NCBI RefSeq assembly: GCF_001610835.1
Contig: NZ_CP011270.1
Location: forward strand, 5,660,001-5,724,000
Reading direction: 5' to 3'
Length of the DNA: 64,000 nucleotides
Source: Planctomyces sp. SH-PL14
Lineage (GTDB): Bacteria > Planctomycetota > Planctomycetia > Planctomycetales > Planctomycetaceae
A model generated the notes under the pieces. It was not told the DNA's origin. It was given only the letters and a program-made list of their open reading frames with translations, and ran no database searches. Shown here in pieces: positions 1-64,000 of this stretch (position 1 is the first letter of the stretch; the number at the start of each line of letters is the position of its first letter). The translations under genes and the position numbers were made by a program.

Positions 1-546
1 GCCGAGATCGACGACGAGGACCGTCTTGTCGTCGCCGGACTCATGCAGGCCGTAGGCGATGGCGGCCGCGGTCGGCTCGTTGAGGATGCGGGCGACGTCG
101 AGGCCGATGAGGCGGGCCGCCTCGATGGTGGCGTTCCGCTGGTTGTCGTTGAAGTAGGCGGGGACGGTGATGACCGCCCGTTCGACGGGAGTTCCGAGGA
201 ACGCTTCGGCGTCCTGCTTGAGGGAGCGGAGGACGAGGCTGGAGAGCTCGACGGGGGTGAGGGTTTTGCCGGCGAGCTTGAGGGTGCGGTCGGTCCCCAT
301 GTGGCGTTTGAAGACGGCGGCGCAGCGGTCGGGGCGGGTGACCTGCAGTTCCTGGGCGGTGCGGCCGACGTGGAGCCGGTCCTGTTCGTCGAAGCCGATG
401 ATGGAGGGGGTGAGGACTTCGCCGAGGGCGTTGCGGATGAGCGCGGGGCCGTGGGCGGTCATGACGGCGGCGAGGGAGTGGGTGGTTCCCAGGTCGATGC
501 CGATGAGAGCGGGCGTGGGGCCGGGATCGGGGAGGGGGGGAGACAT
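1..546 (-). CDS. hscC: HscC-type Hsp70 chaperone, 5' part only
   Basis: This is the N-terminal 182 codons of an Hsp70 ATPase; the gene runs off the left edge of the window. The start is the ATG complementary to 544-546. The phosphate-binding motif GIDLGTTHS lies at about residues 16-24, and the nucleotide-binding-domain motifs [12 protein letters not shown] and [11 protein letters not shown] follow further in. The stretches FKRHMGT and [18 protein letters not shown] resemble HscC, the specialised Hsp70, more than DnaK, which is family knowledge rather than a search result. It would act in the cytoplasm as an ATP-dependent chaperone. A repeat copy (L1) lies about 130 bases upstream of its start. 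The Hsp70 call is near certain; the HscC subtype is likely. Confidence 0.92.
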
Positions 547-679
547 GCACGTGGCCCTGGCGGGAGAGGGGAGCGGTGGAGTCGAGACATCGCAAGCCGC
601 GCCGAAGTTCGTGCCCGATCCGCGTAGTCAGCATGAACGCCCGTTCGGTGGCAATCAAGGCAGCGCCAGCAAGAGAACC

Positions 680-1005
680 GCGTCCTCGCCGGCGCAGCGC
701 CCATAGCTCAAACCCAATGTGCCCGGCAGCCTGGGGTCAAGGGGGCCACGCCCCCTTGCCGCCGGAGGCACTTCCATGAGGAACCGTGGTACACAACGGA
801 CGTCCCCTTTGTGGTCCCCGCGCTGAGGACTGCTTCACACAACACCGCTCGCTTTCCAACCCCCGCGTCTCGGTGAGGGGGCATACGGCACGGTGTCCGC
901 GCTTGGACACGATCTCCTTCAGACAGTGTCCGGCGAGACAAGCCTCCGGCGGGCAAGGGGGTGTGCCCCCCTTGCATCCCCCACCAGGGTGCCCCTGGAC
1001 CCGGC
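680..1005 (-). repeat. Dispersed long hairpin repeat L1 (full-length)
   Basis: A full copy of the L family, about 325 bases. On the minus strand it begins directly after the TAA of the neighbouring secreted-protein gene with CCGGGTCCAGGGGCACCC. It continues through the hairpins GCAAGGGGG/CCCCCTTGC and TGTCC/GGACA and ends in the second module, whose stem is CAAGGGGG/CCCCCTTG. No coding potential is apparent. Confidence 0.85.
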
Positions 1006-1875
1006 TTAAGAACGGGCCTCTCCTAATGTGACGCGTTCCACCGTGAAGGAACGATCCGCCCCCCGACCCGTGTTCGTGGCCCGCTTCGGAAAATAAGCCT
1101 TCCGCCCCTCATCCCCCACTTCCACCTCCTGGAACTCCTGAACCTCATAAAGATCGACCATCTTCGGCAGCGTCGGGGCGATGGCGATCGTCGACCGGAT
1201 CCGCCGGGGAATCCAACCGACCTGCCGCGACAGCCAGACCTCGCAGTCCGCCATCCCTCCCCCCCGCACCACGATCTGCTGAACCCGCAGATGCAGGCAC
1301 TCCTCACCCGCGATCTTCTCCCAACCCAGCACCTCAAGATTCGGCTTCTCAAGATACGACGGGAGCGACTCGTTCAGCTCAAAAAGCCGCAGACCCAGGA
1401 AGTGAGCCGGGGAGAACTGCCGGTCGAATTCTTCGTAGAGCGCCGACTTGTTGACGCCCAGGATCTTGTTCGGATCGTCCGATGAGAAGTCGGCCCGCGC
1501 CACCCGGTCTCCGTCGAGTGCCATCCGGACGCGATGCCAGCGCTTCCCGTCCGACGTCTTCCGGGCCGCCATCTCAATCAGTTCGATCTTCCCGGCCCTG
1601 GCCCACTTCCAGCGCCCCGGTCCCTCGAAGATCGCCAGCTTGTCGGTGCTGTCAGCCGGAGTCGTCTCCAAGAGCGTGAACTCGCAGTTAACCGACTCAT
1701 AGTCGCGGAGGGCCTTCGCGACTCGTTCCCGAATCTCGGCGACTTTCGGGAGGTTCTCCGCTCGCAGATGCGTCGCCAAGAGACCCATTCCCAAGAGCAA
1801 CATTCCGACGAACCGGGCGATCACTCGACGTCGACCAAGACCGAGTCGACCCGTCCCCCATTCCTGAGCAGCCAT
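1006..1875 (-). CDS. Secreted protein, LolA/outer-membrane-lipoprotein-sorting-like
   Basis: A 289-residue protein with an arginine-rich N-terminus and a hydrophobic stretch (FVGMLLLGMGLLATHLRA) that reads as a signal peptide cleaved near residue 39. The mature part begins with a helix, followed by a beta-rich pattern with alternating 'ARADF...', 'HLRVQQIVVRGG' and 'DCEVWLSRQVGWIPRRI'. This pattern is typical of the LolA-like unclosed-barrel proteins frequent in planctomycetes, where their cargo is unknown. The fold assignment is inference from pattern. The stop codon TAA sits exactly at the border of repeat L1. A later start inside the signal sequence is possible. Confidence 0.75.
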   Translation of the reverse strand: MAAQEWGTGRLGLGRRRVIARFVGMLLLGMGLLATHLRAENLPKVAEIRERVAKALRDYESVNCEFTLLETTPADSTDKLAIFEGPGRWKWARAGKIELIEMAARKTSDGKRWHRVRMALDGDRVARADFSSDDPNKILGVNKSALYEEFDRQFSPAHFLGLRLFELNESLPSYLEKPNLEVLGWEKIAGEECLHLRVQQIVVRGGGMADCEVWLSRQVGWIPRRIRSTIAIAPTLPKMVDLYEVQEFQEVEVGDEGRKAYFPKRATNTGRGADRSFTVERVTLGEARS

Positions 1876-2024
1876 GACGAATCCTCACGAGGCCCCGAGA
1901 CTCCATGACATGCGATCATCGAATCCGATTGGATTCGCCTCGGCAAGTGAAGAGCCGGTCCAGATGAGGACCTCCTCCGAGCGGCGGCACCCGGTTCCAC
2001 CTCGCTCCCGGTCTGGGGGCATCA

Positions 2025-2426
2025 CTACGGGAGGGGCTGACCCGCGGGGGCCGGACCCCGGGGAGCAGATCCACCCCCTTTGTCGACGGACGTTCCGACT
2101 GGCATCGGTCGCCCCGAGACGTTCTCCACCAGATAGCCCCAGAAGTAGGCATTCATCGGAAGCGTGACGATCGGAAACAGCGATGGGTCGCTGATAGGAG
2201 ACCCATCAAACAACCAACCGCAGGGAAACCCCAGTAGGAGCAGCAACACCACCGCAAGTAAGGCCAGCCATTCCGGCAGAAATCCCCAGTGCTGTCGCTC
2301 CAGCAGCACCAGCGCACAGACCTCAATACAGCCCATGATCGCGATCGCAATCCGTCCCGCCCGATCCGGTCTCCTCAGCCAATCAGATCGACTCACGGCA
2401 TCACCCCGACCGGCGCAAACCGACAA
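2025..2426 (-). CDS. Small membrane protein, unknown function
   Basis: A 133-residue frame with hydrophobic segments at about residues 25-42 (IAIAIMGCIEVCALVLL) and 50-72 (EWLALLAVVLLLLLGFPCGWLF), plus a weaker one near residue 90. It could be a two- or three-pass inner-membrane protein. The C-terminal 30 residues are proline- and glycine-rich. No family is recognised. The start is uncertain, and the gene stands alone between two secreted-protein genes on the same strand. Confidence 0.5.
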   Translation of the reverse strand: MSVCAGRGDAVSRSDWLRRPDRAGRIAIAIMGCIEVCALVLLERQHWGFLPEWLALLAVVLLLLLGFPCGWLFDGSPISDPSLFPIVTLPMNAYFWGYLVENVSGRPMPVGTSVDKGGGSAPRGPAPAGQPLP

Positions 2427-2544
2427 TCCTCACCCTGAAGGGAACGTCCCCTCGACGAATGCTCCTACAGATACGCAGAAACGCCGCGTCGGTTTTCAAG
2501 CTCCTCATCGGCGGGATGGGGCCTCCTTCGGTTTTGAGCGCAGA

Positions 2545-2757
2545 TCACTTTTCCTGGAACCCGCGTTGAGGACTCGCCCAACCTGCACCGCTCGCTTTGC
2601 ATCCTCGCGGGTTGGTGACGGGGGCATCCGGCACGTTGTCCTCGCTTGGACACTTGCTCCTTCAGACATCTCTCGACGGGCAGGCCTCCGGCGGGCAAGG
2701 GGCATTCTGCCCCCTGCACCCCCTGACCAGGGGCCCCCTGGACCCGGCTCTTGGGGC
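2545..2757 (-). repeat. Dispersed hairpin repeat L2 (first module)
   Basis: L-family copy that starts (minus-strand sense) about 12 bases after the stop of the gene ending at 2769, with CCAAGAGCCGGGTCCAGGGG. Stems seen are CCAGGGGG/CCCCTGG, GCAGGGGGCAGAATGCCCCTTGC and TGTCC/GGACA with a changed loop. The second module is reduced to a short remnant. The stretch 2427-2768 holds no gene. Confidence 0.8.
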
Positions 2758-2768
2758 AGCGCCATCAC

Positions 2769-4073
2769 TCAGCGCGACGCCTGCACAACCCCCGGCGGAA
2801 GGTTCGGCAGGAACGGAAGCACAAACACCTGCAGATCCGCCGGCTCTCCCGTCATCTCACGCCACGTCTCACGCTGCTCCTCCGTCAACACCTCCTCCGC
2901 CAGGATGTCGTCCACCCGCCGGCGATACTCCCGGAACTGCCCCTGCAGATCCCCCGGATCGTCCGTCGGCCGGGGCGGCCGCGGCAACGTCCCACTCTGG
3001 AACAGCAGCGCGATCTCCTGCAACTGCTGCGGCGTGAGCGCAATGCCGCGCGCAATCTCCGGATCGGCCCGCAGACCCGGCAACAACCCCTGATTCTGTC
3101 GCAGAATCTCCGACAGCCGTCGCTCGACCGGCTTCGACAGCGCCTTGGCGATCGACTCGCGGACCGCCGTGCGACGCTCTTCCGCCATCTTGACCAGCTC
3201 CGCCGCCTCGACCTCCGCCGGATGCTGCGAAGCGATCTCCCGATCCCCCTCCTTGAGCTCCCCGGCCAGCCGGTCCGCCCGCGTGCGGTCCCCGGCCGAG
3301 AGCTTGAGATGCTCCTGCACCGCCGGATCGACCAGCAGGGCCGCGTACGACGCGCCGCTCAGATACGGAGGAACCCGCAGCCGATGCGGCTGACTCTGCA
3401 CGGCCAGGAGCAACGGCAGCCGATCCTCATAGTGCGGGCCGCGGCGGGCGACCCACTTCTCGCGCTGCGTGTCATCCAGGATCGCGAGCTCCTTCTCCTG
3501 GACTTCTTTGGAATCCCCCCCGCCAAGCCGCGGCGGAAGACCGCCGATCGGCAAGGCGTCGATCCGCGTCCGCTGGTCCTCAGACACCTTCAGCTCCTGA
3601 GCCAGCCCCGGATCGGCCCGCAGGGCGAACTTCAGCCCGAGCGACTGATATCTCAGCTCCTCCAGCCGCCGGGCGGCTTCCTTTCCGAGTCGCTCCTCGA
3701 TCCTCTCCGCCAGCCGCTTGCTGCTGCTCTCATCCGGCCGCTCCGAGGGGACTCGGTCGGGTTCCTTGGAAGCCGAACCATCCTTCCGCGCGACGTCGTC
3801 CTTTGCGCCGAGTTCCTGGAGGAGCTCCGTCGGGATCTCCTCCACGCCGATTGCCCGTCGGACGCTCGGAATCGACAGGAGCCGCGTGTACTGCTGAGCC
3901 GGCGGAATCAACTCCCACGCAATCGTCGGCAACGCCGGGCGCGGAGCCTCCTGGGCGCTCGCGACAAGACACAGCGTCATGGCCAGCGGAACGAGCCAGA
4001 TGGGCCGCGGCCAACGGCTTCGACGAAGAACGGGAGCAGGGGCGGGGGCGGGGGCCGGGGCAGAGGGCGGCAT
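2769..4073 (-). CDS. Secreted hypothetical protein with repeated LT/S-x-x-Q/D-R motifs
   Basis: A 434-residue protein with a Pro-Ala N-terminus, then a hydrophobic segment (PIWLVPLAMTLCLVASAQ) consistent with a signal peptide cut near residue 41. The mature chain is highly charged and helical. It repeats a motif three times: LKVSEDQRTRIDAL, LKLSAGDRTRADRL and IALTPQQLQEIALL. These resemble the LTxxQ helices of CpxP/Spy-like periplasmic proteins, but only loosely, so the function stays unknown. The first ATG at 4073 gives an odd PAPAPA leader, and an internal start is possible. Repeat L2 follows its stop. Confidence 0.75.
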   Translation of the reverse strand: MPPSAPAPAPAPAPVLRRSRWPRPIWLVPLAMTLCLVASAQEAPRPALPTIAWELIPPAQQYTRLLSIPSVRRAIGVEEIPTELLQELGAKDDVARKDGSASKEPDRVPSERPDESSSKRLAERIEERLGKEAARRLEELRYQSLGLKFALRADPGLAQELKVSEDQRTRIDALPIGGLPPRLGGGDSKEVQEKELAILDDTQREKWVARRGPHYEDRLPLLLAVQSQPHRLRVPPYLSGASYAALLVDPAVQEHLKLSAGDRTRADRLAGELKEGDREIASQHPAEVEAAELVKMAEERRTAVRESIAKALSKPVERRLSEILRQNQGLLPGLRADPEIARGIALTPQQLQEIALLFQSGTLPRPPRPTDDPGDLQGQFREYRRRVDDILAEEVLTEEQRETWREMTGEPADLQVFVLPFLPNLPPGVVQASR

Positions 4074-4243
4074 CGATCGCCTTTCACAGGGGGACAGGAG
4101 CGGAGCACGTCGCCGTGGCCGAGGTCTCCACGGTGTCGCCGCGTCGGGGCAGAGCCTCCGCGCGGTGGTTTGAACGAATGAAGGGGCAAAGCGGTCGACG
4201 GAAGCTTGGCTCTCCCGTCGACCGGCATCCTCAGCGAAGGACG

Positions 4244-4657
4244 TCAGAGTCCATACGGACTGAACTGGTACGAGGCATAGCAGAGGTCCGACGCGTACTC
4301 ATCGAACAGCGCCGCGAAGTACCACCACGATGACCGGGCGTCGGTGAAATATGCTTGATACCCGTAGTAGGACGCGTAGTAGCAGTAGAGGTAGGCGTCG
4401 TCCTGCAAGCTGTAGTCGCCCGAGTTGTAGGCATAGTCGGCGTAGATATACCCGTAGTACGAGTAGTAGTAGGCCGCGCTCTCATTGGCAGTCGGAACGT
4501 TCGTCGAGACGTACCCGTAGTACGCGTAGATGTACGCGTCCGTCGCCAACGCATCGGCGTAGAAGGCGAGCGAGTAGGCGTCCGCCTGCTTGGGGGGCGC
4601 CCCCATCAGACAGACTGCGGTGACCAATGCTGTGAGCGATGCCCTGAGATGTGACAT
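4244..4657 (-). CDS. Tyrosine-rich secreted protein, unknown function
   Basis: A 137-residue protein with a plain signal peptide (MSHLRASLTALVTAVCLMG... cut after about residue 27, ADA|Y). The mature part is about 110 residues, of which I count 30 tyrosines, with alanine, serine and aspartate filling the gaps. The unit YYGY recurs three times (AYYGYVST, SYYGYIYA, SYYGYQAY). There are only two cysteines and almost no lysine. Such composition suggests an extracellular or wall-associated structural protein, perhaps cross-linked through tyrosines, but this is inference and no family is recognised. The gene stands alone. Confidence 0.7.
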   Translation of the reverse strand: MSHLRASLTALVTAVCLMGAPPKQADAYSLAFYADALATDAYIYAYYGYVSTNVPTANESAAYYYSYYGYIYADYAYNSGDYSLQDDAYLYCYYASYYGYQAYFTDARSSWWYFAALFDEYASDLCYASYQFSPYGL

Positions 4658-5201
4658 AGTTCCTCCCCATTCCCGCCGCGCAAGGTTCGAAAAGAATCAT
4701 CCTGATGAGCCCGCGACACGCCCGATCCGATGAGGTAACGCAATCCATGACTTCTTCCGTGAACTGAATGGGGTGAGAGACGATACGGCCGCGAAGTGAG
4801 CGTTCAAGACTCTTCCTTGTCATGACCCTGTCCCGGGGCCATTCGAGCCCAGAACCCGAGATATCCTGGTGTGCTCATGTGAGCGCGCGAGACTGCGTTG
4901 GTCGTTTTTGACTGCCGTTGAACCACGTTGAGTTCCGGTCGATCACCAACGCCCCAACTGTCCAAGCTTTGCTCACGAAGAATGCAGCTTGGCGGCGATG
5001 GGCTCGTCGCAACGATGGGAAAAGAATCACTTCAACGAGCCGCGCAGGCGCGGTTCCTGCTTTGCGTCGACGCCTCACGAGGCTGTCGCTGGCGGACCCA
5101 ATACACAAGGACGTTCCGCTCTTTGAGTGCGGTGGAGAGGTCGATGCCGGATGCGATACGGAGAGACAATGCCGGGGCAAGGATGACTTTGTCGGCAAGC
5201 C
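4658..5201. other. 544-base gap with no supported gene
   Basis: Open frames exist on both strands here, but none has a ribosome binding site, a signal peptide or a recognisable motif. The minus-strand part next to 5201 could be the remains of sequence formerly downstream of the chimeric tape-measure gene. I see no repeat copy in it. Confidence 0.4.
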
Positions 5202-6968
5202 TCAGGCGATCTTCTCCGCGTGCGGAACCATACCGATCCGCGGCGGGAGCGAGAGGGGAGCCGCGCCCAGCATCTCCCATGTTTCCACAGACAGCACCGG
5301 TCGTCCCGTTCGCTCGTGGATCTCCGCCGCCTGCTGCCGGTTCGACTCGACGAAGCACAACGCTCCCCCGAGTGACCCGTAGGCGTCTGCCTTGAACTCG
5401 GCATGTTTTCGTTCTCCCGGGTTCATCAGCAGCGTCCCGTACTCGACCCCATGCCGCCGCAGCCACGCTTCAGTCTGCGGACGGAACCGTTCAAGCCGTC
5501 CGGTGACAATCGCCATCACCGGAACCCGCGGGAGATGGAGCGGCCGGGCGTTCTCCAGGAACTCGGCATACCGCTCGGCGTCCTTCTCCCGCCAGTCGCC
5601 CGACCAGTCCTCGCAGATGACGCCGTCCATATCGAGAACAAACCGCCGGGCGTGAACACACGCGAGCCACTGCCAGTGAAAGCAGTGCGGGTTGCCGAGC
5701 GCCGCCCCCCAGAAGTCGACACGGCTCTTGCCAACCTCGGTGACGATCGCCGCGGCACGGTAGTGCGGAACGCGGATCCGGCTCCCGATCTCGTCGCAGG
5801 TCTTTCCGCTGTTGACCGAGTCGTCGATGACGAGGACTCTCCCGCGGCCGGTTTCCCGCAACTTCCTGGAGACGGAGGGACGATAGGGCCGCGCGATCAT
5901 CCCCAGGCAAGTCTCGATGGGGACCATCGGGATGTGCAGGTGCTTCGCCACGCCGTTCGCTCGCAGGAAGGAATCGAGTGCGGCCGCCACACGGGCAATG
6001 ACTGCCTGGAGTCTCCCGGTGATTCCGTCGAGGTTGATGCCGTTTTCGCCCTGGGCCCAGATCAGGAAGTTCGTTGCGGCGCCATAGAGCGGCTGAAAGA
6101 TGGTCGCGGCCTCACCCTGGAACGTCTTGGCCAGGTTCCCGATCATCCCGCCGAGGGTCTGGGACTGTTTGTCCATCAACCCGGCAAACCTGTTCCCCAG
6201 GGCGGCGACAAAGGCATCGAAGACGAGATCGGTCTTTACGACTCCCTGTTCGGTGAGCCGTTGCGTCTCCTGGACCGACCGTCCGATCACCTGCGCCAGC
6301 GTTTCCCAGGCGGGAACGCCCGTCTCCTGCAGGGCCTGCATCTGATCGGTTGTGACCTGGCCTGCCGCCTTCATGGCTCCCAGCGCGGCCACCATGCGGT
6401 CCACCTGCTCGGGAGAACCTCCGACTCCGACGGCCGCATTTCCAAGCGACCTCAGAATGGGGATGACCTCCTCAGCCTTCACGCCGAACCCGATCGACTT
6501 CTGAGCTGAGGCGACCAGTCCCGGCAGCTCAAAGGGGGTGCTGGCCGCGAAGGATTCCAGGTCGCGCAAGAGGATCTTGGCCCGCTCGGCGCTTCCCGTC
6601 AGAGCAGTGAAGCTCAGAAGGGCGTTGTCCCGGAGCTTGAGGAGTTCGAACCCCATTTTTCCAACGCTGACAGCGGTGTCGAACATGAACCGCCCAACGG
6701 TGGTGCTCATTCCCACCACAGCCGGGTCCACGGCACGAACGGCGGCCGTAAACCCTTCGGCGGCCTTCTTCACGGCCTCGCGCATCTTCTTCGACGATTC
6801 TTCAACTCCGTCGCTCGCCTTGTCAGCCGCGACATCGATCGCCCGAAACGCCGCGCTCGCCTGAACCTTCAGTCTCTCAACGCTGTAGCCCGCCTCAGTC
6901 AGACCTCGTTTGAACGAGTCGATCTGAATGCTGAGGACGCCGGTCATCGCGCGGAAAGAAGTGCTCAT
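5202..6968 (-). CDS. Chimeric protein: phage tape-measure N-terminus fused to phosphoribosyltransferase and HAD-like domains
   Basis: 588 residues. Residues 1 to about 335 look like the N-terminal part of a siphophage tail tape-measure protein: helical, with 'LSFTALTGSAERA', 'FELPGLVASAQKSIGFG' and 'VTTDQMQALQETGVPAWETLA'. From about residue 341 (KHLHIPMVPIE) the sequence becomes a PRTase-type domain with the PRPP-binding loop VLVIDDSVNSGKT (about 377-389). It then becomes a HAD-like domain starting FVLDMDGVI (about 442). The PRTase part lacks its usual N-terminal strands, so the join looks like an in-frame deletion or fusion. A normal tape measure is longer and is followed by tail-tip genes, which are absent here. 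The gene lies last in a minus-strand run of tail genes. Both domain calls are from motifs; the combined function is unknown. Confidence 0.8.
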   Translation of the reverse strand: MSTSFRAMTGVLSIQIDSFKRGLTEAGYSVERLKVQASAAFRAIDVAADKASDGVEESSKKMREAVKKAAEGFTAAVRAVDPAVVGMSTTVGRFMFDTAVSVGKMGFELLKLRDNALLSFTALTGSAERAKILLRDLESFAASTPFELPGLVASAQKSIGFGVKAEEVIPILRSLGNAAVGVGGSPEQVDRMVAALGAMKAAGQVTTDQMQALQETGVPAWETLAQVIGRSVQETQRLTEQGVVKTDLVFDAFVAALGNRFAGLMDKQSQTLGGMIGNLAKTFQGEAATIFQPLYGAATNFLIWAQGENGINLDGITGRLQAVIARVAAALDSFLRANGVAKHLHIPMVPIETCLGMIARPYRPSVSRKLRETGRGRVLVIDDSVNSGKTCDEIGSRIRVPHYRAAAIVTEVGKSRVDFWGAALGNPHCFHWQWLACVHARRFVLDMDGVICEDWSGDWREKDAERYAEFLENARPLHLPRVPVMAIVTGRLERFRPQTEAWLRRHGVEYGTLLMNPGERKHAEFKADAYGSLGGALCFVESNRQQAAEIHERTGRPVLSVETWEMLGAAPLSLPPRIGMVPHAEKIA

Positions 6969-7028
6969 GCCCGCTCAATCGGTCGCGCCAGAGAAACTGG
7001 TGCCTGCGAGCGGTCGCCGCCTTGTGAT

Positions 7029-7748
7029 TCAACGGTCCACGTGGCTGGTCTCGAGAACCCAGGGGTCCAACCACTCCCGGGCGGCGGCGGCCGACTCGGT
7101 GATCGACAGAAACGGCTGCAGAGCCATCGGATCGTCCGGGGTCCGTATCCGCAGCAGCGTTCCGTCGGCGAACGCCAGCCAGAATGCCGAGCCGATCCGA
7201 GTCGAGTTCGGACCGACTTCGCCCTTCAGCAGCGCCGGGACTTCGTCACGAGAAATGTCGCCCGGCTGCATCCAGTGGCACTGGGAACTGACGCCGAGAA
7301 CGAAGACCACATAGCTCGGAGGCAACTCCTCGAAGGTCCGCTTCTCCCCCTCGGTCCACCAGGTGTCCGGACCGGTGATCGCCATGACCGACGTCCGGTT
7401 GGATCCCTGCGGGCAAAAGAAGTCCGGTCCGGATGGCTCGTCCCGCAGCCATCGGTTCTCCGCGGATGTCCACCTTTCGTCCAGGTCATAGGGAGTCATG
7501 TGGACGTCTTCGATGAACCGCTGGATCTGGAACCGCCAGCTGGTGCCGGGCGGATCCTTCAGGACGTCCCGAGGGTTGCGATACAGCAACGCCTGGTACG
7601 TCACGAGTCCACCGTAAACATGGCGGCAGTCCCACACGACGTGCTCGGAATCGTTGCGGCAGAACCAGAAGACCGCCGCCGTGATCGGCATCCCGAAGAT
7701 GATTCCATACGCGATCAGGATCCACTTCACGTCCGCCTCTCCCCTCAA
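7029..7748 (-). CDS. DUF1559-like (type II secretion G-like) protein
   Basis: A 239-residue protein with one N-terminal membrane helix (WILIAYGIIFGMPITAAVFWF). The middle reads SWRFQIQRFIEDVHM...LDERWTSAENRWL...FFCPQ, the signature order of the planctomycete DUF1559 family ('SWR..ILPYIE', 'LDEPWDSPHN', 'CP'). It lacks the pilin-type N-terminal methylation motif found in most members. Such proteins are surface or periplasmic with unknown role. It splits the tape-measure chimera from the other tail genes on the same strand and has no visible link to phage assembly. Confidence 0.7.
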   Translation of the reverse strand: MRGEADVKWILIAYGIIFGMPITAAVFWFCRNDSEHVVWDCRHVYGGLVTYQALLYRNPRDVLKDPPGTSWRFQIQRFIEDVHMTPYDLDERWTSAENRWLRDEPSGPDFFCPQGSNRTSVMAITGPDTWWTEGEKRTFEELPPSYVVFVLGVSSQCHWMQPGDISRDEVPALLKGEVGPNSTRIGSAFWLAFADGTLLRIRTPDDPMALQPFLSITESAAAAREWLDPWVLETSHVDR

Positions 7749-7837
7749 TTCGGCTTGCGGTTGTCTTACGCGGGAATGCTCCTCGGCGTGAATGGAATCC
7801 GTGAGGGGAGGCTGTGTTCGGCTTGGGCCGTTCGACA

Positions 7838-7936
7838 GCGAAAATGCCTCGGGCGGCCAGCGTCCCGCTGGACCGGGATGCCGTGGAACAATGGGATTGA
7901 GCTATCGGAGCTGTGCCGGCGGGCGCGTCGTTCGAG
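7838..7936 (+). repeat. Dispersed hairpin repeat L3 (second module only)
   Basis: A partial, diverged L copy holding only the second module (CCGTGGAACAATGGGATTGAG then GTGCCGGCGGGCGCG). It lies a few bases beyond the stop of the tail gene ending at 7944. Confidence 0.6.
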
Positions 7937-7943
7937 CCAACGG

Positions 7944-8348
7944 TCAGGTGCTCACGGCGCTCGATGGGACGAAGCCGCCCGCGTCGTCCACCTCCAGCGT
8001 GACCCCCAGTGACCACTGGTTCGGACCCACCCGCTGGAACGGCAGGCTCGTGTTCACAAACCGGCACGGGCGCTCCACGCCGTCCGTATGCGTGTACGTG
8101 AACTGGGCCGACGGGCCCGCCACCTCGTTGTCGAAAAAGTCCTGCAGGTTGAGCTGGTCCGCGTCCGTCAGGAACGGAAACTCCAGCGACCAGTTCCGCA
8201 GGTTCGTATCGCTCGTCTGATACGCATAGGTGTGCCCCGCCTGGCTCTGTCCCCGCACAAAGCGAGGGACCGGCGTGTAGGACTGGTCCCCCCGCGGACC
8301 GTTCACCTCCACCTCCGCGTCGCCGTGGGCAAACAGGACCGTCGTCAT
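7944..8348 (-). CDS. Phage tail protein (tail-tip/minor tail-like)
   Basis: 134 residues from the ATG at 8348, whose start overlaps the stop of the upstream gene by four bases. The sequence is beta-rich (RNWSLEFPFLTDADQLNLQDFFD, then 'FTYTHTDGVERPCRF', 'QWSLGVTLEVDD'), like small siphophage tail proteins that measure or cap the tail tube. The exact family is not certain. It is co-transcribed with the two tail genes upstream and precedes the tape-measure chimera, which is the expected neighbourhood. An upstream in-frame extension exists but overlaps the preceding gene and is unlikely. Confidence 0.65.
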   Translation of the reverse strand: MTTVLFAHGDAEVEVNGPRGDQSYTPVPRFVRGQSQAGHTYAYQTSDTNLRNWSLEFPFLTDADQLNLQDFFDNEVAGPSAQFTYTHTDGVERPCRFVNTSLPFQRVGPNQWSLGVTLEVDDAGGFVPSSAVST

Positions 8349-8740
8349 CGCTTCCGTCTCCTTCGCTGAGCTCCACCAAGCGGGGTCGAGACCGTCTCGC
8401 CCAGCATCGCCATCCGCCCGGTCATCCACTCCCGGTATCGCCGCGCCGCCCCTTCCAGGCTCACGCCGCGCTCCGTCAGCCACACCACCTGGCCGGGATG
8501 GCTCGTCGCCCACTCCCGTCCGCCGACGCTGTAACAGTTCCCCAGGGCCACAATCCGCTCGGCGTCCGGCATCGACTCATAGACGCTGGGCGGCGGCTCC
8601 CACGACCAGGCGGTCAATTTCCGGGCCCGGTCCAGGACCGCCTTCTGGCCCCGTTTGTCCATGTCGGCGATCGACGACACGCTGATCGCGTCGAGGAGTT
8701 CGTAGCCTCGCTGGCGCTGGACCTCCTGGAAGAGGGCCAT
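8345..8740 (-). CDS. Putative phage tail-module protein, unknown function
   Basis: 131 residues, no signal peptide or membrane segment, mostly helical with a very basic C-terminus (GGAQRRRRKR). It overlaps the next gene by four bases and follows the tail-assembly-like gene by 23 bases, so it is part of one operon. Its position between the tail-tube region and the tape measure suggests a second tail assembly chaperone or a small tail component. No family is recognised by sequence, so the role rests on context. Confidence 0.6.
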   Translation of the reverse strand: MALFQEVQRQRGYELLDAISVSSIADMDKRGQKAVLDRARKLTAWSWEPPPSVYESMPDAERIVALGNCYSVGGREWATSHPGQVVWLTERGVSLEGAARRYREWMTGRMAMLGETVSTPLGGAQRRRRKR

Positions 8741-8763
8741 GACGTCGGCATAGGGCGTGTCGT

Positions 8764-9285
8764 TCAGGTCGCGGGCGGCGAAGCCCCATCGAACAAGTCC
8801 AATGTCGACGAACTGACCCCAGCGGAGCCGGTGCCAGTCGGAGGCGTGGTCGGGGAGGGAGTGGCGGGAGCGAGACGGCTCATCAGGCTTTTCGCGAGCC
8901 GTCCCGCCACGGCGTTTCCCTCGGCGAGGACCAGTTGTTCGATGTCGTTGAGTTCGGAGGCGGCGGTGCTGAGGGCGAGGACGTCGGCGTAGGCGAGGGT
9001 GGCGAAGTCGACGGGCGGGCTGTCACTGGTGGTGCCGAGGCAGCCGCGGACGAGGACTTCGGTGAGGTCATCGATGGCGGAGACGAGGAAGCGGCCGAGC
9101 TGCTGGAGGGCGTCGTGGGAGGGGAGCTGGCCGGAGCGGACGAGGTCGAGGAGGGGCAGGAGTCGTTGGGCGTCCTGGGCGAGGAGGTCGATGAGGGCGT
9201 TTTTGATTTGTTTAGCGGCGCGCCAGGAGAGCGGACCGACGAGGATTTCGCGGCCGTCGGATAGTGGGATGGTTCTGGAGGGCAT
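8764..9285 (-). CDS. Phage tail assembly chaperone-like protein
   Basis: 173 residues. It starts MPSRTIPLSDGREILVGPLSW, a short beta hairpin followed by helices (AKQIKNALIDLLAQDAQRL), and ends in a Pro-Thr-Ser-rich tail. This layout matches tail assembly chaperone/core proteins of siphophages, which bind the tape measure during assembly. Assignment is from pattern and place in the tail gene run, not a clear motif. It is the first gene of the run; repeat L4 begins about 80 bases upstream. Confidence 0.6.
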   Translation of the reverse strand: MPSRTIPLSDGREILVGPLSWRAAKQIKNALIDLLAQDAQRLLPLLDLVRSGQLPSHDALQQLGRFLVSAIDDLTEVLVRGCLGTTSDSPPVDFATLAYADVLALSTAASELNDIEQLVLAEGNAVAGRLAKSLMSRLAPATPSPTTPPTGTGSAGVSSSTLDLFDGASPPAT

Positions 9286-9364
9286 GGAGGTCTCTGGTGA
9301 GAAAGGGAACGTGTCCGTTTATCGGCCAGAGGGAACGAGGGAGCGGCGCGCTCGAGTTTGGCGT

Positions 9365-9580
9365 CCCAAGAACCGGGTCCAGGGGCACCCTGGTGGGGGA
9401 TGCAAGGGGGCAACGCCCCTTTGCCCGCCGGAGGCCCGGTCGTCGAGAGATGTCTGAAGGAGATCGTGTCCAAGCGCGGACAACGTGCCGTATGCCCCCA
9501 CACGGAATCCGCAGGGTCGCAGGGCGGGCGACAAGTCCTCGACGCCGGTTCCACAAGGCGGTCTGGGCCTCATCGTGACG
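9365..9580 (+). repeat. Dispersed hairpin repeat L4 (first module)
   Basis: Reads CCAAGAACCGGGTCCAGGGG, a CCAGGGG/CCCTGG hairpin, GCAAGGGGGCAACGCCCCTTTGC and TGTCCAAGCGCGGACA on the plus strand. It separates the tail operon from the membrane-protein pair on its right. Confidence 0.8.
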
Positions 9581-9965
9581 CCTGGTCAATGGCGCGCCGA
9601 TGATCGAGCCGGGCGCGGCCTGCTGCCATCAAGAGCAGCGGGGCGGACATTCCCGCCAGGGCCATGAGCTGACCGCGTCCGACCTCAAAGTAGGCCGTCA
9701 TCGCGAAGAACTCATCGCTTCGATAGCAGTCGCACATCTTCCTCGCGAGATCGCCCGTACCGACGATTCCGGGATCGCTCAACATCGAGAGCAGGTCCGG
9801 TGCCACGGCCGCGGTCCCGCAGAGCGCCATCAGCGCGGCGGAGATCGGAACGGATAGCCTCAGCCGGGCACCGCATCCGCACAGCACAACGTATGCAAAC
9901 CCAATCAACAGCAGGGACTGGTCCAGGGAGTCCGGCTTGGGGTAGTACACGCCGAGGAGCGTCAT
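9570..9965 (-). CDS. Small multi-pass membrane protein, unknown function
   Basis: 131 residues from ATG 9965, with hydrophobic segments around LLLIGFAYVVLCGCGA, ISAALMALCGTAAVAP and LMALAGMSAPLLLMAA. Its start overlaps the stop of the preceding membrane gene (ATGA at 9962-9965), so the two are translationally coupled. The C-terminal residues lie at the edge of repeat L4. No family recognised. Confidence 0.6.
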   Translation of the reverse strand: MTLLGVYYPKPDSLDQSLLLIGFAYVVLCGCGARLRLSVPISAALMALCGTAAVAPDLLSMLSDPGIVGTGDLARKMCDCYRSDEFFAMTAYFEVGRGQLMALAGMSAPLLLMAAGRARLDHRRAIDQASR

Positions 9966-10309
9966 GTCCGGCTCGAGAACGAGGGCGGTCGCGAAGCCTC
10001 CAGCACTCCTCCGGCGGTCGTCCTGGGACCGAGTCCGCTCAGTCCGAAGAGTGGTTCCGCTGCTGGCTCCCGACCGGTTCCCAGCCACCGGTCGAGGACC
10101 TGAACGGGCCGGAAGACGAGCACGCAGGTCCGGTTCAAGAACCGGCAGCCGTCCGTGTCCCGCGGCGCGACATAATAGAACCCCGACGCCTGTACGCGGT
10201 CCGCCTCGGCGAACCCTCGGCGCGAGAGGACCAGGTATGCGGTGAGGTAGAAGCCGAAGGCAACGAACAACCACATCAGGCGTCGGTTTGTGCGACTTCG
10301 AAGTGGCAT
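9962..10309 (-). CDS. Small membrane protein, unknown function
   Basis: 115 residues from ATG 10309, basic N-terminus (MPLRSRTNRR), then one clear membrane helix (LMWLFVAFGFYLTAYLVLS), then a soluble tail with two cysteines. It is coupled by a four-base overlap to the multi-pass membrane gene downstream, suggesting a two-gene unit. Function unknown. The 200 bases upstream hold no supported gene. Confidence 0.6.
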   Translation of the reverse strand: MPLRSRTNRRLMWLFVAFGFYLTAYLVLSRRGFAEADRVQASGFYYVAPRDTDGCRFLNRTCVLVFRPVQVLDRWLGTGREPAAEPLFGLSGLGPRTTAGGVLEASRPPSFSSRT

Positions 10310-10512
10310 GGCCCCATGGTCTTGGGTCACAGGACGTCGCATTCCAGATCGAGGTTGGCGAGATTGAGTTCGGAGAGCGGGAGGCCGAAGACCTTCGCCT
10401 GCTGGGTCATCCGACTCAGCACTTCGTACTACGCCATTCGGCGGCCAGCCTCGAACGCCAAATCGGCGGAATCACCCGCCGGGAGTCGGTTGTCGTTCCG
10501 GAACGCGAGCCA

Positions 10513-10812
10513 TCATTCCTGAACGAGTTCCGCCGTCCCGGTGGCGACGTCGACGTCGATCGAACCCGGGCCATCCAGTAGAGCGCCGTCGTCGCGGAAC
10601 CATCGAACCCCGACGATCCATCGCTGCGGAACTTTTCGTCCGTGATCCTGCGGGTCAAGAGGATGGGGCTTCGCTCCACCGCATTCCCAACTCCAGCCGC
10701 GAGTGTCGAGTTGAGACAGGTGCTGCCGTGCCAACTCGACAGCTCGTCGTTCGGCTTCGGCCCTGGAAAGGCGAAACGTGGCGATGCTCGACTTCCCGAC
10801 GCTCCGCCTCAC
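10513..10812 (-). CDS. Small soluble hypothetical protein
   Basis: 99 residues using the GTG at 10812, chosen because it overlaps the stop of the upstream lipoprotein gene by four bases (GTGA). It is helical at first (SRAEAERRAVELARQHL) and then beta-like (QRWIVGVRWFRDDGALLDGPGSIDVDV). There is no export signal. It is likely co-translated with the lipoprotein; function unknown. Confidence 0.55.
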   Translation of the reverse strand: MRRSVGKSSIATFRLSRAEAERRAVELARQHLSQLDTRGWSWECGGAKPHPLDPQDHGRKVPQRWIVGVRWFRDDGALLDGPGSIDVDVATGTAELVQE

Positions 10813-11174
10813 GGGCCCATGTAGTAGACGTTCCGCTGGACGTCCGCGACTTTGTGATCGGGGGTCAGGATCACAGCAAACGAGTGATCCGACGTGACCC
10901 ACCCGCTGACATCCCTTCGCGTGAACAGCAGGTAGTTGATGTTCTGCAGTTCGCGCTCCGTGGTCGAGCCGTCGTCCCGGTGATGGAGACACTTGAAGTT
11001 GCCGAGCTCGACCAGCTCACGATAGTGGAATCCCTCATGGACGAGGATCGCCGTCGCCTGCTCCGAGTCCATTCCCGGCTGGACCTGCCCGACAATCTCG
11101 GTGGGGTTCGTGGGTGGTGCGGCGCAGCCAGGAAGGAGGGCGGCGATCGCGACCAGGCATCGTGCCCGGGACAT
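10809..11174 (-). CDS. Lipoprotein, unknown function
   Basis: 121 residues from ATG 11174. The N-terminus MSRARCLVAIAALLPGC is a lipoprotein signal with a plausible lipobox ending at Cys17. The mature domain (IVGQVQPGMDSEQATAILVHEGF...) resembles short SmpA/BamE-like folds ('V..GM...A..IL...G'), but this is only a pattern match. A four-base overlap joins it to the next gene. Confidence 0.65.
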   Translation of the reverse strand: MSRARCLVAIAALLPGCAAPPTNPTEIVGQVQPGMDSEQATAILVHEGFHYRELVELGNFKCLHHRDDGSTTERELQNINYLLFTRRDVSGWVTSDHSFAVILTPDHKVADVQRNVYYMGP

Positions 11175-11234
11175 GCTGGCCTCCTTCGGCAGCGTGATGG
11201 AAAGCGAGGAAGACACCAACGTACGACGGACGGT

Positions 11235-11423
11235 TCAGCTCTGCGGATCGAACGGCTGTCCGTCGAGGTAGCCAAAGCCGTCGGTGGGGCTGAAGACGGG
11301 TTCGCCGGTGCCCCAGTTGAACGGGTCGAAGTCCATGCCGGGACCGCCGTGTTCGCCGTCGATTGTGCAGCCTGTTGCGAGAGCCGTACTCGCGACGCAG
11401 AGGAAGAGGACGAGAGCTTTCAT
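11235..11423 (-). CDS. Very short lipoprotein
   Basis: 62 residues from ATG 11423. The signal MKALVLFLCVASTALATGC ends in a lipobox cysteine. The remaining 43 residues are Gly-, Pro- and Asp-rich (DFDPFNWGTGEPVFSP) and probably unstructured. It precedes no obvious partner. Small proteins of this type are common beside planctomycete envelope genes; function unknown. Confidence 0.6.
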   Translation of the reverse strand: MKALVLFLCVASTALATGCTIDGEHGGPGMDFDPFNWGTGEPVFSPTDGFGYLDGQPFDPQS

Positions 11424-11581
11424 GGGGGACCTGCCCAAGGACACAGCGCGCGGCTCGCTATAGACCAGATCCACGCGCCGCCGCCATCGCATCCCACTTC
11501 GCGGCGCCCAGGCTGGCAGGAAATGCCGGACGTTCGGCTCGTCGCATGGTCTGTCCGTGCGGTCGCGGGATCCGCCGCCGC

Positions 11582-12589
11582 TCAGATCTCCGCGGTGTCG
11601 ATCCACCAGTCGGCGTTGTCCGGGACCTGGTATCCGTAGACGCGGGCGGGGGCTTCGATGCAGTCCACTTGTTCCAGATGTGGACGGAGCTCGGCGAGGC
11701 AGTCCTCGGGGATCGCGGCGAAGACGGCGGGGTAGCCTTGCTCCGCCATCCGGATGGCGACGCTCTCCAGGAACCGGGCTCCTTCCGCGCCGCGGCCCGG
11801 TTGCCACCAGAACCGCGAGAGATGGGCCGAGACCAGTTCGTCGCTGTCGCCGACGAGCAGCCGCTTCCCGAGGAGGGTGTCCTCCACTACGCCGCCGGCC
11901 GATCTGGTTTCGTTGCACCAGCGGAGCGGGGCCAGCCGCGACCGGAGCGATGAGCCGCTCTTGAGTGCGTCGCGTGGGAAGATCGCAACGCCGGGAGGAG
12001 ACATCGAGACTGCCTGTTGACGGAGGGCCGTGAACTCGTGTTCGTCGACCGATCGCAGGTCCGCGGAAGAAAGACCGCCGGCCCTGGGCGTCAGTCGCAG
12101 AACGACGATCCGGCCCACCTGTTCGAAGGGGGGGACGCCGAGCCGGCCGGTGTATTCGACCGGGAGCCGTCCCGTTCCCTCCATGACGACGGCGTAGCAG
12201 GCGTGCGTCCCGGAGGCCCGGACGATCTGGCCCGCCTGTCGAAAGAGCGCGGCGAGGACCACGCCGCCGCGGGACTCGGGCGAGACCTTCAGGTCGCACA
12301 GGTAGTGCACCGGCCGGTCGGCGGGCTGGTCCGGGGCAGGAGAGGTCGTGCCCCCTTCGGCCAGCAGTCGCCGCGTCACAATCGCGAGCGTTCCCAGGAC
12401 CGCGCCGTGCTGAGTCGCCACGAGGACCCGCGCGTCCCCCATCGCCTGGAAGAACGGGAGGTAGTCCCGCCCGTGCGAGATGCGGAACGTTCGCCCCGGA
12501 CCGAGGGGGTACACGAACTGCCGCTCGAACCGGTCGAGGGCCTCGGCCAGATCCGCGGCGGGCGGGGCAGTGAGCGTGAGAATCGTCAC
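11582..12589 (-). CDS. GNAT-like acyltransferase
   Basis: 335 residues from GTG 12589, which overlaps the stop of the BtaA-like gene by four bases. The N-terminal half carries a GNAT-type pattern: FRISHGRDYLPFFQAMGDARVLVATQ, then LAIVTRRLL, then LCDLKVSPESRGGVVLAALF. The last matches the acetyl-CoA-binding motif A region (V.P..RG). The C-terminal half may be a second, degenerate GNAT fold. It is last in the lipid-related minus-strand cluster, so it may acylate the product of the upstream enzymes; that is inference. Confidence 0.65.
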   Translation of the reverse strand: MTILTLTAPPAADLAEALDRFERQFVYPLGPGRTFRISHGRDYLPFFQAMGDARVLVATQHGAVLGTLAIVTRRLLAEGGTTSPAPDQPADRPVHYLCDLKVSPESRGGVVLAALFRQAGQIVRASGTHACYAVVMEGTGRLPVEYTGRLGVPPFEQVGRIVVLRLTPRAGGLSSADLRSVDEHEFTALRQQAVSMSPPGVAIFPRDALKSGSSLRSRLAPLRWCNETRSAGGVVEDTLLGKRLLVGDSDELVSAHLSRFWWQPGRGAEGARFLESVAIRMAEQGYPAVFAAIPEDCLAELRPHLEQVDCIEAPARVYGYQVPDNADWWIDTAEI

Positions 12590-13713
12590 ACCGCTCTCCC
12601 GACATGGATCGAGGGATAGAAGAAGCTCCGGTCCCGCAGCTCCATCGCCTGGCCCCATTCCCGGTCCCAGGCGATCCCGCACTCGAGCGACGTCGGGTCG
12701 AGCGTCGAGTTGAGCTGGCGGAGGAGCACCATCCCGCCGGGCCGCAGCGCCCGGCGGACGCTGCAGAGAGTCGCCTCGGCCTCCGCGGGACGGAGCCAGT
12801 CGAGGATGTTCGAGAGGTGCACAAAGTCCGCCGAACCCGCCGGCCGGTCTTCGAGGACATCGCGCATCCGGCCGCGGTGCCAGACGGGGGTGACGAGCCG
12901 TTCGTCCGGCCAGCCGGGGAGGAACCAGTCATACGGCTGCCCCGGCGGAAAGTCGCCGGCGAAGATCTGCCACAGGAACGGGTTCCCGGCGGCGGGGAAC
13001 CGGGCGAGGGCGACCCGCGTCCTCTCCGCAAAGTGCCGCGCGAACGGCTGCCGCGGGTTCTGCGTCGCCTCGGTCCCGAACAGGGCGACGAGGTTCGGCA
13101 GCGACATGACCTCGTCGAAGGCCGCGTCCAGCGCTGCCCCGAGTGTCGTGCCAGGCGCCGCCATGCGGGAGGCTGCGGCCGTGTCGGTCGAGTTCAGAAG
13201 CTGATGGAGTTCCATCGCGACGGGAGACACTGTCAGACGGAGGTGGGCGAACGTCTTTTCGTAACGCCCGGCATAGTCCGGGCCAGTCGCCGCGACGAGT
13301 TTCGGCGGGCCGAATGTTTCAACGGGCAGATCGAACGCTCTCAGCGATTCTTCGATGCGGACAAGCCGCTCGTCGAGATCCATCGGCGTGTGACCGAGGA
13401 TCGCCTGGGCCTCGGACGGGTTCGACTGCGCGAGATGGAATTTGAGTCGCGTGAGCGCGAGCTGCGCCGGGTTCGTGTCGACGAGGTGCAGCTCGCCGAG
13501 CGGCAGCCGCGCCAGTTCGACCGCGGTCTCGCCCCCCGACGCGATCATGACGACCGTCGAGCCCCGCGGCAGCCGGGCGAGGACTTCGACATCGAGCCGG
13601 GGATCTTCCCGGACCTGCGCGAACGCCAGCGGCAGGCGCGCGGCCTGGATGGCCCACCCGTCGGGAGCGGCTTGCGTTCCGGAGGCCATCGAGGAAGGAA
13701 CGTCACGCGGCAT
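12586..13713 (-). CDS. BtaA-like DUF3419 protein (S-adenosylmethionine:diacylglycerol 3-amino-3-carboxypropyl transferase family)
   Basis: 375 residues from ATG 13713, overlapping the upstream gene by 11 bases. An AdoMet-binding-like loop (VVMIASGGETAVEL, about residues 53-66) is followed by HLVDTNPAQLALTRLK, as in the DUF3419 family. In BtaA this family moves the aminocarboxypropyl group of AdoMet onto diacylglycerol, the first step of betaine lipid synthesis. The C-terminal third has a second methyltransferase-like pattern (DFVHLSNILDWL). No BtaB N-methyltransferase is seen nearby, so the end product may not be a betaine lipid. Family likely, substrate uncertain. Confidence 0.75.
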   Translation of the reverse strand: MPRDVPSSMASGTQAAPDGWAIQAARLPLAFAQVREDPRLDVEVLARLPRGSTVVMIASGGETAVELARLPLGELHLVDTNPAQLALTRLKFHLAQSNPSEAQAILGHTPMDLDERLVRIEESLRAFDLPVETFGPPKLVAATGPDYAGRYEKTFAHLRLTVSPVAMELHQLLNSTDTAAASRMAAPGTTLGAALDAAFDEVMSLPNLVALFGTEATQNPRQPFARHFAERTRVALARFPAAGNPFLWQIFAGDFPPGQPYDWFLPGWPDERLVTPVWHRGRMRDVLEDRPAGSADFVHLSNILDWLRPAEAEATLCSVRRALRPGGMVLLRQLNSTLDPTSLECGIAWDREWGQAMELRDRSFFYPSIHVGRAV

Positions 13714-14554
13714 CGTCGGACTCCTTCGGAAGGGGCAGCCACAGCGCGGGGCCCAGCAGGAGGGCACCCGCCAGGAGGTCGACGGCAAAGTGGAGCCGCA
13801 GCGGCAGCGTGGCGAACATGAGCCCCAGCCCCGGCAGGAGCATGATCCGGAACCGCGTCCGGCACCAGCGCCAGTCGCACGCCAGGAGCGCGGCGGTCAC
13901 CAGGACGTGCAGGCTCGGGAAGGCGTCGTACCGCGAGGCGAGCCGGGCCACGATCTCCGTGTTCAGCCGCGTCAGCGCTCCCCCGTGCAGCGGCGACGCG
14001 AACAGCTCGGGGAACGCGACCTCCGGCCCCCGCGCCGGAAACAGGAAGTAACCGGCCAGCCCGATCGCGAACACCGAAAAGACGACGCGTCCGTACCGCC
14101 GCCGCCAGCGACCGGAGCGGAGCAGGGCGTCGATCAGCGCGACATGCAGGTAAACGTGGTAGCCGAGATACAGCCCGCTCCACAGGTCGTTCATCATCGG
14201 CGAAAAGAATCCGCTCAGAGCGACGCTCGGCGTCTCACCGAACCACAGCCGGTCGAGCCGGAGAAGCGTCCCTTCGTGGCTGGGGAGCCGCAGCGCGTCG
14301 ACCAGGGACGTCGATCCGCCATACAGCCCGAAGACGGTGACGTAGTGAACGAGCATCCGCCCCCGCCCCTCGGGCCGCGTGAGCCGGATTGCGATGAGGT
14401 AGACGAGCGTCGCCACTGTCGTGCCGATCGCGATCTCCATCGACGCCCCTCGTAGCCACAGCGCGACCGCGATGCTTCCGGCCAGGATTCCCAGGAGCGA
14501 GGAAGGGAGGTCGAAACGACTCTTCACAGGAACAACGTCCGTTGTGGTGTGCAC
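13703..14554 (-). CDS. PAP2-superfamily membrane phosphatase/phosphotransferase
   Basis: About 283 residues using GTG 14554, which has AGGGA five bases upstream; GTG 14527 is an alternative. Several membrane helices are visible. The PAP2 signature is present as 'SRYDAFPSLHVLVTAALL' and 'LRLHFAVDLLAGALLL', supplying the Ser-His and His-Asp motifs. The spacing resembles the inositolphosphotransferase-type (Aur1/Ipt1-like) PAP2 group. It probably acts on a lipid phosphate or headgroup at the membrane. It overlaps the BtaA-like gene, so the two belong together. Repeat L5 lies immediately upstream and separates it from the desaturase. Confidence 0.8.
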   Translation of the reverse strand: MHTTTDVVPVKSRFDLPSSLLGILAGSIAVALWLRGASMEIAIGTTVATLVYLIAIRLTRPEGRGRMLVHYVTVFGLYGGSTSLVDALRLPSHEGTLLRLDRLWFGETPSVALSGFFSPMMNDLWSGLYLGYHVYLHVALIDALLRSGRWRRRYGRVVFSVFAIGLAGYFLFPARGPEVAFPELFASPLHGGALTRLNTEIVARLASRYDAFPSLHVLVTAALLACDWRWCRTRFRIMLLPGLGLMFATLPLRLHFAVDLLAGALLLGPALWLPLPKESDDAA

Positions 14555-14565
14555 AGTTCCCTGAA

Positions 14566-14672
14566 CGAAAAATGCCTCCGGCGGCAAGGGGGTGAGACCC
14601 CCTTGACCCCAGTAGCCGTGGAACGTTGGGTTTGAACTATGGGAGTCGTGCCGGCGGGCGCGCTGACCTTCG
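14566..14672 (+). repeat. Dispersed hairpin repeat L5 (second module only)
   Basis: Contains CCTCCGGCGGCAAGGGGGTGAGACCCCCTTG in two arms, then GTGGAACGTTGGGTTTGA and GTGCCGGCGGGCGCG. The stop codon and the last ten or so residues of the desaturase lie inside it. Confidence 0.8.
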
Positions 14673-15653
14673 GCCCCACGGGCTGCGGGCAATACTCCCT
14701 TTGATGAACTCCACCACGAACGCCGTGTACGACGGAATGTACGGAGCCCCCCTTCGCTCCAGCTCCGGCTTCAACCACGCATGCACCTCCGGCAGCCGAT
14801 GCCACGGCACCCCCGGATACAGGTGATGCTCCAGATGAAAATTCTCGTTGCACATGAAGTAGCGGACAACCGGCCCCGTCAGGATCGACCGCGTCCCCCG
14901 GACCTCATCGCTCGCCTCCTCCAGCAACGTGTGCTGACTCATCCCCCGGATATTCACGAGCGTATTGATCACCAGCATCGGCACCAGCCATCCCCACACC
15001 AGCCACATCCGCGGCACAGGACTCCACCAGATCGCCGCCGCCAGCACGCCCAGAGCCACAACCTCCGCCACGATCCCGACCCGCTGCGCCCTCGAGCCGT
15101 GCCGAAACCCCAGAATCGGAATCGCCACGATGTAGACCGGATACCCGATCAGCAGCCGCAGCCAGTTCATCAGGAACACCATCCACGACCAGCGGGTGTA
15201 GTTCTCATAGTGATCGGGGTCCCCGTCTTCCCCCAAATGCCGGTGATGCCGCAGGTGTAGCACCCGGTACGCCGACCCGTTCTGCAGCACGGGCAGCGCA
15301 CACGCCGCCCCGAGCACATCGTTGAGCACGCGATTGCGGCAGAGCGTCCCGTGCACCGCCTCGTGCGTGAACAGACTGATCCCATGCAGCGCCGCGGCCG
15401 ACAGCAGGCAGAGGGGCGCCAGCAGGAACCATCCGAACGGCCCCGGCAGCCGCTCCGCCAGCACGATCGCCAGCGCCGCACTCGCGACATAGATCGCCAG
15501 GAACTCCACGAGCCGCCGGAGATGTCGTGCCGTGTGCGGCTCGTGGCACGCCTCCAGGAACTCCGGAGGGATCGTCGGCGCGGACCGACCGGGCGGTCGG
15601 GTCGGCGGCTCCCGGGTGATCGCCGGAAGAGGGAGAGGGGCGGGCGCGGTCAT
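14637..15653 (-). CDS. Fatty acid desaturase
   Basis: 338 residues with four or more membrane helices and the three histidine boxes of membrane-bound di-iron desaturases: HEAVH (97-101), HLRHHRH (133-139) and HLEHH (273-277). These enzymes introduce a double bond or hydroxyl into an acyl chain, or act on related lipids such as sphingoid bases. The start ATG overlaps the stop of the haem-oxygenase-like gene by four bases. The C-terminal tail SARPPARLP is encoded by repeat L5, so the original end of the protein has been replaced or extended by the insertion. Confidence 0.9.
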   Translation of the reverse strand: MTAPAPLPLPAITREPPTRPPGRSAPTIPPEFLEACHEPHTARHLRRLVEFLAIYVASAALAIVLAERLPGPFGWFLLAPLCLLSAAALHGISLFTHEAVHGTLCRNRVLNDVLGAACALPVLQNGSAYRVLHLRHHRHLGEDGDPDHYENYTRWSWMVFLMNWLRLLIGYPVYIVAIPILGFRHGSRAQRVGIVAEVVALGVLAAAIWWSPVPRMWLVWGWLVPMLVINTLVNIRGMSQHTLLEEASDEVRGTRSILTGPVVRYFMCNENFHLEHHLYPGVPWHRLPEVHAWLKPELERRGAPYIPSYTAFVVEFIKGSIARSPWGRRSARPPARLP

Positions 15654-16411
15654 GGGGCCCTCCGGGTATCCCGCTCGAGGTCCGCGTACAGCCGGTCGAA
15701 GAGGTGCAGTCCCAGCCGCAGGCCGCTGAGGACATTCTCCCGGCCGGGGCCGCCGGCGTTCCAGGCCTCAGAGACGGCGTCAAAGAACTCCGCGGCGTGG
15801 CGGCGGTCGATCTCCGCGTGGAGCGTGTAGTGGACCAGATCGTTCGGCGCGACCCATTCCCGCTCGACGACGGTCCGGCCGATCTCGGCGGAGATCTCGG
15901 CGAAGGCGTACTCGATGATTCCCAGGCAGGCGAAGGCCAGCTCGACCGGTTCGGCCGCGCAGGCTCCGAACAGTCCCAGGTTGAACGCGCGGACCGCGGA
16001 ACCCTCGGGGATCTCGCGGACCCGCTGCGGCGTCACGTCGAGCGAGTTCAGGAAGGCCAGAAAGGTCCGGTCGTGGGCGCGGAGCGGATCGAACAGGGGA
16101 GTGCCGGCGGGGAGGCGGCTGGGAGTTTCGTCGGCGTCGGCTCCGTGTTCTTCCGCGAGGTTGTGGATCAGCGGCATCCGGCGGCCGGAGTCGGGGAGCC
16201 GGGCCATGAGGGCGGCCATCGGGCGGGGGAAGAAGCGGACCGCGTGAAAGAACTGGATCTGCGTCTGGAGGAAGGCCTCGCGGGACATCGCCCCGGAGGC
16301 GAGGGCGGAGAAGTAGGTGTTGCGGAGGATGGGGGCCTCGGCGATGAGGCGGTCGGCGGAGCGGACGGGGTCGATCCCCGCCGGGGTCTCGATGAAGGCC
16401 AGCATCGGCAT
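15650..16411 (-). CDS. Haem-oxygenase-like/PqqC-TenA-fold protein, possible di-iron oxidase
   Basis: 253 residues from ATG 16411 (ATG 16405 also possible). It is all-helical with conserved-looking metal-type residues: QIQFFHAVRFF, HNLAEEHG, and HYTLHAEIDRRHAAEFF near the C-terminus. This E/H...E-H...D-x-x-H arrangement is that of haem-oxygenase-like di-iron oxidases and iron-containing redox enzymes, which oxidise small amines, acids or lipids. It is the first gene of the lipid-type cluster and overlaps the desaturase by four bases, which supports a linked oxidative role. The exact substrate is unknown. Confidence 0.7.
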   Translation of the reverse strand: MPMLAFIETPAGIDPVRSADRLIAEAPILRNTYFSALASGAMSREAFLQTQIQFFHAVRFFPRPMAALMARLPDSGRRMPLIHNLAEEHGADADETPSRLPAGTPLFDPLRAHDRTFLAFLNSLDVTPQRVREIPEGSAVRAFNLGLFGACAAEPVELAFACLGIIEYAFAEISAEIGRTVVEREWVAPNDLVHYTLHAEIDRRHAAEFFDAVSEAWNAGGPGRENVLSGLRLGLHLFDRLYADLERDTRRAP

Positions 16412-16677
16412 ACCCGTAGAGAGAGGAGGGGCGGGAAACCGTGAGACAGCAGGGGCTGCAGTCCCACATACGGAGTGAGACGAAGCGGCGCGGTCGATAT
16501 CACGCAAGATTCCGGGGAATTCCCGAAGAATTGTCAGGAAGCCCCGGTTGCGGTCCGCGGATAGTGTTGAGGGGCGGCGGGGTGATAGGATTCCGCTGGA
16601 GCCATCACATTGCTTTTTCCATCCCGGGCCGCGCCAACCGGGAGGGCTGCCAGACATTGCCTGCGAGAGGAGCGGTC
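16412..16677. promoter_or_regulatory. Divergent intergenic region
   Basis: 266 bases between the minus-strand lipid-type cluster and the plus-strand small membrane gene. It must hold promoters for both, but I cannot assign -35/-10 boxes with confidence. No repeat copy is present. Confidence 0.4.
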
Positions 16678-17091
16678 ATGAACCTGCCGGTCAGTCCGTG
16701 TTCGATTGCGTTTGAGCGGTATCAGAATCTGGCCCGTTGGCGGAACCTGTGGACGATTCTGTTGTTTGTGTTCGGGGCGACGGTGATTGTGTTCCTGGTG
16801 GGGACGATCTTTCTGTTCATCCGTCAGGACTGGGTGGTGGGTGTGGTGTCGACGCTGGGGACGATTGTGAACGGGTTTGGTGTGAGCTGGGTGGTAGCGC
16901 GGAGGAATGAGGCGGTGGTGGAGGAGTCAGCGGCGTATGAGGATGTGAAGGTCGTGTGCGGGAGTGGAGGGGGTGGGGGTCCTGGTCTGGAGATGGCGGG
17001 AGGTCCGCGTGAGGGGAGTCCGGAGCGGCCGACGATTCTGCATGATCTGGAGGCCGTGCGTCGCAGTCATCGAGTGTTCGGCAGGTTCTAA
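16678..17091 (+). CDS. Small two-helix membrane protein, unknown function
   Basis: 137 residues with an N-terminal soluble stretch (IAFERYQNLARWRNLW), a strong membrane helix (TILLFVFGATVIVFLVGTIF), a second hydrophobic segment (VGVVSTLGTIVNGFGVSWVV) and a Gly-rich cytoplasmic tail. The start is ATG 16678 with GAGAGGAG upstream. No family can be named. It points toward the tail-tube block, and its TAA is followed at once by repeat L6. Codon use looks more G-rich than its neighbours. Confidence 0.65.
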   Translation: MNLPVSPCSIAFERYQNLARWRNLWTILLFVFGATVIVFLVGTIFLFIRQDWVVGVVSTLGTIVNGFGVSWVVARRNEAVVEESAAYEDVKVVCGSGGGGGPGLEMAGGPREGSPERPTILHDLEAVRRSHRVFGRF

Positions 17092-17097
17092 GGGGGC

Positions 17098-17418
17098 GTC
17101 CAAGAGCCGGGTCCAGGGGCACCCTGGTGGGGAGTGCAGAGGGGCAACGCCCCTTTGCCCGCCGGAGGCCCGTCTCGTCTCGATCTCGCTGAAGGAGCGA
17201 GGGGCCAAGCGCGGACACCGTGCCGTATGCCCCTCACCAACCCGCGGGGATGCAAAGCGAGCGGTGAGTCCTCAACGCCGGGACCACAAAGCGGAAGTCC
17301 GTCGTGTCCCACGGTTCCTCATGGAAATGCCTCCGGCGGCAAGGGGTTGCCCCCTTGACCCCGGCTGCCGTGGAACATTGGGTTTGAGGTATCGGCGTCG
17401 CGCCGGCAAGGACGCTAT
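17098..17418 (+). repeat. Dispersed long hairpin repeat L6 (full-length, between convergent genes)
   Basis: A full L copy filling the space between the TAA at 17091 and the TAG of the tail-tube gene at 17415. It starts CCAAGAGCCGGGTCCAGGGG and ends CGCCGGCAAGGACGCTA. All hairpins are present, including GCAGAGGGGCAACGCCCCTTTGC and CAAGGGGTTGCCCCCTTG. Confidence 0.9.
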
Positions 17419-17942
17419 GCCGATTCGCTTCCGCGGTCGACGCCCACATAGATCTTGCCGATCAGCTCGCCGTCGTCCTGGCTCTCGTCGATACACGCAA
17501 TGAACTGCTGGCTCAGGATCCGGTCGCTCTCATTGTCATGCATCACGCTGATCTCGCCCGTCGGGCAGCACGCCCAGAGCGTGATCGCCTTCGTGTCATC
17601 CGGCTCCGCGATCGGCACAATGTCCAGCCGCTTCTTCTCATAGTACGAACCGGCCCGCCGACCCAGCCCCATGTAAGGCGTCGGATCAGACGTCCCGTCG
17701 GTCCCCTGCTGGAAGATCTCCTGCAGGACCGCCTCCGACCACTCGGCGAGTGGCGCCGTGACCGACGCCTCGTCGCCGATGTTGATGACGTCGACCGGGC
17801 TATTGCCGTACCGGTCAACGACGCGGTTCCGCGTCCCCTTGGTGTAGGTGAACTCGATCCCTCCCTGGGTGTGGCCAATGTCCTGATTGGCGACCTTCAG
17901 GATCGCGGCTCCCCCGGTAATCTCACGCAGTGCGGCGGCCAT
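17415..17942 (-). CDS. Phage major tail (tail tube) protein
   Basis: 175 residues without export signal. The chain is beta-rich with features of siphophage tail-tube proteins: IEFTYTKGTRNRVVDRYGNSP, then DVINIGDEASVTAPLAEW, and a C-terminal VMHDNESDRILSQQF. Its 5' neighbour two bases away is a tail completion gene, the normal order. The stop codon touches repeat L6. This protein would polymerise into the tail tube around the tape measure. Confidence 0.7.
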   Translation of the reverse strand: MAAALREITGGAAILKVANQDIGHTQGGIEFTYTKGTRNRVVDRYGNSPVDVINIGDEASVTAPLAEWSEAVLQEIFQQGTDGTSDPTPYMGLGRRAGSYYEKKRLDIVPIAEPDDTKAITLWACCPTGEISVMHDNESDRILSQQFIACIDESQDDGELIGKIYVGVDRGSESA

Positions 17943-17944
17943 CT

Positions 17945-18382
17945 CTACTCTCTCTTGGTGACGCGAAGGGTCCAGTCCGTGGTGAGCTGCACGAGCTTGC
18001 CACCGCCGGCCGGGTTGTCTCGCTGGGACAAAAGTTGAACGGTCTGTCCTGGCGTCGCGACGCGAAGCCAGCAGGTCTCACACTCCATCGGCACGGGGTG
18101 CTCTCGGGTGGGATAACGGAGCAATTCCTCAATGCGACGGGCGACGGGCCAGGCAGCCGCCGCGCTGGCGGCCGTGACATCGATCTGGAGACGGGATTCG
18201 GAGTCGCCGGGGATGTGCGGGTTGGGGATGTCGCTGAGGAGGAGGAGTCGGACGGCGGGGAAGGTATCGATGGCGAAGCGGGGTGTGCCGTAGCAGATGC
18301 GGTCGTGGACGAGGTTACGGAGGGTCTCGTCCGCGAGGAGGTGGGTGATGATGGCGGTCCAGAGGGTCGGCATGTGGTTCAA
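17945..18382 (-). CDS. Phage tail completion/terminator protein (DUF3168-like)
   Basis: 145 residues. It begins MNHMPTLWTAIITHLLADETLRNLVHDRI, with the helix and loop pattern of the DUF3168/gpU-like tail terminators ('L...L..d..l..lv..RI..g..r......P.v.l'). It continues RLQIDVTAASAAAAWPVARRIEELL, which also fits the family. It would cap the tail tube for joining to the head. ATG 18373 is an alternative start. It is two bases from the tail-tube gene, and no phage gene lies directly upstream; a plus-strand zinc-ribbon gene is there instead. Confidence 0.75.
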   Translation of the reverse strand: MNHMPTLWTAIITHLLADETLRNLVHDRICYGTPRFAIDTFPAVRLLLLSDIPNPHIPGDSESRLQIDVTAASAAAAWPVARRIEELLRYPTREHPVPMECETCWLRVATPGQTVQLLSQRDNPAGGGKLVQLTTDWTLRVTKRE

Positions 18383-18510
18383 TCGGCCGATGATCCGAAG
18401 GTGCGAACCACATGGCGGAGGTCGGTAAAACTTCTTGTTTGGCCGCGACCGGAAGTGCAGACTGTGGTCGGCGTTTTGTTCGACGTGCGATCGCGTTGAG
18501 GAGGGCGGGC

Positions 18511-18894
18511 ATGGATCCGGAGTTCTCGGCGGACCGATCGGAGGAGGGTGATCCCAAGGTCGTTTGCCGGGCGGTGAATGCCATGATCGCCGAGCACATC
18601 CGCTTGTTGCTGGCGGTGCATGACATTCGGGCGGCGGTGATTCAGCGGGACCCGATACGAGCCATGGCAGCCACTGCGGATCTCCTGCTGGCGGGTCAGG
18701 ACTGTCGGAAGTCGCAGCGCGTTCTGAGTGAGATCCTGGCGAACGATTACGGTGGCGACTGGGGCTGTCCGTCGTGCCACGAAGAGGTGCCGCGGAATTT
18801 CGATGTGTGCTGGAGTTGTGGTGCGTCGCATCCGTCGTTGGCGAATCCGGATGCTGCGGTCATCGACTCAGAGGACGTTGAAACCGCGAAGTAG
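18511..18894 (+). CDS. Small zinc-ribbon protein, unknown function
   Basis: 127 residues from ATG 18511 (GAGG 10 bases upstream). A helical N-terminal domain (CRAVNAMIAEHIRLLLAVHDIRAAVIQ) is followed by a C-terminal zinc-ribbon-like CPSC...CWSCG. The unit may bind nucleic acid or protein, but nothing further can be said. It is divergent from the tail block, and its TAG is followed directly by the start of repeat L7. Confidence 0.7.
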   Translation: MDPEFSADRSEEGDPKVVCRAVNAMIAEHIRLLLAVHDIRAAVIQRDPIRAMAATADLLLAGQDCRKSQRVLSEILANDYGGDWGCPSCHEEVPRNFDVCWSCGASHPSLANPDAAVIDSEDVETAK

Positions 18895-18897
18895 GCC

Positions 18898-19226
18898 CCC
18901 ACCGGGTCCAGGGGCACCCTGGTGGGGGATGCAAGGGGGTCACCCCCCCTTGCCCGCCGGAGGCCTGGCCGTCGAGAGATGTCTGAAGGAGAGCGTGTCC
19001 AAGCGCGGACAACGTGCCGTATGCCCCCTCACCTGCGACGCGAGGAGTGCGAAGCGAGCGGTGTAGTTAGAGGGAGTCCTCAACGCCGGTACCACAAAGG
19101 GGACATCCGTGGTGTCCCACGGTTCCTCATCGAAGCGCCTCCGGCGGCAAGGGGTTGCCCCCTTGACCCCAGCGGCCGTCGCACGTTGGGCTTGAGCGAT
19201 CAGCGCTGCGCCGGCGGGCGCGTCTT
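18898..19226 (+). repeat. Dispersed long hairpin repeat L7 (full-length, between convergent genes)
   Basis: A complete L copy lying exactly between the stop of the plus-strand zinc-ribbon gene (18894) and the TAA of the minus-strand lipoprotein gene (19225). Stems include CCAGGGGCACCCTGG, GCAAGGGGGTCACCCCCCTTGC, TGTCCAAGCGCGGACA and CAAGGGGTTGCCCCCTTG. Confidence 0.9.
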
Positions 19227-19836
19227 ACTCAGGATCGCCATAGAACCGCACGGACCCTGGCTCCGGCAGATGCTCCGGATCCAGCGTGCACCCCTTCGGA
19301 ATCGTCATCGGATACAGCGTCGTCGGCCGGCCCGACCGATAAGTGATCTTCTCGATCATCATCTCGTCCCAGCACTCGTCCAGATCCGGCGCGACATAGT
19401 CCGCCGGCGGCGGATCCAGCACATCAACCCGAACCAGCTCCGCCGTCTTGAACGACCGGATCGGAACATGACTCGTCTGCATCTGCCGCCGGTCATCCGG
19501 TCCGGGAACCGGCTCCCGATGAATGCAGTTCACGATCTCAATCTCATGCCGGGACTTCTTCAAAAGCGTCCCGCTGAACTTCCGCTCCCCTCGGGCACCC
19601 ATGTAGACCGCAATCCGCGACCCGCACTGCGTCTCTGCCAGCGTGTGCCGCACCTCGCGCAGCCTGAGCTCCTGCGAGACCTTGCTCAACTCCGGATCCA
19701 CCTCGACGGACCCATCCAGCGGATACTCATCAAGCGACCGCAACGCCGGAGCCGTCATCGCCATCGAACCGAGCGACATGCAACCGGAGAGCAGCCCCCC
19801 GGCCAGTGTCAGCGAAAGTGTGACGTGACGAACCAT
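19225..19836 (-). CDS. Lipoprotein, unknown function
   Basis: 203 residues from ATG 19836. The signal VRHVTLSLTLAGGLLSGC ends in a lipobox cysteine. The mature protein contains a beta-rich core (GSRIAVYMGARGERKFSGTL, EIVNCIHREPV, SHVPIRSFKTAELVRVDVL). There is no recognised family. It is divergent from the thioredoxin-like gene and ends at repeat L7. Confidence 0.7.
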   Translation of the reverse strand: MVRHVTLSLTLAGGLLSGCMSLGSMAMTAPALRSLDEYPLDGSVEVDPELSKVSQELRLREVRHTLAETQCGSRIAVYMGARGERKFSGTLLKKSRHEIEIVNCIHREPVPGPDDRRQMQTSHVPIRSFKTAELVRVDVLDPPPADYVAPDLDECWDEMMIEKITYRSGRPTTLYPMTIPKGCTLDPEHLPEPGSVRFYGDPE

Positions 19837-20075
19837 GACGCGCTCCCCCGGCAAGCCGGACCAACCGCGGCGTGAAGCGGCCGGACCCTACGACCGCCCG
19901 AAAGCGACGGTCAACCCCGCCTCGCTGCCACGCGGCGTCTGAGCTCAAAGGCGCCGCGTTCGCCCCTCCGCACCGGCAGAAACCGCGGATGCTGGTCGGC
20001 GTCCAACGGCAAAAGATAAACTCCCTCCACCCCGGCAATGCGCCGCGGGAACGACCCGTTTCGGAGGGCCCCCGG

Positions 20076-21521
20076 ATGGTCACTGTTCGTGCTCGCCTGC
20101 TGAGTGTGCTGCTGCTCCTGTCGATCCTGCCCGCCCCGTCTGTTCGCGGCGCGGATGTCCCCAACCGCGCGGAGCGGCTCCGAAAGCTCGAGACCCAGCT
20201 GCGGAAGGCCCCCATCCCGGAAGCGATCCAGGCCCTCGAAGCGGCGATCGCGGAGTCGCCGGATGATTCACCCACCCGCATGAAGCGGATGGAGATCGTC
20301 CTCCGCCTCCGCTCCGAGAATCGCTTCGAAGAGGCGGCCGTCGAAGGGGAGAAGCTCCTGGACGACGCGATGTCGCACGCGGGAGATCGCGATCGCCTCC
20401 GCACTCTGCCGTTTGTTTCGTCCGTGCTCGCTGGGCTCTACGCGGAGTTGGGCCAGGAAGAAAAGGGACGGGCGGCCCTCGATCGACCGATGGCCTGGCT
20501 CAACGAAGTGATTCTGCCGGCCAGTTCGCAGTTTCTGAAGGGGGCCAGACTCCGCCAACTGGCGAACGTCGCGGGCTGGGTCGCCAAGCGGAAAGGATTC
20601 GCGGCAGGCGACGACCTGCTCTCCCGCGAACAACGAAAGCTGGAGGTCGGTCGGGAGAAGTGGGCTCCAGAGTCCGAAGGACTGGGCCACTGGGTTGACG
20701 TCATGGAGTCGCGGATCTCGCTGGCAGATCGCTCCGAACAGCCGGACGTCGTTCGATCGCTCTCTGCGGAACTCGACGCCGCGGCAGAGCAGATGCTGAA
20801 AACGAACCCCGGTTCCGACCGCGCGGTCCTCACGATGCTCGAAGTCCGTACGAACTCCGTCGACCGGATGTATCGCGACCAACCGGAAGCGGCCCTCGCC
20901 CTCCTGAAGAAGACGCTGGAACAGACCGAGATTGAATCGACTGAGAACCGCCAGGTAATCGACCGTGTTCGAGAACAGCTCGCCAAGTATGAGCCGCGGA
21001 TCCAGGCCGCGATCATCGCCAAGTCCCTGACGGGCCGGCCCGCTCCGGAGATCAAGGGGGCGGGCTGGGTGAACGGAGACGCGCGGCCCCCGGAAGCGCT
21101 CCAGGGAAAGGTCGTCCTCCTCGACTTCTGGGCCCTTTGGTGTGGTCCATGTATCGCCGCGTTTCCCGAGGTGACCGCCCTGCACCAGGAGTTTCACGGC
21201 CAGGGGCTGGAGATCGTAGGCGTGACGCGATCCTACGGGTTCGAGTGGGACGAAGCGGGCGACGAGCCGGTGTTCAAGGAGAACAAGGATCTCCCGAAGG
21301 AAACGGATGCTGTCGGCCGCTATATGAAGAAGAAGGCTCTCCCGTTCCCCTCGATCGTCGACGAGCACGAAAGCTCGATGTTTACGAACTATGGAGTGAC
21401 CGGAATCCCGCAGTCGGTGCTGATCGACCGCAAGGGAGTCATCCGGCTGCTGCAGGTCGGGCACACCGAAGCGCACACGAAGGCGCTGCGGGACAAGATC
21501 GTCGAGCTGCTTGCGGAGTAA
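20076..21521 (+). CDS. Exported TlpA-type thioredoxin with helical N-terminal domain
   Basis: 481 residues from ATG 20076 (GGAGGG 14 bases upstream). A signal peptide (VRARLLSVLLLLSILPAPSVRGA) is followed by a long TPR-like helical region (about 30-310). A C-terminal TlpA/AhpC-like thioredoxin domain then holds the active site WCGPC (Cys356, Cys359) and the cis-proline region GIPQSVLID. It would carry out disulfide exchange in the periplasm or paryphoplasm. Planctomycetes have many such TlpA fusions of unknown target. Repeat S1 follows the stop. Confidence 0.9.
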   Translation: MVTVRARLLSVLLLLSILPAPSVRGADVPNRAERLRKLETQLRKAPIPEAIQALEAAIAESPDDSPTRMKRMEIVLRLRSENRFEEAAVEGEKLLDDAMSHAGDRDRLRTLPFVSSVLAGLYAELGQEEKGRAALDRPMAWLNEVILPASSQFLKGARLRQLANVAGWVAKRKGFAAGDDLLSREQRKLEVGREKWAPESEGLGHWVDVMESRISLADRSEQPDVVRSLSAELDAAAEQMLKTNPGSDRAVLTMLEVRTNSVDRMYRDQPEAALALLKKTLEQTEIESTENRQVIDRVREQLAKYEPRIQAAIIAKSLTGRPAPEIKGAGWVNGDARPPEALQGKVVLLDFWALWCGPCIAAFPEVTALHQEFHGQGLEIVGVTRSYGFEWDEAGDEPVFKENKDLPKETDAVGRYMKKKALPFPSIVDEHESSMFTNYGVTGIPQSVLIDRKGVIRLLQVGHTEAHTKALRDKIVELLAE

Positions 21522-21523
21522 CC

Positions 21524-21551
21524 GGCGAGCGGGGGGCGTCAGCCCCCTGAT
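21524..21551 (+). repeat. Short hairpin repeat S1
   Basis: GCGAGCGGGGGGCGTCAGCCCCCTGAT: a GGGGGC/GCCCCC stem with loop GTCA, three bases after the TAA of the thioredoxin gene. Confidence 0.8.
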
Positions 21552-21616
21552 AGAGCGTCCCGCGTTCACCTTCCGTACGCACTCCGGAGTGTACCGGCAA
21601 TGGCCGGCCTCGTGGT

Positions 21617-22093
21617 CTACCGGCCACCATCCATCTGAACCACCTTCTTCAACCGCTTGATCGCCCACTCCTCAATCGCCATGAACGCCGGCCGCAGGAA
21701 CGGCATCTGTTCGCCCGCCCCGCCGCCCCCTGCGTCCTTCGCCGGCCACGACCGCACCGCCTGGCTGTCCGTCACGTCAGGAGCTGTCCCGATCGCCTTC
21801 ACCGCCCCGCCGGCAATCCACTCCGTCCCAAACTCGATGTGCGGCGCGTACTCCTGATTGCTCCCGACGGCGGCAAAGAACTCGGACCCCTCCCGGCCGC
21901 TCTCATGCAGCAGTGTCGCTCCCAGCGCCCCGGTCTCAACCGGTACCCGCCGCCGCGCCTCCGCCGCCCAGCGGGCCGCAATGACCTCCATCTCCCGCTC
22001 GAGCTCCTTCTCCGCCTCCTCACCAAACCGCCGCAGCGACTGCGCGAACGCGTCGAGACCACTCCATCGAAATTGAACGCTGCCGGATGCCAT
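21617..22093 (-). CDS. HK97 gp10-like phage head-tail protein
   Basis: 158 residues from ATG 22093. The layout is that of the HK97 gp10 family: N-terminal FRWSGLDAFAQSLRRF, helix EAEKELEREMEVIAARWAAEARRRVPVETGAL, then EYAPHIEFGTEWI. The family acts at the head-tail joint. It stands alone among non-phage genes: the thioredoxin gene converges from one side and a nitrilase diverges on the other. A Gly-rich insert (DAGGGGAGEQ) precedes the C-terminal helix MPFLRPAFMAIEEWAIKRL. Confidence 0.85.
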   Translation of the reverse strand: MASGSVQFRWSGLDAFAQSLRRFGEEAEKELEREMEVIAARWAAEARRRVPVETGALGATLLHESGREGSEFFAAVGSNQEYAPHIEFGTEWIAGGAVKAIGTAPDVTDSQAVRSWPAKDAGGGGAGEQMPFLRPAFMAIEEWAIKRLKKVVQMDGGR

Positions 22094-22220
22094 ACCACTC
22101 CATCGGCCCGCCGTCGCCTCGTGTCGACGGATTTCCCGAAGTCGTTCCACCCGCGGCGGTGACGGCAGTCCTGGTTCCCGCGATGCTGTCTTCATTGGAG
22201 ACAACGAAGGGCCCCCGCCA

Positions 22221-22949
22221 ATGAGACTCTGCGCCGCACAGATCCAGCCGACCGCCGGAGACATCACCGCCAATCTCTCCCTGCACCGCGCGGCGATCGA
22301 GCGGGCCCTCGCGTTCGGAGCGGAGCTGATCATCTTCCCTGAGCTCTCGCTGACCGGCTACGAGCCGACCCTCGCGGCGGACCTCGCGATGACAGCGGAC
22401 GACTCCCGCCTCGGCCCCTTCCAGGCCCTCGCGGAGGAACGCGGACTGACGATCGCCGTCGGGCTCCCGCTCCAGGCGGGCTCCGGAGTCGAGATCGGCC
22501 AAGTGTGGTTCCAGCCCGCCGCGCCGCGACTGACCTATTCGAAAATGCTCCTCCACGTGGATGAGCTCCCGTACTTCCGGAGCGGCACGCGGCAGGTCCT
22601 GCTCCGGCAATCCGGGCACGTCCTGGCTCCCGCGATCTGTTACGAGTCCCTCCAGCCCGAGCACGCGGAGGCCGCCGCCGGTGCGGGGGCGGACGTCTAT
22701 CTGGCGAGCGTGGCGAAGTCTGTCGGCGGGGTCGATCGGGCCTTCGTCCACTACCCGGCGATCGCCCGGCAGCACGGCATGGCGGTGTTGATGGCGAACT
22801 CCATCGGTCCCTGCGACAATTTCGTCGCCGCCGGACGCTCTGCGATCTGGAGCCCGCGAGGCCAACTCGTGGACCAGCTCGACGCGGATGCCCAGGGCGT
22901 CCTGGTCTTCGACACGGAGACCGGCGCGGCCGAACGGACCACGTGGTGA
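22221..22949 (+). CDS. Carbon-nitrogen hydrolase (nitrilase superfamily)
   Basis: 242 residues, cytoplasmic. The catalytic triad is visible: Glu41 in FPELSLTGYE, Lys108 in TYSKMLLH and Cys140 in PAICYES. These enzymes hydrolyse amides or nitriles with ammonia release. The sequence is short but complete, ending with ESL...VLVFDTETG. The substrate cannot be read from the sequence. The gene begins 128 bases from the divergent gp10-like gene. Confidence 0.9.
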   Translation: MRLCAAQIQPTAGDITANLSLHRAAIERALAFGAELIIFPELSLTGYEPTLAADLAMTADDSRLGPFQALAEERGLTIAVGLPLQAGSGVEIGQVWFQPAAPRLTYSKMLLHVDELPYFRSGTRQVLLRQSGHVLAPAICYESLQPEHAEAAAGAGADVYLASVAKSVGGVDRAFVHYPAIARQHGMAVLMANSIGPCDNFVAAGRSAIWSPRGQLVDQLDADAQGVLVFDTETGAAERTTW

Positions 22950-23000
22950 CGTGCCGCCGGACTCGCTCGGCGTGATGACACGGATTCCCAGAAGTGCCGC

Positions 23001-23207
23001 AGCCGGGAGAGCGAATGTCCTGCCGAGCCGCGTGAAGCGCAGGACGGTGACTGTCGCGACCGGGAGGGCGAAGCTCCTGCTGAGCCGCAGGCGTTGCCGA
23101 GCCTCCCCGGGCCGAGCGATTCGATCGACGAGGCCCGGCAGTGACGGTCCTGTCCAGAGTCGCCCGTCCCTTGGACATTCGCGGCTCCGCGGGAGCGTCG
23201 CCCTGCC
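23001..23207. repeat. Cluster of three P-type (REP-like) repeats
   Basis: P1 (23001-23032) and P2 (23059-23090) read GGGAG(G/A)GCGAA..TCCTG(C/..)GAGCCG on the plus strand. P3 (23177-23207) is inverted (GCGGCTCCGCGGGAGCGTCGCCC). They fill the gene-free stretch 22950-23353. Confidence 0.7.
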
Positions 23208-23295
23208 GATGGTCGTTCCCCCGGCACCTCAGCGAGCCGACTTTTTTCGCCCGAGTGTCACAAACGGCCCAGCTCATTCGTCTTCTCTGTAAAGC

Positions 23296-23327
23296 CCGTC
23301 CGCCCGTCGGCTCAGACGGGCGGACGG
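23296..23327 (+). promoter_or_regulatory. Strong leader hairpin before the cupin gene
   Basis: A perfect 13-bp stem, CCGTCCGCCCGTC pairing with GACGGGCGGACGG around loop GGCTCA. It ends 15 bases before the GGAGG ribosome site of the gene at 23354. It could be a terminator for the preceding gene, though no T-run follows, or a leader structure. Confidence 0.55.
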
Positions 23328-23353
23328 AGTCACACAAACCTGGAGGTCGCACG

Positions 23354-23779
23354 ATGATTCGGACCTGGATGGCAGCAGCGGCGGGAGTGATGGTCGGGGC
23401 CGTGGGGATGGGCTTCGCCGCCCCTCACGAGCACGGGGAGCGGGTCAGAACGATCTCCTCGCGGGAGATTCAGGAGAAGGTGAACGGCAAGGAGTCGGCC
23501 GTCACGGCGGTCGAGGTCACGATCGGGCCGGGGGAGGCGGGGGATTCGCACCGTCATCCGGGGCCGGGGTTCGTGTACGTCCTGGAAGGGGAGTACGAGC
23601 TCGGGATCGACGACCAGCCGACGAAGCGGTTCAAGGCAGGTGAGACCTTCTACGAGCCGACGGGATGCCTGCACCGGGTCTCGAAGAACCCGGCGAAAGA
23701 AGGGACGACGCGCCTGATCGCCTTCGTGGTCCATCCGCGGGACGCGAAGGAGATCGCGGTCCCGGAACCCAAGAAGTAA
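23354..23779 (+). CDS. Exported cupin-domain protein
   Basis: 141 residues from ATG 23354 (GGAGG 8 bases upstream). A short signal peptide (MAAAAGVMVGAVGMGFAA) is followed by one cupin domain. The metal-type residues are visible in SHRHPGPGFVYVLEGEYELG (H-x-H and later E) and in CLHRVSKN. Single-domain exported cupins are often of unknown substrate; here it may bind a metal or small ligand in the periplasm. A 13-bp leader hairpin precedes it. The next gene, an NAD(P)-binding protein, follows after 95 bases. Confidence 0.85.
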   Translation: MIRTWMAAAAGVMVGAVGMGFAAPHEHGERVRTISSREIQEKVNGKESAVTAVEVTIGPGEAGDSHRHPGPGFVYVLEGEYELGIDDQPTKRFKAGETFYEPTGCLHRVSKNPAKEGTTRLIAFVVHPRDAKEIAVPEPKK

Positions 23780-23874
23780 GTCCGGTTTCCTCGTGAGCCA
23801 AGCGGCCTGCCGGCGAGCGAAAGTTCGAAAGCCCAGGCATCCTCAACACGAAAACGTCAAACGGAGACAGAGTG

Positions 23875-24624
23875 ATGAAAGTCGTTGTGATTGGCGGAAG
23901 CGGTCTGATCGGGAGCAAGGTGGTGGCGAGCCTGCGGGAGCGGGGGCACGACGTGCTGTCCGCCTCGCCGCGGTCCGGCGTGAATGCCGTGACGGGCGAA
24001 GGGCTGGCGGGAGCGCTGACCGGCGCGGACGTGGTGGTCGACGTCTCGAACTCGCCGTCGTTTGAGGACAAGGCGGTGATGGAGTTCTTCGAACGCTCCA
24101 CGTCGAACCTGATGGCGGCGGAGAAGAAGGCCGGCGTGAAGCATCACGTGGCCCTCTCGGTCGTGGGGGCCGAGCGGTTGCCGGACAGCGGCTACATGCG
24201 GGCCAAGGTGGCTCAGGAGGCGCTCATTGAGGGGAGCGGCGTGCCGTACACGATCGTGCGGGCGACGCAGTTCTTCGAGTTCCTGGAGGCGATCGCGGCT
24301 TCGGGAACGGTGGACGGGGAGGTGCGGCTCCCGACGGCGCAGTTCCAGCCGGTGGCGGCGGTCGATGTGGCGTCGGCGGTGCTCGATGCCGTGCTGGGCG
24401 CGCCGGTGAACGGAATGGTGGAGCTGGGTGGGCCGGAGTCGTTGCCGATGTCGGAGTTCATCGGGCGGGCGCTGGTCGCCGGTGGGGATGGGCGGCGGGT
24501 CGTGGGGGATTCGGAAGCGCGGTACTTCGGGGATCAGCTCCAGGAGCGGGCGCTGGTGCCGGATGCGGGAGCCAGGATTGGATCGCTCCGCTACGAAGCC
24601 TGGCGGCAATCGGCCAAGGCGTAA
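23875..24624 (+). CDS. NmrA-like/atypical SDR NAD(P)-binding protein
   Basis: 249 residues from ATG 23875; the GTG three bases upstream is an alternative. The Rossmann motif GGSGLIGSKVV is at residues 7-17, followed by the NmrA-type YMRAKVAQEALI (Tyr-x3-Lys) and VPYTIVRATQFFEF. Proteins of this family are NAD(P)-dependent reductases or redox sensors. It may be co-transcribed with the cupin gene. Repeat L8 starts soon after the stop. Confidence 0.85.
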   Translation: MKVVVIGGSGLIGSKVVASLRERGHDVLSASPRSGVNAVTGEGLAGALTGADVVVDVSNSPSFEDKAVMEFFERSTSNLMAAEKKAGVKHHVALSVVGAERLPDSGYMRAKVAQEALIEGSGVPYTIVRATQFFEFLEAIAASGTVDGEVRLPTAQFQPVAAVDVASAVLDAVLGAPVNGMVELGGPESLPMSEFIGRALVAGGDGRRVVGDSEARYFGDQLQERALVPDAGARIGSLRYEAWRQSAKA

Positions 24625-24627
24625 TTC

Positions 24628-24712
24628 AGGAGCCGGGGGCCAGGCCCGTGTTGTGATCTTGACAGGCCCCTGGCGGGTGCAGGGCGGAGCCCTGCCCGCC
24701 GGAGGCCCGCGG
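24628..24712 (+). repeat. Diverged L-like hairpin repeat L8
   Basis: Begins CAGGAGCCGGGGGCCAGG right after the stop at 24624 and contains TGCAGGGCGGAGCCCTGCCCGCCGGAGGCC. This is the L first module with altered stems (CAGGGC/GCCCTG) and no second half. Confidence 0.55.
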
Positions 24713-24741
24713 AACGGTCCAAGCCACCCAGGGCGCCGTCG

Positions 24742-25089
24742 TCAGTGGAGGTCGAACTGGAAGGTGTTCTCCCCCTCCCGGACCTCGACGACGAGTCCCG
24801 ACTTCTCATCGGACGAATACTTCGCCGGGATATCCGGTCCTTCGATGGTCACCTTGTAGGCGCCGACCGGAGCGCGGCTGATCGTGAAGCGGCCTTCCTC
24901 ATTGATCTTGGCGCCGAGGAACTGTCCGTCGGGATAATGGAGGAAGAAGCGGGCTTTGCTCACCGGCTGGCCGCGCAGGGTCGCCAGTCCCACGACTTTT
25001 CCCTCCGCCGGAGTCTCTGGCGGGGCGGCGATTGCGAGGGTTCCGCAGCCGAGAATCAGGGCGATCAGTAGCGCGCGTGCAGTGAACAT
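24742..25089 (-). CDS. Small exported carboxypeptidase-regulatory-like protein
   Basis: 115 residues from ATG 25089, with CAGGAGG just upstream. A signal peptide (ARALLIALILGCGTLAIAA) is followed by one Ig-like carboxypeptidase-regulatory (transthyretin-like) domain: GKVVGLATLRGQPVSKARFFL, GRFTISRAPVGAYKVTIEG. Such single domains are abundant secreted proteins in planctomycetes; the role is unknown. Repeats P4, S2 and L9 fill the 560 bases upstream. Confidence 0.8.
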   Translation of the reverse strand: MFTARALLIALILGCGTLAIAAPPETPAEGKVVGLATLRGQPVSKARFFLHYPDGQFLGAKINEEGRFTISRAPVGAYKVTIEGPDIPAKYSSDEKSGLVVEVREGENTFQFDLH

Positions 25090-25185
25090 TCCGGCCTCCT
25101 GGGAGCGATGGGATTCCTCCTTCGAGCACCTCGGGAATCCCTTGCGGCAGTCTTGTGGGGAGTGATCTCGCAGGTCAAGGATGCC

Positions 25186-25216
25186 CCGGGAGGGCGAGGC
25201 TCCTGCCGAGCCGCGT
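25186..25216 (+). repeat. P-type (REP-like) repeat P4
   Basis: Reads CGGGAGGGCGAGGCTCCTGC then CGAGCCGCG, a single REP-like unit in the gap 25090-25650. Confidence 0.7.
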
Positions 25217-25273
25217 CGGCGACGGAAGAGGCCAGATTGGGCACCGCCGGGAGCTTGCGTAGACACAGAAGAA

Positions 25274-25301
25274 GGCGAGCGGGGGGCGTCAGCCCCCTGA
25301 T
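25274..25301 (+). repeat. Short hairpin repeat S2
   Basis: GCGAGCGGGGGGCGTCAGCCCCCTGAT, identical to S1, here in a non-coding gap next to L9. Confidence 0.8.
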
Positions 25302-25324
25302 TCGGAACATCCGCTGTCTCGAAC

Positions 25325-25652
25325 CGCGTCCTTGCCGGCACAGCGTGATAGCTCAAACCCAATGTGCCACGACAGCCTGGGGTCAAGCGGCCAAAAAGCA
25401 CAGGCCTCCTTGGCCCGGGAGGCACTTCCATGAGGAACCGTGGTGCACAACGGATGTCCCCTTTGTGGAACCGGCGTTAAGAACTCACCGCTCGCCGTGG
25501 AATCCACGCGGGTTGGTGATGGGGCATCCGGCACGTTGTCCGCGCTTGGACACGATCTCCTTCAGACATCTCTCGACGGCCAGGCCTCCGGCGGGCAAAG
25601 GGGCGTTGCCCCTCTGCACTCCCCACCAGGGGTTCCCCCTGGACCCCGGCTC
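25325..25652 (-). repeat. Dispersed long hairpin repeat L9 (full-length)
   Basis: A complete L copy beginning directly after the stop of the head-tail adaptor gene (GGGGTCCAGGGGGAACCCC, minus-strand sense). The second-module stem is interrupted by a short GGCC-bounded insert (GGCCAAAAAGCACAGGCC) that also occurs in L12. Confidence 0.9.
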
Positions 25653-26001
25653 AGGCACTCGCCCGCAGCAACGCCTTCAGAAACTCACCGTGACCCGTCT
25701 GATCAAACACGGCCATCACCTGATACGTCGCACACGTCGACATATCCCGGATCCGGTCATTCTCCACGCCCCCCGGCTTCGCCCGCAGCGACGTCTCAAA
25801 CGGAAAATACCCGACCGCTTCGAACACCACCTGCTGCCCGCCGATCGTGACCTCTTCGGTCCCCCCTTTGACCCGCAGGCTGTACCGCACCCCCGAACAG
25901 ACGGGAACAAAGTCCGCCGTCGGCTCATAGTGGTTGCCGGCGGTCGGCTCGCGGTCCATCCACCGCAGGATCTCGCACTCGTTCCCAAACAGATCGTCCA
26001 T
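25651..26001 (-). CDS. Phage head-tail adaptor protein
   Basis: 116 residues. The pattern FGNECEILRWMDREPTAGNHYEP ... SGVRYSLRVKGGTEE ... VFEAVGYFPFET fits the small beta-barrel head-tail adaptors of HK97-like phages, and the position directly after the connector supports it. The start codon and the connector's stop share one base. Its stop lies at the first base of repeat L9. Confidence 0.65.
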   Translation of the reverse strand: MDDLFGNECEILRWMDREPTAGNHYEPTADFVPVCSGVRYSLRVKGGTEEVTIGGQQVVFEAVGYFPFETSLRAKPGGVENDRIRDMSTCATYQVMAVFDQTGHGEFLKALLRASA

Positions 26002-26624
26002 CAGATCACCACCTCCCGGTACTGCCCGATCGTCGATAGCACCCCCATCGGCAGCTTTTCAAACCCGCCCCCCGTCGCCAGCGTATAGCTGTAATCCCCC
26101 AGCGACTGATCGCTGTGCAGCAGCCCCCGCTTCCGCGCCTGCCGCGCCAGCGCGAGCATCTGATACAGGCACGCCTTCAAATCCGCCGGACAGGTCTCGG
26201 CCGTATAGCCCGCGGTGAACACGACCTTGATGTTGTTCCGCCCCACCGGCCACAGCGGCCCGCTCTCCTGCCGCGACCACAGGACCGAGTCCCGCATCTC
26301 GATGCACCCGGCATTCCGCTCATGCGGCCGGCTGTCGACGAGCGCGTAGTGCGTCCCCGCCGCCAGTGACTCCAGCACCGCCCCCCGCGGCCCATCGAGA
26401 ATCTCGACGGACGCGACGGCAGTCACCGGCCGCTGCGGCAGATAGAGCGACGGCATCCCGCTCCCGCTCAGGTATTCGGTGTGGACCTGGCTCTCCAGCC
26501 GCCGGGAGAGCGCGGTGTCGAGCCCTGCCTGCACGGCCTCGATTGCCAGGTCGAGGAACGGGTCATCGGCGGAGCCGGCCAGTCCCAGCCAGGTCTTGGC
26601 GTTCGCGCGGGTGATCAGAGCCAC
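26001..26624 (-). CDS. Phage gp6-like head-tail connector protein
   Basis: 207 residues. The N-terminus MALITRANAKTWLGL...DDPFLDLAIEAVQAGLDTALSRRLE is the helical signature of gp6-like connectors. It then has a beta region (TEYLSGSGMPSLYLPQRPV) and a C-terminal helical bundle starting CPADLKACLYQMLALARQA. It would form the ring below the portal. Its start overlaps the upstream gene by ten bases, so it belongs to one operon. Confidence 0.85.
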   Translation of the reverse strand: MALITRANAKTWLGLAGSADDPFLDLAIEAVQAGLDTALSRRLESQVHTEYLSGSGMPSLYLPQRPVTAVASVEILDGPRGAVLESLAAGTHYALVDSRPHERNAGCIEMRDSVLWSRQESGPLWPVGRNNIKVVFTAGYTAETCPADLKACLYQMLALARQARKRGLLHSDQSLGDYSYTLATGGGFEKLPMGVLSTIGQYREVVI

Positions 26625-27019
26625 GTCACAGCCTCCTCGCTCACAAGTTGGTCAACCGTCCACAGGATCGCGGCCAGGATCGCTCCCCACGGAAAGGGAA
26701 CGAGCCACGCTCCCAGCCGCAGCCAGGTCGCATACTTCCACAGATGCGGCGGGACGGCATTCGCCACGAGCGCCGCCCGAACCATCTCGCGCCGCCGCGA
26801 ACGCCACTGCCGCCGCGCCACACCGCGGCCCACGGAAAGCGCCCCCCGTCGCGCCGCCTGGACCACTTCGGTCCGATCATGCCCGGCATAGATCGCGGCC
26901 CGAGCGACTTCGAAGTCATCCATCGTCGAGAGCGGTTTCTCCACGAGCTCGCCGCCGACCGAGACCCGATAGGCAACACACCCCGGCCGGCGATTCGCAG
27001 CAGATCCGGGAGCGGGCAT
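26615..27019 (-). CDS. Small membrane-associated protein in head gene cluster
   Basis: 134 residues from ATG 27019; TTG 27022 would add one residue. It is basic in the middle (RRGALSVGRGVARRQWRSRRREM) with one hydrophobic segment near the C-terminus (LGAWLVPFPWGAILAAILWTV). It overlaps the connector gene by ten bases, so it is transcribed with the phage head genes, but no phage family is recognised. It could be a host gene captured in the operon. Confidence 0.6.
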   Translation of the reverse strand: MPAPGSAANRRPGCVAYRVSVGGELVEKPLSTMDDFEVARAAIYAGHDRTEVVQAARRGALSVGRGVARRQWRSRRREMVRAALVANAVPPHLWKYATWLRLGAWLVPFPWGAILAAILWTVDQLVSEEAVTWL

Positions 27020-27039
27020 CAAGACCTCGGAGTCGGGGA

Positions 27040-27330
27040 GAGGGGACTAGGGACTAGGGACTAGGGACCAGGGACCTGAGGAGAAGTGGCCTTCAGTGGG
27101 ATCGAGGTTTCTGCCCGCCCGAAACACGATGGAGCGTGCGACAACGAAGGTCGTCACACGCTCCATCGAACGGGAGGAAGGGAGGGGGACGAGGGACTAG
27201 AGACTAGGGACCGGAGGAGACGGGGCCTTCGTCGTCACGAGTCTTGCGACGACTGGACCCCGAGGACGACGGACAGAGAAGAGAGCTCCTTCCTATCCCT
27301 AGTCTCTAGTCCCTAGACCCTAGTCCCCCC
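27040..27330. repeat. Heptamer tandem tracts and long hairpin in the head gene cluster
   Basis: The gene-free gap contains GGGACTA/GGGACCA heptamers at 27043-27076 and 27190-27215, and their complement at 27293-27325. At 27127-27168 there is a long hairpin: CGATGGAGCGTG pairs with CACGCTCCATCG, with an inner CGAC/GTCG. These lie between two genes of the same strand. Confidence 0.8.
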
Positions 27331-27337
27331 CATTCCC

Positions 27338-27733
27338 TCACGGCACCTGCGCCGCCTGGGCGAACACCGGGCAGGCCACGAACTGCTTGGGGGTCGAGCC
27401 TCCCGTGAAGGCGGGCGTGGCGATCGCCCGGACGTACGGCTTGGTCCGCGTCCCCTGGAGGAGCGCGACCGCTTTGTTGGCGGTCAGGGTGACCGCCGCG
27501 CCGGTGATGTCGGTCCAGTTCGAGTTGCCCGTCGTCGACTCCTGGAGCTTGCACTCCACGGAGAAGCTCGCCGGCGAACCGGTCGCCGTGCCCAGAGAAA
27601 ACAGCCCGGCCACGGGGCCGAGATGGTCCTCAAACTGGACCGAGTCGCCGTTCACCGGAGTCGTCCCGGACAGCTCACTGCTGGCAGGGATCGAACCGCG
27701 GACATCGAGGTTGTGTTGGTAGTCGCGAAGCAT
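27338..27733 (-). CDS. Putative phage structural protein downstream of capsid
   Basis: 131 residues with no export signal. It is beta-rich and Thr/Ser/Gly-rich (GLFSLGTATGSPASFSVECKLQ, NSNWTDITGAAVTL, FVACPVFAQAAQVP), with the look of a capsid decoration or fibre-like protein. It lies 170 bases after the major capsid gene on the same strand. The assignment rests on composition and place only. Heptamer tracts lie on both sides. Confidence 0.6.
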   Translation of the reverse strand: MLRDYQHNLDVRGSIPASSELSGTTPVNGDSVQFEDHLGPVAGLFSLGTATGSPASFSVECKLQESTTGNSNWTDITGAAVTLTANKAVALLQGTRTKPYVRAIATPAFTGGSTPKQFVACPVFAQAAQVP

Positions 27734-27746
27734 GGATGGAGAGGAT

Positions 27747-27897
<151 letters not shown>

Positions 27898-27906
27898 CCC
27901 CCCTGG

Positions 27907-29325
27907 TCAGCCGACGACCAGGTCGTCAATCAAAACAAACGCTTCCTCGCGTCGCGGACGGCCGTCGACGTGCTGGATGGCCCGGATCGAGGTCCGGTCG
28001 TTGAGGAAGTTCGTGCTCATCGTGTTGTTCAGGACGAACTCGATGACCCCGTGCCGACCCAGCAGGTACTCGGAGAAGACGCCCCCCACCAGGCAGCTCA
28101 GGTCCGTCGCCGAACCCTTCGCCCGGTCGCTGGGGACCATGCTCGACTTGATGTAGCTGTACGGACCCAGGCGGCTCTTCTCGACGTCGACGACGAACGC
28201 CCCCTTGCCGTCGCCGCCGCTGACCGCATCGGCCCGCCGCGTCGCCAGGTAGGCCATCATGGTCGGCCGGACGAGCCAGGTGAAATTCGTCGTGTCGACG
28301 TTCCGCTCGGCGACGAGCGACTCCGCCAGCATCAGGTCCTGCGGCTCCAGCGTGTCGCCGTCGGTGCCGGGACTCGACGCCGCGTGCGGCAGGACGCCGT
28401 CGTAGGCGATCAGCCCCTTCGGCTTCACGTCGCTCACCGCCGTGTTCCTCAGCAGCGTCGCGTTCAGCTCCTGGCTCAGGGCGTTGGCGATCTGGTTGCG
28501 GAGCATCAGCTCGGTCTGCGGGCTCGAGAACCGCAAGAGCTCGTTCGGCATCGTGACGATGCAGGCCAGCTTCTTGACCCGCATGTCGATCGAGCCGGAG
28601 GTCGGCGTGCTGGGGGTGATCGTCCCCGCCTCGCCGATCCAGTAGGCCGTCGGGTCGCCGGTGATCCGCGGCCACTGGATCGAGCCGTTGAGCGGGAAGG
28701 TGAACTCGGTGCACCCGGCCGCGGTGAAGACCTCCTTGGCCCGCAGCAGGTCGATCAGCTCTCCCTGTTGCGTCGGCCCGAGGAAGACGCCGTAGACGGT
28801 GTCGTCATAGATCGACAGATCCTGGTTCCGCCGCCGGGCCTGCCAGGCCGCGTGCCAGCGGGCTTCGTCGGGATCGCATCCCACCACTCCCTGCCGGACG
28901 ATCGACTGGATCTCGGCCCGCTCGCGGTCATCGAGGTACTGCAGATGGCTTGCGCCGATGGGAGCCAGGAGCGACGCTCCGTCGAGTCCCACGCCGCCGA
29001 AGCCGACCTTGTGGAGCCGGTCGCTGACGTCGAACTCGATCTTGGCGAACTTTCGCGGCTCGCGGTTGTCCGGGTGCATCGCCTGGACGAGCTTGGAGAA
29101 GCTGTAGCCGCGGCTGGAGAGGGGATTTTCGCCTTCGCGGATGGCGGGGGCTCCGCCGCCGAAGAGTTGGCTGCGGGCGTTGACCCGCGGCCGGCGGGCG
29201 TCGTCGAGTGCCCGTTCGAGATGTTCCTGCTTTTCGACGAGCGGCTGGATCGCCGTGTCGACCGCTTGTTTGACGACGTCGGCGACGTTGCCGACGTCGG
29301 ACTCGGTCTCGGAGTGAATTCGCAT
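27907..29325 (-). CDS. Phage major capsid protein, HK97 fold
   Basis: 472 residues from ATG 29325. A helical N-terminal scaffold-like region (residues 1-50, ADVVKQAVDTAIQPLVEKQE) is followed by the HK97-type capsid domain. Recognisable elements are FPLNGSIQWPRITGDPTAYWIGEAG, VKKLACIVTMPNELLRFSS, ALSQELNATLLRNTA, TWLVRPTMMAYLATRRA and a C-terminal RTSIRAIQHVDGRPRREEAFV. The order and length match the family. It would build the head; the N-terminal delta region may be trimmed by the protease encoded upstream. The frame is intact. Confidence 0.93.
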   Translation of the reverse strand: MRIHSETESDVGNVADVVKQAVDTAIQPLVEKQEHLERALDDARRPRVNARSQLFGGGAPAIREGENPLSSRGYSFSKLVQAMHPDNREPRKFAKIEFDVSDRLHKVGFGGVGLDGASLLAPIGASHLQYLDDRERAEIQSIVRQGVVGCDPDEARWHAAWQARRRNQDLSIYDDTVYGVFLGPTQQGELIDLLRAKEVFTAAGCTEFTFPLNGSIQWPRITGDPTAYWIGEAGTITPSTPTSGSIDMRVKKLACIVTMPNELLRFSSPQTELMLRNQIANALSQELNATLLRNTAVSDVKPKGLIAYDGVLPHAASSPGTDGDTLEPQDLMLAESLVAERNVDTTNFTWLVRPTMMAYLATRRADAVSGGDGKGAFVVDVEKSRLGPYSYIKSSMVPSDRAKGSATDLSCLVGGVFSEYLLGRHGVIEFVLNNTMSTNFLNDRTSIRAIQHVDGRPRREEAFVLIDDLVVG

Positions 29326-29469
29326 TCCTGCCCTGATGTGTGGGGTTGGTGGAGGTGGTTGGAAGTGGTTCCACGGGTGAATCGGCACGTGGGGGTGAGG
29401 GGCGCGCACGTTCGAGGTTCGCGGGGTCCAAACCAACGTCCCGCGCTCAGGAATTCGAAGAGTTGGAAA

Positions 29470-30050
29470 CACAGAGGCGCAGAGGGCACGGAGGTGTTGC
29501 GTGAGTGAGTGTTGAGAGGCTCATGAACGCTTCTGGCGGAGAAGGGGTGCCACAGATGAACACGGATCAACACAGATGAAGGCAAGGAGGCAGACCTTGC
29601 AGCCATACCGGCCCAAGAATCGGGGTCCAGGGGGACCCTGGTCAGGGGGTGCAGGGGGGAGAATCCCCCTTGCCCGCCGGAGGCCTGGCCGTCGAGAGAT
29701 GTCTGAAGGAGCGCGTGTCCAAGCGCGGACGCGGTGCCGTATGCCCCCTTACCAACCCGCGACGAGTGCAAAGCCAGCGGCGTGGTGTCCAGGGAACTCT
29801 CATTGCGGGGAAGTCCCGTCAGGGACGGCCGAAAATAGCCCACCCTTTCAAGGGTGGGGCTGCGGTCGACGGCCAGGCCTCCGGCGGGCAAAGGGGCGTT
29901 GCCCCTCTGCACTCCCCACCAGGGGTACCCCCTGGACCCCGATCCTTGGGCCGGTGAAGCTGCGACGACAGACGCACTCCCGCCTCTGTCTGTGTTGATC
30001 CGTGTTCATCGGCGGCCCCTTCTCTCCTTCCTCTGCGCCGCACGCCCGTG
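29470..30050. repeat. Large inverted repeat holding L10a and L10b
   Basis: Arms (G)ATGAACACGGATCAACACAG at 29555-29576 and, inverted, at 29989-30010, with GGCGCAGAGG at 29478-29487 and 30030-30040, enclose two opposed L copies: L10a (29605-29800, plus) and L10b (29868-29960, minus). A CCCACCCTTTCAAGGGTGGG hairpin lies between them. The whole sits between the capsid gene and the protease gene (gap 29326-30064). Confidence 0.85.
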
Positions 30051-30064
30051 GCTCATTAGCTCGT

Positions 30065-30988
30065 TCACCGGCCCGCCCGCCGCCCCAACTTCCGCATCGC
30101 CACATCAACCCGCTGGTGCAGCGGCGCAATGCTCGCGCGAATGGTGTCACCCACGATCCGGCTCAGCGGCAGGGGCGCCCCCTTCGCCGGCAGCGCCACG
30201 TCGGCTGTTGGACTGGCCGCAGGAAGCCCCGCGCCCACCGACTGCTCAAGCCGCGCGATCCGCTGCAGCAGCGCGTCCCGTTCCCGGCTCCACCCGAGCA
30301 CCGCCAGCGGCTCCTCGGCATGCGGCGCCAGCGACTGCCGGATCGGGTTCGTCAGCTTCTCACCCCGAATCCGCCCCAGCTCCAGGAACCGCCGCACCGC
30401 CCCCGGGTCCGCCGGAATCGTCACGATCGACCACTCCAGGAGGTCGTTCGAAATGAAGTCCACCACCCGCGACGACCGGAAGTCCATCACCTCGGCGGCC
30501 TCGTTCACCGAAGGCCGCTTGAACGCATGCAGCCGCGCCTTGTGCGGCAGGTAACTGATGGACGCCGTCTTCAGCGTCCCCTCATCCAGCAGCGCAAACA
30601 CCTGCTGCGCCTCCGGCAGCACCTGGGAGAAGGTGACCCGTGCCGTCGCCCGTTTCGCCTCCAGCACCGGCGTGGAAGAGAGTCCCAGCGGCAGTGCGAA
30701 CTGCTCCCCATGGTTCAGCAGCACCACGGGATTCCGCTGAAAGTTCTGCAGCAGCAGCCCATCGCCCCCCTCGCCCGGCACGATCTGCACCAGGCACCCG
30801 TTGCGGTTCGCCTGCTCCCCGCGGGTGACGATCACAAAGTCCGCCGACATATCGGTCCCGCGAACGCTCTGCGCCACGGTGTCGACGTCGCGGAAGCAGG
30901 GATACCCATGCGGCGTGAGCGAAATGCTCTCACCACACTCCTGAAGAATCGCCTCGGCGCCGCGGAGTTCCTGAAACCCGGTCTGCAT
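30065..30988 (-). CDS. Phage prohead protease, HK97 (U35/S78) type
   Basis: 307 residues. The catalytic region fits the HK97 prohead protease family: a histidine in NPVVLLNHGEQFALPLG (His93), and a serine in LKTASISYLP (Ser143 or Ser145). The strand FVIVTRGEQANRNG precedes it, as expected. It trims the capsid scaffold region during head maturation. It lies upstream of the capsid gene in the right order, separated from it by an inverted-repeat block. The C-terminal 100 residues are helical and basic. The frame is intact. Confidence 0.85.
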   Translation of the reverse strand: MQTGFQELRGAEAILQECGESISLTPHGYPCFRDVDTVAQSVRGTDMSADFVIVTRGEQANRNGCLVQIVPGEGGDGLLLQNFQRNPVVLLNHGEQFALPLGLSSTPVLEAKRATARVTFSQVLPEAQQVFALLDEGTLKTASISYLPHKARLHAFKRPSVNEAAEVMDFRSSRVVDFISNDLLEWSIVTIPADPGAVRRFLELGRIRGEKLTNPIRQSLAPHAEEPLAVLGWSRERDALLQRIARLEQSVGAGLPAASPTADVALPAKGAPLPLSRIVGDTIRASIAPLHQRVDVAMRKLGRRAGR

Positions 30989-31031
30989 GATTGAGCCTTT
31001 CTGTCAGCTCAATCGGCACGGCGAGCCTTCC

Positions 31032-31059
31032 GGCGAGCGGGGGGCGTCAGCCCCCTGAT
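31032..31059 (+). repeat. Short hairpin repeat S3
   Basis: GCGAGCGGGGGGCGTCAGCCCCCTGAT, identical to S1, in the gap between the protease gene and hxsA. Confidence 0.8.
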
Positions 31060-31174
31060 TTGGCCGAGGCCTTCGTCGCCGCCTGGAACTCTCCACTCTG
31101 GACTCCGGCGCGTACGCCGGGCATCATCTGAGTAAGACCGAACACGGCGGGGGTTGCCCCAATCGGTCAGGGTC

Positions 31175-32221
31175 ATGCTGACGGGGCTGCTCATGCCGGA
31201 GCCAAACGAACCACAAAGGCCAGACGACTCCCGATCCGCGAGGCTCACCCGCCGCATCGGATCCCTGTCGCTGGCCGCCGCCGCGCTCCTGAGCCAGTCC
31301 CCTGCCTCCGCCCGGGACAGCGGACTCCTGCGAGACATTCAGGACCGTGCCGCGATCCTCGCGGCACCGCTTCAAAATACGCTGACGATGCCGGAGCGTC
31401 TCCGCGACAGCCCGCTCCAGCCTGACGCAACGCTGCCCGGTCTCGCAGAGCCGGACGCTCCGCTCCCGCCACCGCTCGTTCTGCAGCCTGGACCCGATGA
31501 AACCCGGATGCTCGCGGGACATCGGTCTCACAGTTCCCATCGGTCACACAGCTCGCATCGCTCCCACAGCTCCGGTAGCAGCCACTCGTCGCACTTCTCG
31601 GCCAGCATCGGCAGCAGCATGCGGCTTACCCCCGATCGCTCGATCGCCGATCCTCCGCCGCGACCGGCGGCCCGAGCCTTCACCAAGCCGACCCCGCCGC
31701 GGTCGCTGCATCACGGGACCGGGATCTTTCAACCCGGCGACGATGCGAACGGCGGGAGCGACGGCATTGAGTCGGTCATCGCCCCGCCGATGCCGGCCCA
31801 TGTTCGCCGCGAAGGACGGCTCCCCGTCGCACCGACGCCCGACTCCACGGACCTGCCGATCGCGTCTGCGCCCGATGCGGTCCCTGAGGAGCCCAGGCGG
31901 ACACCGTCGTTCTTCCCTCCGGTGGCGCGGCCTCCTGAGGTTCCTCTTCAGGCCGTGGAGCCGGTCGCCAAACGTCCGGCCGATCCGTCGGCCATCGATC
32001 TCACGCAGCCGGACCAGCGGTATCACCTCGTCAGCGTGGCCCGGATCGCGAAGGTGGGGAAGGCGGTCATCTACGACGTGAAGGACCGCCGCAAGCACAC
32101 CATGCAGGTCAGAGACACGCTGGACCGGTTTCGTTTGACGGAGATCGACATCCCCGGCCTGTCGGTGACGCTGACGGGGCCGGACGGTGAGACCGTCAAG
32201 CTCCACAAGGACTCGCACTGA
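31175..32221 (+). CDS. hxsA: HxsA, His-Xaa-Ser repeat protein
   Basis: 348 residues from ATG 31175 (ATG 31193 and TTG 31154 are alternatives). A signal-like hydrophobic stretch (IGSLSLAAAALLSQSPASA) is followed by a Pro-rich linker. Then come the defining HRSHSSHRSHSSHRSHSS and HSSHFS repeats at about 116-142, a long Pro-rich linker, and a C-terminal domain (about 285-348). That domain, VRDTLDRFRLTEIDIPGLSVTL, resembles GspC/PilP-type domains by pattern. The HxsA family is defined by its His-Xaa-Ser repeats, the presumed target of the radical SAM maturases HxsB and HxsC. The function of the system is not established to my knowledge. It is first in the gene set hxsA-D-B-C. Confidence 0.85.
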   Translation: MLTGLLMPEPNEPQRPDDSRSARLTRRIGSLSLAAAALLSQSPASARDSGLLRDIQDRAAILAAPLQNTLTMPERLRDSPLQPDATLPGLAEPDAPLPPPLVLQPGPDETRMLAGHRSHSSHRSHSSHRSHSSGSSHSSHFSASIGSSMRLTPDRSIADPPPRPAARAFTKPTPPRSLHHGTGIFQPGDDANGGSDGIESVIAPPMPAHVRREGRLPVAPTPDSTDLPIASAPDAVPEEPRRTPSFFPPVARPPEVPLQAVEPVAKRPADPSAIDLTQPDQRYHLVSVARIAKVGKAVIYDVKDRRKHTMQVRDTLDRFRLTEIDIPGLSVTLTGPDGETVKLHKDSH

Positions 32222-32278
32222 TCGACGTGCGGGGGACCGCGGCCAGACCGCCGTCGTTTCCCGCGAGGAATGGAGAGC

Positions 32279-32710
32279 ATGACCAGTCCGGAGCCGACCG
32301 CACGGATCGAGTTCGAGGTCGACCCGTCGATCTGCCGCCTCACCGCGCTGAAGAAGGCGGCCTACCGATGCAGCGACCGCTACCGCGTGCATCTGCAGCC
32401 GCAGCCGGATGGGCGGGTCCGCGTTGAACTGATGGCAAAGGAGTCGCGGGAGCGAGCAACACATCCCGGTCCGGACGCGCTGGCGGACGCCGCGCGGCTT
32501 GACTTCTGCGGCGAGGCACTCGACCAGGAGCTGCGGGAGATGGTGGCCGAAGAGACGCTCGGCGTCCGGAACCTGCTGCTGGCCCAGGCGTTCTCGGCGA
32601 CGTCGCTGCTCGATCCGGAAGGAGAGACCGGCGATCCCGACGCCGACCCGCTCGGGATCCGCGTCTCGCAGGCGACCGATCGCGGGCACGCGCCGACCCC
32701 GGGGGGCTGA
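32279..32710 (+). CDS. hxsD: HxsD, His-Xaa-Ser system protein
   Basis: 143 residues from ATG 32279 (ATG 32270 is a close alternative, but GAGG sits too near it). The diagnostic stretch is ALKKAAYRCSDRYRVHLQP (about residues 20-40), followed by helical VAEETLGVRNLLLAQAFSA, as in HxsD, a small soluble partner of the maturases. It lies 57 bases after hxsA and two bases before hxsB. Its likely role is substrate recognition or delivery for the radical SAM enzymes, which is inference. Confidence 0.8.
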   Translation: MTSPEPTARIEFEVDPSICRLTALKKAAYRCSDRYRVHLQPQPDGRVRVELMAKESRERATHPGPDALADAARLDFCGEALDQELREMVAEETLGVRNLLLAQAFSATSLLDPEGETGDPDADPLGIRVSQATDRGHAPTPGG

Positions 32711-32712
32711 CG

Positions 32713-34245
32713 ATGTCCGGGCCCGATGCCGCCGCGCTCTCCTCTCTTCCGTCGCTCCCTGTGCTCGCGCCGCTCCCCGTACTGAACGACCGGTTCCGGC
32801 CGCTCTCGCACTACGCCGACCGGGTTGGCGCCGAGTACGCCCTCCTCCCGCTGCGGTTCATTCCGCTCGATGGCGAACGGTACGTCGTGACGAACCTGGC
32901 CGGAGAGTACTTCGTCCTGCCGCGGCCAGAGCTGGAAGCACTCGTCCGTCACCAGCTGCCGATCGGCTCGCCGCGGTACGAAGACCTCAAGGCTCGGCAC
33001 TTCCTGATCGACGGCGATTCGAGCGTCGCTCTCGACCTTCTGGCGGTGAAGCTCCGCACCAAGCAGTCGTTCGTTGCCCAGTTCACCAGCCTGTTCCTGT
33101 TCGTCGTCTCGCTCCGCTGTGATCATAGTTGCCCGTACTGCCAGGTCTCGCGGCAGTCGACCGACCGCCACGCCTTCGACATGACGCGGGAGACCGCCGA
33201 CCGGGGGATCGAGTTCCTGTTCCGCGGTCCCTCCCGGTCGCTCAAGGTGGAGTTCCAGGGGGGCGAGTCGCTCCTCAACTTCGACCTCATCCGGCACGTC
33301 GTCCTCGAAGTCGAGCGGATCAACGCGGAGGCGGCACGACCGCGGGACATCCAGTTCGTCATCGCCACAAACCTCGCGTTCCTGACGGACGAGATCCTGG
33401 CGTTCTGCCGCGACCACGGCGTCCTGTTCTCAACGAGCCTCGACGGTCCCGCCGAACTGCACAACCGCAACCGTCCCCGCCCGGGAGCCGACAGCCACCA
33501 GCGGACGATCGATGGAATCCGCCGCATCCGCGAGACGGTCGGCCCCCATGCCGTCGCGGCCCTGATGACAACGACCGAAGCGAGCCTCGACCAGCCCGAG
33601 GCGGTCATCGACGAATACGTCCGGCAGGGCTTCTCCTCAATCTTCCTCCGCCCGCTCAGCCCCTACGGCTTTGCGGTCAAGACCGGGATGGCGGCCCGCT
33701 ACGACGCCGACCGCTGGCTGGAGTTCTACCGGCGGGGCCTCGCCCACATCGTCGAGCTCAACCGCCGCGGGATCGTCTTCGCCGAGGAGTACGCCTCGAT
33801 CGTCCTGCGGAAGATGCTCACCCCCTATCCGACCGGCTACGTCGACCTCCAGTCGCCGGCGGGCCTCGGGATCAGCGCCCTCGTCTTCAATTACGACGGC
33901 GACATCTACGCCTCGGACGAGGCCCGGATGCTGGCCGAGACTGGCGACAGGACGTTCCGCCTCGGTCACCTGCACCGCGACACGTTCGAGACCGTCATGA
34001 CGTCCGAGGCCCTGCTCTCGACGCTGGAGGAGACGATGACCGAGGTCATGCCGATGTGCAGCGACTGCGGGTTTCAGCCTTACTGCGGCAGCGATCCGGT
34101 GTATCATCACGCCACCCAGGGAGACCGGGTGGGGCACAAGCCGACAAGCGGGTTCTGTCGGAAGAACATGGGTGTGTTCCGGCATCTCATCTCGCTGCTG
34201 GAGGACGATCCTCAGGCGGCGGTCATCCTGAGAAGCTGGATCTGA
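32713..34245 (+). CDS. hxsB: HxsB, radical SAM maturase of His-Xaa-Ser system
   Basis: 510 residues. The radical SAM motif CDHSCPYC (Cys136, 140, 143) follows an N-terminal domain that starts with LPVLNDRFRPLSHYADRVG. A GGES motif (FQGGESLLNF) follows as expected. A C-terminal SPASM-like cysteine set (MCSDCGFQPYCGSD... and FCRKNM) holds additional Fe-S clusters. These enzymes modify side chains of a peptide, here presumably HxsA. The gene begins two bases after hxsD. Confidence 0.9.
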   Translation: MSGPDAAALSSLPSLPVLAPLPVLNDRFRPLSHYADRVGAEYALLPLRFIPLDGERYVVTNLAGEYFVLPRPELEALVRHQLPIGSPRYEDLKARHFLIDGDSSVALDLLAVKLRTKQSFVAQFTSLFLFVVSLRCDHSCPYCQVSRQSTDRHAFDMTRETADRGIEFLFRGPSRSLKVEFQGGESLLNFDLIRHVVLEVERINAEAARPRDIQFVIATNLAFLTDEILAFCRDHGVLFSTSLDGPAELHNRNRPRPGADSHQRTIDGIRRIRETVGPHAVAALMTTTEASLDQPEAVIDEYVRQGFSSIFLRPLSPYGFAVKTGMAARYDADRWLEFYRRGLAHIVELNRRGIVFAEEYASIVLRKMLTPYPTGYVDLQSPAGLGISALVFNYDGDIYASDEARMLAETGDRTFRLGHLHRDTFETVMTSEALLSTLEETMTEVMPMCSDCGFQPYCGSDPVYHHATQGDRVGHKPTSGFCRKNMGVFRHLISLLEDDPQAAVILRSWI

Positions 34246-34302
34246 AAACCGGGCGTCGAGCGGGACGCGAAACACGACGCAGGGGAGACGTCAGGGCCAC
34301 CG

Positions 34303-35493
34303 ATGTTGAAGCTGAACGCACGAGTCCCGGCGATCCGCGATCTCGATCCGTTCGTGGCACGGATCGAGACCTCCGGTGACGCGCCGACCGATGGAACGTC
34401 GGCCTATCTCTCGCGCGATCCCGTTGCGCCGGTTCCAGCCGGACACCGGGCCTACTTCTCGCTTCACGAGCCCGCCGAGGTCGCCGCGGCTGACGCCTAT
34501 GTCGCCCGGCTACCGGAGTCGATGAGCTATCTGGCTGAAGGGGACATCGTCCGCGTCAGCCCCCGTGTCGGGGAGGTGTGGGTCGTCTACCGCCGCGGCT
34601 CGCCGTTCAACGCCCTCCTCCTCACGGAGCAGTGCAACAGCGACTGCCTGATGTGCTCCCAGCCACCGAAGGCCGCCGCCGACCGCCACCTCGTCGCGAC
34701 CTACCTCGATGCCATCCCGCTCATGGATCGCCAGACGCCGGAGCTCGGGATCACCGGGGGCGAGCCGACGCTGCTGGGGGAGGCGCTCTTCGACATCCTC
34801 AGAGCCTGCCGTGACCATCTCCCGCAGACCGCCCTCCACATGCTGACGAACGGCCGGCTGTTCCAGTACCTCCGCCTCGCCCGCCGGCTTGCCGATCTCC
34901 GCCATCCCGATCTGATGCTGGGGATCCCCCTCTACTCGGACCTCGCCTATCGGCACGACTTCGTCGTCCAGGCCGCGGGAGCGTTCGACCAGACGGTGCG
35001 AGGCCTCATGAACCTCGCCCGCTGCGGTGTCCGGATCGAGATCCGCATCGTCCTGCATGCCCAGACGATCGACCGCCTTCCGCAGTGGGCGGAGTTCCTG
35101 GCGCGGAACCTGCCGTTCGTCGAGCACGTCGCCCTCATGGGGCTGGAGATGATGGGCTACGTCCGGATGAACCTGGAGGGGCTGTGGATCGACCCCGCAG
35201 ACTACCAGTCGGAACTGCGGCAGGCGGTCGAAACGCTGGACCGCCACGGCCTCAACGTCTCGATCTACAACCATCCGCTCTGTCTCCTTCCGCCCGCTCT
35301 GTGGTCCTTCGCACGGAAGAGCATCTCGGACTGGAAGAACGAATATCTCCCAGTCTGCGAGCCGTGCGCGGTCCGCTCGGAGTGCGGTGGTTTCTTCTCC
35401 TCCGCCACACTCCGCACGAGCAGTCACATCGCCCCGTTTGCGGAGCCGCTCATTCACAGAGCGACCGAAGTCAGCCAATCGTTTCTGTCTTGA
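34303..35493 (+). CDS. hxsC: HxsC, radical SAM maturase of His-Xaa-Ser system
   Basis: 396 residues. The cluster motif CNSDCLMC (Cys111, 115, 118) is followed by GITGGEPTLLGE (the SAM-binding GGE). An N-terminal domain without cluster motifs precedes it (LKLNARVPAIRDLDPFVARI). A C-terminal cysteine group VCEPCAVRSECGGFF suggests an extra cluster. The gene lies 57 bases after hxsB and completes the set of two paired maturases. The chemistry is unknown. Confidence 0.9.
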   Translation: MLKLNARVPAIRDLDPFVARIETSGDAPTDGTSAYLSRDPVAPVPAGHRAYFSLHEPAEVAAADAYVARLPESMSYLAEGDIVRVSPRVGEVWVVYRRGSPFNALLLTEQCNSDCLMCSQPPKAAADRHLVATYLDAIPLMDRQTPELGITGGEPTLLGEALFDILRACRDHLPQTALHMLTNGRLFQYLRLARRLADLRHPDLMLGIPLYSDLAYRHDFVVQAAGAFDQTVRGLMNLARCGVRIEIRIVLHAQTIDRLPQWAEFLARNLPFVEHVALMGLEMMGYVRMNLEGLWIDPADYQSELRQAVETLDRHGLNVSIYNHPLCLLPPALWSFARKSISDWKNEYLPVCEPCAVRSECGGFFSSATLRTSSHIAPFAEPLIHRATEVSQSFLS

Positions 35494-35516
35494 AGCACCA
35501 TTGAAGGGAGCATCAC

Positions 35517-35720
35517 ATGTGGGATTCGGTTCTGATCGCGTCGCTGTTCGGGCTTGTGGGGATCCTGCTCTCGGTGATCGGTTACAAGCTGTTCGACCTG
35601 ATCGAGACAAAGATCGACTTCGCGGAAGAGATTAAGAAAGGAAACACGGCAGCGGCGATCGTCATCGCCGGCTTCCTGCTCGGCATCTGCTTCATCATCG
35701 GCCGCGCCATCGGCAGCTGA
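35517..35720 (+). CDS. Small two-helix membrane protein (DUF350-like)
   Basis: 67 residues with two membrane helices (VLIASLFGLVGILLSVIGYKLF and AAIVIAGFLLGICFIIGRAI) around a short charged loop. The pattern GLVGILL...GYKLFDLIETKIDFAEEI...N.AAAI.IAG..LG matches the DUF350 type by eye. It starts 23 bases after hxsC with GGGAG nearby and is probably co-transcribed with the HXS genes, so it could anchor the system or its product in the membrane. Repeat S4 follows. Confidence 0.7.
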   Translation: MWDSVLIASLFGLVGILLSVIGYKLFDLIETKIDFAEEIKKGNTAAAIVIAGFLLGICFIIGRAIGS

Positions 35721-35738
35721 CCAGCGTGGATCATCCGG

Positions 35739-35765
35739 GCGAGCGGTGGGCGTCAGCCCCCTGAT
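35739..35765 (+). repeat. Short hairpin repeat S4
   Basis: GCGAGCGGTGGGCGTCAGCCCCCTGAT, 19 bases after the DUF350-like gene; one stem base differs from S1. Confidence 0.8.
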
Positions 35766-35884
35766 AGCGCCGTAGCTTCACGACGACGGCGAACCGATCA
35801 GGCGGACGCCTGTGCCCCCCCGACCTCCGCCTCCCGGAACCCGCGAGCTCTACAAAGTTCCTCAGGATCACTGCGCCGCGCCAG

Positions 35885-38800
35885 CTATTCGCCCGCCCCC
35901 GCCCCCACCATCTCCAGCGTCCCCAGATCCAACGCCGCGCCGGTCCGGTCCCCTTCGATCGGCGGAACCGTGAAAGTCCGCTTCAGCCGGCCCAATGGTC
36001 CGGCGAAAGCATTGACCGCGTCGCTGGGAATCGCCGAGAGCTCGGCTGTCAGCTCATACTCGCCCGGTGGAATGTCGTTGATCCGGAATGTGCCATCCCG
36101 GTTCACCGCCGAGGAAAACCGGGAGGCCGCCTCCCGCTGCGCCAGGAAGGCGTCATACGCGGACCGGTACGCGATACCCTGCGGCGTAGCCATGTAGGCC
36201 TGCCACCACTTCTGCCGCTTCGCCTCGTCCGCCTCGACGTCGGCCGGAATCTCCGGCGGCGGAGGGGGGAGAGGGCCGACGGGCTCGACGTTGATCGACG
36301 AGAAGTTCCAGTCGAACGGGACCTTCAGGTCCGCCGGGGCGACGAGCAGACCCGTGACGGGCCGTCCTGTCCCGCCAATCTGGACCTCCGTCGTCTCCCC
36401 TTTGGGGAACTCCGTGGTCCGGTGGTGTGAATACGTCTGCGACTCCCCTCCAGCCCGGATGTGGTGCCGCACGATGCGGACCACCGTCCCCTTCCCCGGC
36501 AACACACGGTCCCAGCGGAACGAGCCGTCCCGGGCCGACGTCGCGTGGTAGTCGAACGAAACGTTCGGCCGGCCCTCCGCATAGCTGTCGGAATGGTGGC
36601 TCAGTTTCAGGAGGACGTCGGCGGCCGGCTCGGCCCCGACTCGGACCATCCCCTGAACGACCGCCCACGGCTCGAGCCGGATCGTCTCCAGCGCGTCGTC
36701 GGGCTTGAGCGGGACCCACGCGGCGCCCGAGGGGTGGACCACGATCAGCTCGAAGGGGCCGGTCTGCGAGGGGATCTCGAACTCCCCCTTGGCGCCGGTG
36801 GTCCGCCGGTCGCAGTACGACCCGCTCTCGGAAAACTCGCCGTTGAGGAACCGGATCTGTGTCCGGTTGAGGCCGATGACGACCGTCGCCTTCTCGGCGG
36901 GGCGGCCGTCCGGAGTGACGACAACGCCCGAGAACCGCTTCCCCTGCCGCAACTCGACCCGCACTTCGATCGAACCCTCGTCGGAGCGGACATTGCGTGT
37001 GTCGGCGGTCTGGTAGCCGGGCGCTTCGATGCGGAAACGGTAGTTCGGCCGGGGATAGTCGGTGCGGTAGTAGAACGCCCCGTCCTTGCCGTCGAACGAG
37101 TCCTTGCGGTCCCAGATGAACTGGTCGTTCCCCAGGTCCTCCCCCAGCACAACCCGGAAGGCGGGGATCGGCTGCCCGGTCGCCTGGTCGACGACGCGGC
37201 CGTTCACGTGGAGCGATGGTTTGGAGATAAACACATACGGCTCGTCGCGGGCTACGAGCCGCTGCTCGGAGAGCTGCATTCCGGTCGGCGGGGCGATGTC
37301 CGCGATCACCGCGTCTTCGGGGGCCTCATTCCATTCCCACACCCCTTTCTCGTCGGCGTAGGACAGAACTTTGTCGAGCCCATAACGGTGGTCGTCCCCG
37401 CGCCAGTTCTGGAAGAAGACGCGGAACTTGGGAACCGGCTTTCCATCGGCGTCGACCATCTTGACCCGGATTGTCCGGGGCGCCGGGAGCGTAAAGTGGG
37501 CGGGAGCGAGGTCCGGCTGGAAGTCGATGTTCTCGAGTGCCGGTCCATGGCCGGCGGCCGTCACGACCAGGTCGAACCGGCCGGGGCGACATCCCGCCAG
37601 CCGGTACTCGCCGCGGTCATCGGTCATCGCCTCGCGCTGGGCATTGATGAACTGGCCCCGAACCCGAGCCCCCGCGACCGGTTTTCCCTCGCGATCGACG
37701 ACGCGGCCCGTCGCCACGATCCCGCGGGCGATCGTGATCCGGCGTTCCGGAGTGCCGCCGGCAGGGACGCTGAACTCCTTCAGCGAAAGCGACACCCGGC
37801 TCTCGCTGAGGTACTGCGGATGGTCCAGCGTGATGCCGACGGAGTCGAGGCTCGCCGGAACACTTTCATAGGTCCAGCGGCCGGCGGCGTCGGTCTTCAC
37901 CCGGTCGCCGACGCCGAGCTGGCTCTGATCTTCGTCCCGCTTCTTGAACTCGATGTGGGGATGGACCGAGACCCCTTCGACGGGCCGCCCCTCCTCGTCG
38001 ACGACGACACCGCCGACGCGGGCTCCCGCATCGAGATGGATCGTGTACTGGTCGGGGATCTGGTCGCTTCGATCCGCCACGTCCCATCCGGCCCAGAACG
38101 GCCCGAAGCCGGGAGTGGTGACATCGACGTTGAAATACTGCGTTCCGCGGGCCGGGAGATCGACCGCCAGCCGTCCGGTCTCGTCCGCCTGGGCGAAGGT
38201 CCCGTAGCGGCCGGCCTTCACGAACTCGCCGCGATGGAAAGTCCAGGTCTTCTGCCCCGGGATGAGCCGCAGCTCGACCTTGGCCTTCGGGACCGGCTTG
38301 TCATCCGGCCCGACGATCAGGACCTCGAACCGGCGTGTCGCCGGAGCGGGGGCCGCCTGCGGTTCGATCTTTGGGGGAGCCGGCTTGTCGGAAGGCTGCG
38401 CAGGGCTCTGGGCTCCGGTGAGGTGCGGGAGGCAGAGGGCCGCCAGGATCGCCAGCGTCGCGATCGACCATCCTCGCAGCCTCGTCGTCGGCGCGGGGGC
38501 GTCGGTGTCGAGGAGCCGTTGCAGTCGCGCCGCACAGGTCCGACCGCTGCGCGAGTCAAACAGCGCGAGAGCGGGAACCGCGGACCGCGTGGCGGCCTGG
38601 GCGGCCCAGCGGACGACCCCCAGGAACGCTTCGCCCCGCTCGACGAAGTTCCCCGCGTGTTGCGCGCTCGCCAGGTCATCAGCGGCGAGTTCGCGAAGGC
38701 GGTCAAGGACCGATCTCGCGATCCACAGGGCGGGGTTCGTGAAGTGCACAATCTGGAGGCCGCGCAGCGCCGCCTGAATCGCCAGGTCGTGCCGGCGGAT

Positions 38801-39586
38801 GTGGGCCAGTTCGTGCAGCAGGACCCACCGCCGCTGTCCGGCGGTGAGCGTCGCCGCCAAACCGGGGGGAAGCAGGATCCGCGGTGTCCGGATTCCCCAC
38901 ACGGCGGGGGAGCGGACGAGGTCCGTTTCCAAGAGGCGAACGCGGGCGAGCGCGGGGTCGTCCGCCGTGAGCGATGCGAACTCATCTGTCCACGGCGCTT
39001 CGGCGGGAGCGGCGCGTCGCAACTGGCGATGGAAGGCCCATTGCACCCACGCGAACCGCGTCGCGAGTCCCGCCACGGCGAAGGCCCAGGCAACCATGAG
39101 GACCGCTCGCCAGGAGAAGCTCGCGCGGGGGGGCCGGGCGACGGTGGCGGGGATCGGCGCGGCTTCCAACTTCGGCAGCGTCGGTGTCGATGGCGGGGCC
39201 GAGACAGCGATCGGTCGCGCGGCATCGCTGACCGGGGACGGCTGAGGCCGTGACGTCGAAGAGAGAGGGGCGCGGTCGACAGGGACGGCGGGCTGCGGGG
39301 CAGGCTCGACGACGGTGGCGGTGGACGGAACTCCCGCGGGGCCGATCGCAAAACTCGGGAGCCATGCGGCGACCGGCGCCGGGAGGGGGAATTCGACCGG
39401 CGTCAGGAGCTTGAGCGGGACGAGCAGGAACAGCAGGTAGCCCCACCGCGGCGACGCCCGGCGGCGGACCAGGAACCAGACCGTGGCGGCGACCGCCAGC
39501 ACGCCTGCGGCGGCGACGTGGCCTGCAACAAACCAGCTCCACCACGCGGGGGCCCACTCATTCAGCCGGAGCACAACGTTCATCAT
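35885..39586 (-). CDS. BlaR1-like M56 membrane peptidase with carboxypeptidase-regulatory domains
   Basis: 1233 residues from ATG 39586 (GGAG just upstream). The N-terminal M56 part has membrane helices and the zinc motif HELAHIRRHD near residues 256-265. After a further helix (about 385-400) there follow several carboxypeptidase-regulatory-like, Ig-type domains (for example VLIVGPDDKPVPKAKVEL, GIVATGRVVDREGKPVAGARV, SGVVVTPDGRPAEKATVVI). In BlaR1 the peptidase activates on a signal and relieves repression by BlaI; here the penicillin sensor is replaced by these domains. The signal is unknown. It is coupled to the BlaI-type repressor 73 bases upstream. Confidence 0.9.
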   Translation of the reverse strand: MMNVVLRLNEWAPAWWSWFVAGHVAAAGVLAVAATVWFLVRRRASPRWGYLLFLLVPLKLLTPVEFPLPAPVAAWLPSFAIGPAGVPSTATVVEPAPQPAVPVDRAPLSSTSRPQPSPVSDAARPIAVSAPPSTPTLPKLEAAPIPATVARPPRASFSWRAVLMVAWAFAVAGLATRFAWVQWAFHRQLRRAAPAEAPWTDEFASLTADDPALARVRLLETDLVRSPAVWGIRTPRILLPPGLAATLTAGQRRWVLLHELAHIRRHDLAIQAALRGLQIVHFTNPALWIARSVLDRLRELAADDLASAQHAGNFVERGEAFLGVVRWAAQAATRSAVPALALFDSRSGRTCAARLQRLLDTDAPAPTTRLRGWSIATLAILAALCLPHLTGAQSPAQPSDKPAPPKIEPQAAPAPATRRFEVLIVGPDDKPVPKAKVELRLIPGQKTWTFHRGEFVKAGRYGTFAQADETGRLAVDLPARGTQYFNVDVTTPGFGPFWAGWDVADRSDQIPDQYTIHLDAGARVGGVVVDEEGRPVEGVSVHPHIEFKKRDEDQSQLGVGDRVKTDAAGRWTYESVPASLDSVGITLDHPQYLSESRVSLSLKEFSVPAGGTPERRITIARGIVATGRVVDREGKPVAGARVRGQFINAQREAMTDDRGEYRLAGCRPGRFDLVVTAAGHGPALENIDFQPDLAPAHFTLPAPRTIRVKMVDADGKPVPKFRVFFQNWRGDDHRYGLDKVLSYADEKGVWEWNEAPEDAVIADIAPPTGMQLSEQRLVARDEPYVFISKPSLHVNGRVVDQATGQPIPAFRVVLGEDLGNDQFIWDRKDSFDGKDGAFYYRTDYPRPNYRFRIEAPGYQTADTRNVRSDEGSIEVRVELRQGKRFSGVVVTPDGRPAEKATVVIGLNRTQIRFLNGEFSESGSYCDRRTTGAKGEFEIPSQTGPFELIVVHPSGAAWVPLKPDDALETIRLEPWAVVQGMVRVGAEPAADVLLKLSHHSDSYAEGRPNVSFDYHATSARDGSFRWDRVLPGKGTVVRIVRHHIRAGGESQTYSHHRTTEFPKGETTEVQIGGTGRPVTGLLVAPADLKVPFDWNFSSINVEPVGPLPPPPPEIPADVEADEAKRQKWWQAYMATPQGIAYRSAYDAFLAQREAASRFSSAVNRDGTFRINDIPPGEYELTAELSAIPSDAVNAFAGPLGRLKRTFTVPPIEGDRTGAALDLGTLEMVGAGAGE

Positions 39587-39659
39587 GAGTCTCCGCGGCG
39601 CGGGGAGAGGAAGGGGAGGGCTCAGCAGCCAGGATCCAACAGCCAATCGCAGGCCTCGG

Positions 39660-40067
39660 TCACGATGGCGGCTTGCGGCGGGAGAGGGTTCGTTTCTTGG
39701 CGTCGATCAGCTTCTGGAGCGCGTCGAGGTCCTGGGCATTGAGGTCGCTGGCCTCGACCATGTGGACGAGGAGCGGGCCCGTGGCCGCCTCGGTGGCGTT
39801 GGAGAGGAGCGTGTCGGCGGCCCCCCGCAGGGTGGCGATGGCCGATTGCGCCGGGCGATAGACGAAGCCGTTCCCGACCGGCGTGGTCGTGAGGTACTGC
39901 TTGTCGACGAGCCGTTTGAGCAGCGTCTTGACGGTGGCGGGGGACCAGCCGTGCAGTTCGCCGGCGAGGGTGTAGACCTCACGGGCCATCGCCTTCTGAA
40001 GATCCCAGACGATCTTCATGACTTTCCACTCTGCCATGGAAAGATCGCGGAGTTCGGGCGAGGACAT
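39660..40067 (-). CDS. BlaI/MecI/CopY-family repressor
   Basis: 135 residues. The winged-helix motif is clear: LSMAEWKVMKIVWDL, then SPATVKTLLKRLVDKQYL and GFVYRP. BlaI-type dimers bind paired TACA/TGTA half-sites. A matching operator is visible just upstream, so this gene and the M56 gene are probably autoregulated as one unit. The proteolytic signal chain is inferred from the family. Confidence 0.93.
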   Translation of the reverse strand: MSSPELRDLSMAEWKVMKIVWDLQKAMAREVYTLAGELHGWSPATVKTLLKRLVDKQYLTTTPVGNGFVYRPAQSAIATLRGAADTLLSNATEAATGPLLVHMVEASDLNAQDLDALQKLIDAKKRTLSRRKPPS

Positions 40068-40101
40068 GGGCCGGTGCCGAAGAGGAGCGGAGTACGAACG
40101 T

Positions 40102-40113
40102 CTACAGATGTAG
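40102..40113. promoter_or_regulatory. Putative BlaI-type operator
   Basis: CTACAGATGTAG, a perfect palindrome of the TACAnnTGTA type recognised by BlaI/MecI repressors, 35 bases upstream of the repressor start. It supports autoregulation of the repressor and its M56 partner. Confidence 0.7.
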
Positions 40114-40291
40114 TCGAGTCGCTTTCAACTGTCAACCGGCCTGTCCATTCAGCGACGTGCGTATCAGACGGGTCTGCCCCGCGCGCTCCAAGGTCATTCG
40201 GCGTAGGAGTGGCTTCTTCGATCGGCAAGGATGGCTCCGCTGGCCGGCGGAGGTCCTTTGCGTCGGAATCGTCCGAACCAGAGAAGGGACG

Positions 40292-41248
40292 ATGTTGTCG
40301 TCCATCGTCGACCCATTACGCTCACTCACTCGGGAGCATGGAACAGTGCAGAGCGAACTCGCAACTCGTCTCTTTACGCACGTCGACCGTCTCGCGGGCC
40401 TGATCGGTCCGCGGCCGATGGCGCGGGAAGCGACGACCGAAACGACAGTCACCTACATCGAACGGGAGCTCGCCTCGTGCGGCCTGTCGGTGGAGCGGGA
40501 GTTCTATCCGCTCCTCGGACGGCAGGTCTGCAACCTGGTGGCGAACCGGATCGGAAGCGGCCGTCCGGACGAGATCGTGATCCTCGGGGCCCACTACGAC
40601 ACGATCTCGACGACTCCCGGCGCGGACGACAACGCCTCCGCGGTCGCCGTCCTGATCGAGACCGCGCGGCAGCTCCAGACCTTCGCCCCGGACCGGACGA
40701 TCCGGTTCGTCTCCTTTGCGGCGGAAGAGCCGCCGTACTTCCAGACGGACGGGATGGGGAGCCGCGTCCACGCCCGGGGCTGCCGTTCGCGGAACGAGGA
40801 GATCCGGGCGATGCTCTGCCTGGAGATGGTCGGTTACTTCACCGATGCCGAAGGGAGCCAGACGGTCCCACCGGCGATCCCGCGCTGGCTGCGGGGGGCC
40901 GTGCCGACGCGGGGGGACTTCCTGGCGGCGGTCGGCAATCTTGCCTCGTGGCGGCTCGTCTGGTCGTTCCGCCGCGGGTTTCGGCAGGGGACGCAGCTTC
41001 CGCTCTTTGCGATCGCGCTGCCGGAATCGATCCCCGAGATCGGTCTCTCCGACAACAGCTCGTTCTGGGAGCAGGGCTATCCGGCGCTGATGCTCAGCGA
41101 TACGAGCTTCCTCCGGAACCCGAACTACCACCTTGTCAGCGACACTCCGGACACCCTCGATTACGCCCGGATGGCGGAGGTGACTCTCGGTGTGGCGTCG
41201 GCCGTTGAACGGCTGGCTGGAGGCGAGCGGGGGGCGTCAGCCCCCTGA
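40292..41248 (+). CDS. M28-family zinc aminopeptidase-like protein
   Basis: 318 residues from ATG 40292. Zinc-ligand positions of the M28 family are visible: His101 in GAHYDT, Asp112 in GADDNASA, the Glu145-Glu146 pair in FAAEEPP, and a His in NPNYHLVSDTPDTLDY. There is no clear signal peptide. These enzymes remove N-terminal residues from peptides. The last residues GGERGASAP and the stop codon are encoded by short repeat S5, so the original C-terminus was modified by the repeat. Confidence 0.85.
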   Translation: MLSSIVDPLRSLTREHGTVQSELATRLFTHVDRLAGLIGPRPMAREATTETTVTYIERELASCGLSVEREFYPLLGRQVCNLVANRIGSGRPDEIVILGAHYDTISTTPGADDNASAVAVLIETARQLQTFAPDRTIRFVSFAAEEPPYFQTDGMGSRVHARGCRSRNEEIRAMLCLEMVGYFTDAEGSQTVPPAIPRWLRGAVPTRGDFLAAVGNLASWRLVWSFRRGFRQGTQLPLFAIALPESIPEIGLSDNSSFWEQGYPALMLSDTSFLRNPNYHLVSDTPDTLDYARMAEVTLGVASAVERLAGGERGASAP

Positions 41249-41249
41249 T
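41222..41249 (+). repeat. Short hairpin repeat S5, inside coding sequence
   Basis: GCGAGCGGGGGGCGTCAGCCCCCTGAT, identical to S1. It encodes GERGASAP and supplies the TGA of the M28 gene. Confidence 0.85.
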
Positions 41250-41257
41250 GGCGCCGC

Positions 41258-41575
41258 TTGCCGGCGAAGCTTCCATAGCTCAAACCCAACGTGCCACGGC
41301 AGGCTGGGGTCAAGGGGGCCACGCCCCCTTGCCGCCGGAGGCACTTTTATGAGGAACCGTGGAACACAACGGACGTCCGCTTTGTGGAACCGGCGTTCAG
41401 GACTCCCCGCTCGCTTCGTAATCCCCGCGGGTTGGTGAGGGGGCATACAACACGGTGTCCGCGCTTGGACACGGGCTCCATCAGACATCTCACGACGAGA
41501 GGGCCTCCGGCGGGCAAAGGGGCGTTGCCCCTCTGCACTCCCCACCAGGGGCGAGCCCCTGGACCCCGGTGATTT
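41258..41575 (-). repeat. Dispersed long hairpin repeat L11 (full-length)
   Basis: A full L copy with the second module near the M28 stop and the first module (CCGGGGTCCAGGGGCTCGCC, minus sense) toward Ku. Stems include GCAGAGGGGCAACGCCCCTTTGC, TGTCC/GGACA, and CAAGGGGGCGTGGCCCCCTTG. The remaining 260 bases up to the Ku start hold no gene. Confidence 0.85.
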
Positions 41576-41843
41576 GGGCCGCAATGGTGGGGACGCCGAT
41601 TCCGTCTCCATGGCTGGCTGAGCGAAACGCCGCAGCCGTGATCGACGGACGGACAGCCTCCCCCACACCTGAACACCGTTCAGCCCCAACCCCCAGATCC
41701 CAGCCCCGCGAGGACATACGACAAACTGACCCGCCGATCCCAAACGGGCACACCCGCTGCATCACCTCCGTCGGCAAACAGGGAGCCCCAAAGGACTGCG
41801 TATTCACGGACGGCATCTCTTCACCCCCGTCCGGATCGCCAAC

Positions 41844-42719
41844 ATGGCCCTGCACGCTGCCTGGAAAGGGCATCTTCGCATCAGTCTCGTCTCGCTCCCC
41901 GTCCAGGCGTTCACCACGTCCGCGGGCTCCAAGTCGGACGACATCTCGTTCAACCAGCTCCACGAAACCTGCCACAGCCGCATCCGCTACAAGAAGGTCT
42001 GCCCGATCCACGGTGAGGTCCCGAGCAGCGAGATCGTCTCCGGCTACGAGTTCCAGAAGGGGCAGTACGTCGTGCTGGATCGCGACGAGCTCGATGCCGT
42101 CCGCATCCAGGGGGACAAGGCGATCGACGTCGCCACGTTCGTCCCTCTGACGTCGATCGATCCGGCGCTCTACGCGGGGCAGGCGTACTACCTGGTTCCG
42201 GATGGCAAGATGGCTCAGAAGACGTATGGCCTGATCCGTCAGGGGCTGGCGGACGAAGGGGTTTCGGCCATCGGGGAGGTGGTGATCTCCCGGAAGCAGA
42301 AGCTGGTTTCGATCCGGGCGGCCGAGGACTTTCTGGTGATGGATTGCTTGTACTACGAGGGGGAGTTGCGGGATCGGGAGGAGATTCCGACGCCGAGTGC
42401 GAGTGGCGGGAAGACGACGGCGGCGGAGTTGAAGCTGCTGAAGTCGCTGGTGGAGGGGATGAGCCAGGAGTCGTTTGATCCGTCGGCGTTCCGGGAGGAT
42501 TACAATGAGCGGGTGCGGGAGGTGATTGAGGCGAAGATTGAGGGGAAGGAGGTGACGGCGGTTCGGGAGTCGAAGGAGCCGGATGTCATCAACCTGATGG
42601 ATGCGATCAAGAAGAGTTTGAAGATGACGACGCCGGCGCCGCGAGCGGCGGGGCGGAAGTCGCGGACGACGAAGGGGAATGGTCGTTCGACGAAGCGTCC
42701 CGCGCGAAAGTCCGGATAG
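41844..42719 (+). CDS. ku: Ku protein of bacterial non-homologous end joining
   Basis: 291 residues, starting MALHAAWKGHLRISLVSLPV, the typical N-terminus of bacterial Ku. The core follows with RIRYKKVCPIHGEV, EIVSGYEFQKGQYVVLD and AYYLVPDGKMAQKTYGLIRQ, and a basic C-terminal tail (RKSRTTKGNGRSTKRPARK) is typical of DNA-binding. Ku homodimers bind DNA ends and recruit LigD, encoded next. Repeat L12 begins seven bases after its stop. Confidence 0.95.
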   Translation: MALHAAWKGHLRISLVSLPVQAFTTSAGSKSDDISFNQLHETCHSRIRYKKVCPIHGEVPSSEIVSGYEFQKGQYVVLDRDELDAVRIQGDKAIDVATFVPLTSIDPALYAGQAYYLVPDGKMAQKTYGLIRQGLADEGVSAIGEVVISRKQKLVSIRAAEDFLVMDCLYYEGELRDREEIPTPSASGGKTTAAELKLLKSLVEGMSQESFDPSAFREDYNERVREVIEAKIEGKEVTAVRESKEPDVINLMDAIKKSLKMTTPAPRAAGRKSRTTKGNGRSTKRPARKSG

Positions 42720-42723
42720 CCCC

Positions 42724-42895
42724 CCAAGAGAGCCGGGGTCCAGGGGTTCACCCCTGGTGGGGAGTGCAGAGGGGCCTGTGTTGCTTTTTGGCCCTTTGCC
42801 CGCCGGAGGCCCTCTCGTCGAGAGATGTCTGAAGGAGCCAGTGTCCAAGCGCGGGCGCGGTGCCGGATGCCCCCTCACCAACCCGCGTCGCTACC
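42724..42895 (+). repeat. Dispersed hairpin repeat L12 (first module with insert)
   Basis: L copy directly after Ku: CCAAGAGAGCCGGGGTCCAGG with a CCAGGGGTTCACCCCTGG hairpin. The next stem, GCAGAGGGG/CCCTTTGC, carries a loop insert CCTGTGTTGCTTTTTGG bounded by GGCC. The same insert occurs in L9. The rest of the gap to 43042 holds nothing else recognised. Confidence 0.85.
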
Positions 42896-43042
42896 GGACC
42901 GACATCCGAACACCCATTGGCCCAGTCGCGCCGGTCCACGCTCGGATGCACTCCTGTGCGAGAGTCCTCGGTAGCGTTCCACTCTGCACCCGGGCGCAGG
43001 GTTTGCACCCCTTCTGACGGCAAGTCCGGGAGTGCACAGGCA

Positions 43043-45739
43043 ATGGCGTCGGCTCAATCACAGCTCAAGGAATACAAGCGGAAACGGGACTTCCACAAAA
43101 CCAGCGAACCGGCGGGGAAGTCGTCCCGACACCGTTCGACGAAGAAGGGACTCGCCTTTGTCGTTCAGAAACATGACGCCAGCCACCTCCACTACGACTT
43201 CCGTCTCGAATGGGACGGCGTCCTGAAAAGTTGGGCCGTCCCGCAGGGCCCGTGCCTCGACCCCTCGCTGAAACGCCTGGCCGTCCAGGTGGAAGACCAC
43301 CCGCTGGAATACGGCACCTTCGAAGGGATCATCCCGCCGGGGCAGTACGGCGGCGGCACCGTCATCGTCTGGGACAACGGCACCTGGGAGCCGCTTGGCG
43401 ACGCGGCGGAAGGTCTGAGGAACGGCAAGCTCAAGTTCCATCTCCACGGCGAGAAGCTGACGGGCGGCTGGACCCTCGTCCGGATGCGCCGCAAGCCGGG
43501 GGAGAAGAAGGACAACTGGCTCCTCATCAAGGAGCGGGACGACGCGGCCCGGCCGCTGAAGGAGCGGGACATCGTGAAGGACGAACCGGCGAGCGTCCTC
43601 AGCGGTGTCACGATCGGCGAGATGGCCGAAGAGCCGCCGGCCGAGTGGAACTCCGAAGGCCCGAAGACCGGCCGCAAGTCCCGCCCGACTTCAAAGACAA
43701 CCCGATCCAAGCCCGCGGCCAAGCCCAGGACTGCGGCGAAGTCCAGGACGTCGGGCGACAAGTTCCCGAAGTCGATCCAGCCCGAACTGGCGACGCTCGT
43801 CGAAGCCCCGCCCGCGGGGGACGACTGGCTGCACGAGATCAAGCTCGACGGCTACCGCGTCGTCGCCTTCGTTCATAAGGACAAGGTCCAGCTCAAGACG
43901 CGGAACGACCTCGACTGGTCGCACCGCTTCCCGGAGATCGCCCAGGACCTCCAGCGGCGGTTCCACGGCGAGGACCTGGTCTTCGATGGCGAAGTGTGTG
44001 CGGTCGATGACGAAGGGGTGACGCGTTTCGGGATGCTCCAGGAGGCACTCAGCGACAGCCAGACCGACGGGCTCGTCTACTACGTCTTCGACCTCTTGTG
44101 GCGGGACGGAACGGACCTCCGCGGGAAGTCGCTGGAGGTCCGCAAGGACCAGCTCGCGGAGCTCCTCGGCAACCGTCCTCACGGCCGGATTCTCTATTCG
44201 GATCACCAGGTGGGGCAGGGCGACAAACTGTTTCGGAAGGCGGCCGATATGGGGCTGGAAGGGATCGTCTCCAAGCGCCGCGACCAGCCATATCTCTCCG
44301 GGCGCGGCGGCAACTGGGTCAAGTCCAAGATAAGCCAGCAGGACGAGTTCGTCATCGGCGGTTTCACGGATTCGACCTCCGCGACCCGCCGTCTTGGGGC
44401 GCTCCTCATCGGCTATCACGACAACGGCGAGTTCAAGTACGCCGGCAAAGTCGGGACCGGCTTCACCGAGGCTATGACGGCGGATCTCCGGGAACGGCTC
44501 GTGACCCGCGAGAGCGACGAGTCCCCGTTCGCGGACCGCGTCACCGGAGCGGGGCGGGGCGTCCACTGGGTCGATCCGAACCTCGTCGCCCAGATCGGTT
44601 TCACGCAGTGGACCCGCGACGGCCGCCTGCGGCACCCGGTCTTCCAGGGCCTGCGGGAAGACAAGCCGGCCCGTTCGGTGAAACGCGACATTCCGAAGGA
44701 GGCCCCGGCGATGGAGGAAGCACCGCGCAAGACAAAGTCGTCCCCGGGTGGTGAACGAAAGCCCGCAAACGGGACCGCCAGGAAAGCTCCGGCCAGGCGA
44801 CGCCCCACCCAGCACCACAGCGGCCCCGAACTCTCCGCGGCGGACCAGAAGCAGCTCGAACAGCTCCACCTCACGCATCCCGAGAAGGTCCTCTATCCCG
44901 CGGAAGGGATCACCAAGCTCGACCTCGTAGAGTTCTACGCCGCGGTCGCGGAGTGGATGCTGCCGCACATCGAGAACCGGCCGCTGAGCCTCGTCCGCTG
45001 CCCGGACGGCGTCGGCGGTCCGCGGTTCTTCCAGAAGCACGCCGCCGGCGGCACCCCCGACGCCCTCAAGCGGATCCCGATCCGGGAGAAGGACGAAACG
45101 GAGGACTACCTCTACATCGACAGCCTCGCGGGGCTCCTCTCGACGTGCCAGATGGGAACGCTCGAGATCCACCCCTGGGGCTCCCGCTGTGACGACATCG
45201 AGAAGCCCGACCGCCTGATCTTCGACATCGACCCCGACGAAGGTCTCGCCTGGTCCAAGGTCGTCGGAGCCGCCCGCGAGGTGCGGGATCGCCTCCAGGA
45301 TCTGGGCCTCGAGAGCTTTTTGAAGGTGACAGGAGGGAAGGGGCTCCACGTCGTCGCCCCGATCGTCCGCCGCGGCGAGTGGCCGGAGATCAAAGCCTTC
45401 ACCCGCGGCTTCGTCCGACAGATGGCGGCCGACGATCCCCGCGCCTACACGACGAACATGAGCAAGAGCGAACGCCGCGGAAAGATCTTCCTCGACTACC
45501 TGCGAAACGACCGCGGCGCCACCGCCGTCGCCCCCTACTCCACCCGAGCCAGGGACGAAGCCTCCGTCGCGGTCCCGATCGCCTGGACGCAGCTCACCCC
45601 GCAGATGCGCTCGAATCACTTCACCATGAAGAACCTCACCACCACCCTCGCGCGGCGGAGGACCGACCCCTGGGAAGAGATGCTCACGCTCCGGCAGTCG
45701 CTCACCGCCGCCATGCGAAAGAGCGTCGAGGAAACCTGA
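43043..45739 (+). CDS. ligD: LigD: ATP-dependent DNA ligase with phosphoesterase and polymerase domains
   Basis: 898 residues from ATG 43043. Domain order is 3'-phosphoesterase (about 30-170, HDASHLHYDFRLEWDG), then ligase, then polymerase/primase (about 600-890, LSLVRCPDGVGGPRFFQK and IFDIDPDEGL). The ligase domain has its active-site lysine in EIKLDGYR near residue 267 and a linker rich in Lys, Pro and Ser before it. It seals and fills double-strand breaks held by Ku. The gene follows Ku in one transcription direction but is separated from it by 323 bases and repeat L12. All catalytic motifs appear intact. Confidence 0.95.
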   Translation: MASAQSQLKEYKRKRDFHKTSEPAGKSSRHRSTKKGLAFVVQKHDASHLHYDFRLEWDGVLKSWAVPQGPCLDPSLKRLAVQVEDHPLEYGTFEGIIPPGQYGGGTVIVWDNGTWEPLGDAAEGLRNGKLKFHLHGEKLTGGWTLVRMRRKPGEKKDNWLLIKERDDAARPLKERDIVKDEPASVLSGVTIGEMAEEPPAEWNSEGPKTGRKSRPTSKTTRSKPAAKPRTAAKSRTSGDKFPKSIQPELATLVEAPPAGDDWLHEIKLDGYRVVAFVHKDKVQLKTRNDLDWSHRFPEIAQDLQRRFHGEDLVFDGEVCAVDDEGVTRFGMLQEALSDSQTDGLVYYVFDLLWRDGTDLRGKSLEVRKDQLAELLGNRPHGRILYSDHQVGQGDKLFRKAADMGLEGIVSKRRDQPYLSGRGGNWVKSKISQQDEFVIGGFTDSTSATRRLGALLIGYHDNGEFKYAGKVGTGFTEAMTADLRERLVTRESDESPFADRVTGAGRGVHWVDPNLVAQIGFTQWTRDGRLRHPVFQGLREDKPARSVKRDIPKEAPAMEEAPRKTKSSPGGERKPANGTARKAPARRRPTQHHSGPELSAADQKQLEQLHLTHPEKVLYPAEGITKLDLVEFYAAVAEWMLPHIENRPLSLVRCPDGVGGPRFFQKHAAGGTPDALKRIPIREKDETEDYLYIDSLAGLLSTCQMGTLEIHPWGSRCDDIEKPDRLIFDIDPDEGLAWSKVVGAAREVRDRLQDLGLESFLKVTGGKGLHVVAPIVRRGEWPEIKAFTRGFVRQMAADDPRAYTTNMSKSERRGKIFLDYLRNDRGATAVAPYSTRARDEASVAVPIAWTQLTPQMRSNHFTMKNLTTTLARRRTDPWEEMLTLRQSLTAAMRKSVEET

Positions 45740-45863
45740 GGCCCTCCTCAACCTGAAGGCGGTCGGCCGCGGCGCAGTACTCCGTTCTCCTCACGTTCTC
45801 CTTGTGGCGGGCCCAGCGTCCGGGTAGCGTCGCTGTCATCCCCCGCCATTCGGAGATCGAGAA

Positions 45864-46064
45864 ATGGGCAGAACCTTGTTTCCTGTGTGCGCCAGTTTCG
45901 GGCCGACGTTTCTGGCCCTCGGGCACGTCGTCCCCCACCGCGGAGGGTTTCCCGTCGGCCTTCTGATTGCCCTCCCGGGAGCGGTCATGCTGACGATCGC
46001 CCTCAACATCCTCTATCGCGAAGTGACCGCCCGGGACCGCGCCGCCGACCACCCCGCAAGCTGA
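45864..46064 (+). CDS. Small membrane protein, unknown function
   Basis: 66 residues, with CGGAGATCGAGAA before the ATG. It contains a hydrophobic region (FPVGLLIALPGAVMLTIALNIL) and a charged C-terminus. It is small and without relatives that I can name. The length and composition make it plausible but not certain. Confidence 0.45.
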   Translation: MGRTLFPVCASFGPTFLALGHVVPHRGGFPVGLLIALPGAVMLTIALNILYREVTARDRAADHPAS

Positions 46065-46177
46065 CGAAACGCAGTCGCTTCCGCCCGCCGGGAACTCAAA
46101 TTGACGCGATCGACGCTCTCCCGCAGACTGTCCGCGCCGCAAGGGCACACGCGGAATCTCGTCAGGAGATGCATTCG

Positions 46178-46672
46178 ATGGGCAAGGTCATTGGACTCGT
46201 TCTGGCTGTCATTCTTCTGGCGGGGACATCCCGCACCATCGTCGGCAAACCGACCATGGTCCTCGAAGCAGACGACCTGGAGTTCCCCGAAGTCCACGCG
46301 AGCTGGTTCGATCCCTCGACCATCCCCAGCCGAATTCAGGAGCTCGATGGAACCCGCGTCGTCGTCTACGGTGCGATGTTCCCTCCGCTCGCCGAGAAAA
46401 TGCGTCACTTCCTGTTGATCGGCGACACACGCCGCAAACCGGCCCAGTCCTCCGACTCGACTCAGCTCCGCTACGCCAAGATCGGCGTCAAGCTGACGCA
46501 CGAAATCGGCTACGAGCAGGGAAAGACACTCCGCGTAGAAGGCACCCTGCGAGTCCGACCGTTCCTCGATCGGGGCGAGCTACGGTTCCTCTACCTCATC
46601 GAGGACGCCAAGGCCGAAGTCACCGAGCCTCGCCCCAACCGCTACGAACGGGTCAACTTCTTCAGCTGCTGA
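46178..46672 (+). CDS. Exported DUF3299-like protein
   Basis: 164 residues from ATG 46178 (CAGGAG at a good distance; ATG 46169 overlaps that site). A hydrophobic leader (IGLVLAVILLAGTSRTIV) is followed by a region like DUF3299: IPSRIQELDGTRVVVYGAMFPP, FLLIGDTRRKP, and GKTLRVEGTLRVRPF. Family members are exported proteins of unknown function, often near ABC transporters, but none is present here. Three tandem S repeats follow the stop. Confidence 0.6.
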   Translation: MGKVIGLVLAVILLAGTSRTIVGKPTMVLEADDLEFPEVHASWFDPSTIPSRIQELDGTRVVVYGAMFPPLAEKMRHFLLIGDTRRKPAQSSDSTQLRYAKIGVKLTHEIGYEQGKTLRVEGTLRVRPFLDRGELRFLYLIEDAKAEVTEPRPNRYERVNFFSC

Positions 46673-46678
46673 TCATCG

Positions 46679-46755
46679 GCGAACGGGGGGCGTCAGCCCC
46701 CTGATTCCAAGCCGGCGTCAGCCCCCTGATTCGAAGCCGGCGTCAGCCCCCTGAT
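46679..46755 (+). repeat. Three tandem S repeats (S6)
   Basis: Three successive units ending GGCGTCAGCCCCCTGATT, the first with the full GGGGGG stem and the others shortened to CCGGCGTCAGCC. They start seven bases after the stop at 46672. Confidence 0.85.
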
Positions 46756-46813
46756 CAAAAGGACCATCGCCGCTCTGTCGGGGCGACGCGCCAATCCGCG
46801 TCGCGACCGGCAA

Positions 46814-47011
46814 TCACCGCCAACGCGTCCCCAGCCATCCAATGATCGAGCCCGCCAGCAGCAGTCCCATCCCCAGACTGAGCCACCACACCGTCTCCGC
46901 GCCGCCGTGGCTGTTCAACCCCGGTCCCGCAACGATCAACAGACCGGCCCCTCCGACAACCCAGCCAACGAACCGAAGCCCGCGACCAGGAATGAGATGA
47001 TTCGGGCCCAT
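46814..47011 (-). CDS. Small two-helix membrane protein, unknown function
   Basis: 65 residues from ATG 47011 with two helices (FVGWVVGGAGLLIVAGPGL and VWWLSLGMGLLLAGSIIGWL). No family is recognised. The short length makes it less certain. Confidence 0.5.
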   Translation of the reverse strand: MGPNHLIPGRGLRFVGWVVGGAGLLIVAGPGLNSHGGAETVWWLSLGMGLLLAGSIIGWLGTRWR

Positions 47012-47097
47012 CGCTCCCCCCGGATTCACTCCCACCACCGCGGCTGACAGGGACGCGGGGTTTTGCCGCCACAACAGCGTCCAGTTTAGCTTGGACC

Positions 47098-47180
47098 GTT
47101 CCTCATGAAATGCCTCCGGCGGGCAGGGTTCCACCCTGCACCCGGCCCTCCGCTCGCTTCGCTCGCCGGAGTGCACAGGT
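47098..47180 (-). repeat. Distant L-related repeat L13
   Basis: AATGCCTCCGGCGGGCAGGGTTCCACCCTGCACCCGG resembles the L core with altered stem (GCAGGGT/ACCCTGC) and CGCTCGCTTCGCTCGCCGG. It is the least similar member and lies after the end of the secreted gene at 47197. Confidence 0.4.
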
Positions 47181-47196
47181 CACGCTCTCCCCGACC

Positions 47197-48000
47197 TCAC
47201 GGCGTCACCCGCTTCAGCACATACGGATCATGCTCATGATCCCGCTCCGTCGCCCGCTCGAACCGCTGCACCTCCTTGCCCTCATACAGCACCTGCAGCG
47301 CCCCGTCATTCATCCGCACCAGCCCGTACTGCCACTCGGTCTCCCGCCCCTCCAGCAGCACAAAGATCTCCGGATCCGTCCCCAGCGCAAACGCAAACAG
47401 ACCTCCATCGACCGCCCCCGGCATCCCCGCGGGATACCGGTACAGCGGCTGACTCAAGAGCCGCAGCGCCTGCTCCTCCCCCGCATCGCTCACCCGCCGA
47501 TCCTCCAGCACCACGGAGAACTCCCGCGCCATTGCCTTCATCTGTGCCAGCCGGGCCACCGCCGTCCCCGCCGGCTTCCCGCTCTCCGGCACGCCCTTCA
47601 TCACCATTCCCGGTCGCGATGGACTCCACGTCGCCACGCCCGCCCGCCGTCCCGTCAGCTCCCCCGCCGTCAGTGAATGCAGCTCGACATGAAACCCGTT
47701 CGCCGGCTGCCACGCATAAAACAGCGACATCACGACGACCGGCCGCCCCTCGTCCGTCGCCACATACAGGTCCCCGAACACCCGCCCCGTCCCCGGGTTC
47801 GACCACCGCAGCAGCGACTTCGGCTCCAGCTTCACCTCCCGCTTCCCGGCCGTCTGAAAACTCCACCGCGGCAGCTCCGCGTCAATCAGCCGCCGCGTCT
47901 CCTTCACTTCCGCGGAATCGGCCGTCGCCTCCTCCCCGCGCGACAACCCCGCCAGAACGCTCAGTCCCACAACGACGCAACACGACAGAACAAATCGCAT
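47197..48000 (-). CDS. Secreted hypothetical protein
   Basis: 267 residues from ATG 48000 with a signal peptide (MRFVLSCCVVVGLSVLAGLSRG). The mature chain has mixed character: ETRRLIDAELPRWSFQTAG, VFGDLYVATDEGRPVVVMSL and DGGLFAFALGTDPEIFVLLEG. The family is not recognised. It looks like a complete exported protein and is followed in the other direction by the gap with L14. Confidence 0.7.
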   Translation of the reverse strand: MRFVLSCCVVVGLSVLAGLSRGEEATADSAEVKETRRLIDAELPRWSFQTAGKREVKLEPKSLLRWSNPGTGRVFGDLYVATDEGRPVVVMSLFYAWQPANGFHVELHSLTAGELTGRRAGVATWSPSRPGMVMKGVPESGKPAGTAVARLAQMKAMAREFSVVLEDRRVSDAGEEQALRLLSQPLYRYPAGMPGAVDGGLFAFALGTDPEIFVLLEGRETEWQYGLVRMNDGALQVLYEGKEVQRFERATERDHEHDPYVLKRVTP

Positions 48001-48140
48001 GAGCGGCCTCCGGATCGACGCGAAGAATCGACTCCTCCAGAGAGTAGAGACAATGTGTCTATTGTCAATCGGTCGGTATTGGCGATGCGAGGGGCATGAG
48101 TCGTTCGAAGGTCGAACGCTGAAGGCGTTCAACAACTTAG

Positions 48141-48159
48141 CCTGGGGCAACGCCCCAGG
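48141..48159. repeat. Perfect hairpin CCTGGGGC/GCCCCAGG
   Basis: CCTGGGGCAACGCCCCAGG, eight paired bases around AAC. It lies in the gap 48001-48432 beside L14. Confidence 0.75.
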
Positions 48160-48214
48160 AACGGTGAGTCCAATCGTCCTCAAGCCCTGAAGGGGCGCAA
48201 CAACAGCAGAGGGC

Positions 48215-48385
48215 GCCCTCACACTGCGGCGCTCGCTCTGCACTCTCCGCGGGTTGGTGAGGGGGCATCCGGCACTGCGCCCGCGCCTGGACACGATCTC
48301 CTTCAGACATCTCTCGACGGCCAGGCCTCCGGCGGGCAAGGGGATGTGATCCCCTTGCATCCCCCACCAGGGTCCCCCTGGACCC
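48215..48385 (-). repeat. Dispersed hairpin repeat L14 (first module)
   Basis: L copy oriented from the stop of the M48 gene (48433): GGGTCCAGGGGGACCCTGGTG, then GCAAGGGGATCACATCCCCTTGC and a changed TGTCC arm. A heptamer tract, CCTTAAG units at 48416-48440, lies between it and the gene end. Confidence 0.85.
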
Positions 48386-48432
48386 AATGTGTCTTGCCTC
48401 TCCTCTCTACCTTCCGCCTTAAGCCTTAAGCC

Positions 48433-50910
48433 TTAAGCCTTCTCTTCCCACCTTCGCTCCAGCCGCTTCACCCGCGCCTGCATGAACGACAACGGCGCCG
48501 CCATCACCTGATCGCGAATCCGATCCAGATGCACCCGCGCCCCCTCCAGATTCCCCTCCCGCATCGCCAGATCGAACCGGCCCCGCTCCATCGAAATGTC
48601 CCCCGGAGCCATCCCCTCCGCCGCGTCCAGACATCGGACAGCCGTCTCCAGGTCCCCCCGCGCCATCGCGATCCGGCCTTTCAGCGCCATCGTCTGCGCC
48701 TCATCGGGCTTCAGGCTCGCCGACCGTTCCGCCGCCTCCCACGCCCCATCGAGCTCCCCCAACTCCAACAGCGCCACCCCCTCCATCAACGGTCCCACCG
48801 GGTCCCGCGGCTGAGCCGCCTCATACTCCCGCGCCGTGGCCAGCACCTCCCGCGGCAACTCGTCCTCCAGTTGCAGCAGGGCCAGCACCAGCAGCGCCGC
48901 CAGCGGCCCGCGCCCCTCGTCGGTCAGCTTGCGGAACTCCTCCCGCCCCCGCTCGCGATCCCCGTTCAGCGCGTGACAGATTGCCAGATTGTACCGGGCC
49001 GTCGGCGACCACTTCCTCCGCGGCTTCCGCTCCGCCAGGGCCAGCGGCGCCTCGTAGTCCCCCGCCAGGAGAAGCGTCACGATCCTGGTCTCGTCCCGGG
49101 CCGTGAAGCGGGCCAGCATCGACAGGAACATCCCCGCAAGGACTCCCAGGAACGTCGCCAGGAACGACAGGGCCAGGACGATCGACATCGGCTCCCGCCG
49201 TCCGCCGGCGCTCTCGCGGACCGCGGAGTCCAGGCCAATGGCGATCAGGACGGCAATCATCAGGACAATCGAGAGCACCGTGACCCGGCCCCCGCTCCAC
49301 CAGCTCCCGCGGACCGCCATCCGGCGCCGCATCCAGCGTCCATTGGTGTAGATGACCCACCAGACCAGCCCGGGAGGGATCAGGACCGTGGCCAGCATCA
49401 GCAGGTTGGCGATCGCTCCCTCGCTCGGATGGCCGGAACGGATCAGGACCAGCGAGGCCGCCAGCACCGTCAGCCAGACGAGAGTCATGCACCGCGCGGC
49501 CCAGCGGCGGCGCGGGACGTCCCCCCGCTCCCAGGGGACGGTGACCGGCTCGAACTCCGGGGCCTGCCGCGCGATGGCGTCGATCCGCTCATCGCGCGAG
49601 GGATGCGTGGCGGTCGCGTAGATCATCCAGGAGAGCAGCCCCTTGTTCGGGATGCCGAGCAGCACATGGATCTTGGACAGGGCGGAGGCGAGCGGCTGGT
49701 GGCCGACCGCTTCCGCGGCGCGGCGGTCGCAGTCGTACTCCAGGACGCGGCTCAGGACCCGCTTGAGCCCCGTCGCGAGCGCCCCGCCGAAGAACAGCGC
49801 CGCCCCCGCCAGTTCGGTCACCGGGGAGCCCGGAAAGTCGAGCCAGGCGGCGACGAAAACCGCCGCCGAGGCCGCCACCGGGACGATGCCGGCGAACCAC
49901 CACAGCGACAGGTTGGCGATGTGGCCCAGCTCGTGAGCCAGGATGGCGTCCCGTTCTTCGGGCGTCAGCCGGTGCAGGATGCCGCCGGTCGTCAGGAGCG
50001 TCGGGGCGGCGATGCTGGACATGAAGGCCATGGCGCTCAGGTCCCCGGTGTCAGCCGGGATCATCCGGACGAGCGGCGGGTGGACCCCCATTTGTCGGGA
50101 GAGCTCCGCCACGCGTTCGGGGATGGGGCCCGTGGTGATCTCGTTGAAGCTCCGGTTCTTCAGCTGGTTGAGGGCCCGCAGGTTCATCGCCATGAGGAAG
50201 AAGATCGACAGCCCGGTCGCCCAGAAGGTGAGGCCCATGCTGGCGCTGCCGGACCGTTCGAAGACGAACCGGCCGGCGACGAGCAGAGTCCAGAGCGGCA
50301 GCAGTCCGAGGGCGGTGAAGACGAGCGAGACTCCGATCCACCGCCCTCGCGATCCGCGGCCGACGCGCGACTGGCGGTACGACGCGGCGAGCATCAGCAG
50401 GAACACCCCTCCGGCCGTCGCGAGTACGGAGGAGGGCTGCGTCGGGACCCATTGATCGGGTGAGGAGGAGAGGAAGAACCTCGACAGCAGAGACGCGTCC
50501 TCGCCGGAGAAGCCGCCGGGGCGCATGCCGCGGCGGTCCGGGCCGCGTCGCCGGCGGAGCTGGTTGCGAAGCTCGCCGCGAGCTTCCGCGGCTTCGTCGC
50601 TGCGTCCCAGGCGATCCAGGATCGAGGCCCGGGTGGCGAGGAGTCGCGTGCGGTCGGCGATCGGGAGATCCGGGTTTTCGAGCTGGAGCTCGATGAGGTC
50701 GAGGGCCTCTTCCGGTTCGGTCGAGATGAGGGGGAACAATTCCAGCCAGGGGTCCTGTTCGGTCTTGTCGAGTGTCTCGAAGCCGGCCGGGGGACCGTCG
50801 GGGAGGGGCGGGGCGGCAGCGGGTGGTTGTGCGCGGAGGTCCGCTGCCGCGAGGGCGGTGATGAGGGCGAGGGGGAGCAGGATCCAGCGGAGGCGAAGTG
50901 GGCGGGACAT
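48433..50910 (-). CDS. M48 family membrane metalloprotease with TPR tail
   Basis: 825 residues. A signal/anchor (WILLPLALITALAAADLRA) is followed by a helical region, then membrane helices around the M48 protease core. The zinc motif HELGH is near residues 325-329 (ILAHELGHIANLSLWW), with the third ligand Glu probably in VLEYDCDRRAAEAVG. More helices follow (VIYTNGRWMRRRM region). A C-terminal TPR array occupies about 620-825 (MEGVALLELGELDGAWEAAERS and similar). Members such as HtpX degrade damaged membrane proteins. The last 16 bases of the coding strand overlap the heptamer tract. Confidence 0.9.
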   Translation of the reverse strand: MSRPLRLRWILLPLALITALAAADLRAQPPAAAPPLPDGPPAGFETLDKTEQDPWLELFPLISTEPEEALDLIELQLENPDLPIADRTRLLATRASILDRLGRSDEAAEARGELRNQLRRRRGPDRRGMRPGGFSGEDASLLSRFFLSSSPDQWVPTQPSSVLATAGGVFLLMLAASYRQSRVGRGSRGRWIGVSLVFTALGLLPLWTLLVAGRFVFERSGSASMGLTFWATGLSIFFLMAMNLRALNQLKNRSFNEITTGPIPERVAELSRQMGVHPPLVRMIPADTGDLSAMAFMSSIAAPTLLTTGGILHRLTPEERDAILAHELGHIANLSLWWFAGIVPVAASAAVFVAAWLDFPGSPVTELAGAALFFGGALATGLKRVLSRVLEYDCDRRAAEAVGHQPLASALSKIHVLLGIPNKGLLSWMIYATATHPSRDERIDAIARQAPEFEPVTVPWERGDVPRRRWAARCMTLVWLTVLAASLVLIRSGHPSEGAIANLLMLATVLIPPGLVWWVIYTNGRWMRRRMAVRGSWWSGGRVTVLSIVLMIAVLIAIGLDSAVRESAGGRREPMSIVLALSFLATFLGVLAGMFLSMLARFTARDETRIVTLLLAGDYEAPLALAERKPRRKWSPTARYNLAICHALNGDRERGREEFRKLTDEGRGPLAALLVLALLQLEDELPREVLATAREYEAAQPRDPVGPLMEGVALLELGELDGAWEAAERSASLKPDEAQTMALKGRIAMARGDLETAVRCLDAAEGMAPGDISMERGRFDLAMREGNLEGARVHLDRIRDQVMAAPLSFMQARVKRLERRWEEKA

Positions 50911-51086
50911 GGCGCCGCTTGGATGAGGCCGGGAGAGGGTGAGCGAGCGAACGTGCGCACTATGCTGTGTCCTATGGCGGCGGTCCAGCGGGGCGGGTTC
51001 TCGCGGCGTCGCTGCATCGAGCGCCCACGGGTTACGCGTTGGGGACGTAGTTTCAGGGAGAGTCCGGGAGTCAGTCGGAGGCCGAC

Positions 51087-51371
51087 ATGCGGTACTGCAT
51101 CTACGGTCATCTGACGGCCTTTGTCATTTGTGGGATGTATGCCGTCGCGGGGCGTTTTGGCGTGCTGCAACAAGTCGATTCGTTCCCCTTGTGGGCCTGG
51201 ATCGTTGTTGCAGCCTTCGTCTGGTCATCGGTGTTGGCCTGGTTCGTCTGCCCATTGGTCTCGCTGTTCTTATTGCTCCTGGTCGAGCGACCATGGCGGC
51301 ACGCCTTGGCGGCGTTCGTGGCCGAGGTCCTGCTCTGGGTGGCTCAATACTGGGTTCTGATGTTGCGATAG
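51087..51371 (+). CDS. Small multi-pass membrane protein, unknown function
   Basis: 94 residues from ATG 51087 (CGGAGG upstream). It has three hydrophobic segments (YGHLTAFVICGMYAVAG, LWAWIVVAAFVWSSVLAWF, PLVSLFLLLLVE). No family recognised. Repeat L15 starts about 100 bases after its stop. Confidence 0.65.
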   Translation: MRYCIYGHLTAFVICGMYAVAGRFGVLQQVDSFPLWAWIVVAAFVWSSVLAWFVCPLVSLFLLLLVERPWRHALAAFVAEVLLWVAQYWVLMLR

Positions 51372-51467
51372 ATTCGATCGGGACGAGATGCCGAGCCATC
51401 GAACTGCTCGTCGCTCGAACATCGTTCTCACCGGCACGGCACCCGTTCGCTCGATCCCACGTTCCAC

Positions 51468-51640
51468 GGCCACCGGGTCCAGGGGCACCCTGGTCAGGGG
51501 ATGCAAGGGGGAGAATCCCCCTTGCCCGCCGGAGGCCTGGCCGTCGAGAGATGTCTGAAGGAGTCGGTGTCCAAGCGCGGACAACGTGTCGTATGCCCCC
51601 TCGCCAACCCGCGAGGAGTCCAGAGCGAGCGGTGTCGTGT
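51468..51640 (+). repeat. Dispersed hairpin repeat L15 (first module)
   Basis: CACCGGGTCCAGGGGCACCC, a GCAAGGGGGAGAATCCCCCTTGC stem and TGTCCAAGCGCGGACA in plus orientation. The stretch 51372-51938 otherwise holds no gene that I can support. Confidence 0.85.
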
Positions 51641-51938
51641 GAGCGAGTCTTCACCGTCCGCCCCCGCAGTGCGGAGATCCGTGGCATCGCGCCGCGAGAC
51701 GCGCTCTCCGGCCCTGTGGGCCGCTGGTCCCCGCTTAACCCGCGCCGGGGAATCCACCCTCGTCCGTTCCGTGGTCGTCGGCTTCGTGTTTGCCCGATCG
51801 GTGTCCATCCGCGGCTGCCCCCCCTGGAACTCCCTGCGCCGGCTCGTCCGTTGACGCTGGTCCTTTCCGCAGGTCAGACTTCAACCGGCGACTTCCAGGG
51901 AGGCGTCGCCGGGGTCGGGACGGAAGGCAGGAGGAGTC

Positions 51939-52649
51939 ATGGGCTGTTCATGCTGTGCGGAGCCGTCGGTCCGTCGCTGGAGAGGGCTTCCCCTCGTCCT
52001 CACGCTGTGTGTCCTCCTCGGCTGCACGGAGTTCTCGCAGCCCCTGTGTGACGAAGCGGACTCCGTGGTCGACGCCCGGCTGCTGGGGAGCTGGGACTTC
52101 CCTCCGGACAAAGGGAAGGAGGAGGAATGGACCGAGTGCGTCATGACCGTCCAGCGGGTGGAGGGAAAGACCACGCTGCGGTTCGTCAGTTCGGCTCTGC
52201 ACTACGGCAAACGCGAGGAGGAGAGCTACCTGGGGCGGGCCGTGACGATCGGCGATCGATCGTTCCTGAGCGTTCGCTCTCTCAATCCCGAGGTGAAGGA
52301 CCCGGGTTGGCTGCTGCTCCAGTATCGGTTCATCGCGCCGGACGAGGTGCGGTTCTATCTGCTGAAGACCCGCCTCGTGGAGGCCGAGATCCGCGCCGGT
52401 CGCCTGCCGGGCCGGTCCCGAATGATCCCGCCTCCCCCGCTGCTCGCTCTCCTGGGGGCGAAGCCGCACGAAGAACTCTCGCTCACGGCGACCGTCGACG
52501 AGATGCGGGCGTACCTCGCCCAGCACCCGGACGCCTGCTTCGATCTGAAAGAGCCGATCCTCCCGCTGAAACGTCGACCGGGTGATGCGTCGCCGGCCGG
52601 CAAGGCGGACAAGCCGATCGCCGTCGAGGTCGCGAAGCCCGTCCAGTAA
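51939..52649 (+). CDS. Lipoprotein, unknown function
   Basis: 236 residues, GCAGGAGG upstream. The signal LPLVLTLCVLLGC ends in a lipobox cysteine. The mature chain reads like a small beta-sandwich: VDARLLGSWDFPPD, EEWTECVMTVQRVEGKTTL and LLQYRFIAPDEVRFYLL. No family is recognised. The neighbouring gene downstream is also an exported small protein. Confidence 0.75.
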   Translation: MGCSCCAEPSVRRWRGLPLVLTLCVLLGCTEFSQPLCDEADSVVDARLLGSWDFPPDKGKEEEWTECVMTVQRVEGKTTLRFVSSALHYGKREEESYLGRAVTIGDRSFLSVRSLNPEVKDPGWLLLQYRFIAPDEVRFYLLKTRLVEAEIRAGRLPGRSRMIPPPPLLALLGAKPHEELSLTATVDEMRAYLAQHPDACFDLKEPILPLKRRPGDASPAGKADKPIAVEVAKPVQ

Positions 52650-52768
52650 GGGGGACGACGTCCGGCCGCGACGCGCGCGAACGCCGTTGACCGCGCGATC
52701 GAAGGATCGGCACACTTCGGTGTCGGCGGACGGGAAACCGGAAGACCTGATTCATCGGAGGGCAGGGC

Positions 52769-53248
52769 ATGGGGCGGAACCAGCGTCGCGGAACGGGTCT
52801 CGTGTGGCTGTCGGTCCCGCTCGTCCTGGCCCTGGCTCTCGTCAGTCGCGCCGCGGAGCCGGACGAACTGCTCAAGCAGGTCCAGGGGAAGTGGATCCGC
52901 TACCAGAACGCCCCCGGCGGGAAGGTCACGCTCATCAAGGAGCATCGGGATCGGAAGACGATCCTGACCGCCTACGACGAACGGAAACGGGTCCTCTACT
53001 CCCACACCTCCGACTTCACCGTCGAGCAGTCGGGCCGCGTCAGAATCTTCACGTTCCGCAACCGGACCATCACCGCGGGCCCGGATAAAGGGCAGGAACA
53101 GAAGGAGCCGTCGTCGTACGTCTATCGGATCGTGGATGGAAAGTTCCTCGAGGTCCACGGCGTCCTCGACGACTCCCCCGGCCCGCCGGCGATGATCCTG
53201 TGGGAACCGTACAAAGGAGACCTTGGCGACGTCGCTCGGCTGGATTGA
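52769..53248 (+). CDS. Exported small protein with lipocalin-like pattern
   Basis: 159 residues from ATG 52769 with a signal peptide (VWLSVPLVLALALVSRAA). The mature part begins PDELLKQVQGKWIRYQN and continues with beta strands (ILTAYDERKRVLYSHTSDF, VRIFTFRNRTITAG). This resembles the TIGR03067-like exported planctomycete domain that starts 'L.G.W'. Function unknown. It is 119 bases after the lipoprotein gene. Confidence 0.7.
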   Translation: MGRNQRRGTGLVWLSVPLVLALALVSRAAEPDELLKQVQGKWIRYQNAPGGKVTLIKEHRDRKTILTAYDERKRVLYSHTSDFTVEQSGRVRIFTFRNRTITAGPDKGQEQKEPSSYVYRIVDGKFLEVHGVLDDSPGPPAMILWEPYKGDLGDVARLD

Positions 53249-53299
53249 TGAGAGGCCGCTCTCGGCGCCGGTTTCGAGTTCGGAGACCGGCTGCCTCCC

Positions 53300-53385
53300 A
53301 CGGTTCTCGACGGTCGGCCTCCGGCGGGCAAGGGGGCGTGGCCCCCCTGCACCCCTCACCAGGGCATCCGCCCTGGACCCGGTTC
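53300..53385 (-). repeat. Dispersed hairpin repeat L16 (core only)
   Basis: Carries CCAGGGCGGATGCCCTGG and GCAGGGGGGCCACGCCCCCTTGC (minus sense). The outer parts are missing. Confidence 0.8.
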
Positions 53386-53461
53386 TTTCCTCTCGAATTC
53401 CGACCCGCCTTCTGTCATTCTGCAACCTCTTGCTGCGGCTAGTGCTCTCGGAGGCGGACCA

Positions 53462-55588
53462 GTGCCATCAGTTCCCTGCCCCCAATGCGGGGTCACGCTC
53501 AACGTCCCGGAATCGGCCTTCGGACAGACGCGTCCCTGCCCCCACTGCAAGCAACGCGTCCGCCTCCAGCGCCCCAAACCGGTCGACGCCATCACCGGCC
53601 TCAACTTCGAAGACAAAGACCTCTTCGACGAAGACGACTCCGCCGCCGATCTCGACACCACCCCCGGCAAGAAACGCAAATCGCCCGCCGGAGGCTCCTC
53701 CGGCCCCGTCAAGAAGACGACCAAAAAGCCCGCGAAGCCCAAAAAGAAACCCGCCTCCGACGACACCGAGATCCCCCCGTGGGTCATCCCGGCCGCGATC
53801 GGCGGCGTCGTGGCGCTGTTCTTCATCGTCATCCTCATCGTGATGATCGGCGGCGGCAGCGGCACCACGGCTCCCCCCATCGCCCTTTCCCGCGAACCCC
53901 AGCGCGGCCCCAACTCCTTCGTCCCGTACGCCCCCCCCACCGGAGCCGACACCAAGCTCTGGAAGGTGACCGTCGACACCGCCCCTCCGCCCCCCGCCGG
54001 CCTGCAGTCGTTCTTCGGCGCCCCCAACCGCGACGCGGTCGTCGCCTTCGCCTCCCCCGCCGCGGCGACCGCCGCCGTCCTCGATCGCCGGGGCGACGGA
54101 ACCCAGTGGCTCCAGTACAGCCTCGACAAGTCCGAACAGCTCGGAAAGGTCGACATCCCGGGGAGCTTCGGCGGCGACCGGCAGGCCCCCGTCGTCGCCC
54201 TCAGCCCCCTCGGCAAACAGCTCGCCCTCCGCGGCAGCGGCGAAGGGGGAGAGAAGCGAGTCGTCCTCTTCAAGACGGACGGCACGGAGGCCGCCTCGAT
54301 CGACGTCGATGCCCCGATGGAAGGGATCTCCTGGCTGTCGTTCCCCTCTGAGGAACGGCTGCTGGTCCTCGCCGGCGACCGGCTTCGCGGCTTCGACGTT
54401 CCGTCGGGCCGCGAGGCGTTCCTGATCGAAGGGGTCAAGGCGCTCCCCTCGACATCGCCCGGGGGCAAGTGGGTGGCGGCCCTCATCGGCGAAGGGATCG
54501 GCTGGTACTCCACCGCGGACGGGACGGTGGCCGGCGTCAGCCCGCTGCCGGAAGCGTGGTTCACGCAGGACCAGCAGGTGAGCCCGCAGCCGGACCTCGC
54601 GGGAAAGCGGCTCGCGCGGGTCGCGTTCTCCCGCGCGGGGCGCTCGGCCGCGATCGTCGTCGTCAATCCGCACTCGGATGTTCACATTGCCGAAGTCGAT
54701 CTCTCGACCGGCCAGATCCGCGACGCCTTCGTCCTCCAGCACCGGCAGACGCAGGAAGTGCAGAAGCTCCTGGATGCCGCGTGGGTCGGCGAGCGGCAGC
54801 TGCTGTTCCCCTCCGGAATGCTGGTGGACCTCGACCTCAAGACGTGGCTCGTCCGCTATGAGCCGGGGACGTGGTGCGGAGCGGGCCCGGACGGACGGTA
54901 CTGGCGGGTCCTGGCGGGGCGGGAACTGGGGCAGTCGGACAAGCTGTCGGGCCATCAGGCGGTCCTGGCGGCGGTGACGCTTCCGGACCCGGTGGCGGCG
55001 GAGCAGCTGCGGGACGCGCGCGGGGGAGGCTTCGCTTGGCATCCGGGGCAGGCGGTCCGGATCGAAGTCGCCGGCAATCTTCCGGACAGGGAGCGGGAGG
55101 CGACGATCGAGGCCTTCGCGGCGATGCTGGCGCAGCGGGGGATGCAGATCCGGCCCGATGCCCAGCTCGGGGCGCGGCTCAACATCGGGGTGCGGCCGGG
55201 GCTGGTGACAGGGAAGTCGCGGCCGGCGCTCGATACGACCGACCGGGCGGAGGAGTACAAGGAGGGGAAGGCCGGGACCGTGCGGATCTCGATCGTCGAC
55301 GAGCACGGCAATCCGATGCTGGTGGTGAGTGCTCCGGACGAGAAGCCGGATGCGGTGACCAGCACGTACGGCGGGAGCAGTGCCGAGCAGTTGTGGCGCC
55401 AGTTGCGGGCGAAGATCGACACGCTGCGTCTTCCGCGGTTGTACTTCCGGACGGACGGGGGACGACGGCTGTCGCTCTCGCAGCTTGAGATCCGCCGTGC
55501 GCAGGCGGGGATCGACGGCCTTGCCAAGCCGACGTATCCGAACCTCGATGGCATCCCGGACGCGTTCGCGTTGCCGAGCGACCGTTGA
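53462..55588 (+). CDS. MJ0042-type zinc-ribbon membrane protein with beta-propeller-like domain
   Basis: 708 residues from GTG 53462. An N-terminal zinc ribbon (CPQC...CPHC at about residues 6-27, MJ0042 type) is followed by an acidic and basic linker and one membrane helix (IPAAIGGVVALFFIVILIVMI). A long extracytoplasmic region then holds repeating beta segments (for example RVVLFKTDGTEAAS, SEERLLVLAGDRLRGFDVP, GKWVAALIGEGIGWYST), suggesting a WD40-like propeller. The last 200 residues are mixed. This layout is frequent in planctomycetes. Function unknown; repeat L17 follows the stop. Confidence 0.8.
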   Translation: MPSVPCPQCGVTLNVPESAFGQTRPCPHCKQRVRLQRPKPVDAITGLNFEDKDLFDEDDSAADLDTTPGKKRKSPAGGSSGPVKKTTKKPAKPKKKPASDDTEIPPWVIPAAIGGVVALFFIVILIVMIGGGSGTTAPPIALSREPQRGPNSFVPYAPPTGADTKLWKVTVDTAPPPPAGLQSFFGAPNRDAVVAFASPAAATAAVLDRRGDGTQWLQYSLDKSEQLGKVDIPGSFGGDRQAPVVALSPLGKQLALRGSGEGGEKRVVLFKTDGTEAASIDVDAPMEGISWLSFPSEERLLVLAGDRLRGFDVPSGREAFLIEGVKALPSTSPGGKWVAALIGEGIGWYSTADGTVAGVSPLPEAWFTQDQQVSPQPDLAGKRLARVAFSRAGRSAAIVVVNPHSDVHIAEVDLSTGQIRDAFVLQHRQTQEVQKLLDAAWVGERQLLFPSGMLVDLDLKTWLVRYEPGTWCGAGPDGRYWRVLAGRELGQSDKLSGHQAVLAAVTLPDPVAAEQLRDARGGGFAWHPGQAVRIEVAGNLPDREREATIEAFAAMLAQRGMQIRPDAQLGARLNIGVRPGLVTGKSRPALDTTDRAEEYKEGKAGTVRISIVDEHGNPMLVVSAPDEKPDAVTSTYGGSSAEQLWRQLRAKIDTLRLPRLYFRTDGGRRLSLSQLEIRRAQAGIDGLAKPTYPNLDGIPDAFALPSDR

Positions 55589-55589
55589 A

Positions 55590-55715
55590 CCGGGTCCAGG
55601 GGGACCCTGGTCAGGGGGTGCAGGGGGCAGAATGCCCTTTGCCCGCCGGAGGCCTGGCCCTCGGAAACCATCGGAAGCGATCGGTATCCGAACTCGGAAG
55701 TGGCGTCAGATGCCC
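55590..55715 (+). repeat. Dispersed hairpin repeat L17 (first module)
   Basis: Starts two bases after the TGA at 55588 (ACCGGGTCCAGGGGGACCCT) with GCAGGGGGCAGAATGCCCTTTGC. The TGTCC arm has decayed. Confidence 0.85.
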
Positions 55716-55734
55716 CCTTATCCTCTTCTCTTCC

Positions 55735-56976
55735 TCAAGGCCCGGCCTGATACGAGATCGCCTGTCCCGGCACCAGCCGGTCCGACTCGATCGTCAGCTT
55801 GGGGGCGGTCCCGCCGGCGGTGATCCTGCACATGCGCGACTCATCGGGGAGCAGGCCGCGGAGGGATTCGCCGGAGCGGACGCCGTTCACGGCGGGGTAG
55901 GCGTCGTAGTAGAACGGCGCGATGCCGCGGTTGGTGATCGTCACTTCGGACCGGTCGGAGGCGGCGGCGAAGCGGGTCACCTCGAACCGGTATCCGCAGG
56001 CGAGTCCCGCCTTCCGGAGGACGTCGGGCTTCTGATAGTCGGGCTGTCCGTCGCCGATCATGAACGAGATGTGGAACTTCGCCGCGTGATCGGCAAAGGG
56101 GATGCCGTGCGGTCCTTTCGGGGCGAGTGCGAGCCGCTGGTCCTTCTTCTCAAAGAAGCTGAACTCGCCCCCGGTGGGGGACCGCTTCCAGCGGTCGAGC
56201 CCGAAGGCGACCCAGTTCGGCTCGTTCGACGCCTTGTGCTTCGCGTGATTGAACGAATCGTCGAAGAGGCCGAACCGCAGCCCGAGCAGTTCGGGGCTCG
56301 CGGCATAGGGAGCCTGATCGCCGGCGGCGTCGACGGAGATCATCCACGGCGTCTCGCGGAACGTGGCGGCAAGGTGCCGGGCAAACTCCCCCTGGTAGTC
56401 GAGCGAGGGGAAGGTTTTCCCCAGGACCATCGGGCCGTCGTAGATGTGGTACTCCGACCACAGGCCGAACCCGACCTGCACGAAGGCGAGCCGCGGATCG
56501 CGGTCGTAGCGTTCGGCGAACTTCGTAAAGAACTCGAGCGTGAACCGCCGCAGCTCCGGGTGCGACCAGTCTGGGAACCCGGTCGGCTTCTTCTCGCTCG
56601 GAGCGGTCTGGCCTTTGTAGTCCGGAAGGGCCTGGATGTAGGCGGGGACGCCGCTCGGCTGGCCGACGTAGGTGTCATGCCAGCGGAGGATCGTCTGGTG
56701 CTTGCGGCGGGCGACGGTATCGAGCAACGTCTCGACCGCGCTCCAGTCGTAGGTCCCCTTCTCGCGGACGACCTGAGAGTAGGTCAGGTACGAATACTCA
56801 AGCTGAATCGGCGCCGTCTCGACCTTCTCGTTCGTGCTCCACAGGACGATCCCGGTCATCGGCTGAACATCGGTCAGCGTCGACTTCAGTGCGATGGGAA
56901 CCAGATCGTCGGCGGTTACGGGAGAGGAAGTCAGGAGGGGGAGACTGGCGATCGCAGCGAAGAGAGAATGTCGCAT
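55735..56976 (-). CDS. Exported DUF4832-like protein
   Basis: 413 residues from ATG 56976 with a signal peptide (SLFAAIASLPLLTSSPVTA). The mature chain follows a TIM-barrel-like hydrolase pattern: LWSTNEKVETAPIQLEYSY, LRWHDTYVGQPSGVPAYIQ, DWSHPELRRFTLEFFTKFAERY. It ends in a beta-rich domain with SEVTITNRGIAPFYYDAY. This matches the DUF4832 family (DUF4874/4832 pair) by pattern, thought to include carbohydrate-active proteins. No catalytic residues can be fixed. The stop lies next to a repeat-rich region. Confidence 0.7.
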   Translation of the reverse strand: MRHSLFAAIASLPLLTSSPVTADDLVPIALKSTLTDVQPMTGIVLWSTNEKVETAPIQLEYSYLTYSQVVREKGTYDWSAVETLLDTVARRKHQTILRWHDTYVGQPSGVPAYIQALPDYKGQTAPSEKKPTGFPDWSHPELRRFTLEFFTKFAERYDRDPRLAFVQVGFGLWSEYHIYDGPMVLGKTFPSLDYQGEFARHLAATFRETPWMISVDAAGDQAPYAASPELLGLRFGLFDDSFNHAKHKASNEPNWVAFGLDRWKRSPTGGEFSFFEKKDQRLALAPKGPHGIPFADHAAKFHISFMIGDGQPDYQKPDVLRKAGLACGYRFEVTRFAAASDRSEVTITNRGIAPFYYDAYPAVNGVRSGESLRGLLPDESRMCRITAGGTAPKLTIESDRLVPGQAISYQAGP

Positions 56977-57137
56977 CGGGTGAGTGGAGCTCCAGAAGAC
57001 GGACGACAGGAGAGGGCGAGTCGAGCGACGAAACCCCAAGCTGAGGAGCGGTGACCGAAGTTGCAAGGCCGGGAGGCCCCCTGTGTGCGTCTGGAGAGTC
57101 GGTGGAGAACTCCAACGGGAGGATCGAGAGAAGACTT

Positions 57138-57310
57138 CGGGAGGGCGAGGCTCCGGCCGAGCCGCGGCGGTGGAGAACGTCTCCGATCGCCCCGTCACCC
57201 TCACCCAGTGAGAGCCGTGCCGTTCCTCCGGAGAAGGGGCGGCACGTCCATGTGATGGAGGGAAGGTGTTTGCGAACCTTCGCGGCTCAGCCGGAGCTTC
57301 GCCCTCCCGG
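57138..57310. repeat. Inverted pair of P-type repeats (P5/P6)
   Basis: P5 (57138-57168) GGGAGGGCGAGGCTCCGGCC faces P6 (57279-57310), its inverse GGCTCAGCCGGAGCTTCGCC. They are separated by about 110 bases inside the gene-free gap 56977-57413. Confidence 0.8.
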
Positions 57311-57413
57311 TCCCCGGCGATCAGGCTTCGCCGACCGAGAAGTGCCACCAACTTTCCGGACAGACGCCGATGGGTTGAGCAAAGGATGTCCGTCCGGCGG
57401 GGATATTCTTTGA

Positions 57414-58688
57414 TCAGTCGGCCGGGGCGTTGGTCCCCTGTTCCGTCTCGTCGCGGCTGTCGGCCGGTGCGACGGGGGGACTCGCCACTCGCGTCAGCAG
57501 GATCGGCTGGCGGGCTTCGGGGGTTCCCAGCGGGGCGTAATTGCGTTGGACTCGCAGCTCGTCGAGCGAGGCGATCCCTTCCTTCGCATCCGCGGCGAAG
57601 TCGAGCCGGCGGGCTTCGGCGTCGTCGGGAACGAGGTCTTCGAACCAGACCTGGAGGTCGGGGTCGAACCGCCTGGCGAGGTGCTCCGTCAGGGCCCCGG
57701 CGATGTACCGCCGCATGGGGTTGATGGCGGTGTTGTACCAGACCCGCTCGCTCACCTCGGCGGTGGCCCGGTTGAGGTCGTGGGCGATGCCGACGGCGAA
57801 CCGCGGCACCTTGTGGAGCGCCAGGACGTTGTCGCGGAGCTGGTCCGCCTGCTCGCCGGTCAGCATCTCGTTCGGCTTCACCGACCAGGGAACCGCCTTG
57901 ACCCCCGGCGGCTGAACGATCGGCCGGCCCGCCTGGGCGAAGCCGCGGTAACGGGCCATGAACTTCTCGCCGATGGCGTCGAGAAGCTCCGGCGTCACCG
58001 AATGATGGACCTCCTTGTCGATCTCGATCAGCATCGACTGCAGCGGTCCGTGCTCATAGGTCTGGTGGCGGGCCCGCTCGATGATCTCGCTGGAGAGAAT
58101 CCACTCGGCGCCCGCTTCGGTCGGGCTGAGCGGGACCGACTTGCTCGTGGGGTGCTTGCCCTGGATGCAGACGATTTCGTCGGCGCCGACGTCAAAGGGG
58201 GCGCCGCCGCCGGGCGTGATCGTCCAGCGGCGGGCGACCCCGTCGCGGTCGGTCTTGGCCTCGGCCCAGGGGGTGGGGATGACCCACAGTTCCGCGGGGA
58301 GGCCGAGACCGTCGGGGACAGCCCAGAGGACGACGCGGCGGAAGAGGCCGAACTGAAGGAAGATCTCGTAGGCGAGCCCCTGCCAGAAGTCGACTTCGTT
58401 GCAGTAGGCAAAGAGGCGGGCGAGCGGGTGTCCGGGATCGGCGACCCGTTCGCCGTCGACGAGATAGCCGACGTGCGGCGTATCCTCCGCCGCCTTCTGG
58501 GCGTTGGCGTCGATGGCGATGAAGTTCCACAGTCGGCAATGGCGGGCTTGTTCGCGGGTGAGGCGGAGGTCGCGGGCAAGGTCGCTGGTGGCTCCGGAGC
58601 CGAGGCCGAGCGGAAGCGGGGAAGGGGAGGCGACGGTGGACTGGCGACGGGGCTGGAAGGTGTCGGCGAACGAGGGAGCGATTGGCAT
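57414..58688 (-). CDS. Phage portal protein
   Basis: 424 residues. Portal features are present: N-terminal LRLTREQARHCRLWNFIAIDANAQKAAE, a clip/stem part with PAELWVIPTPWAEAK, and a C-terminal region with NRATAEVSERVWYNTAINPMRRYIAGALTEHLARRF, which matches the conserved portal stem helix. The length fits HK97/SPP1-type portals. It would form the DNA entry ring. In a normal phage the prohead protease gene follows immediately; here the next phage gene downstream lies 26 kb away. The frame is intact. Confidence 0.9.
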   Translation of the reverse strand: MPIAPSFADTFQPRRQSTVASPSPLPLGLGSGATSDLARDLRLTREQARHCRLWNFIAIDANAQKAAEDTPHVGYLVDGERVADPGHPLARLFAYCNEVDFWQGLAYEIFLQFGLFRRVVLWAVPDGLGLPAELWVIPTPWAEAKTDRDGVARRWTITPGGGAPFDVGADEIVCIQGKHPTSKSVPLSPTEAGAEWILSSEIIERARHQTYEHGPLQSMLIEIDKEVHHSVTPELLDAIGEKFMARYRGFAQAGRPIVQPPGVKAVPWSVKPNEMLTGEQADQLRDNVLALHKVPRFAVGIAHDLNRATAEVSERVWYNTAINPMRRYIAGALTEHLARRFDPDLQVWFEDLVPDDAEARRLDFAADAKEGIASLDELRVQRNYAPLGTPEARQPILLTRVASPPVAPADSRDETEQGTNAPAD

Positions 58689-58740
58689 TGGGGGTTCCTT
58701 TGCCAGTCAATCGGCCGGGGGAGGAGAGGCTCAGGAGAGG

Positions 58741-58763
58741 CTGAAGGCGGAAGGCGGAAGGTA
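58741..58763 (+). repeat. Heptamer tract GAAGGCG
   Basis: CTGAAGGCGGAAGGCGGAAGGTAGAG, about three heptamers. The sequence AAGGCGGAAGGTAGAG is also found before L14 (inverted at about 48400-48420). It directly precedes L18. Confidence 0.75.
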
Positions 58764-58777
58764 GAGGGGGAGAGCCC

Positions 58778-58885
58778 AGGAGCCGGGGCCTGGGGGACCC
58801 TGGTGGGGGATGCAGGAGGCCTGGCCGTCGAGAGACGCCTGAAGGGGTCCGTGTCCAAACGCGGACAACGTGTCGTATGCCTTCC
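58778..58885 (+). repeat. Dispersed hairpin repeat L18 (shortened)
   Basis: CCAGGAGCCGGGGCCTGGGG with CCTGGGGGACCCTGG, GTGGGGGATGCAGGAGGCC and GTGTCCAAACGCGGACAACG. The CAAGGGG stem is lost. It lies upstream of the portal gene. Confidence 0.8.
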
Positions 58886-58913
58886 CTCCATCTCTTCTCC
58901 GAACGGTTGCGCG

Positions 58914-59342
58914 TCAACCATCGGCGCGACTGTCAGGTCTCTGGAGTCCCCTGGTACGGCGGTAAGACGAAACGGCGAGCAGGAGCAGCGAGATGAACAA
59001 GCTGGTCGTCGATGCAACGAGGGCGACGCGGTTCCGCTGGTAGGCGATGGGGATCAGCAGGTGGTCCATCTGCCATATGAAGTCGCGGGACTCCTTGAGC
59101 ATTCCGAACACGACGAGCAGGCCGATCATCCAGCGGCGGATCCGTCGGTAATGCCAGCCGGAATAGAGAGCCGCCAGCGCCAGTGTCGGTGTGAGGAGAA
59201 AGTACGGGTACGCGTCGACCAGATCGGCAATGAAAAGCCCATCACGGATGTTCCACGGATCCCTGATGACGTAGACCGCAAAGCAGACCGTCGCCGCGGC
59301 GGCGAGGGTCGAGACCGTGATGCGCGTCAGGAGGGCTTTCAT
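58914..59342 (-). CDS. Small multi-pass membrane protein, unknown function
   Basis: 142 residues with several hydrophobic segments (ITVSTLAAAATVCFAVYVI, YFLLTPTLALAALYSGW, WMIGLLVVFGML, LVASTTSLFISLLLLAVS). No family recognised. It sits between the portal gene and a small coiled-coil gene on the same strand, but membrane character argues against a capsid role. Confidence 0.7.
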   Translation of the reverse strand: MKALLTRITVSTLAAAATVCFAVYVIRDPWNIRDGLFIADLVDAYPYFLLTPTLALAALYSGWHYRRIRRWMIGLLVVFGMLKESRDFIWQMDHLLIPIAYQRNRVALVASTTSLFISLLLLAVSSYRRTRGLQRPDSRADG

Positions 59343-59435
59343 CAGAGCGGCGACCGGCCGATGAACACTGTGGGCCTCGTGAATGCTTGTCCGGAGAGAT
59401 ACGGCCGCGCGACGCGAAGTTTTTCCTCCAACGGC

Positions 59436-59672
59436 TCAGTCTGCCCGGGGGGCTGGCCCCAGGTGCTCGATAAACCCCTTCGCCGCCGCCGAGTCCGCGC
59501 ACGCCATCCACTTCAGCCGGTCGAGGCAGTCGATGGCCGTATCCCGCTGACGTTCGAGGAGCGTGACGTGCTCCTCCAGTCGCGCGACCCTGGCCTGCAG
59601 CAGGAGGTGGGACTGGATCAGCTCGCGGCGGGAGTGGAGCCACAGCCGCAGTCGGTGCCAGAGTCGTGTCAT
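59436..59672 (-). CDS. Small coiled-coil protein, unknown function
   Basis: 78 residues, highly helical: LWHRLRLWLHSRRELIQSHLL, then VARLEEHVTLLERQRDTAIDCL. It is soluble and basic at first. No family recognised. Its position upstream of the portal gene, on the same strand, leaves open a role in phage packaging; context only. Confidence 0.55.
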   Translation of the reverse strand: MTRLWHRLRLWLHSRRELIQSHLLLQARVARLEEHVTLLERQRDTAIDCLDRLKWMACADSAAAKGFIEHLGPAPRAD

Positions 59673-59740
59673 GAGGGATCAGGCGTCAGGTGTGGGATTC
59701 GCTTGGCGTGGGATTCGGCGGCCTGAAGGGCCATTCATTC

Positions 59741-59910
59741 TCTCAGCCAGGGCCATCGGCCCTGGTGGTGATCGTTTTGAGATCCCTTTCGGCCCAACCG
59801 TTCGGTTCCCATGGCTCGAAGGCCACACAGTGGAACCGAATGGTCAGCCCGTCGGGCCTGTCGTTGTTCTGTCGCACGACGTTCCAGGGCCGATGGCCCT
59901 GGCTGGACGA
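59741..59910. repeat. Nested inverted repeat with GGCCCTGG ends
   Basis: CCAGGGCCATCGGCCCTGG at 59746-59764 and its inverse at 59884-59902, each near-palindromic. An inner pair ACCGTTCGGTTCC and GGAACCGAATGGT lies between. The 319-base gap 59673-59991 holds this and no gene. Confidence 0.7.
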
Positions 59911-59991
59911 ACCTCTGGCCCTTTGGGCCGTTCTCTTGCGCACGGCGGCAATTCCTGTCCCCGGCGGATGTCCCCTGTTTCCTGACACCTG

Positions 59992-60480
59992 TCACAGCAC
60001 CCCCACGCCGAGGACTTCCCCCAGCTGACACGCCGTCCGGTGCACCCGCGCCAGCACGGTCGGCTCGTATCGACGGTCCAGGACGAGAACGAGGCCCGTG
60101 TGTTTTCCATCGGCCGCGGTGAGGTCAGTCGGGAACAGCAGCTTCACGACACCGCGGGGCGGAGCGGCGGAGAAGAGTTTGCCGCGGTTCGCGCAGGGTC
60201 GGTTCTGGCACCGGAATGCAAAGCCGTTGCCGGTGCGGAGCATGATCGTTCCACACCGCGGGCACTCCGCCTGGAGTCGCGGCGGAACGACGGTCGGCTC
60301 GCACGCCGAGAAGTCGTCGCGAAGGAGCCGGATCCGCAGGAAGTCCCACAACCGGTGTCGAGACTGAGGCTCGCGGAACCGGAGCAGCACCATCTGCTGC
60401 CGCCGCGACTGCGGAAGCAGCACTTGCGCGCGGCGATTGAGGTCGTCGTGCCGCGGTGCGATAAGAGGAAAGTCGGCCAT
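59992..60480 (-). CDS. Zinc-ribbon protein, unknown function
   Basis: 162 residues from ATG 60480. A helical N-terminus (LRFREPQSRHRLWDFLRIRLL) is followed by a topoisomerase-type zinc ribbon (CPRC...CQNRPC, Cys73, 76, 91, 96) and a C-terminal beta-rich segment (GVVKLLFPTDLTAADGKHTGLVLVL). Such ribbons bind DNA or protein. It is on the phage-gene strand 1.3 kb upstream of the portal gene's start, so a link to packaging is possible but unproven. Confidence 0.65.
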   Translation of the reverse strand: MADFPLIAPRHDDLNRRAQVLLPQSRRQQMVLLRFREPQSRHRLWDFLRIRLLRDDFSACEPTVVPPRLQAECPRCGTIMLRTGNGFAFRCQNRPCANRGKLFSAAPPRGVVKLLFPTDLTAADGKHTGLVLVLDRRYEPTVLARVHRTACQLGEVLGVGVL

Positions 60481-60593
60481 GCTGCCGGCTCTATCGGCAC
60501 CGAAGGCGGACTTGCGTGCGCGATTCGGCCCGGCTGGGCTCTGGTGTGGTATGATCGAGGCGACGTCCCATGGTCGAAAGGGTTGACGACGCC

Positions 60594-61202
60594 ATGCACT
60601 CTCTTCGGCTCGCATCCACATCGCGGTTCATTCTGTGCGCTCTGGCACTTCTGCTTCCGTTTCCCTGGGGAGGCGTCGCGGTTGCGATCTGTTGCGGAGT
60701 CGCGCTGACGGTCAAACCGATCCAGCGCGGCGCGGGGCTGGCGATCGCGTCGGTCGTCTGTTTCGCCATCGGCGGACTCTGGTCCGTGGCGCTCTATCAC
60801 GCGGAAACGGAAAGCGGCGTCGCGCGGGTGAGCCTGAGAACCCACGCGCAAGCCGGCACGCTGGATCAGTTCGTCGGGCAGACCGTGTGCCTCAAAGGCT
60901 ACGGAATTCCTGCAGGGCGTCCCCAAATCTTTGGAACGGATGATCAAGGTCCGCAGTACACCCACTTCATCCTGTCGGCCGACGGCGGCTATCAGTCCCG
61001 GGAGGAAATGATCGGCGTCGTGATCGAGAACAAGGGCTATTGGACGTGGTCGGACGACGCCTTGGCCGTGACCGGGGTCCTGGTCAGGAATCCCAGCGCG
61101 ACTGACGCCGATCATGTCCCTCGGTACATGCTGGTCCAGAGCCGAGTCCGTCCGTCGCGAACCGCTTTCGACATCGTGCCTCCCGGCCGACGAGGCTGTT
61201 AG
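60594..61202 (+). CDS. Membrane protein with exported domain, unknown function
   Basis: 202 residues from ATG 60594 (upstream ATG 60570 is possible). It has two N-terminal membrane segments (RFILCALALLLPFPWGGVAVAI and GLAIASVVCFAIGGLWSVALY) followed by a soluble region of about 140 residues with beta-like stretches (TVCLKGYGIPAGRPQIFG, FILSADGGYQSREEM). No family recognised. Divergent from the zinc-ribbon gene. Confidence 0.65.
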   Translation: MHSLRLASTSRFILCALALLLPFPWGGVAVAICCGVALTVKPIQRGAGLAIASVVCFAIGGLWSVALYHAETESGVARVSLRTHAQAGTLDQFVGQTVCLKGYGIPAGRPQIFGTDDQGPQYTHFILSADGGYQSREEMIGVVIENKGYWTWSDDALAVTGVLVRNPSATDADHVPRYMLVQSRVRPSRTAFDIVPPGRRGC

Positions 61203-61266
61203 GTCCTGCTGCTCGATCATCGCGAGAGGCCGACGGGCGTGCAGAGGTCGAGACGACGCGCGAACC

Positions 61267-61402
61267 CCGGGAGGGCGAGGCTCCGGCCGAGCCGCGGCGG
61301 TGGCGGACGCGTCCGATCCCTCCGAGACGTCACAAGACCATCGAGCGAAGAACCGCGCCCGGTTCGGAACCTGCGCGGCTCAGCAGGAGCTTCGCCCTCC
61401 CG
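61267..61402. repeat. Inverted pair of P-type repeats (P7/P8)
   Basis: P7 (61267-61297) GGGAGGGCGAGGCTCCGGCC and P8 (61374-61402) GGCTCAGCAGGAGCTTCGCC in opposite orientation. This is the same layout and spacing as P5/P6, and similarity extends about 20 bases into the space between. It lies in the gap 61203-61491. Confidence 0.85.
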
Positions 61403-61491
61403 GCCGTCGCGGCTCCGTTCTCCATGAGCGGTTTCTGGTAGGATGGTTTCCTGGTGACGCCGGGACCGTGTTCCAACCGAAAGCTTCAGCG

Positions 61492-61854
61492 ATGCTCATC
61501 AGGAACGGTGTGATGGTGGCCGCGCTGTTCTGCCTGTCGGGCTGTGACGGTTACTCGACCGTCTCGGGGGTTGTTGTCGATGGTGACGGCGCTCCGATTC
61601 CTGACGCACGCGTTGGAGTCGCGCTGGAGGGCTACGGCCTTGGAACCGGGGGAACCTCGGACGCCGCGGGAGCGTTCTCCGAGTCGGGCACACACCGGCC
61701 GGTTCGACATGGCGTGTTGGACCTCGTCGTCGAAAAACCGGGTTACCGAAGAGAGCACCGGCGCCTGCCTCTCAAGGACGACAACCAGCGGCTGCGAATC
61801 GTCCTCGAACGCCTGCCGCCGGGGTTTCAGGAGCCGAATCCGACGGGGCTGTAA
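61492..61854 (+). CDS. Short lipoprotein with carboxypeptidase-regulatory-like domain
   Basis: 120 residues from ATG 61492. The lipobox (VAALFCLSGC) is followed by one regulatory-like domain: VSGVVVDGDGAPIPDARVGVAL, FSESGTHRPVRHG, LKDDNQRLRIVL. The domain type is common in exported planctomycete proteins, and the role is unknown. Confidence 0.75.
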   Translation: MLIRNGVMVAALFCLSGCDGYSTVSGVVVDGDGAPIPDARVGVALEGYGLGTGGTSDAAGAFSESGTHRPVRHGVLDLVVEKPGYRREHRRLPLKDDNQRLRIVLERLPPGFQEPNPTGL

Positions 61855-61896
61855 GGGGCCGATTTCCTCCATCGTCGGAGCCGACCACCGCCCCGC

Positions 61897-62244
61897 TTAC
61901 GGCGGGATTCGGGCGACCTCAAGGACCACCGTCTCGCCGGGACGGAAACTGCCCCCGCGGACGACGGTCCATTCGGCGGCCGCGTCGCCGGGCTGGCTGG
62001 CGGCGATGCGGAGTCGTCCTCCGCGACCGATGACTTCCTCGATGAGCTCCTCACTGAGAACGTCTCGCAGGGGCCGCCCCTCCACGCCGACGATCTTGTA
62101 GAGCGGGGCCGCGGGCTTTCCCTCCGCGGCGACCGTGTCGATCACCGCCGCTCGCGGGACATCCGTGGACTGCACTCCGCTCATCAGGAGGGCCGCCAGG
62201 AGGGTGACGGTGATGGAGAGTCGGCTTGTGACAGGAGCGGGCAT
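61897..62244 (-). CDS. Exported small protein, unknown function
   Basis: 115 residues with a signal peptide (SRLSITVTLLAALLMSGVQS). The mature part is short and partly beta (LYKIVGVEGRPLRDVLSEE, WTVVRGGSFRPGETVVLEV). No family recognised. It is 42 bases from the convergent lipoprotein gene. Confidence 0.65.
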   Translation of the reverse strand: MPAPVTSRLSITVTLLAALLMSGVQSTDVPRAAVIDTVAAEGKPAAPLYKIVGVEGRPLRDVLSEELIEEVIGRGGRLRIAASQPGDAAAEWTVVRGGSFRPGETVVLEVARIPP

Positions 62245-62294
62245 CAGTCGTTGCCTGATCGGGAGGGGCGGGAGGGCGGCGCGGAGGGGATCGG

Positions 62295-62663
62295 TCAGTT
62301 TCGAAACCGCCCCGCGTACCAGACGAGCGTGACGTTGGCGGTTCCCGCGGTGCGGAAGTCGATGTCGAGGATGCGGGCATCCTCAGGCTCAACCTCACGA
62401 GGCTTGTTCACCAGCTGGAACTCGATGGCGTACCCCTGTTCGAGGGCCTTCGTCACCAGACCGTTGGCGAGCGAGTCCCGCAGCAACGGACAGGCGTGTT
62501 CGATCTCGTACTTCTCGCGCCACAAGGCTTCTTTCGAAGTCTGGGCCGGGGCCTCATCGCATCCGGAAAGGATCGCGAGAGCGGCCATCGCCAGTCCGAA
62601 GTCCAGGACCGTTTCCAACGATCTTCGGTCCGATCGCAGGAACGAAACGTGACGCAGCCACAT
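62295..62663 (-). CDS. Lipoprotein, unknown function
   Basis: 122 residues. A long hydrophobic leader ends in the lipobox AILSGC (Cys35), followed by a mature domain beginning DEAPAQTSKEALWREKYEI. The strands AIEFQLVNKPREVEPEDARIL and VTLVWYAGRF end it. The start may be internal, as the first 20 residues are charged. It is 50 bases upstream of the exported protein gene at 61897-62244, on the same strand. Confidence 0.65.
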   Translation of the reverse strand: MWLRHVSFLRSDRRSLETVLDFGLAMAALAILSGCDEAPAQTSKEALWREKYEIEHACPLLRDSLANGLVTKALEQGYAIEFQLVNKPREVEPEDARILDIDFRTAGTANVTLVWYAGRFRN

Positions 62664-62853
62664 GGCGTGTTCCTCCAGCGGGAGTGGTCTTCCGCGATGC
62701 GTGTCGTTTTACCAGTTCGCCGGGCGGTCGAGACAGCGTCGTTGACTGAGGCCGGATCCGGCCCGCGGGCCCGTTGTGCCGGGCAGGCCCATTGCCGATG
62801 ATGAACCTCCACGGGCCCGCGGGCCGAACACGTTTCAAGCGTCTGGAAGCATC

Positions 62854-63309
62854 ATGACTCCCGTTCACACCATGGCCGGCGTGGGAGAGATCCTCGAGGT
62901 CTTTGAGGACAAGGTCCGCATCACGCCGCAGGGGGTTCTCGGCTTCCTGACCAAGGGGCTCCAGGGGACCAAGACGATCCCGATCGCCTCGATCCGGGCG
63001 ATCCAGTTCAAGAAGTCGGCGATGACGAACGGCTACCTGCAGTTCACGGTCCCCGGCGGCAGCGAGTCGCGAGGAGGCGTGTTCTCGGCCGCTTCGGACG
63101 AGAACACGTTCATGTTCGCCGGCCAGAACGAGCTCGCGGAGTCGATCCGCGACTTCATCGAAGCCCGGATGCCGATGATCCGGTCCTCCGCCAAGGGAGC
63201 CGCCGGCTGGGTTGCCGAGCTCTCGCAGCTCGCGGAACTCCGCAGCCAGGGGGCCCTCACCGAGGAGGAGTTCCAGCGGGCCAAGGAGCGCCTGCTCGGC
63301 CCGGCGTGA
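62854..63309 (+). CDS. SHOCT-domain protein with DUF4429-like N-terminus
   Basis: 151 residues from ATG 62854. The N-terminal part (VGEILEVFEDKVRITPQGVL, KTIPIASIRAIQFKKSAMTNGYLQF) is a pleckstrin-like DUF4429 domain by pattern. The C-terminus ends in a SHOCT domain (LSQLAELRSQGALTEEEFQRAKERLL). SHOCT domains mediate oligomerisation. It is cytoplasmic, and its function is unknown. Confidence 0.8.
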   Translation: MTPVHTMAGVGEILEVFEDKVRITPQGVLGFLTKGLQGTKTIPIASIRAIQFKKSAMTNGYLQFTVPGGSESRGGVFSAASDENTFMFAGQNELAESIRDFIEARMPMIRSSAKGAAGWVAELSQLAELRSQGALTEEEFQRAKERLLGPA

Positions 63310-63355
63310 GGGCCGCCTCGTTGACGACCGCCGTGTTCCCTTGCGGGAGAGGGCC

Positions 63356-63862
63356 ATGTCCTGGTGGAAGGTTGCGTTGATCGTCACGGTGGTCTGGTTC
63401 GTTCTGGTCCCGGGCGCGGCCTACGTTCATGTCGAAGTCCTCCTCTCGGGTCAGCTGACGGAAGAGCAGGAGGAGGTGGTTGCCGGGCGATACGGAGCTG
63501 TGGCCGGGGCCGGCATGGTGGTCATCTGGGGCGCCGGATTCCTGATCTCGGTTCTTTCGGGACCGCCGCGGCCGAAGATCGACCAGGGGTTCTGTCTGAG
63601 CTGGTGGCACCTCAGTCCCCGACGGCAGTTCCTTCGGGAATTCTGGGCCGGCGGGTTGTGCGTCGGGCTGTTCGTCGCGTTGCAGGCCAGCGGGAACGTT
63701 TCGCGGGGGCTGGCTGAGATTGGTTTCCACGACCCGGTGGCCGTTGGCTGGCAACTGGCTGGCGTCATTGTCGCGATCTGGGTCATCTGGGTCGCGTTTC
63801 TGTACTGGCGATGGAGGCGAGCCGCCGCCGGTGAGACGTCCAGAGAAGGCCCCACGTCATGA
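63356..63862 (+). CDS. Small multi-pass membrane protein, unknown function
   Basis: 168 residues from ATG 63356 (GGGAGAGG upstream). It has four hydrophobic segments (ALIVTVVWFVLVPGAAYV, VAGAGMVVIWGAGFLISVL, GLCVGLFVALQASG, AGVIVAIWVIWVAFLYW). The stop overlaps the next start by four bases. No family recognised. Confidence 0.75.
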   Translation: MSWWKVALIVTVVWFVLVPGAAYVHVEVLLSGQLTEEQEEVVAGRYGAVAGAGMVVIWGAGFLISVLSGPPRPKIDQGFCLSWWHLSPRRQFLREFWAGGLCVGLFVALQASGNVSRGLAEIGFHDPVAVGWQLAGVIVAIWVIWVAFLYWRWRRAAAGETSREGPTS

Positions 63863-64000
63863 CGACCTCCGATCGACTGACCATCGTCGACGGGGCCCTG
63901 GCCCTCGACGGTGGGACGATCCTCCTCGACGTCGTCGATCGGGCGGGGGCCGTCCACCAGATCGTGCTCGCACAGAACGTCACCCCGAAAATCGAGTTGG
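63859..64000 (+). CDS. Start of a further gene, cut by the window end
   Basis: 47 codons from ATG 63859, which overlaps the stop of the preceding membrane gene (ATGA). The visible sequence (MTTSDRLTIVDGALALDGGT...IVLAQNVTPKIEL) shows no diagnostic motif. It is likely co-translated with the gene before it. Confidence 0.6.
   Translation, partial: MTTSDRLTIVDGALALDGGTILLDVVDRAGAVHQIVLAQNVTPKIEL

Follow-up and report, generated by a model that had tools for sequence, protein, structure and literature searches.

Structure of the chimeric gene

The window, i.e. the whole stretch of 64,000 nucleotides of the Planctomyces sp. SH-PL14 genome that was analyzed here, contains an open reading frame in which the N-terminal part of a phage tail tape measure is joined to a truncated phosphoribosyltransferase (PRTase) domain and a HAD-type phosphatase domain. 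The frame is read on the minus strand, from 6968 to 5202, and has no internal stop across its 588 codons. The coordinates of this gene and of the surrounding features are given in Table 1. The N-terminal part scores 85.7 bits as a member of the TMP_3 family, above the curated cut-off of 41, and further matches come from the NCBIfam model tape_meas_nterm (8e-11) and from a number of PHROG tape-measure families, the best at 2.6e-34. The tape-measure homology stops at residue ~335, thus the chimera is not a full-length tape measure.

The C-terminal part (residues 340-567) is 46% identical (E 7e-58) to a protein from another genus of the same bacterial family (genome G011) and 49% identical (tblastn) to a protein on the IMG/VR viral contig L068. 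It retains the PRPP motif VLVIDDSVNSGKT with both aspartates (the DD pair), the FVLDMDGVI motif, and all invariant residues of the HAD motifs (DxDGxxC, T, R, K, and E-S). The two halves are alike in codon-position GC, and neither of them has a second copy in the host genome, which is represented by one contig of 8.44 Mb with a completeness of 100. An earlier reading of this DNA from the sequence alone had assigned residues 1 to about 335 to a tape measure and the remainder to PRTase and HAD domains, leaving the strand unstated; the profile matches and the homologs at 46-49% bear out both assignments.

The joint was placed by alignment of the chimera with nine relatives. Within the GxPRSGxxPA motif, the residues R, S, and G, conserved at 90% or more in the alignment with 58 viral relatives, are absent from the chimera, as are the helix and the strand ahead of this loop. 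Since the joint falls inside the motif, the first PRTase strand and the loop have been lost while the HAD motifs remain. This missing G-x-P/A-R-S-G segment agrees with the sequence-only reading, in which the PRTase lacked its N-terminal strands; the PRTase identity of the domain also stands, whereas its start, formerly set at about residue 341, moves to a junction at L335-R336-A337, nt about 5966-5958. There is no close relative to show precisely where the break fell or what the ancestor looked like, and the joint coordinates are approximate.

Table 1. Positions of the chimeric gene, its parts, and the neighboring prophage genes and repeats in the window
Feature	Position	Strand	Evidence or remark
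Chimeric ORF (tape-measure N part, truncated PRTase, HAD)	5202..6968	-	588 aa, ATG start
Tape-measure-derived part, residues 1-335 (TMP_3 domain 120-284)	5964..6968	-	PF20155, E 4.4e-24; alignment with tape measures of relatives
Fusion joint, residues 335-338 (L-R-A-N)	~5957..5966	-	PRTase-HAD homology starts inside the GxPRSGxxPA motif
Truncated PRTase domain, residues 337-440	5649..5960	-	Family alignment; R-S-G motif absent; weak fold match
PRPP motif VLVIDDSVNSGKT, residues 378-390	5799-5837	-	Within the truncated PRTase domain
HAD-type phosphatase domain, residues 441-567	5268..5648	-	Invariant residues all kept; phrog_415; Foldseek top match Pnkp1
ORF of 239 aa lying among phage genes but not identified as one	7029..7748	-	A second locus of the genome has a weak paralog
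Virion structural protein, 134 aa	7944..8348	-	phrog_384, 3e-8; 34% homolog directly upstream of the G134 prophage tape measure
Small tail gene, in frame -1 with respect to the adjacent chaperone-like gene	8345..8740	-	L164 homolog, 1.5e-12
Tail assembly chaperone-like gene (named by position and length)	8764..9285	-	L164 homolog of equal length and order, 1.7e-5
Major tail protein	17415..17942	-	39% to L164 gene, 6e-36; phrog_2175, weak phrog_117
Tail completion / Neck1 protein	21617..22333	-	phrog_5, 1.8e-17; L164 homolog
Head-tail stopper-like and adaptor genes	25651..26624	-	phrog_442, 1.2e-25, for 26001-26624; L164 homologs
Major head protein	27907..29472	-	phrog_617, 2.4e-34; 35% over 479 aa to L164
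Portal protein	57414..58688	-	phrog_2662, 6.5e-38; 32% to L166 portal
Interspersed repeat copies (others exist)	670-1010, 2560-2757, 9360-9561, 16900-17450, 18901-19216, 25321-25652, 29599-29980, 41257-41587, 51472-51860

Structure models

AlphaFold models of the C half of the chimera and of its intact relative L068 were searched against the PDB using Foldseek. In the C-half model (mean pLDDT 87.6) the HAD domain is confident, with values above 90 over most of its length. For this model, nothing in the PDB reached E 0.001; the best HAD match was Pnkp1 (0.0012) and the best PRTase match had E 0.028 and TM 0.32. The model of the intact L068 protein matched E. coli XGPRT with E 2.4e-7 and TM 0.70, and altogether had 165 PRTase fold matches at E 0.001 or better. 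As judged from the models, the PRTase fold match is lost in the truncated chimera, and the intact relative is predicted to be a PRTase.

Surrounding prophage

The head and tail genes in the window are all located on the minus strand, follow the canonical order, have no frame breaks, and are spread over at least 50 kb. Between them lie host-type blocks that include Ku, LigD, a penicillinase repressor, a radical SAM protein, a carbon-nitrogen hydrolase, and PAP2. The structural genes align gene by gene with a prophage of genome G134 (L164 and L166 in Table 1), and the order of the genes at 8764-9285, 8345-8740, and 7944-8348 matches that of the genes upstream of the G134 tape measure, which itself belongs to another family than the N part of the chimera. 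Altogether, the region 5202-60621 of the minus strand holds an HK97-type head-tail set (portal, head, adaptor, stopper, Neck1, major tail protein, chaperone, and tape measure), all intact except the fused tape measure. A search of the host genome for the G134 terminase gave no match at the sensitivity used. The chaperone-like gene and the overlapping ORF in frame -1 (8345-9285) have the layout of G/GT frameshift pairs in other phages and are by this arrangement a candidate for such a pair.

On the other side of the chimera, there are fibre genes on this strand, at window coordinates -3746 to -6245 and so beyond the window's edge, 9-11 kb further left, and a same-strand fibre homolog likewise follows the PRTase-HAD gene in L068. 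No tail-tip genes were detected within 40 kb on either side of the chimera at the sensitivity used, and to this extent the previous remark that none remain nearby holds true.

An interspersed repeat, mostly 100-350 bp in length, occurs at 37 places in 144 kb and often adjoins prophage blocks. As markers of prophage block ends the repeats were rejected, since 6 of 14 ends lie within 200 bp of a copy compared to 25% of other gene ends, a difference that is not significant (p 0.11). The copy at 29599-29980 contains a match to the Acido-Lenti-1 RNA of Rfam (42.9 bits, 29812-29858, minus strand).

Occurrence of the two genes in related elements

A scan with the family alignment identified the PRTase-HAD protein on 109 viral contigs of IMG/VR, 80 of which were taken for locus comparison. 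With at least these 109 carriers among viral contigs, PRTase-HAD is a broadly phage-borne family, for which we found no name. Its loci (L068-L147 and L022-L031) are partly near tail genes, and their proteins differ in N-terminal extensions.

Both genes are present as separate genes in the prophage L028 of genome G206 and in 14 viral contigs, which represent about nine distinct phages. In each of these 15 loci, as counted with a tape-measure profile seeded by the N part of the chimera itself, the tape measure lies upstream of PRTase-HAD on one strand, with a gap of 3.3-4.2 kb; the reverse order or the opposite strand was found in none of the 15. A tape measure followed by PRTase-HAD also occurs in L027 (genome G028), the tape measure being of another family. 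In L110 and L114 the gap is filled by several genes in tail-tip position, and small holin-like genes come after, both being named by position or appearance. Of 90 loci, 75 showed no related tape measure in the stretch examined, and in two viral contigs (G324 and G333) a TMP_3 protein is instead encoded downstream of PRTase-HAD, hence this gene order holds for only a part of the family.

Thus, to the question raised by the sequence-only reading, whether relatives carry two genes or the same fusion, these loci answer with two genes. The fusion was not seen elsewhere among 59 relatives and 298 genomes of the class, and neither was an independent family with the same three-part layout, which the sequence-only reading had named as evidence against its own interpretation. 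Two genomes considered as fusion carriers (G206 and G070) were rejected, both parts being present there but at separate places. Scans of genome contigs and viral contigs with the whole chimera gave no matches; alignment of its C half with relatives was needed.

The tape-measure part is present in 971 cultured phage records, while the C half was absent from such records at the sensitivity used. Tape measures of relatives that align with the N part of the chimera have 462-658 aa. The closest of them is 38-40% identical and comes from genome G041, and the nearest PRTase-HAD proteins (G011 and L068) belong to elements other than that of this nearest tape measure. The L068 contig had no TMP_3 match.

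Origin and state of the chimera

The chimera probably arose during prophage decay, in which the tail-tip segment was lost and two phage genes were fused into what is likely a non-functional relic. The ancestral prophage would have encoded on one strand the chaperone, a tail structural gene, the tape measure, several tail-tip genes, the PRTase-HAD gene, and fibre genes. The loss of a segment, presumably of roughly 4-5 kb, would have cut off the tape measure's C-terminal part and the beginning of PRTase-HAD along with all tail-tip genes between them, and the remaining halves would have happened to meet in frame. We infer a single deletion as the cause. Because the chimera follows ordered tail genes and is followed by fibre genes with the tail tip missing, the lost piece would be the one that separates the tape measure from PRTase-HAD in relatives. 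A deletion joining two genes had already been proposed in the sequence-only reading, and the two-gene order in relatives supports it, although recombination between two prophages fits as well.

The tape-measure part would be unable to set the tail length, as neither its C-terminal portion nor the tail tip remains, and the PRTase, stripped of its first strand and the GxPRSG loop, would be unable to bind PRPP normally. Folding may still be possible for the HAD domain, and phosphatase activity could persist. Most likely, the chimera would be a relic without selected function, either translated or silent.

Two observations run counter to a deletion within a single prophage, namely that the nearest relatives of the halves are found in different elements and that the G134 tape measure is of another family. 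An illegitimate recombination joining the tape measure of one prophage to the PRTase-HAD gene of another would leave the same trace as a deletion, and the first of these observations keeps it as a rival; the L068 record without TMP_3 is in line with such an event. Phage genomes are mosaics, which also favors it. We nevertheless regard this course as unlikely, since the order and strand of the halves are those of every one of the 15 loci that carry a tape measure and PRTase-HAD, the flanking genes on both sides keep the prophage order, and the codon-position GC is similar in the two halves.

The relic interpretation, in turn, has to be weighed against the unbroken 588-codon frame and the intact HAD motifs, which would also fit selection. 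The fusion as a new functional protein, e.g. a HAD phosphatase on a tape-measure head domain, would account for the open frame, for the retention of every invariant HAD residue, and for the nearby prophage genes being intact as well. We consider it very improbable, however, because the fusion was found once and no relative in the genomes searched has its layout, the PRTase is truncated, and the open frame taken by itself is a weak argument for selection, since a stop would arise from only 3.1% of its single substitutions. It is harder still to credit that the fusion is expressed and selected as part of a wider domestication of the scattered intact head and tail genes, with the tape-measure head domain carrying the HAD phosphatase. 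An assembly error at the joint is similarly far-fetched in view of the complete single-contig genome and the absence of a second copy of either half that would be open to mis-joining.

As a probable product of prophage decay, the chimera is a fresh instance of this known process. It illustrates that prophage decay can yield a long in-frame chimera, and gene callers will annotate such products as real multidomain proteins. Two by-products of the analysis are possibly weightier: (i) the phage-borne PRTase-HAD family, encoded after tail-tip genes in part of its members, and (ii) a prophage with intact structural genes that are ordered yet scattered among host genes.

Comparison with known protein families

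The N-terminal 335 residues of the chimera, including the TMP_3 domain, resemble the tape measures of the TMP_3 family (PF20155). In contrast to these, the chimera has no C-terminal part, whereas the tape measures of relatives continue to their full 462-658 aa and are followed by tail-tip genes. With the phage PRTase-HAD family, residues 337-567 align end to end, at 24-47% identity in the family alignment and up to 49% by tblastn, and all ten invariant residues are retained. Unlike the members of this family, the chimera is devoid of the N-terminal helix, strand, and GxPRSG loop. It also lacks N-terminal extensions of every kind, an example of which is the glycosyltransferase-like part found in L068. 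The latter was recognised by eye and was assigned no Pfam name.

Bacterial glycans are known to receive ribofuranose from enzymes that combine a PRPP-dependent PRTase with a HAD phosphatase (PMC11127046; PMC10299916), and such gPRT and HAD-phosphatase ribofuranose transferases include Bcs3 of H. influenzae (PMC10299916). In the proteins described there, ribose-5-phosphate is transferred to a glycan at the expense of PRPP and its phosphate is removed (PMC11127046; PMC10299916). The combination of a PRPP-using PRTase fold with a HAD phosphatase is shared by these transferases (PMC11127046; PMC10299916) and the intact phage proteins, while the chimera differs from them in lacking a complete PRTase. 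The likeness to gPRT is that of the domain pair; other PRTases and Pnkp1 are among the best 60 of 125 matches in the PDB profile search. Several PRTase-HAD copies adjoin methyltransferases, and the G134 prophage has glycosyltransferases and a methyltransferase just after the tail tip. Some bacterial copies are found in glycan-type clusters; together with the glycosyltransferase-like part of L068, this suggests that the intact phage PRTase-HAD proteins may act like the gPRT-HAD transferases. By analogy with these enzymes, it is a reasonable guess that the intact phage proteins decorate a glycan.
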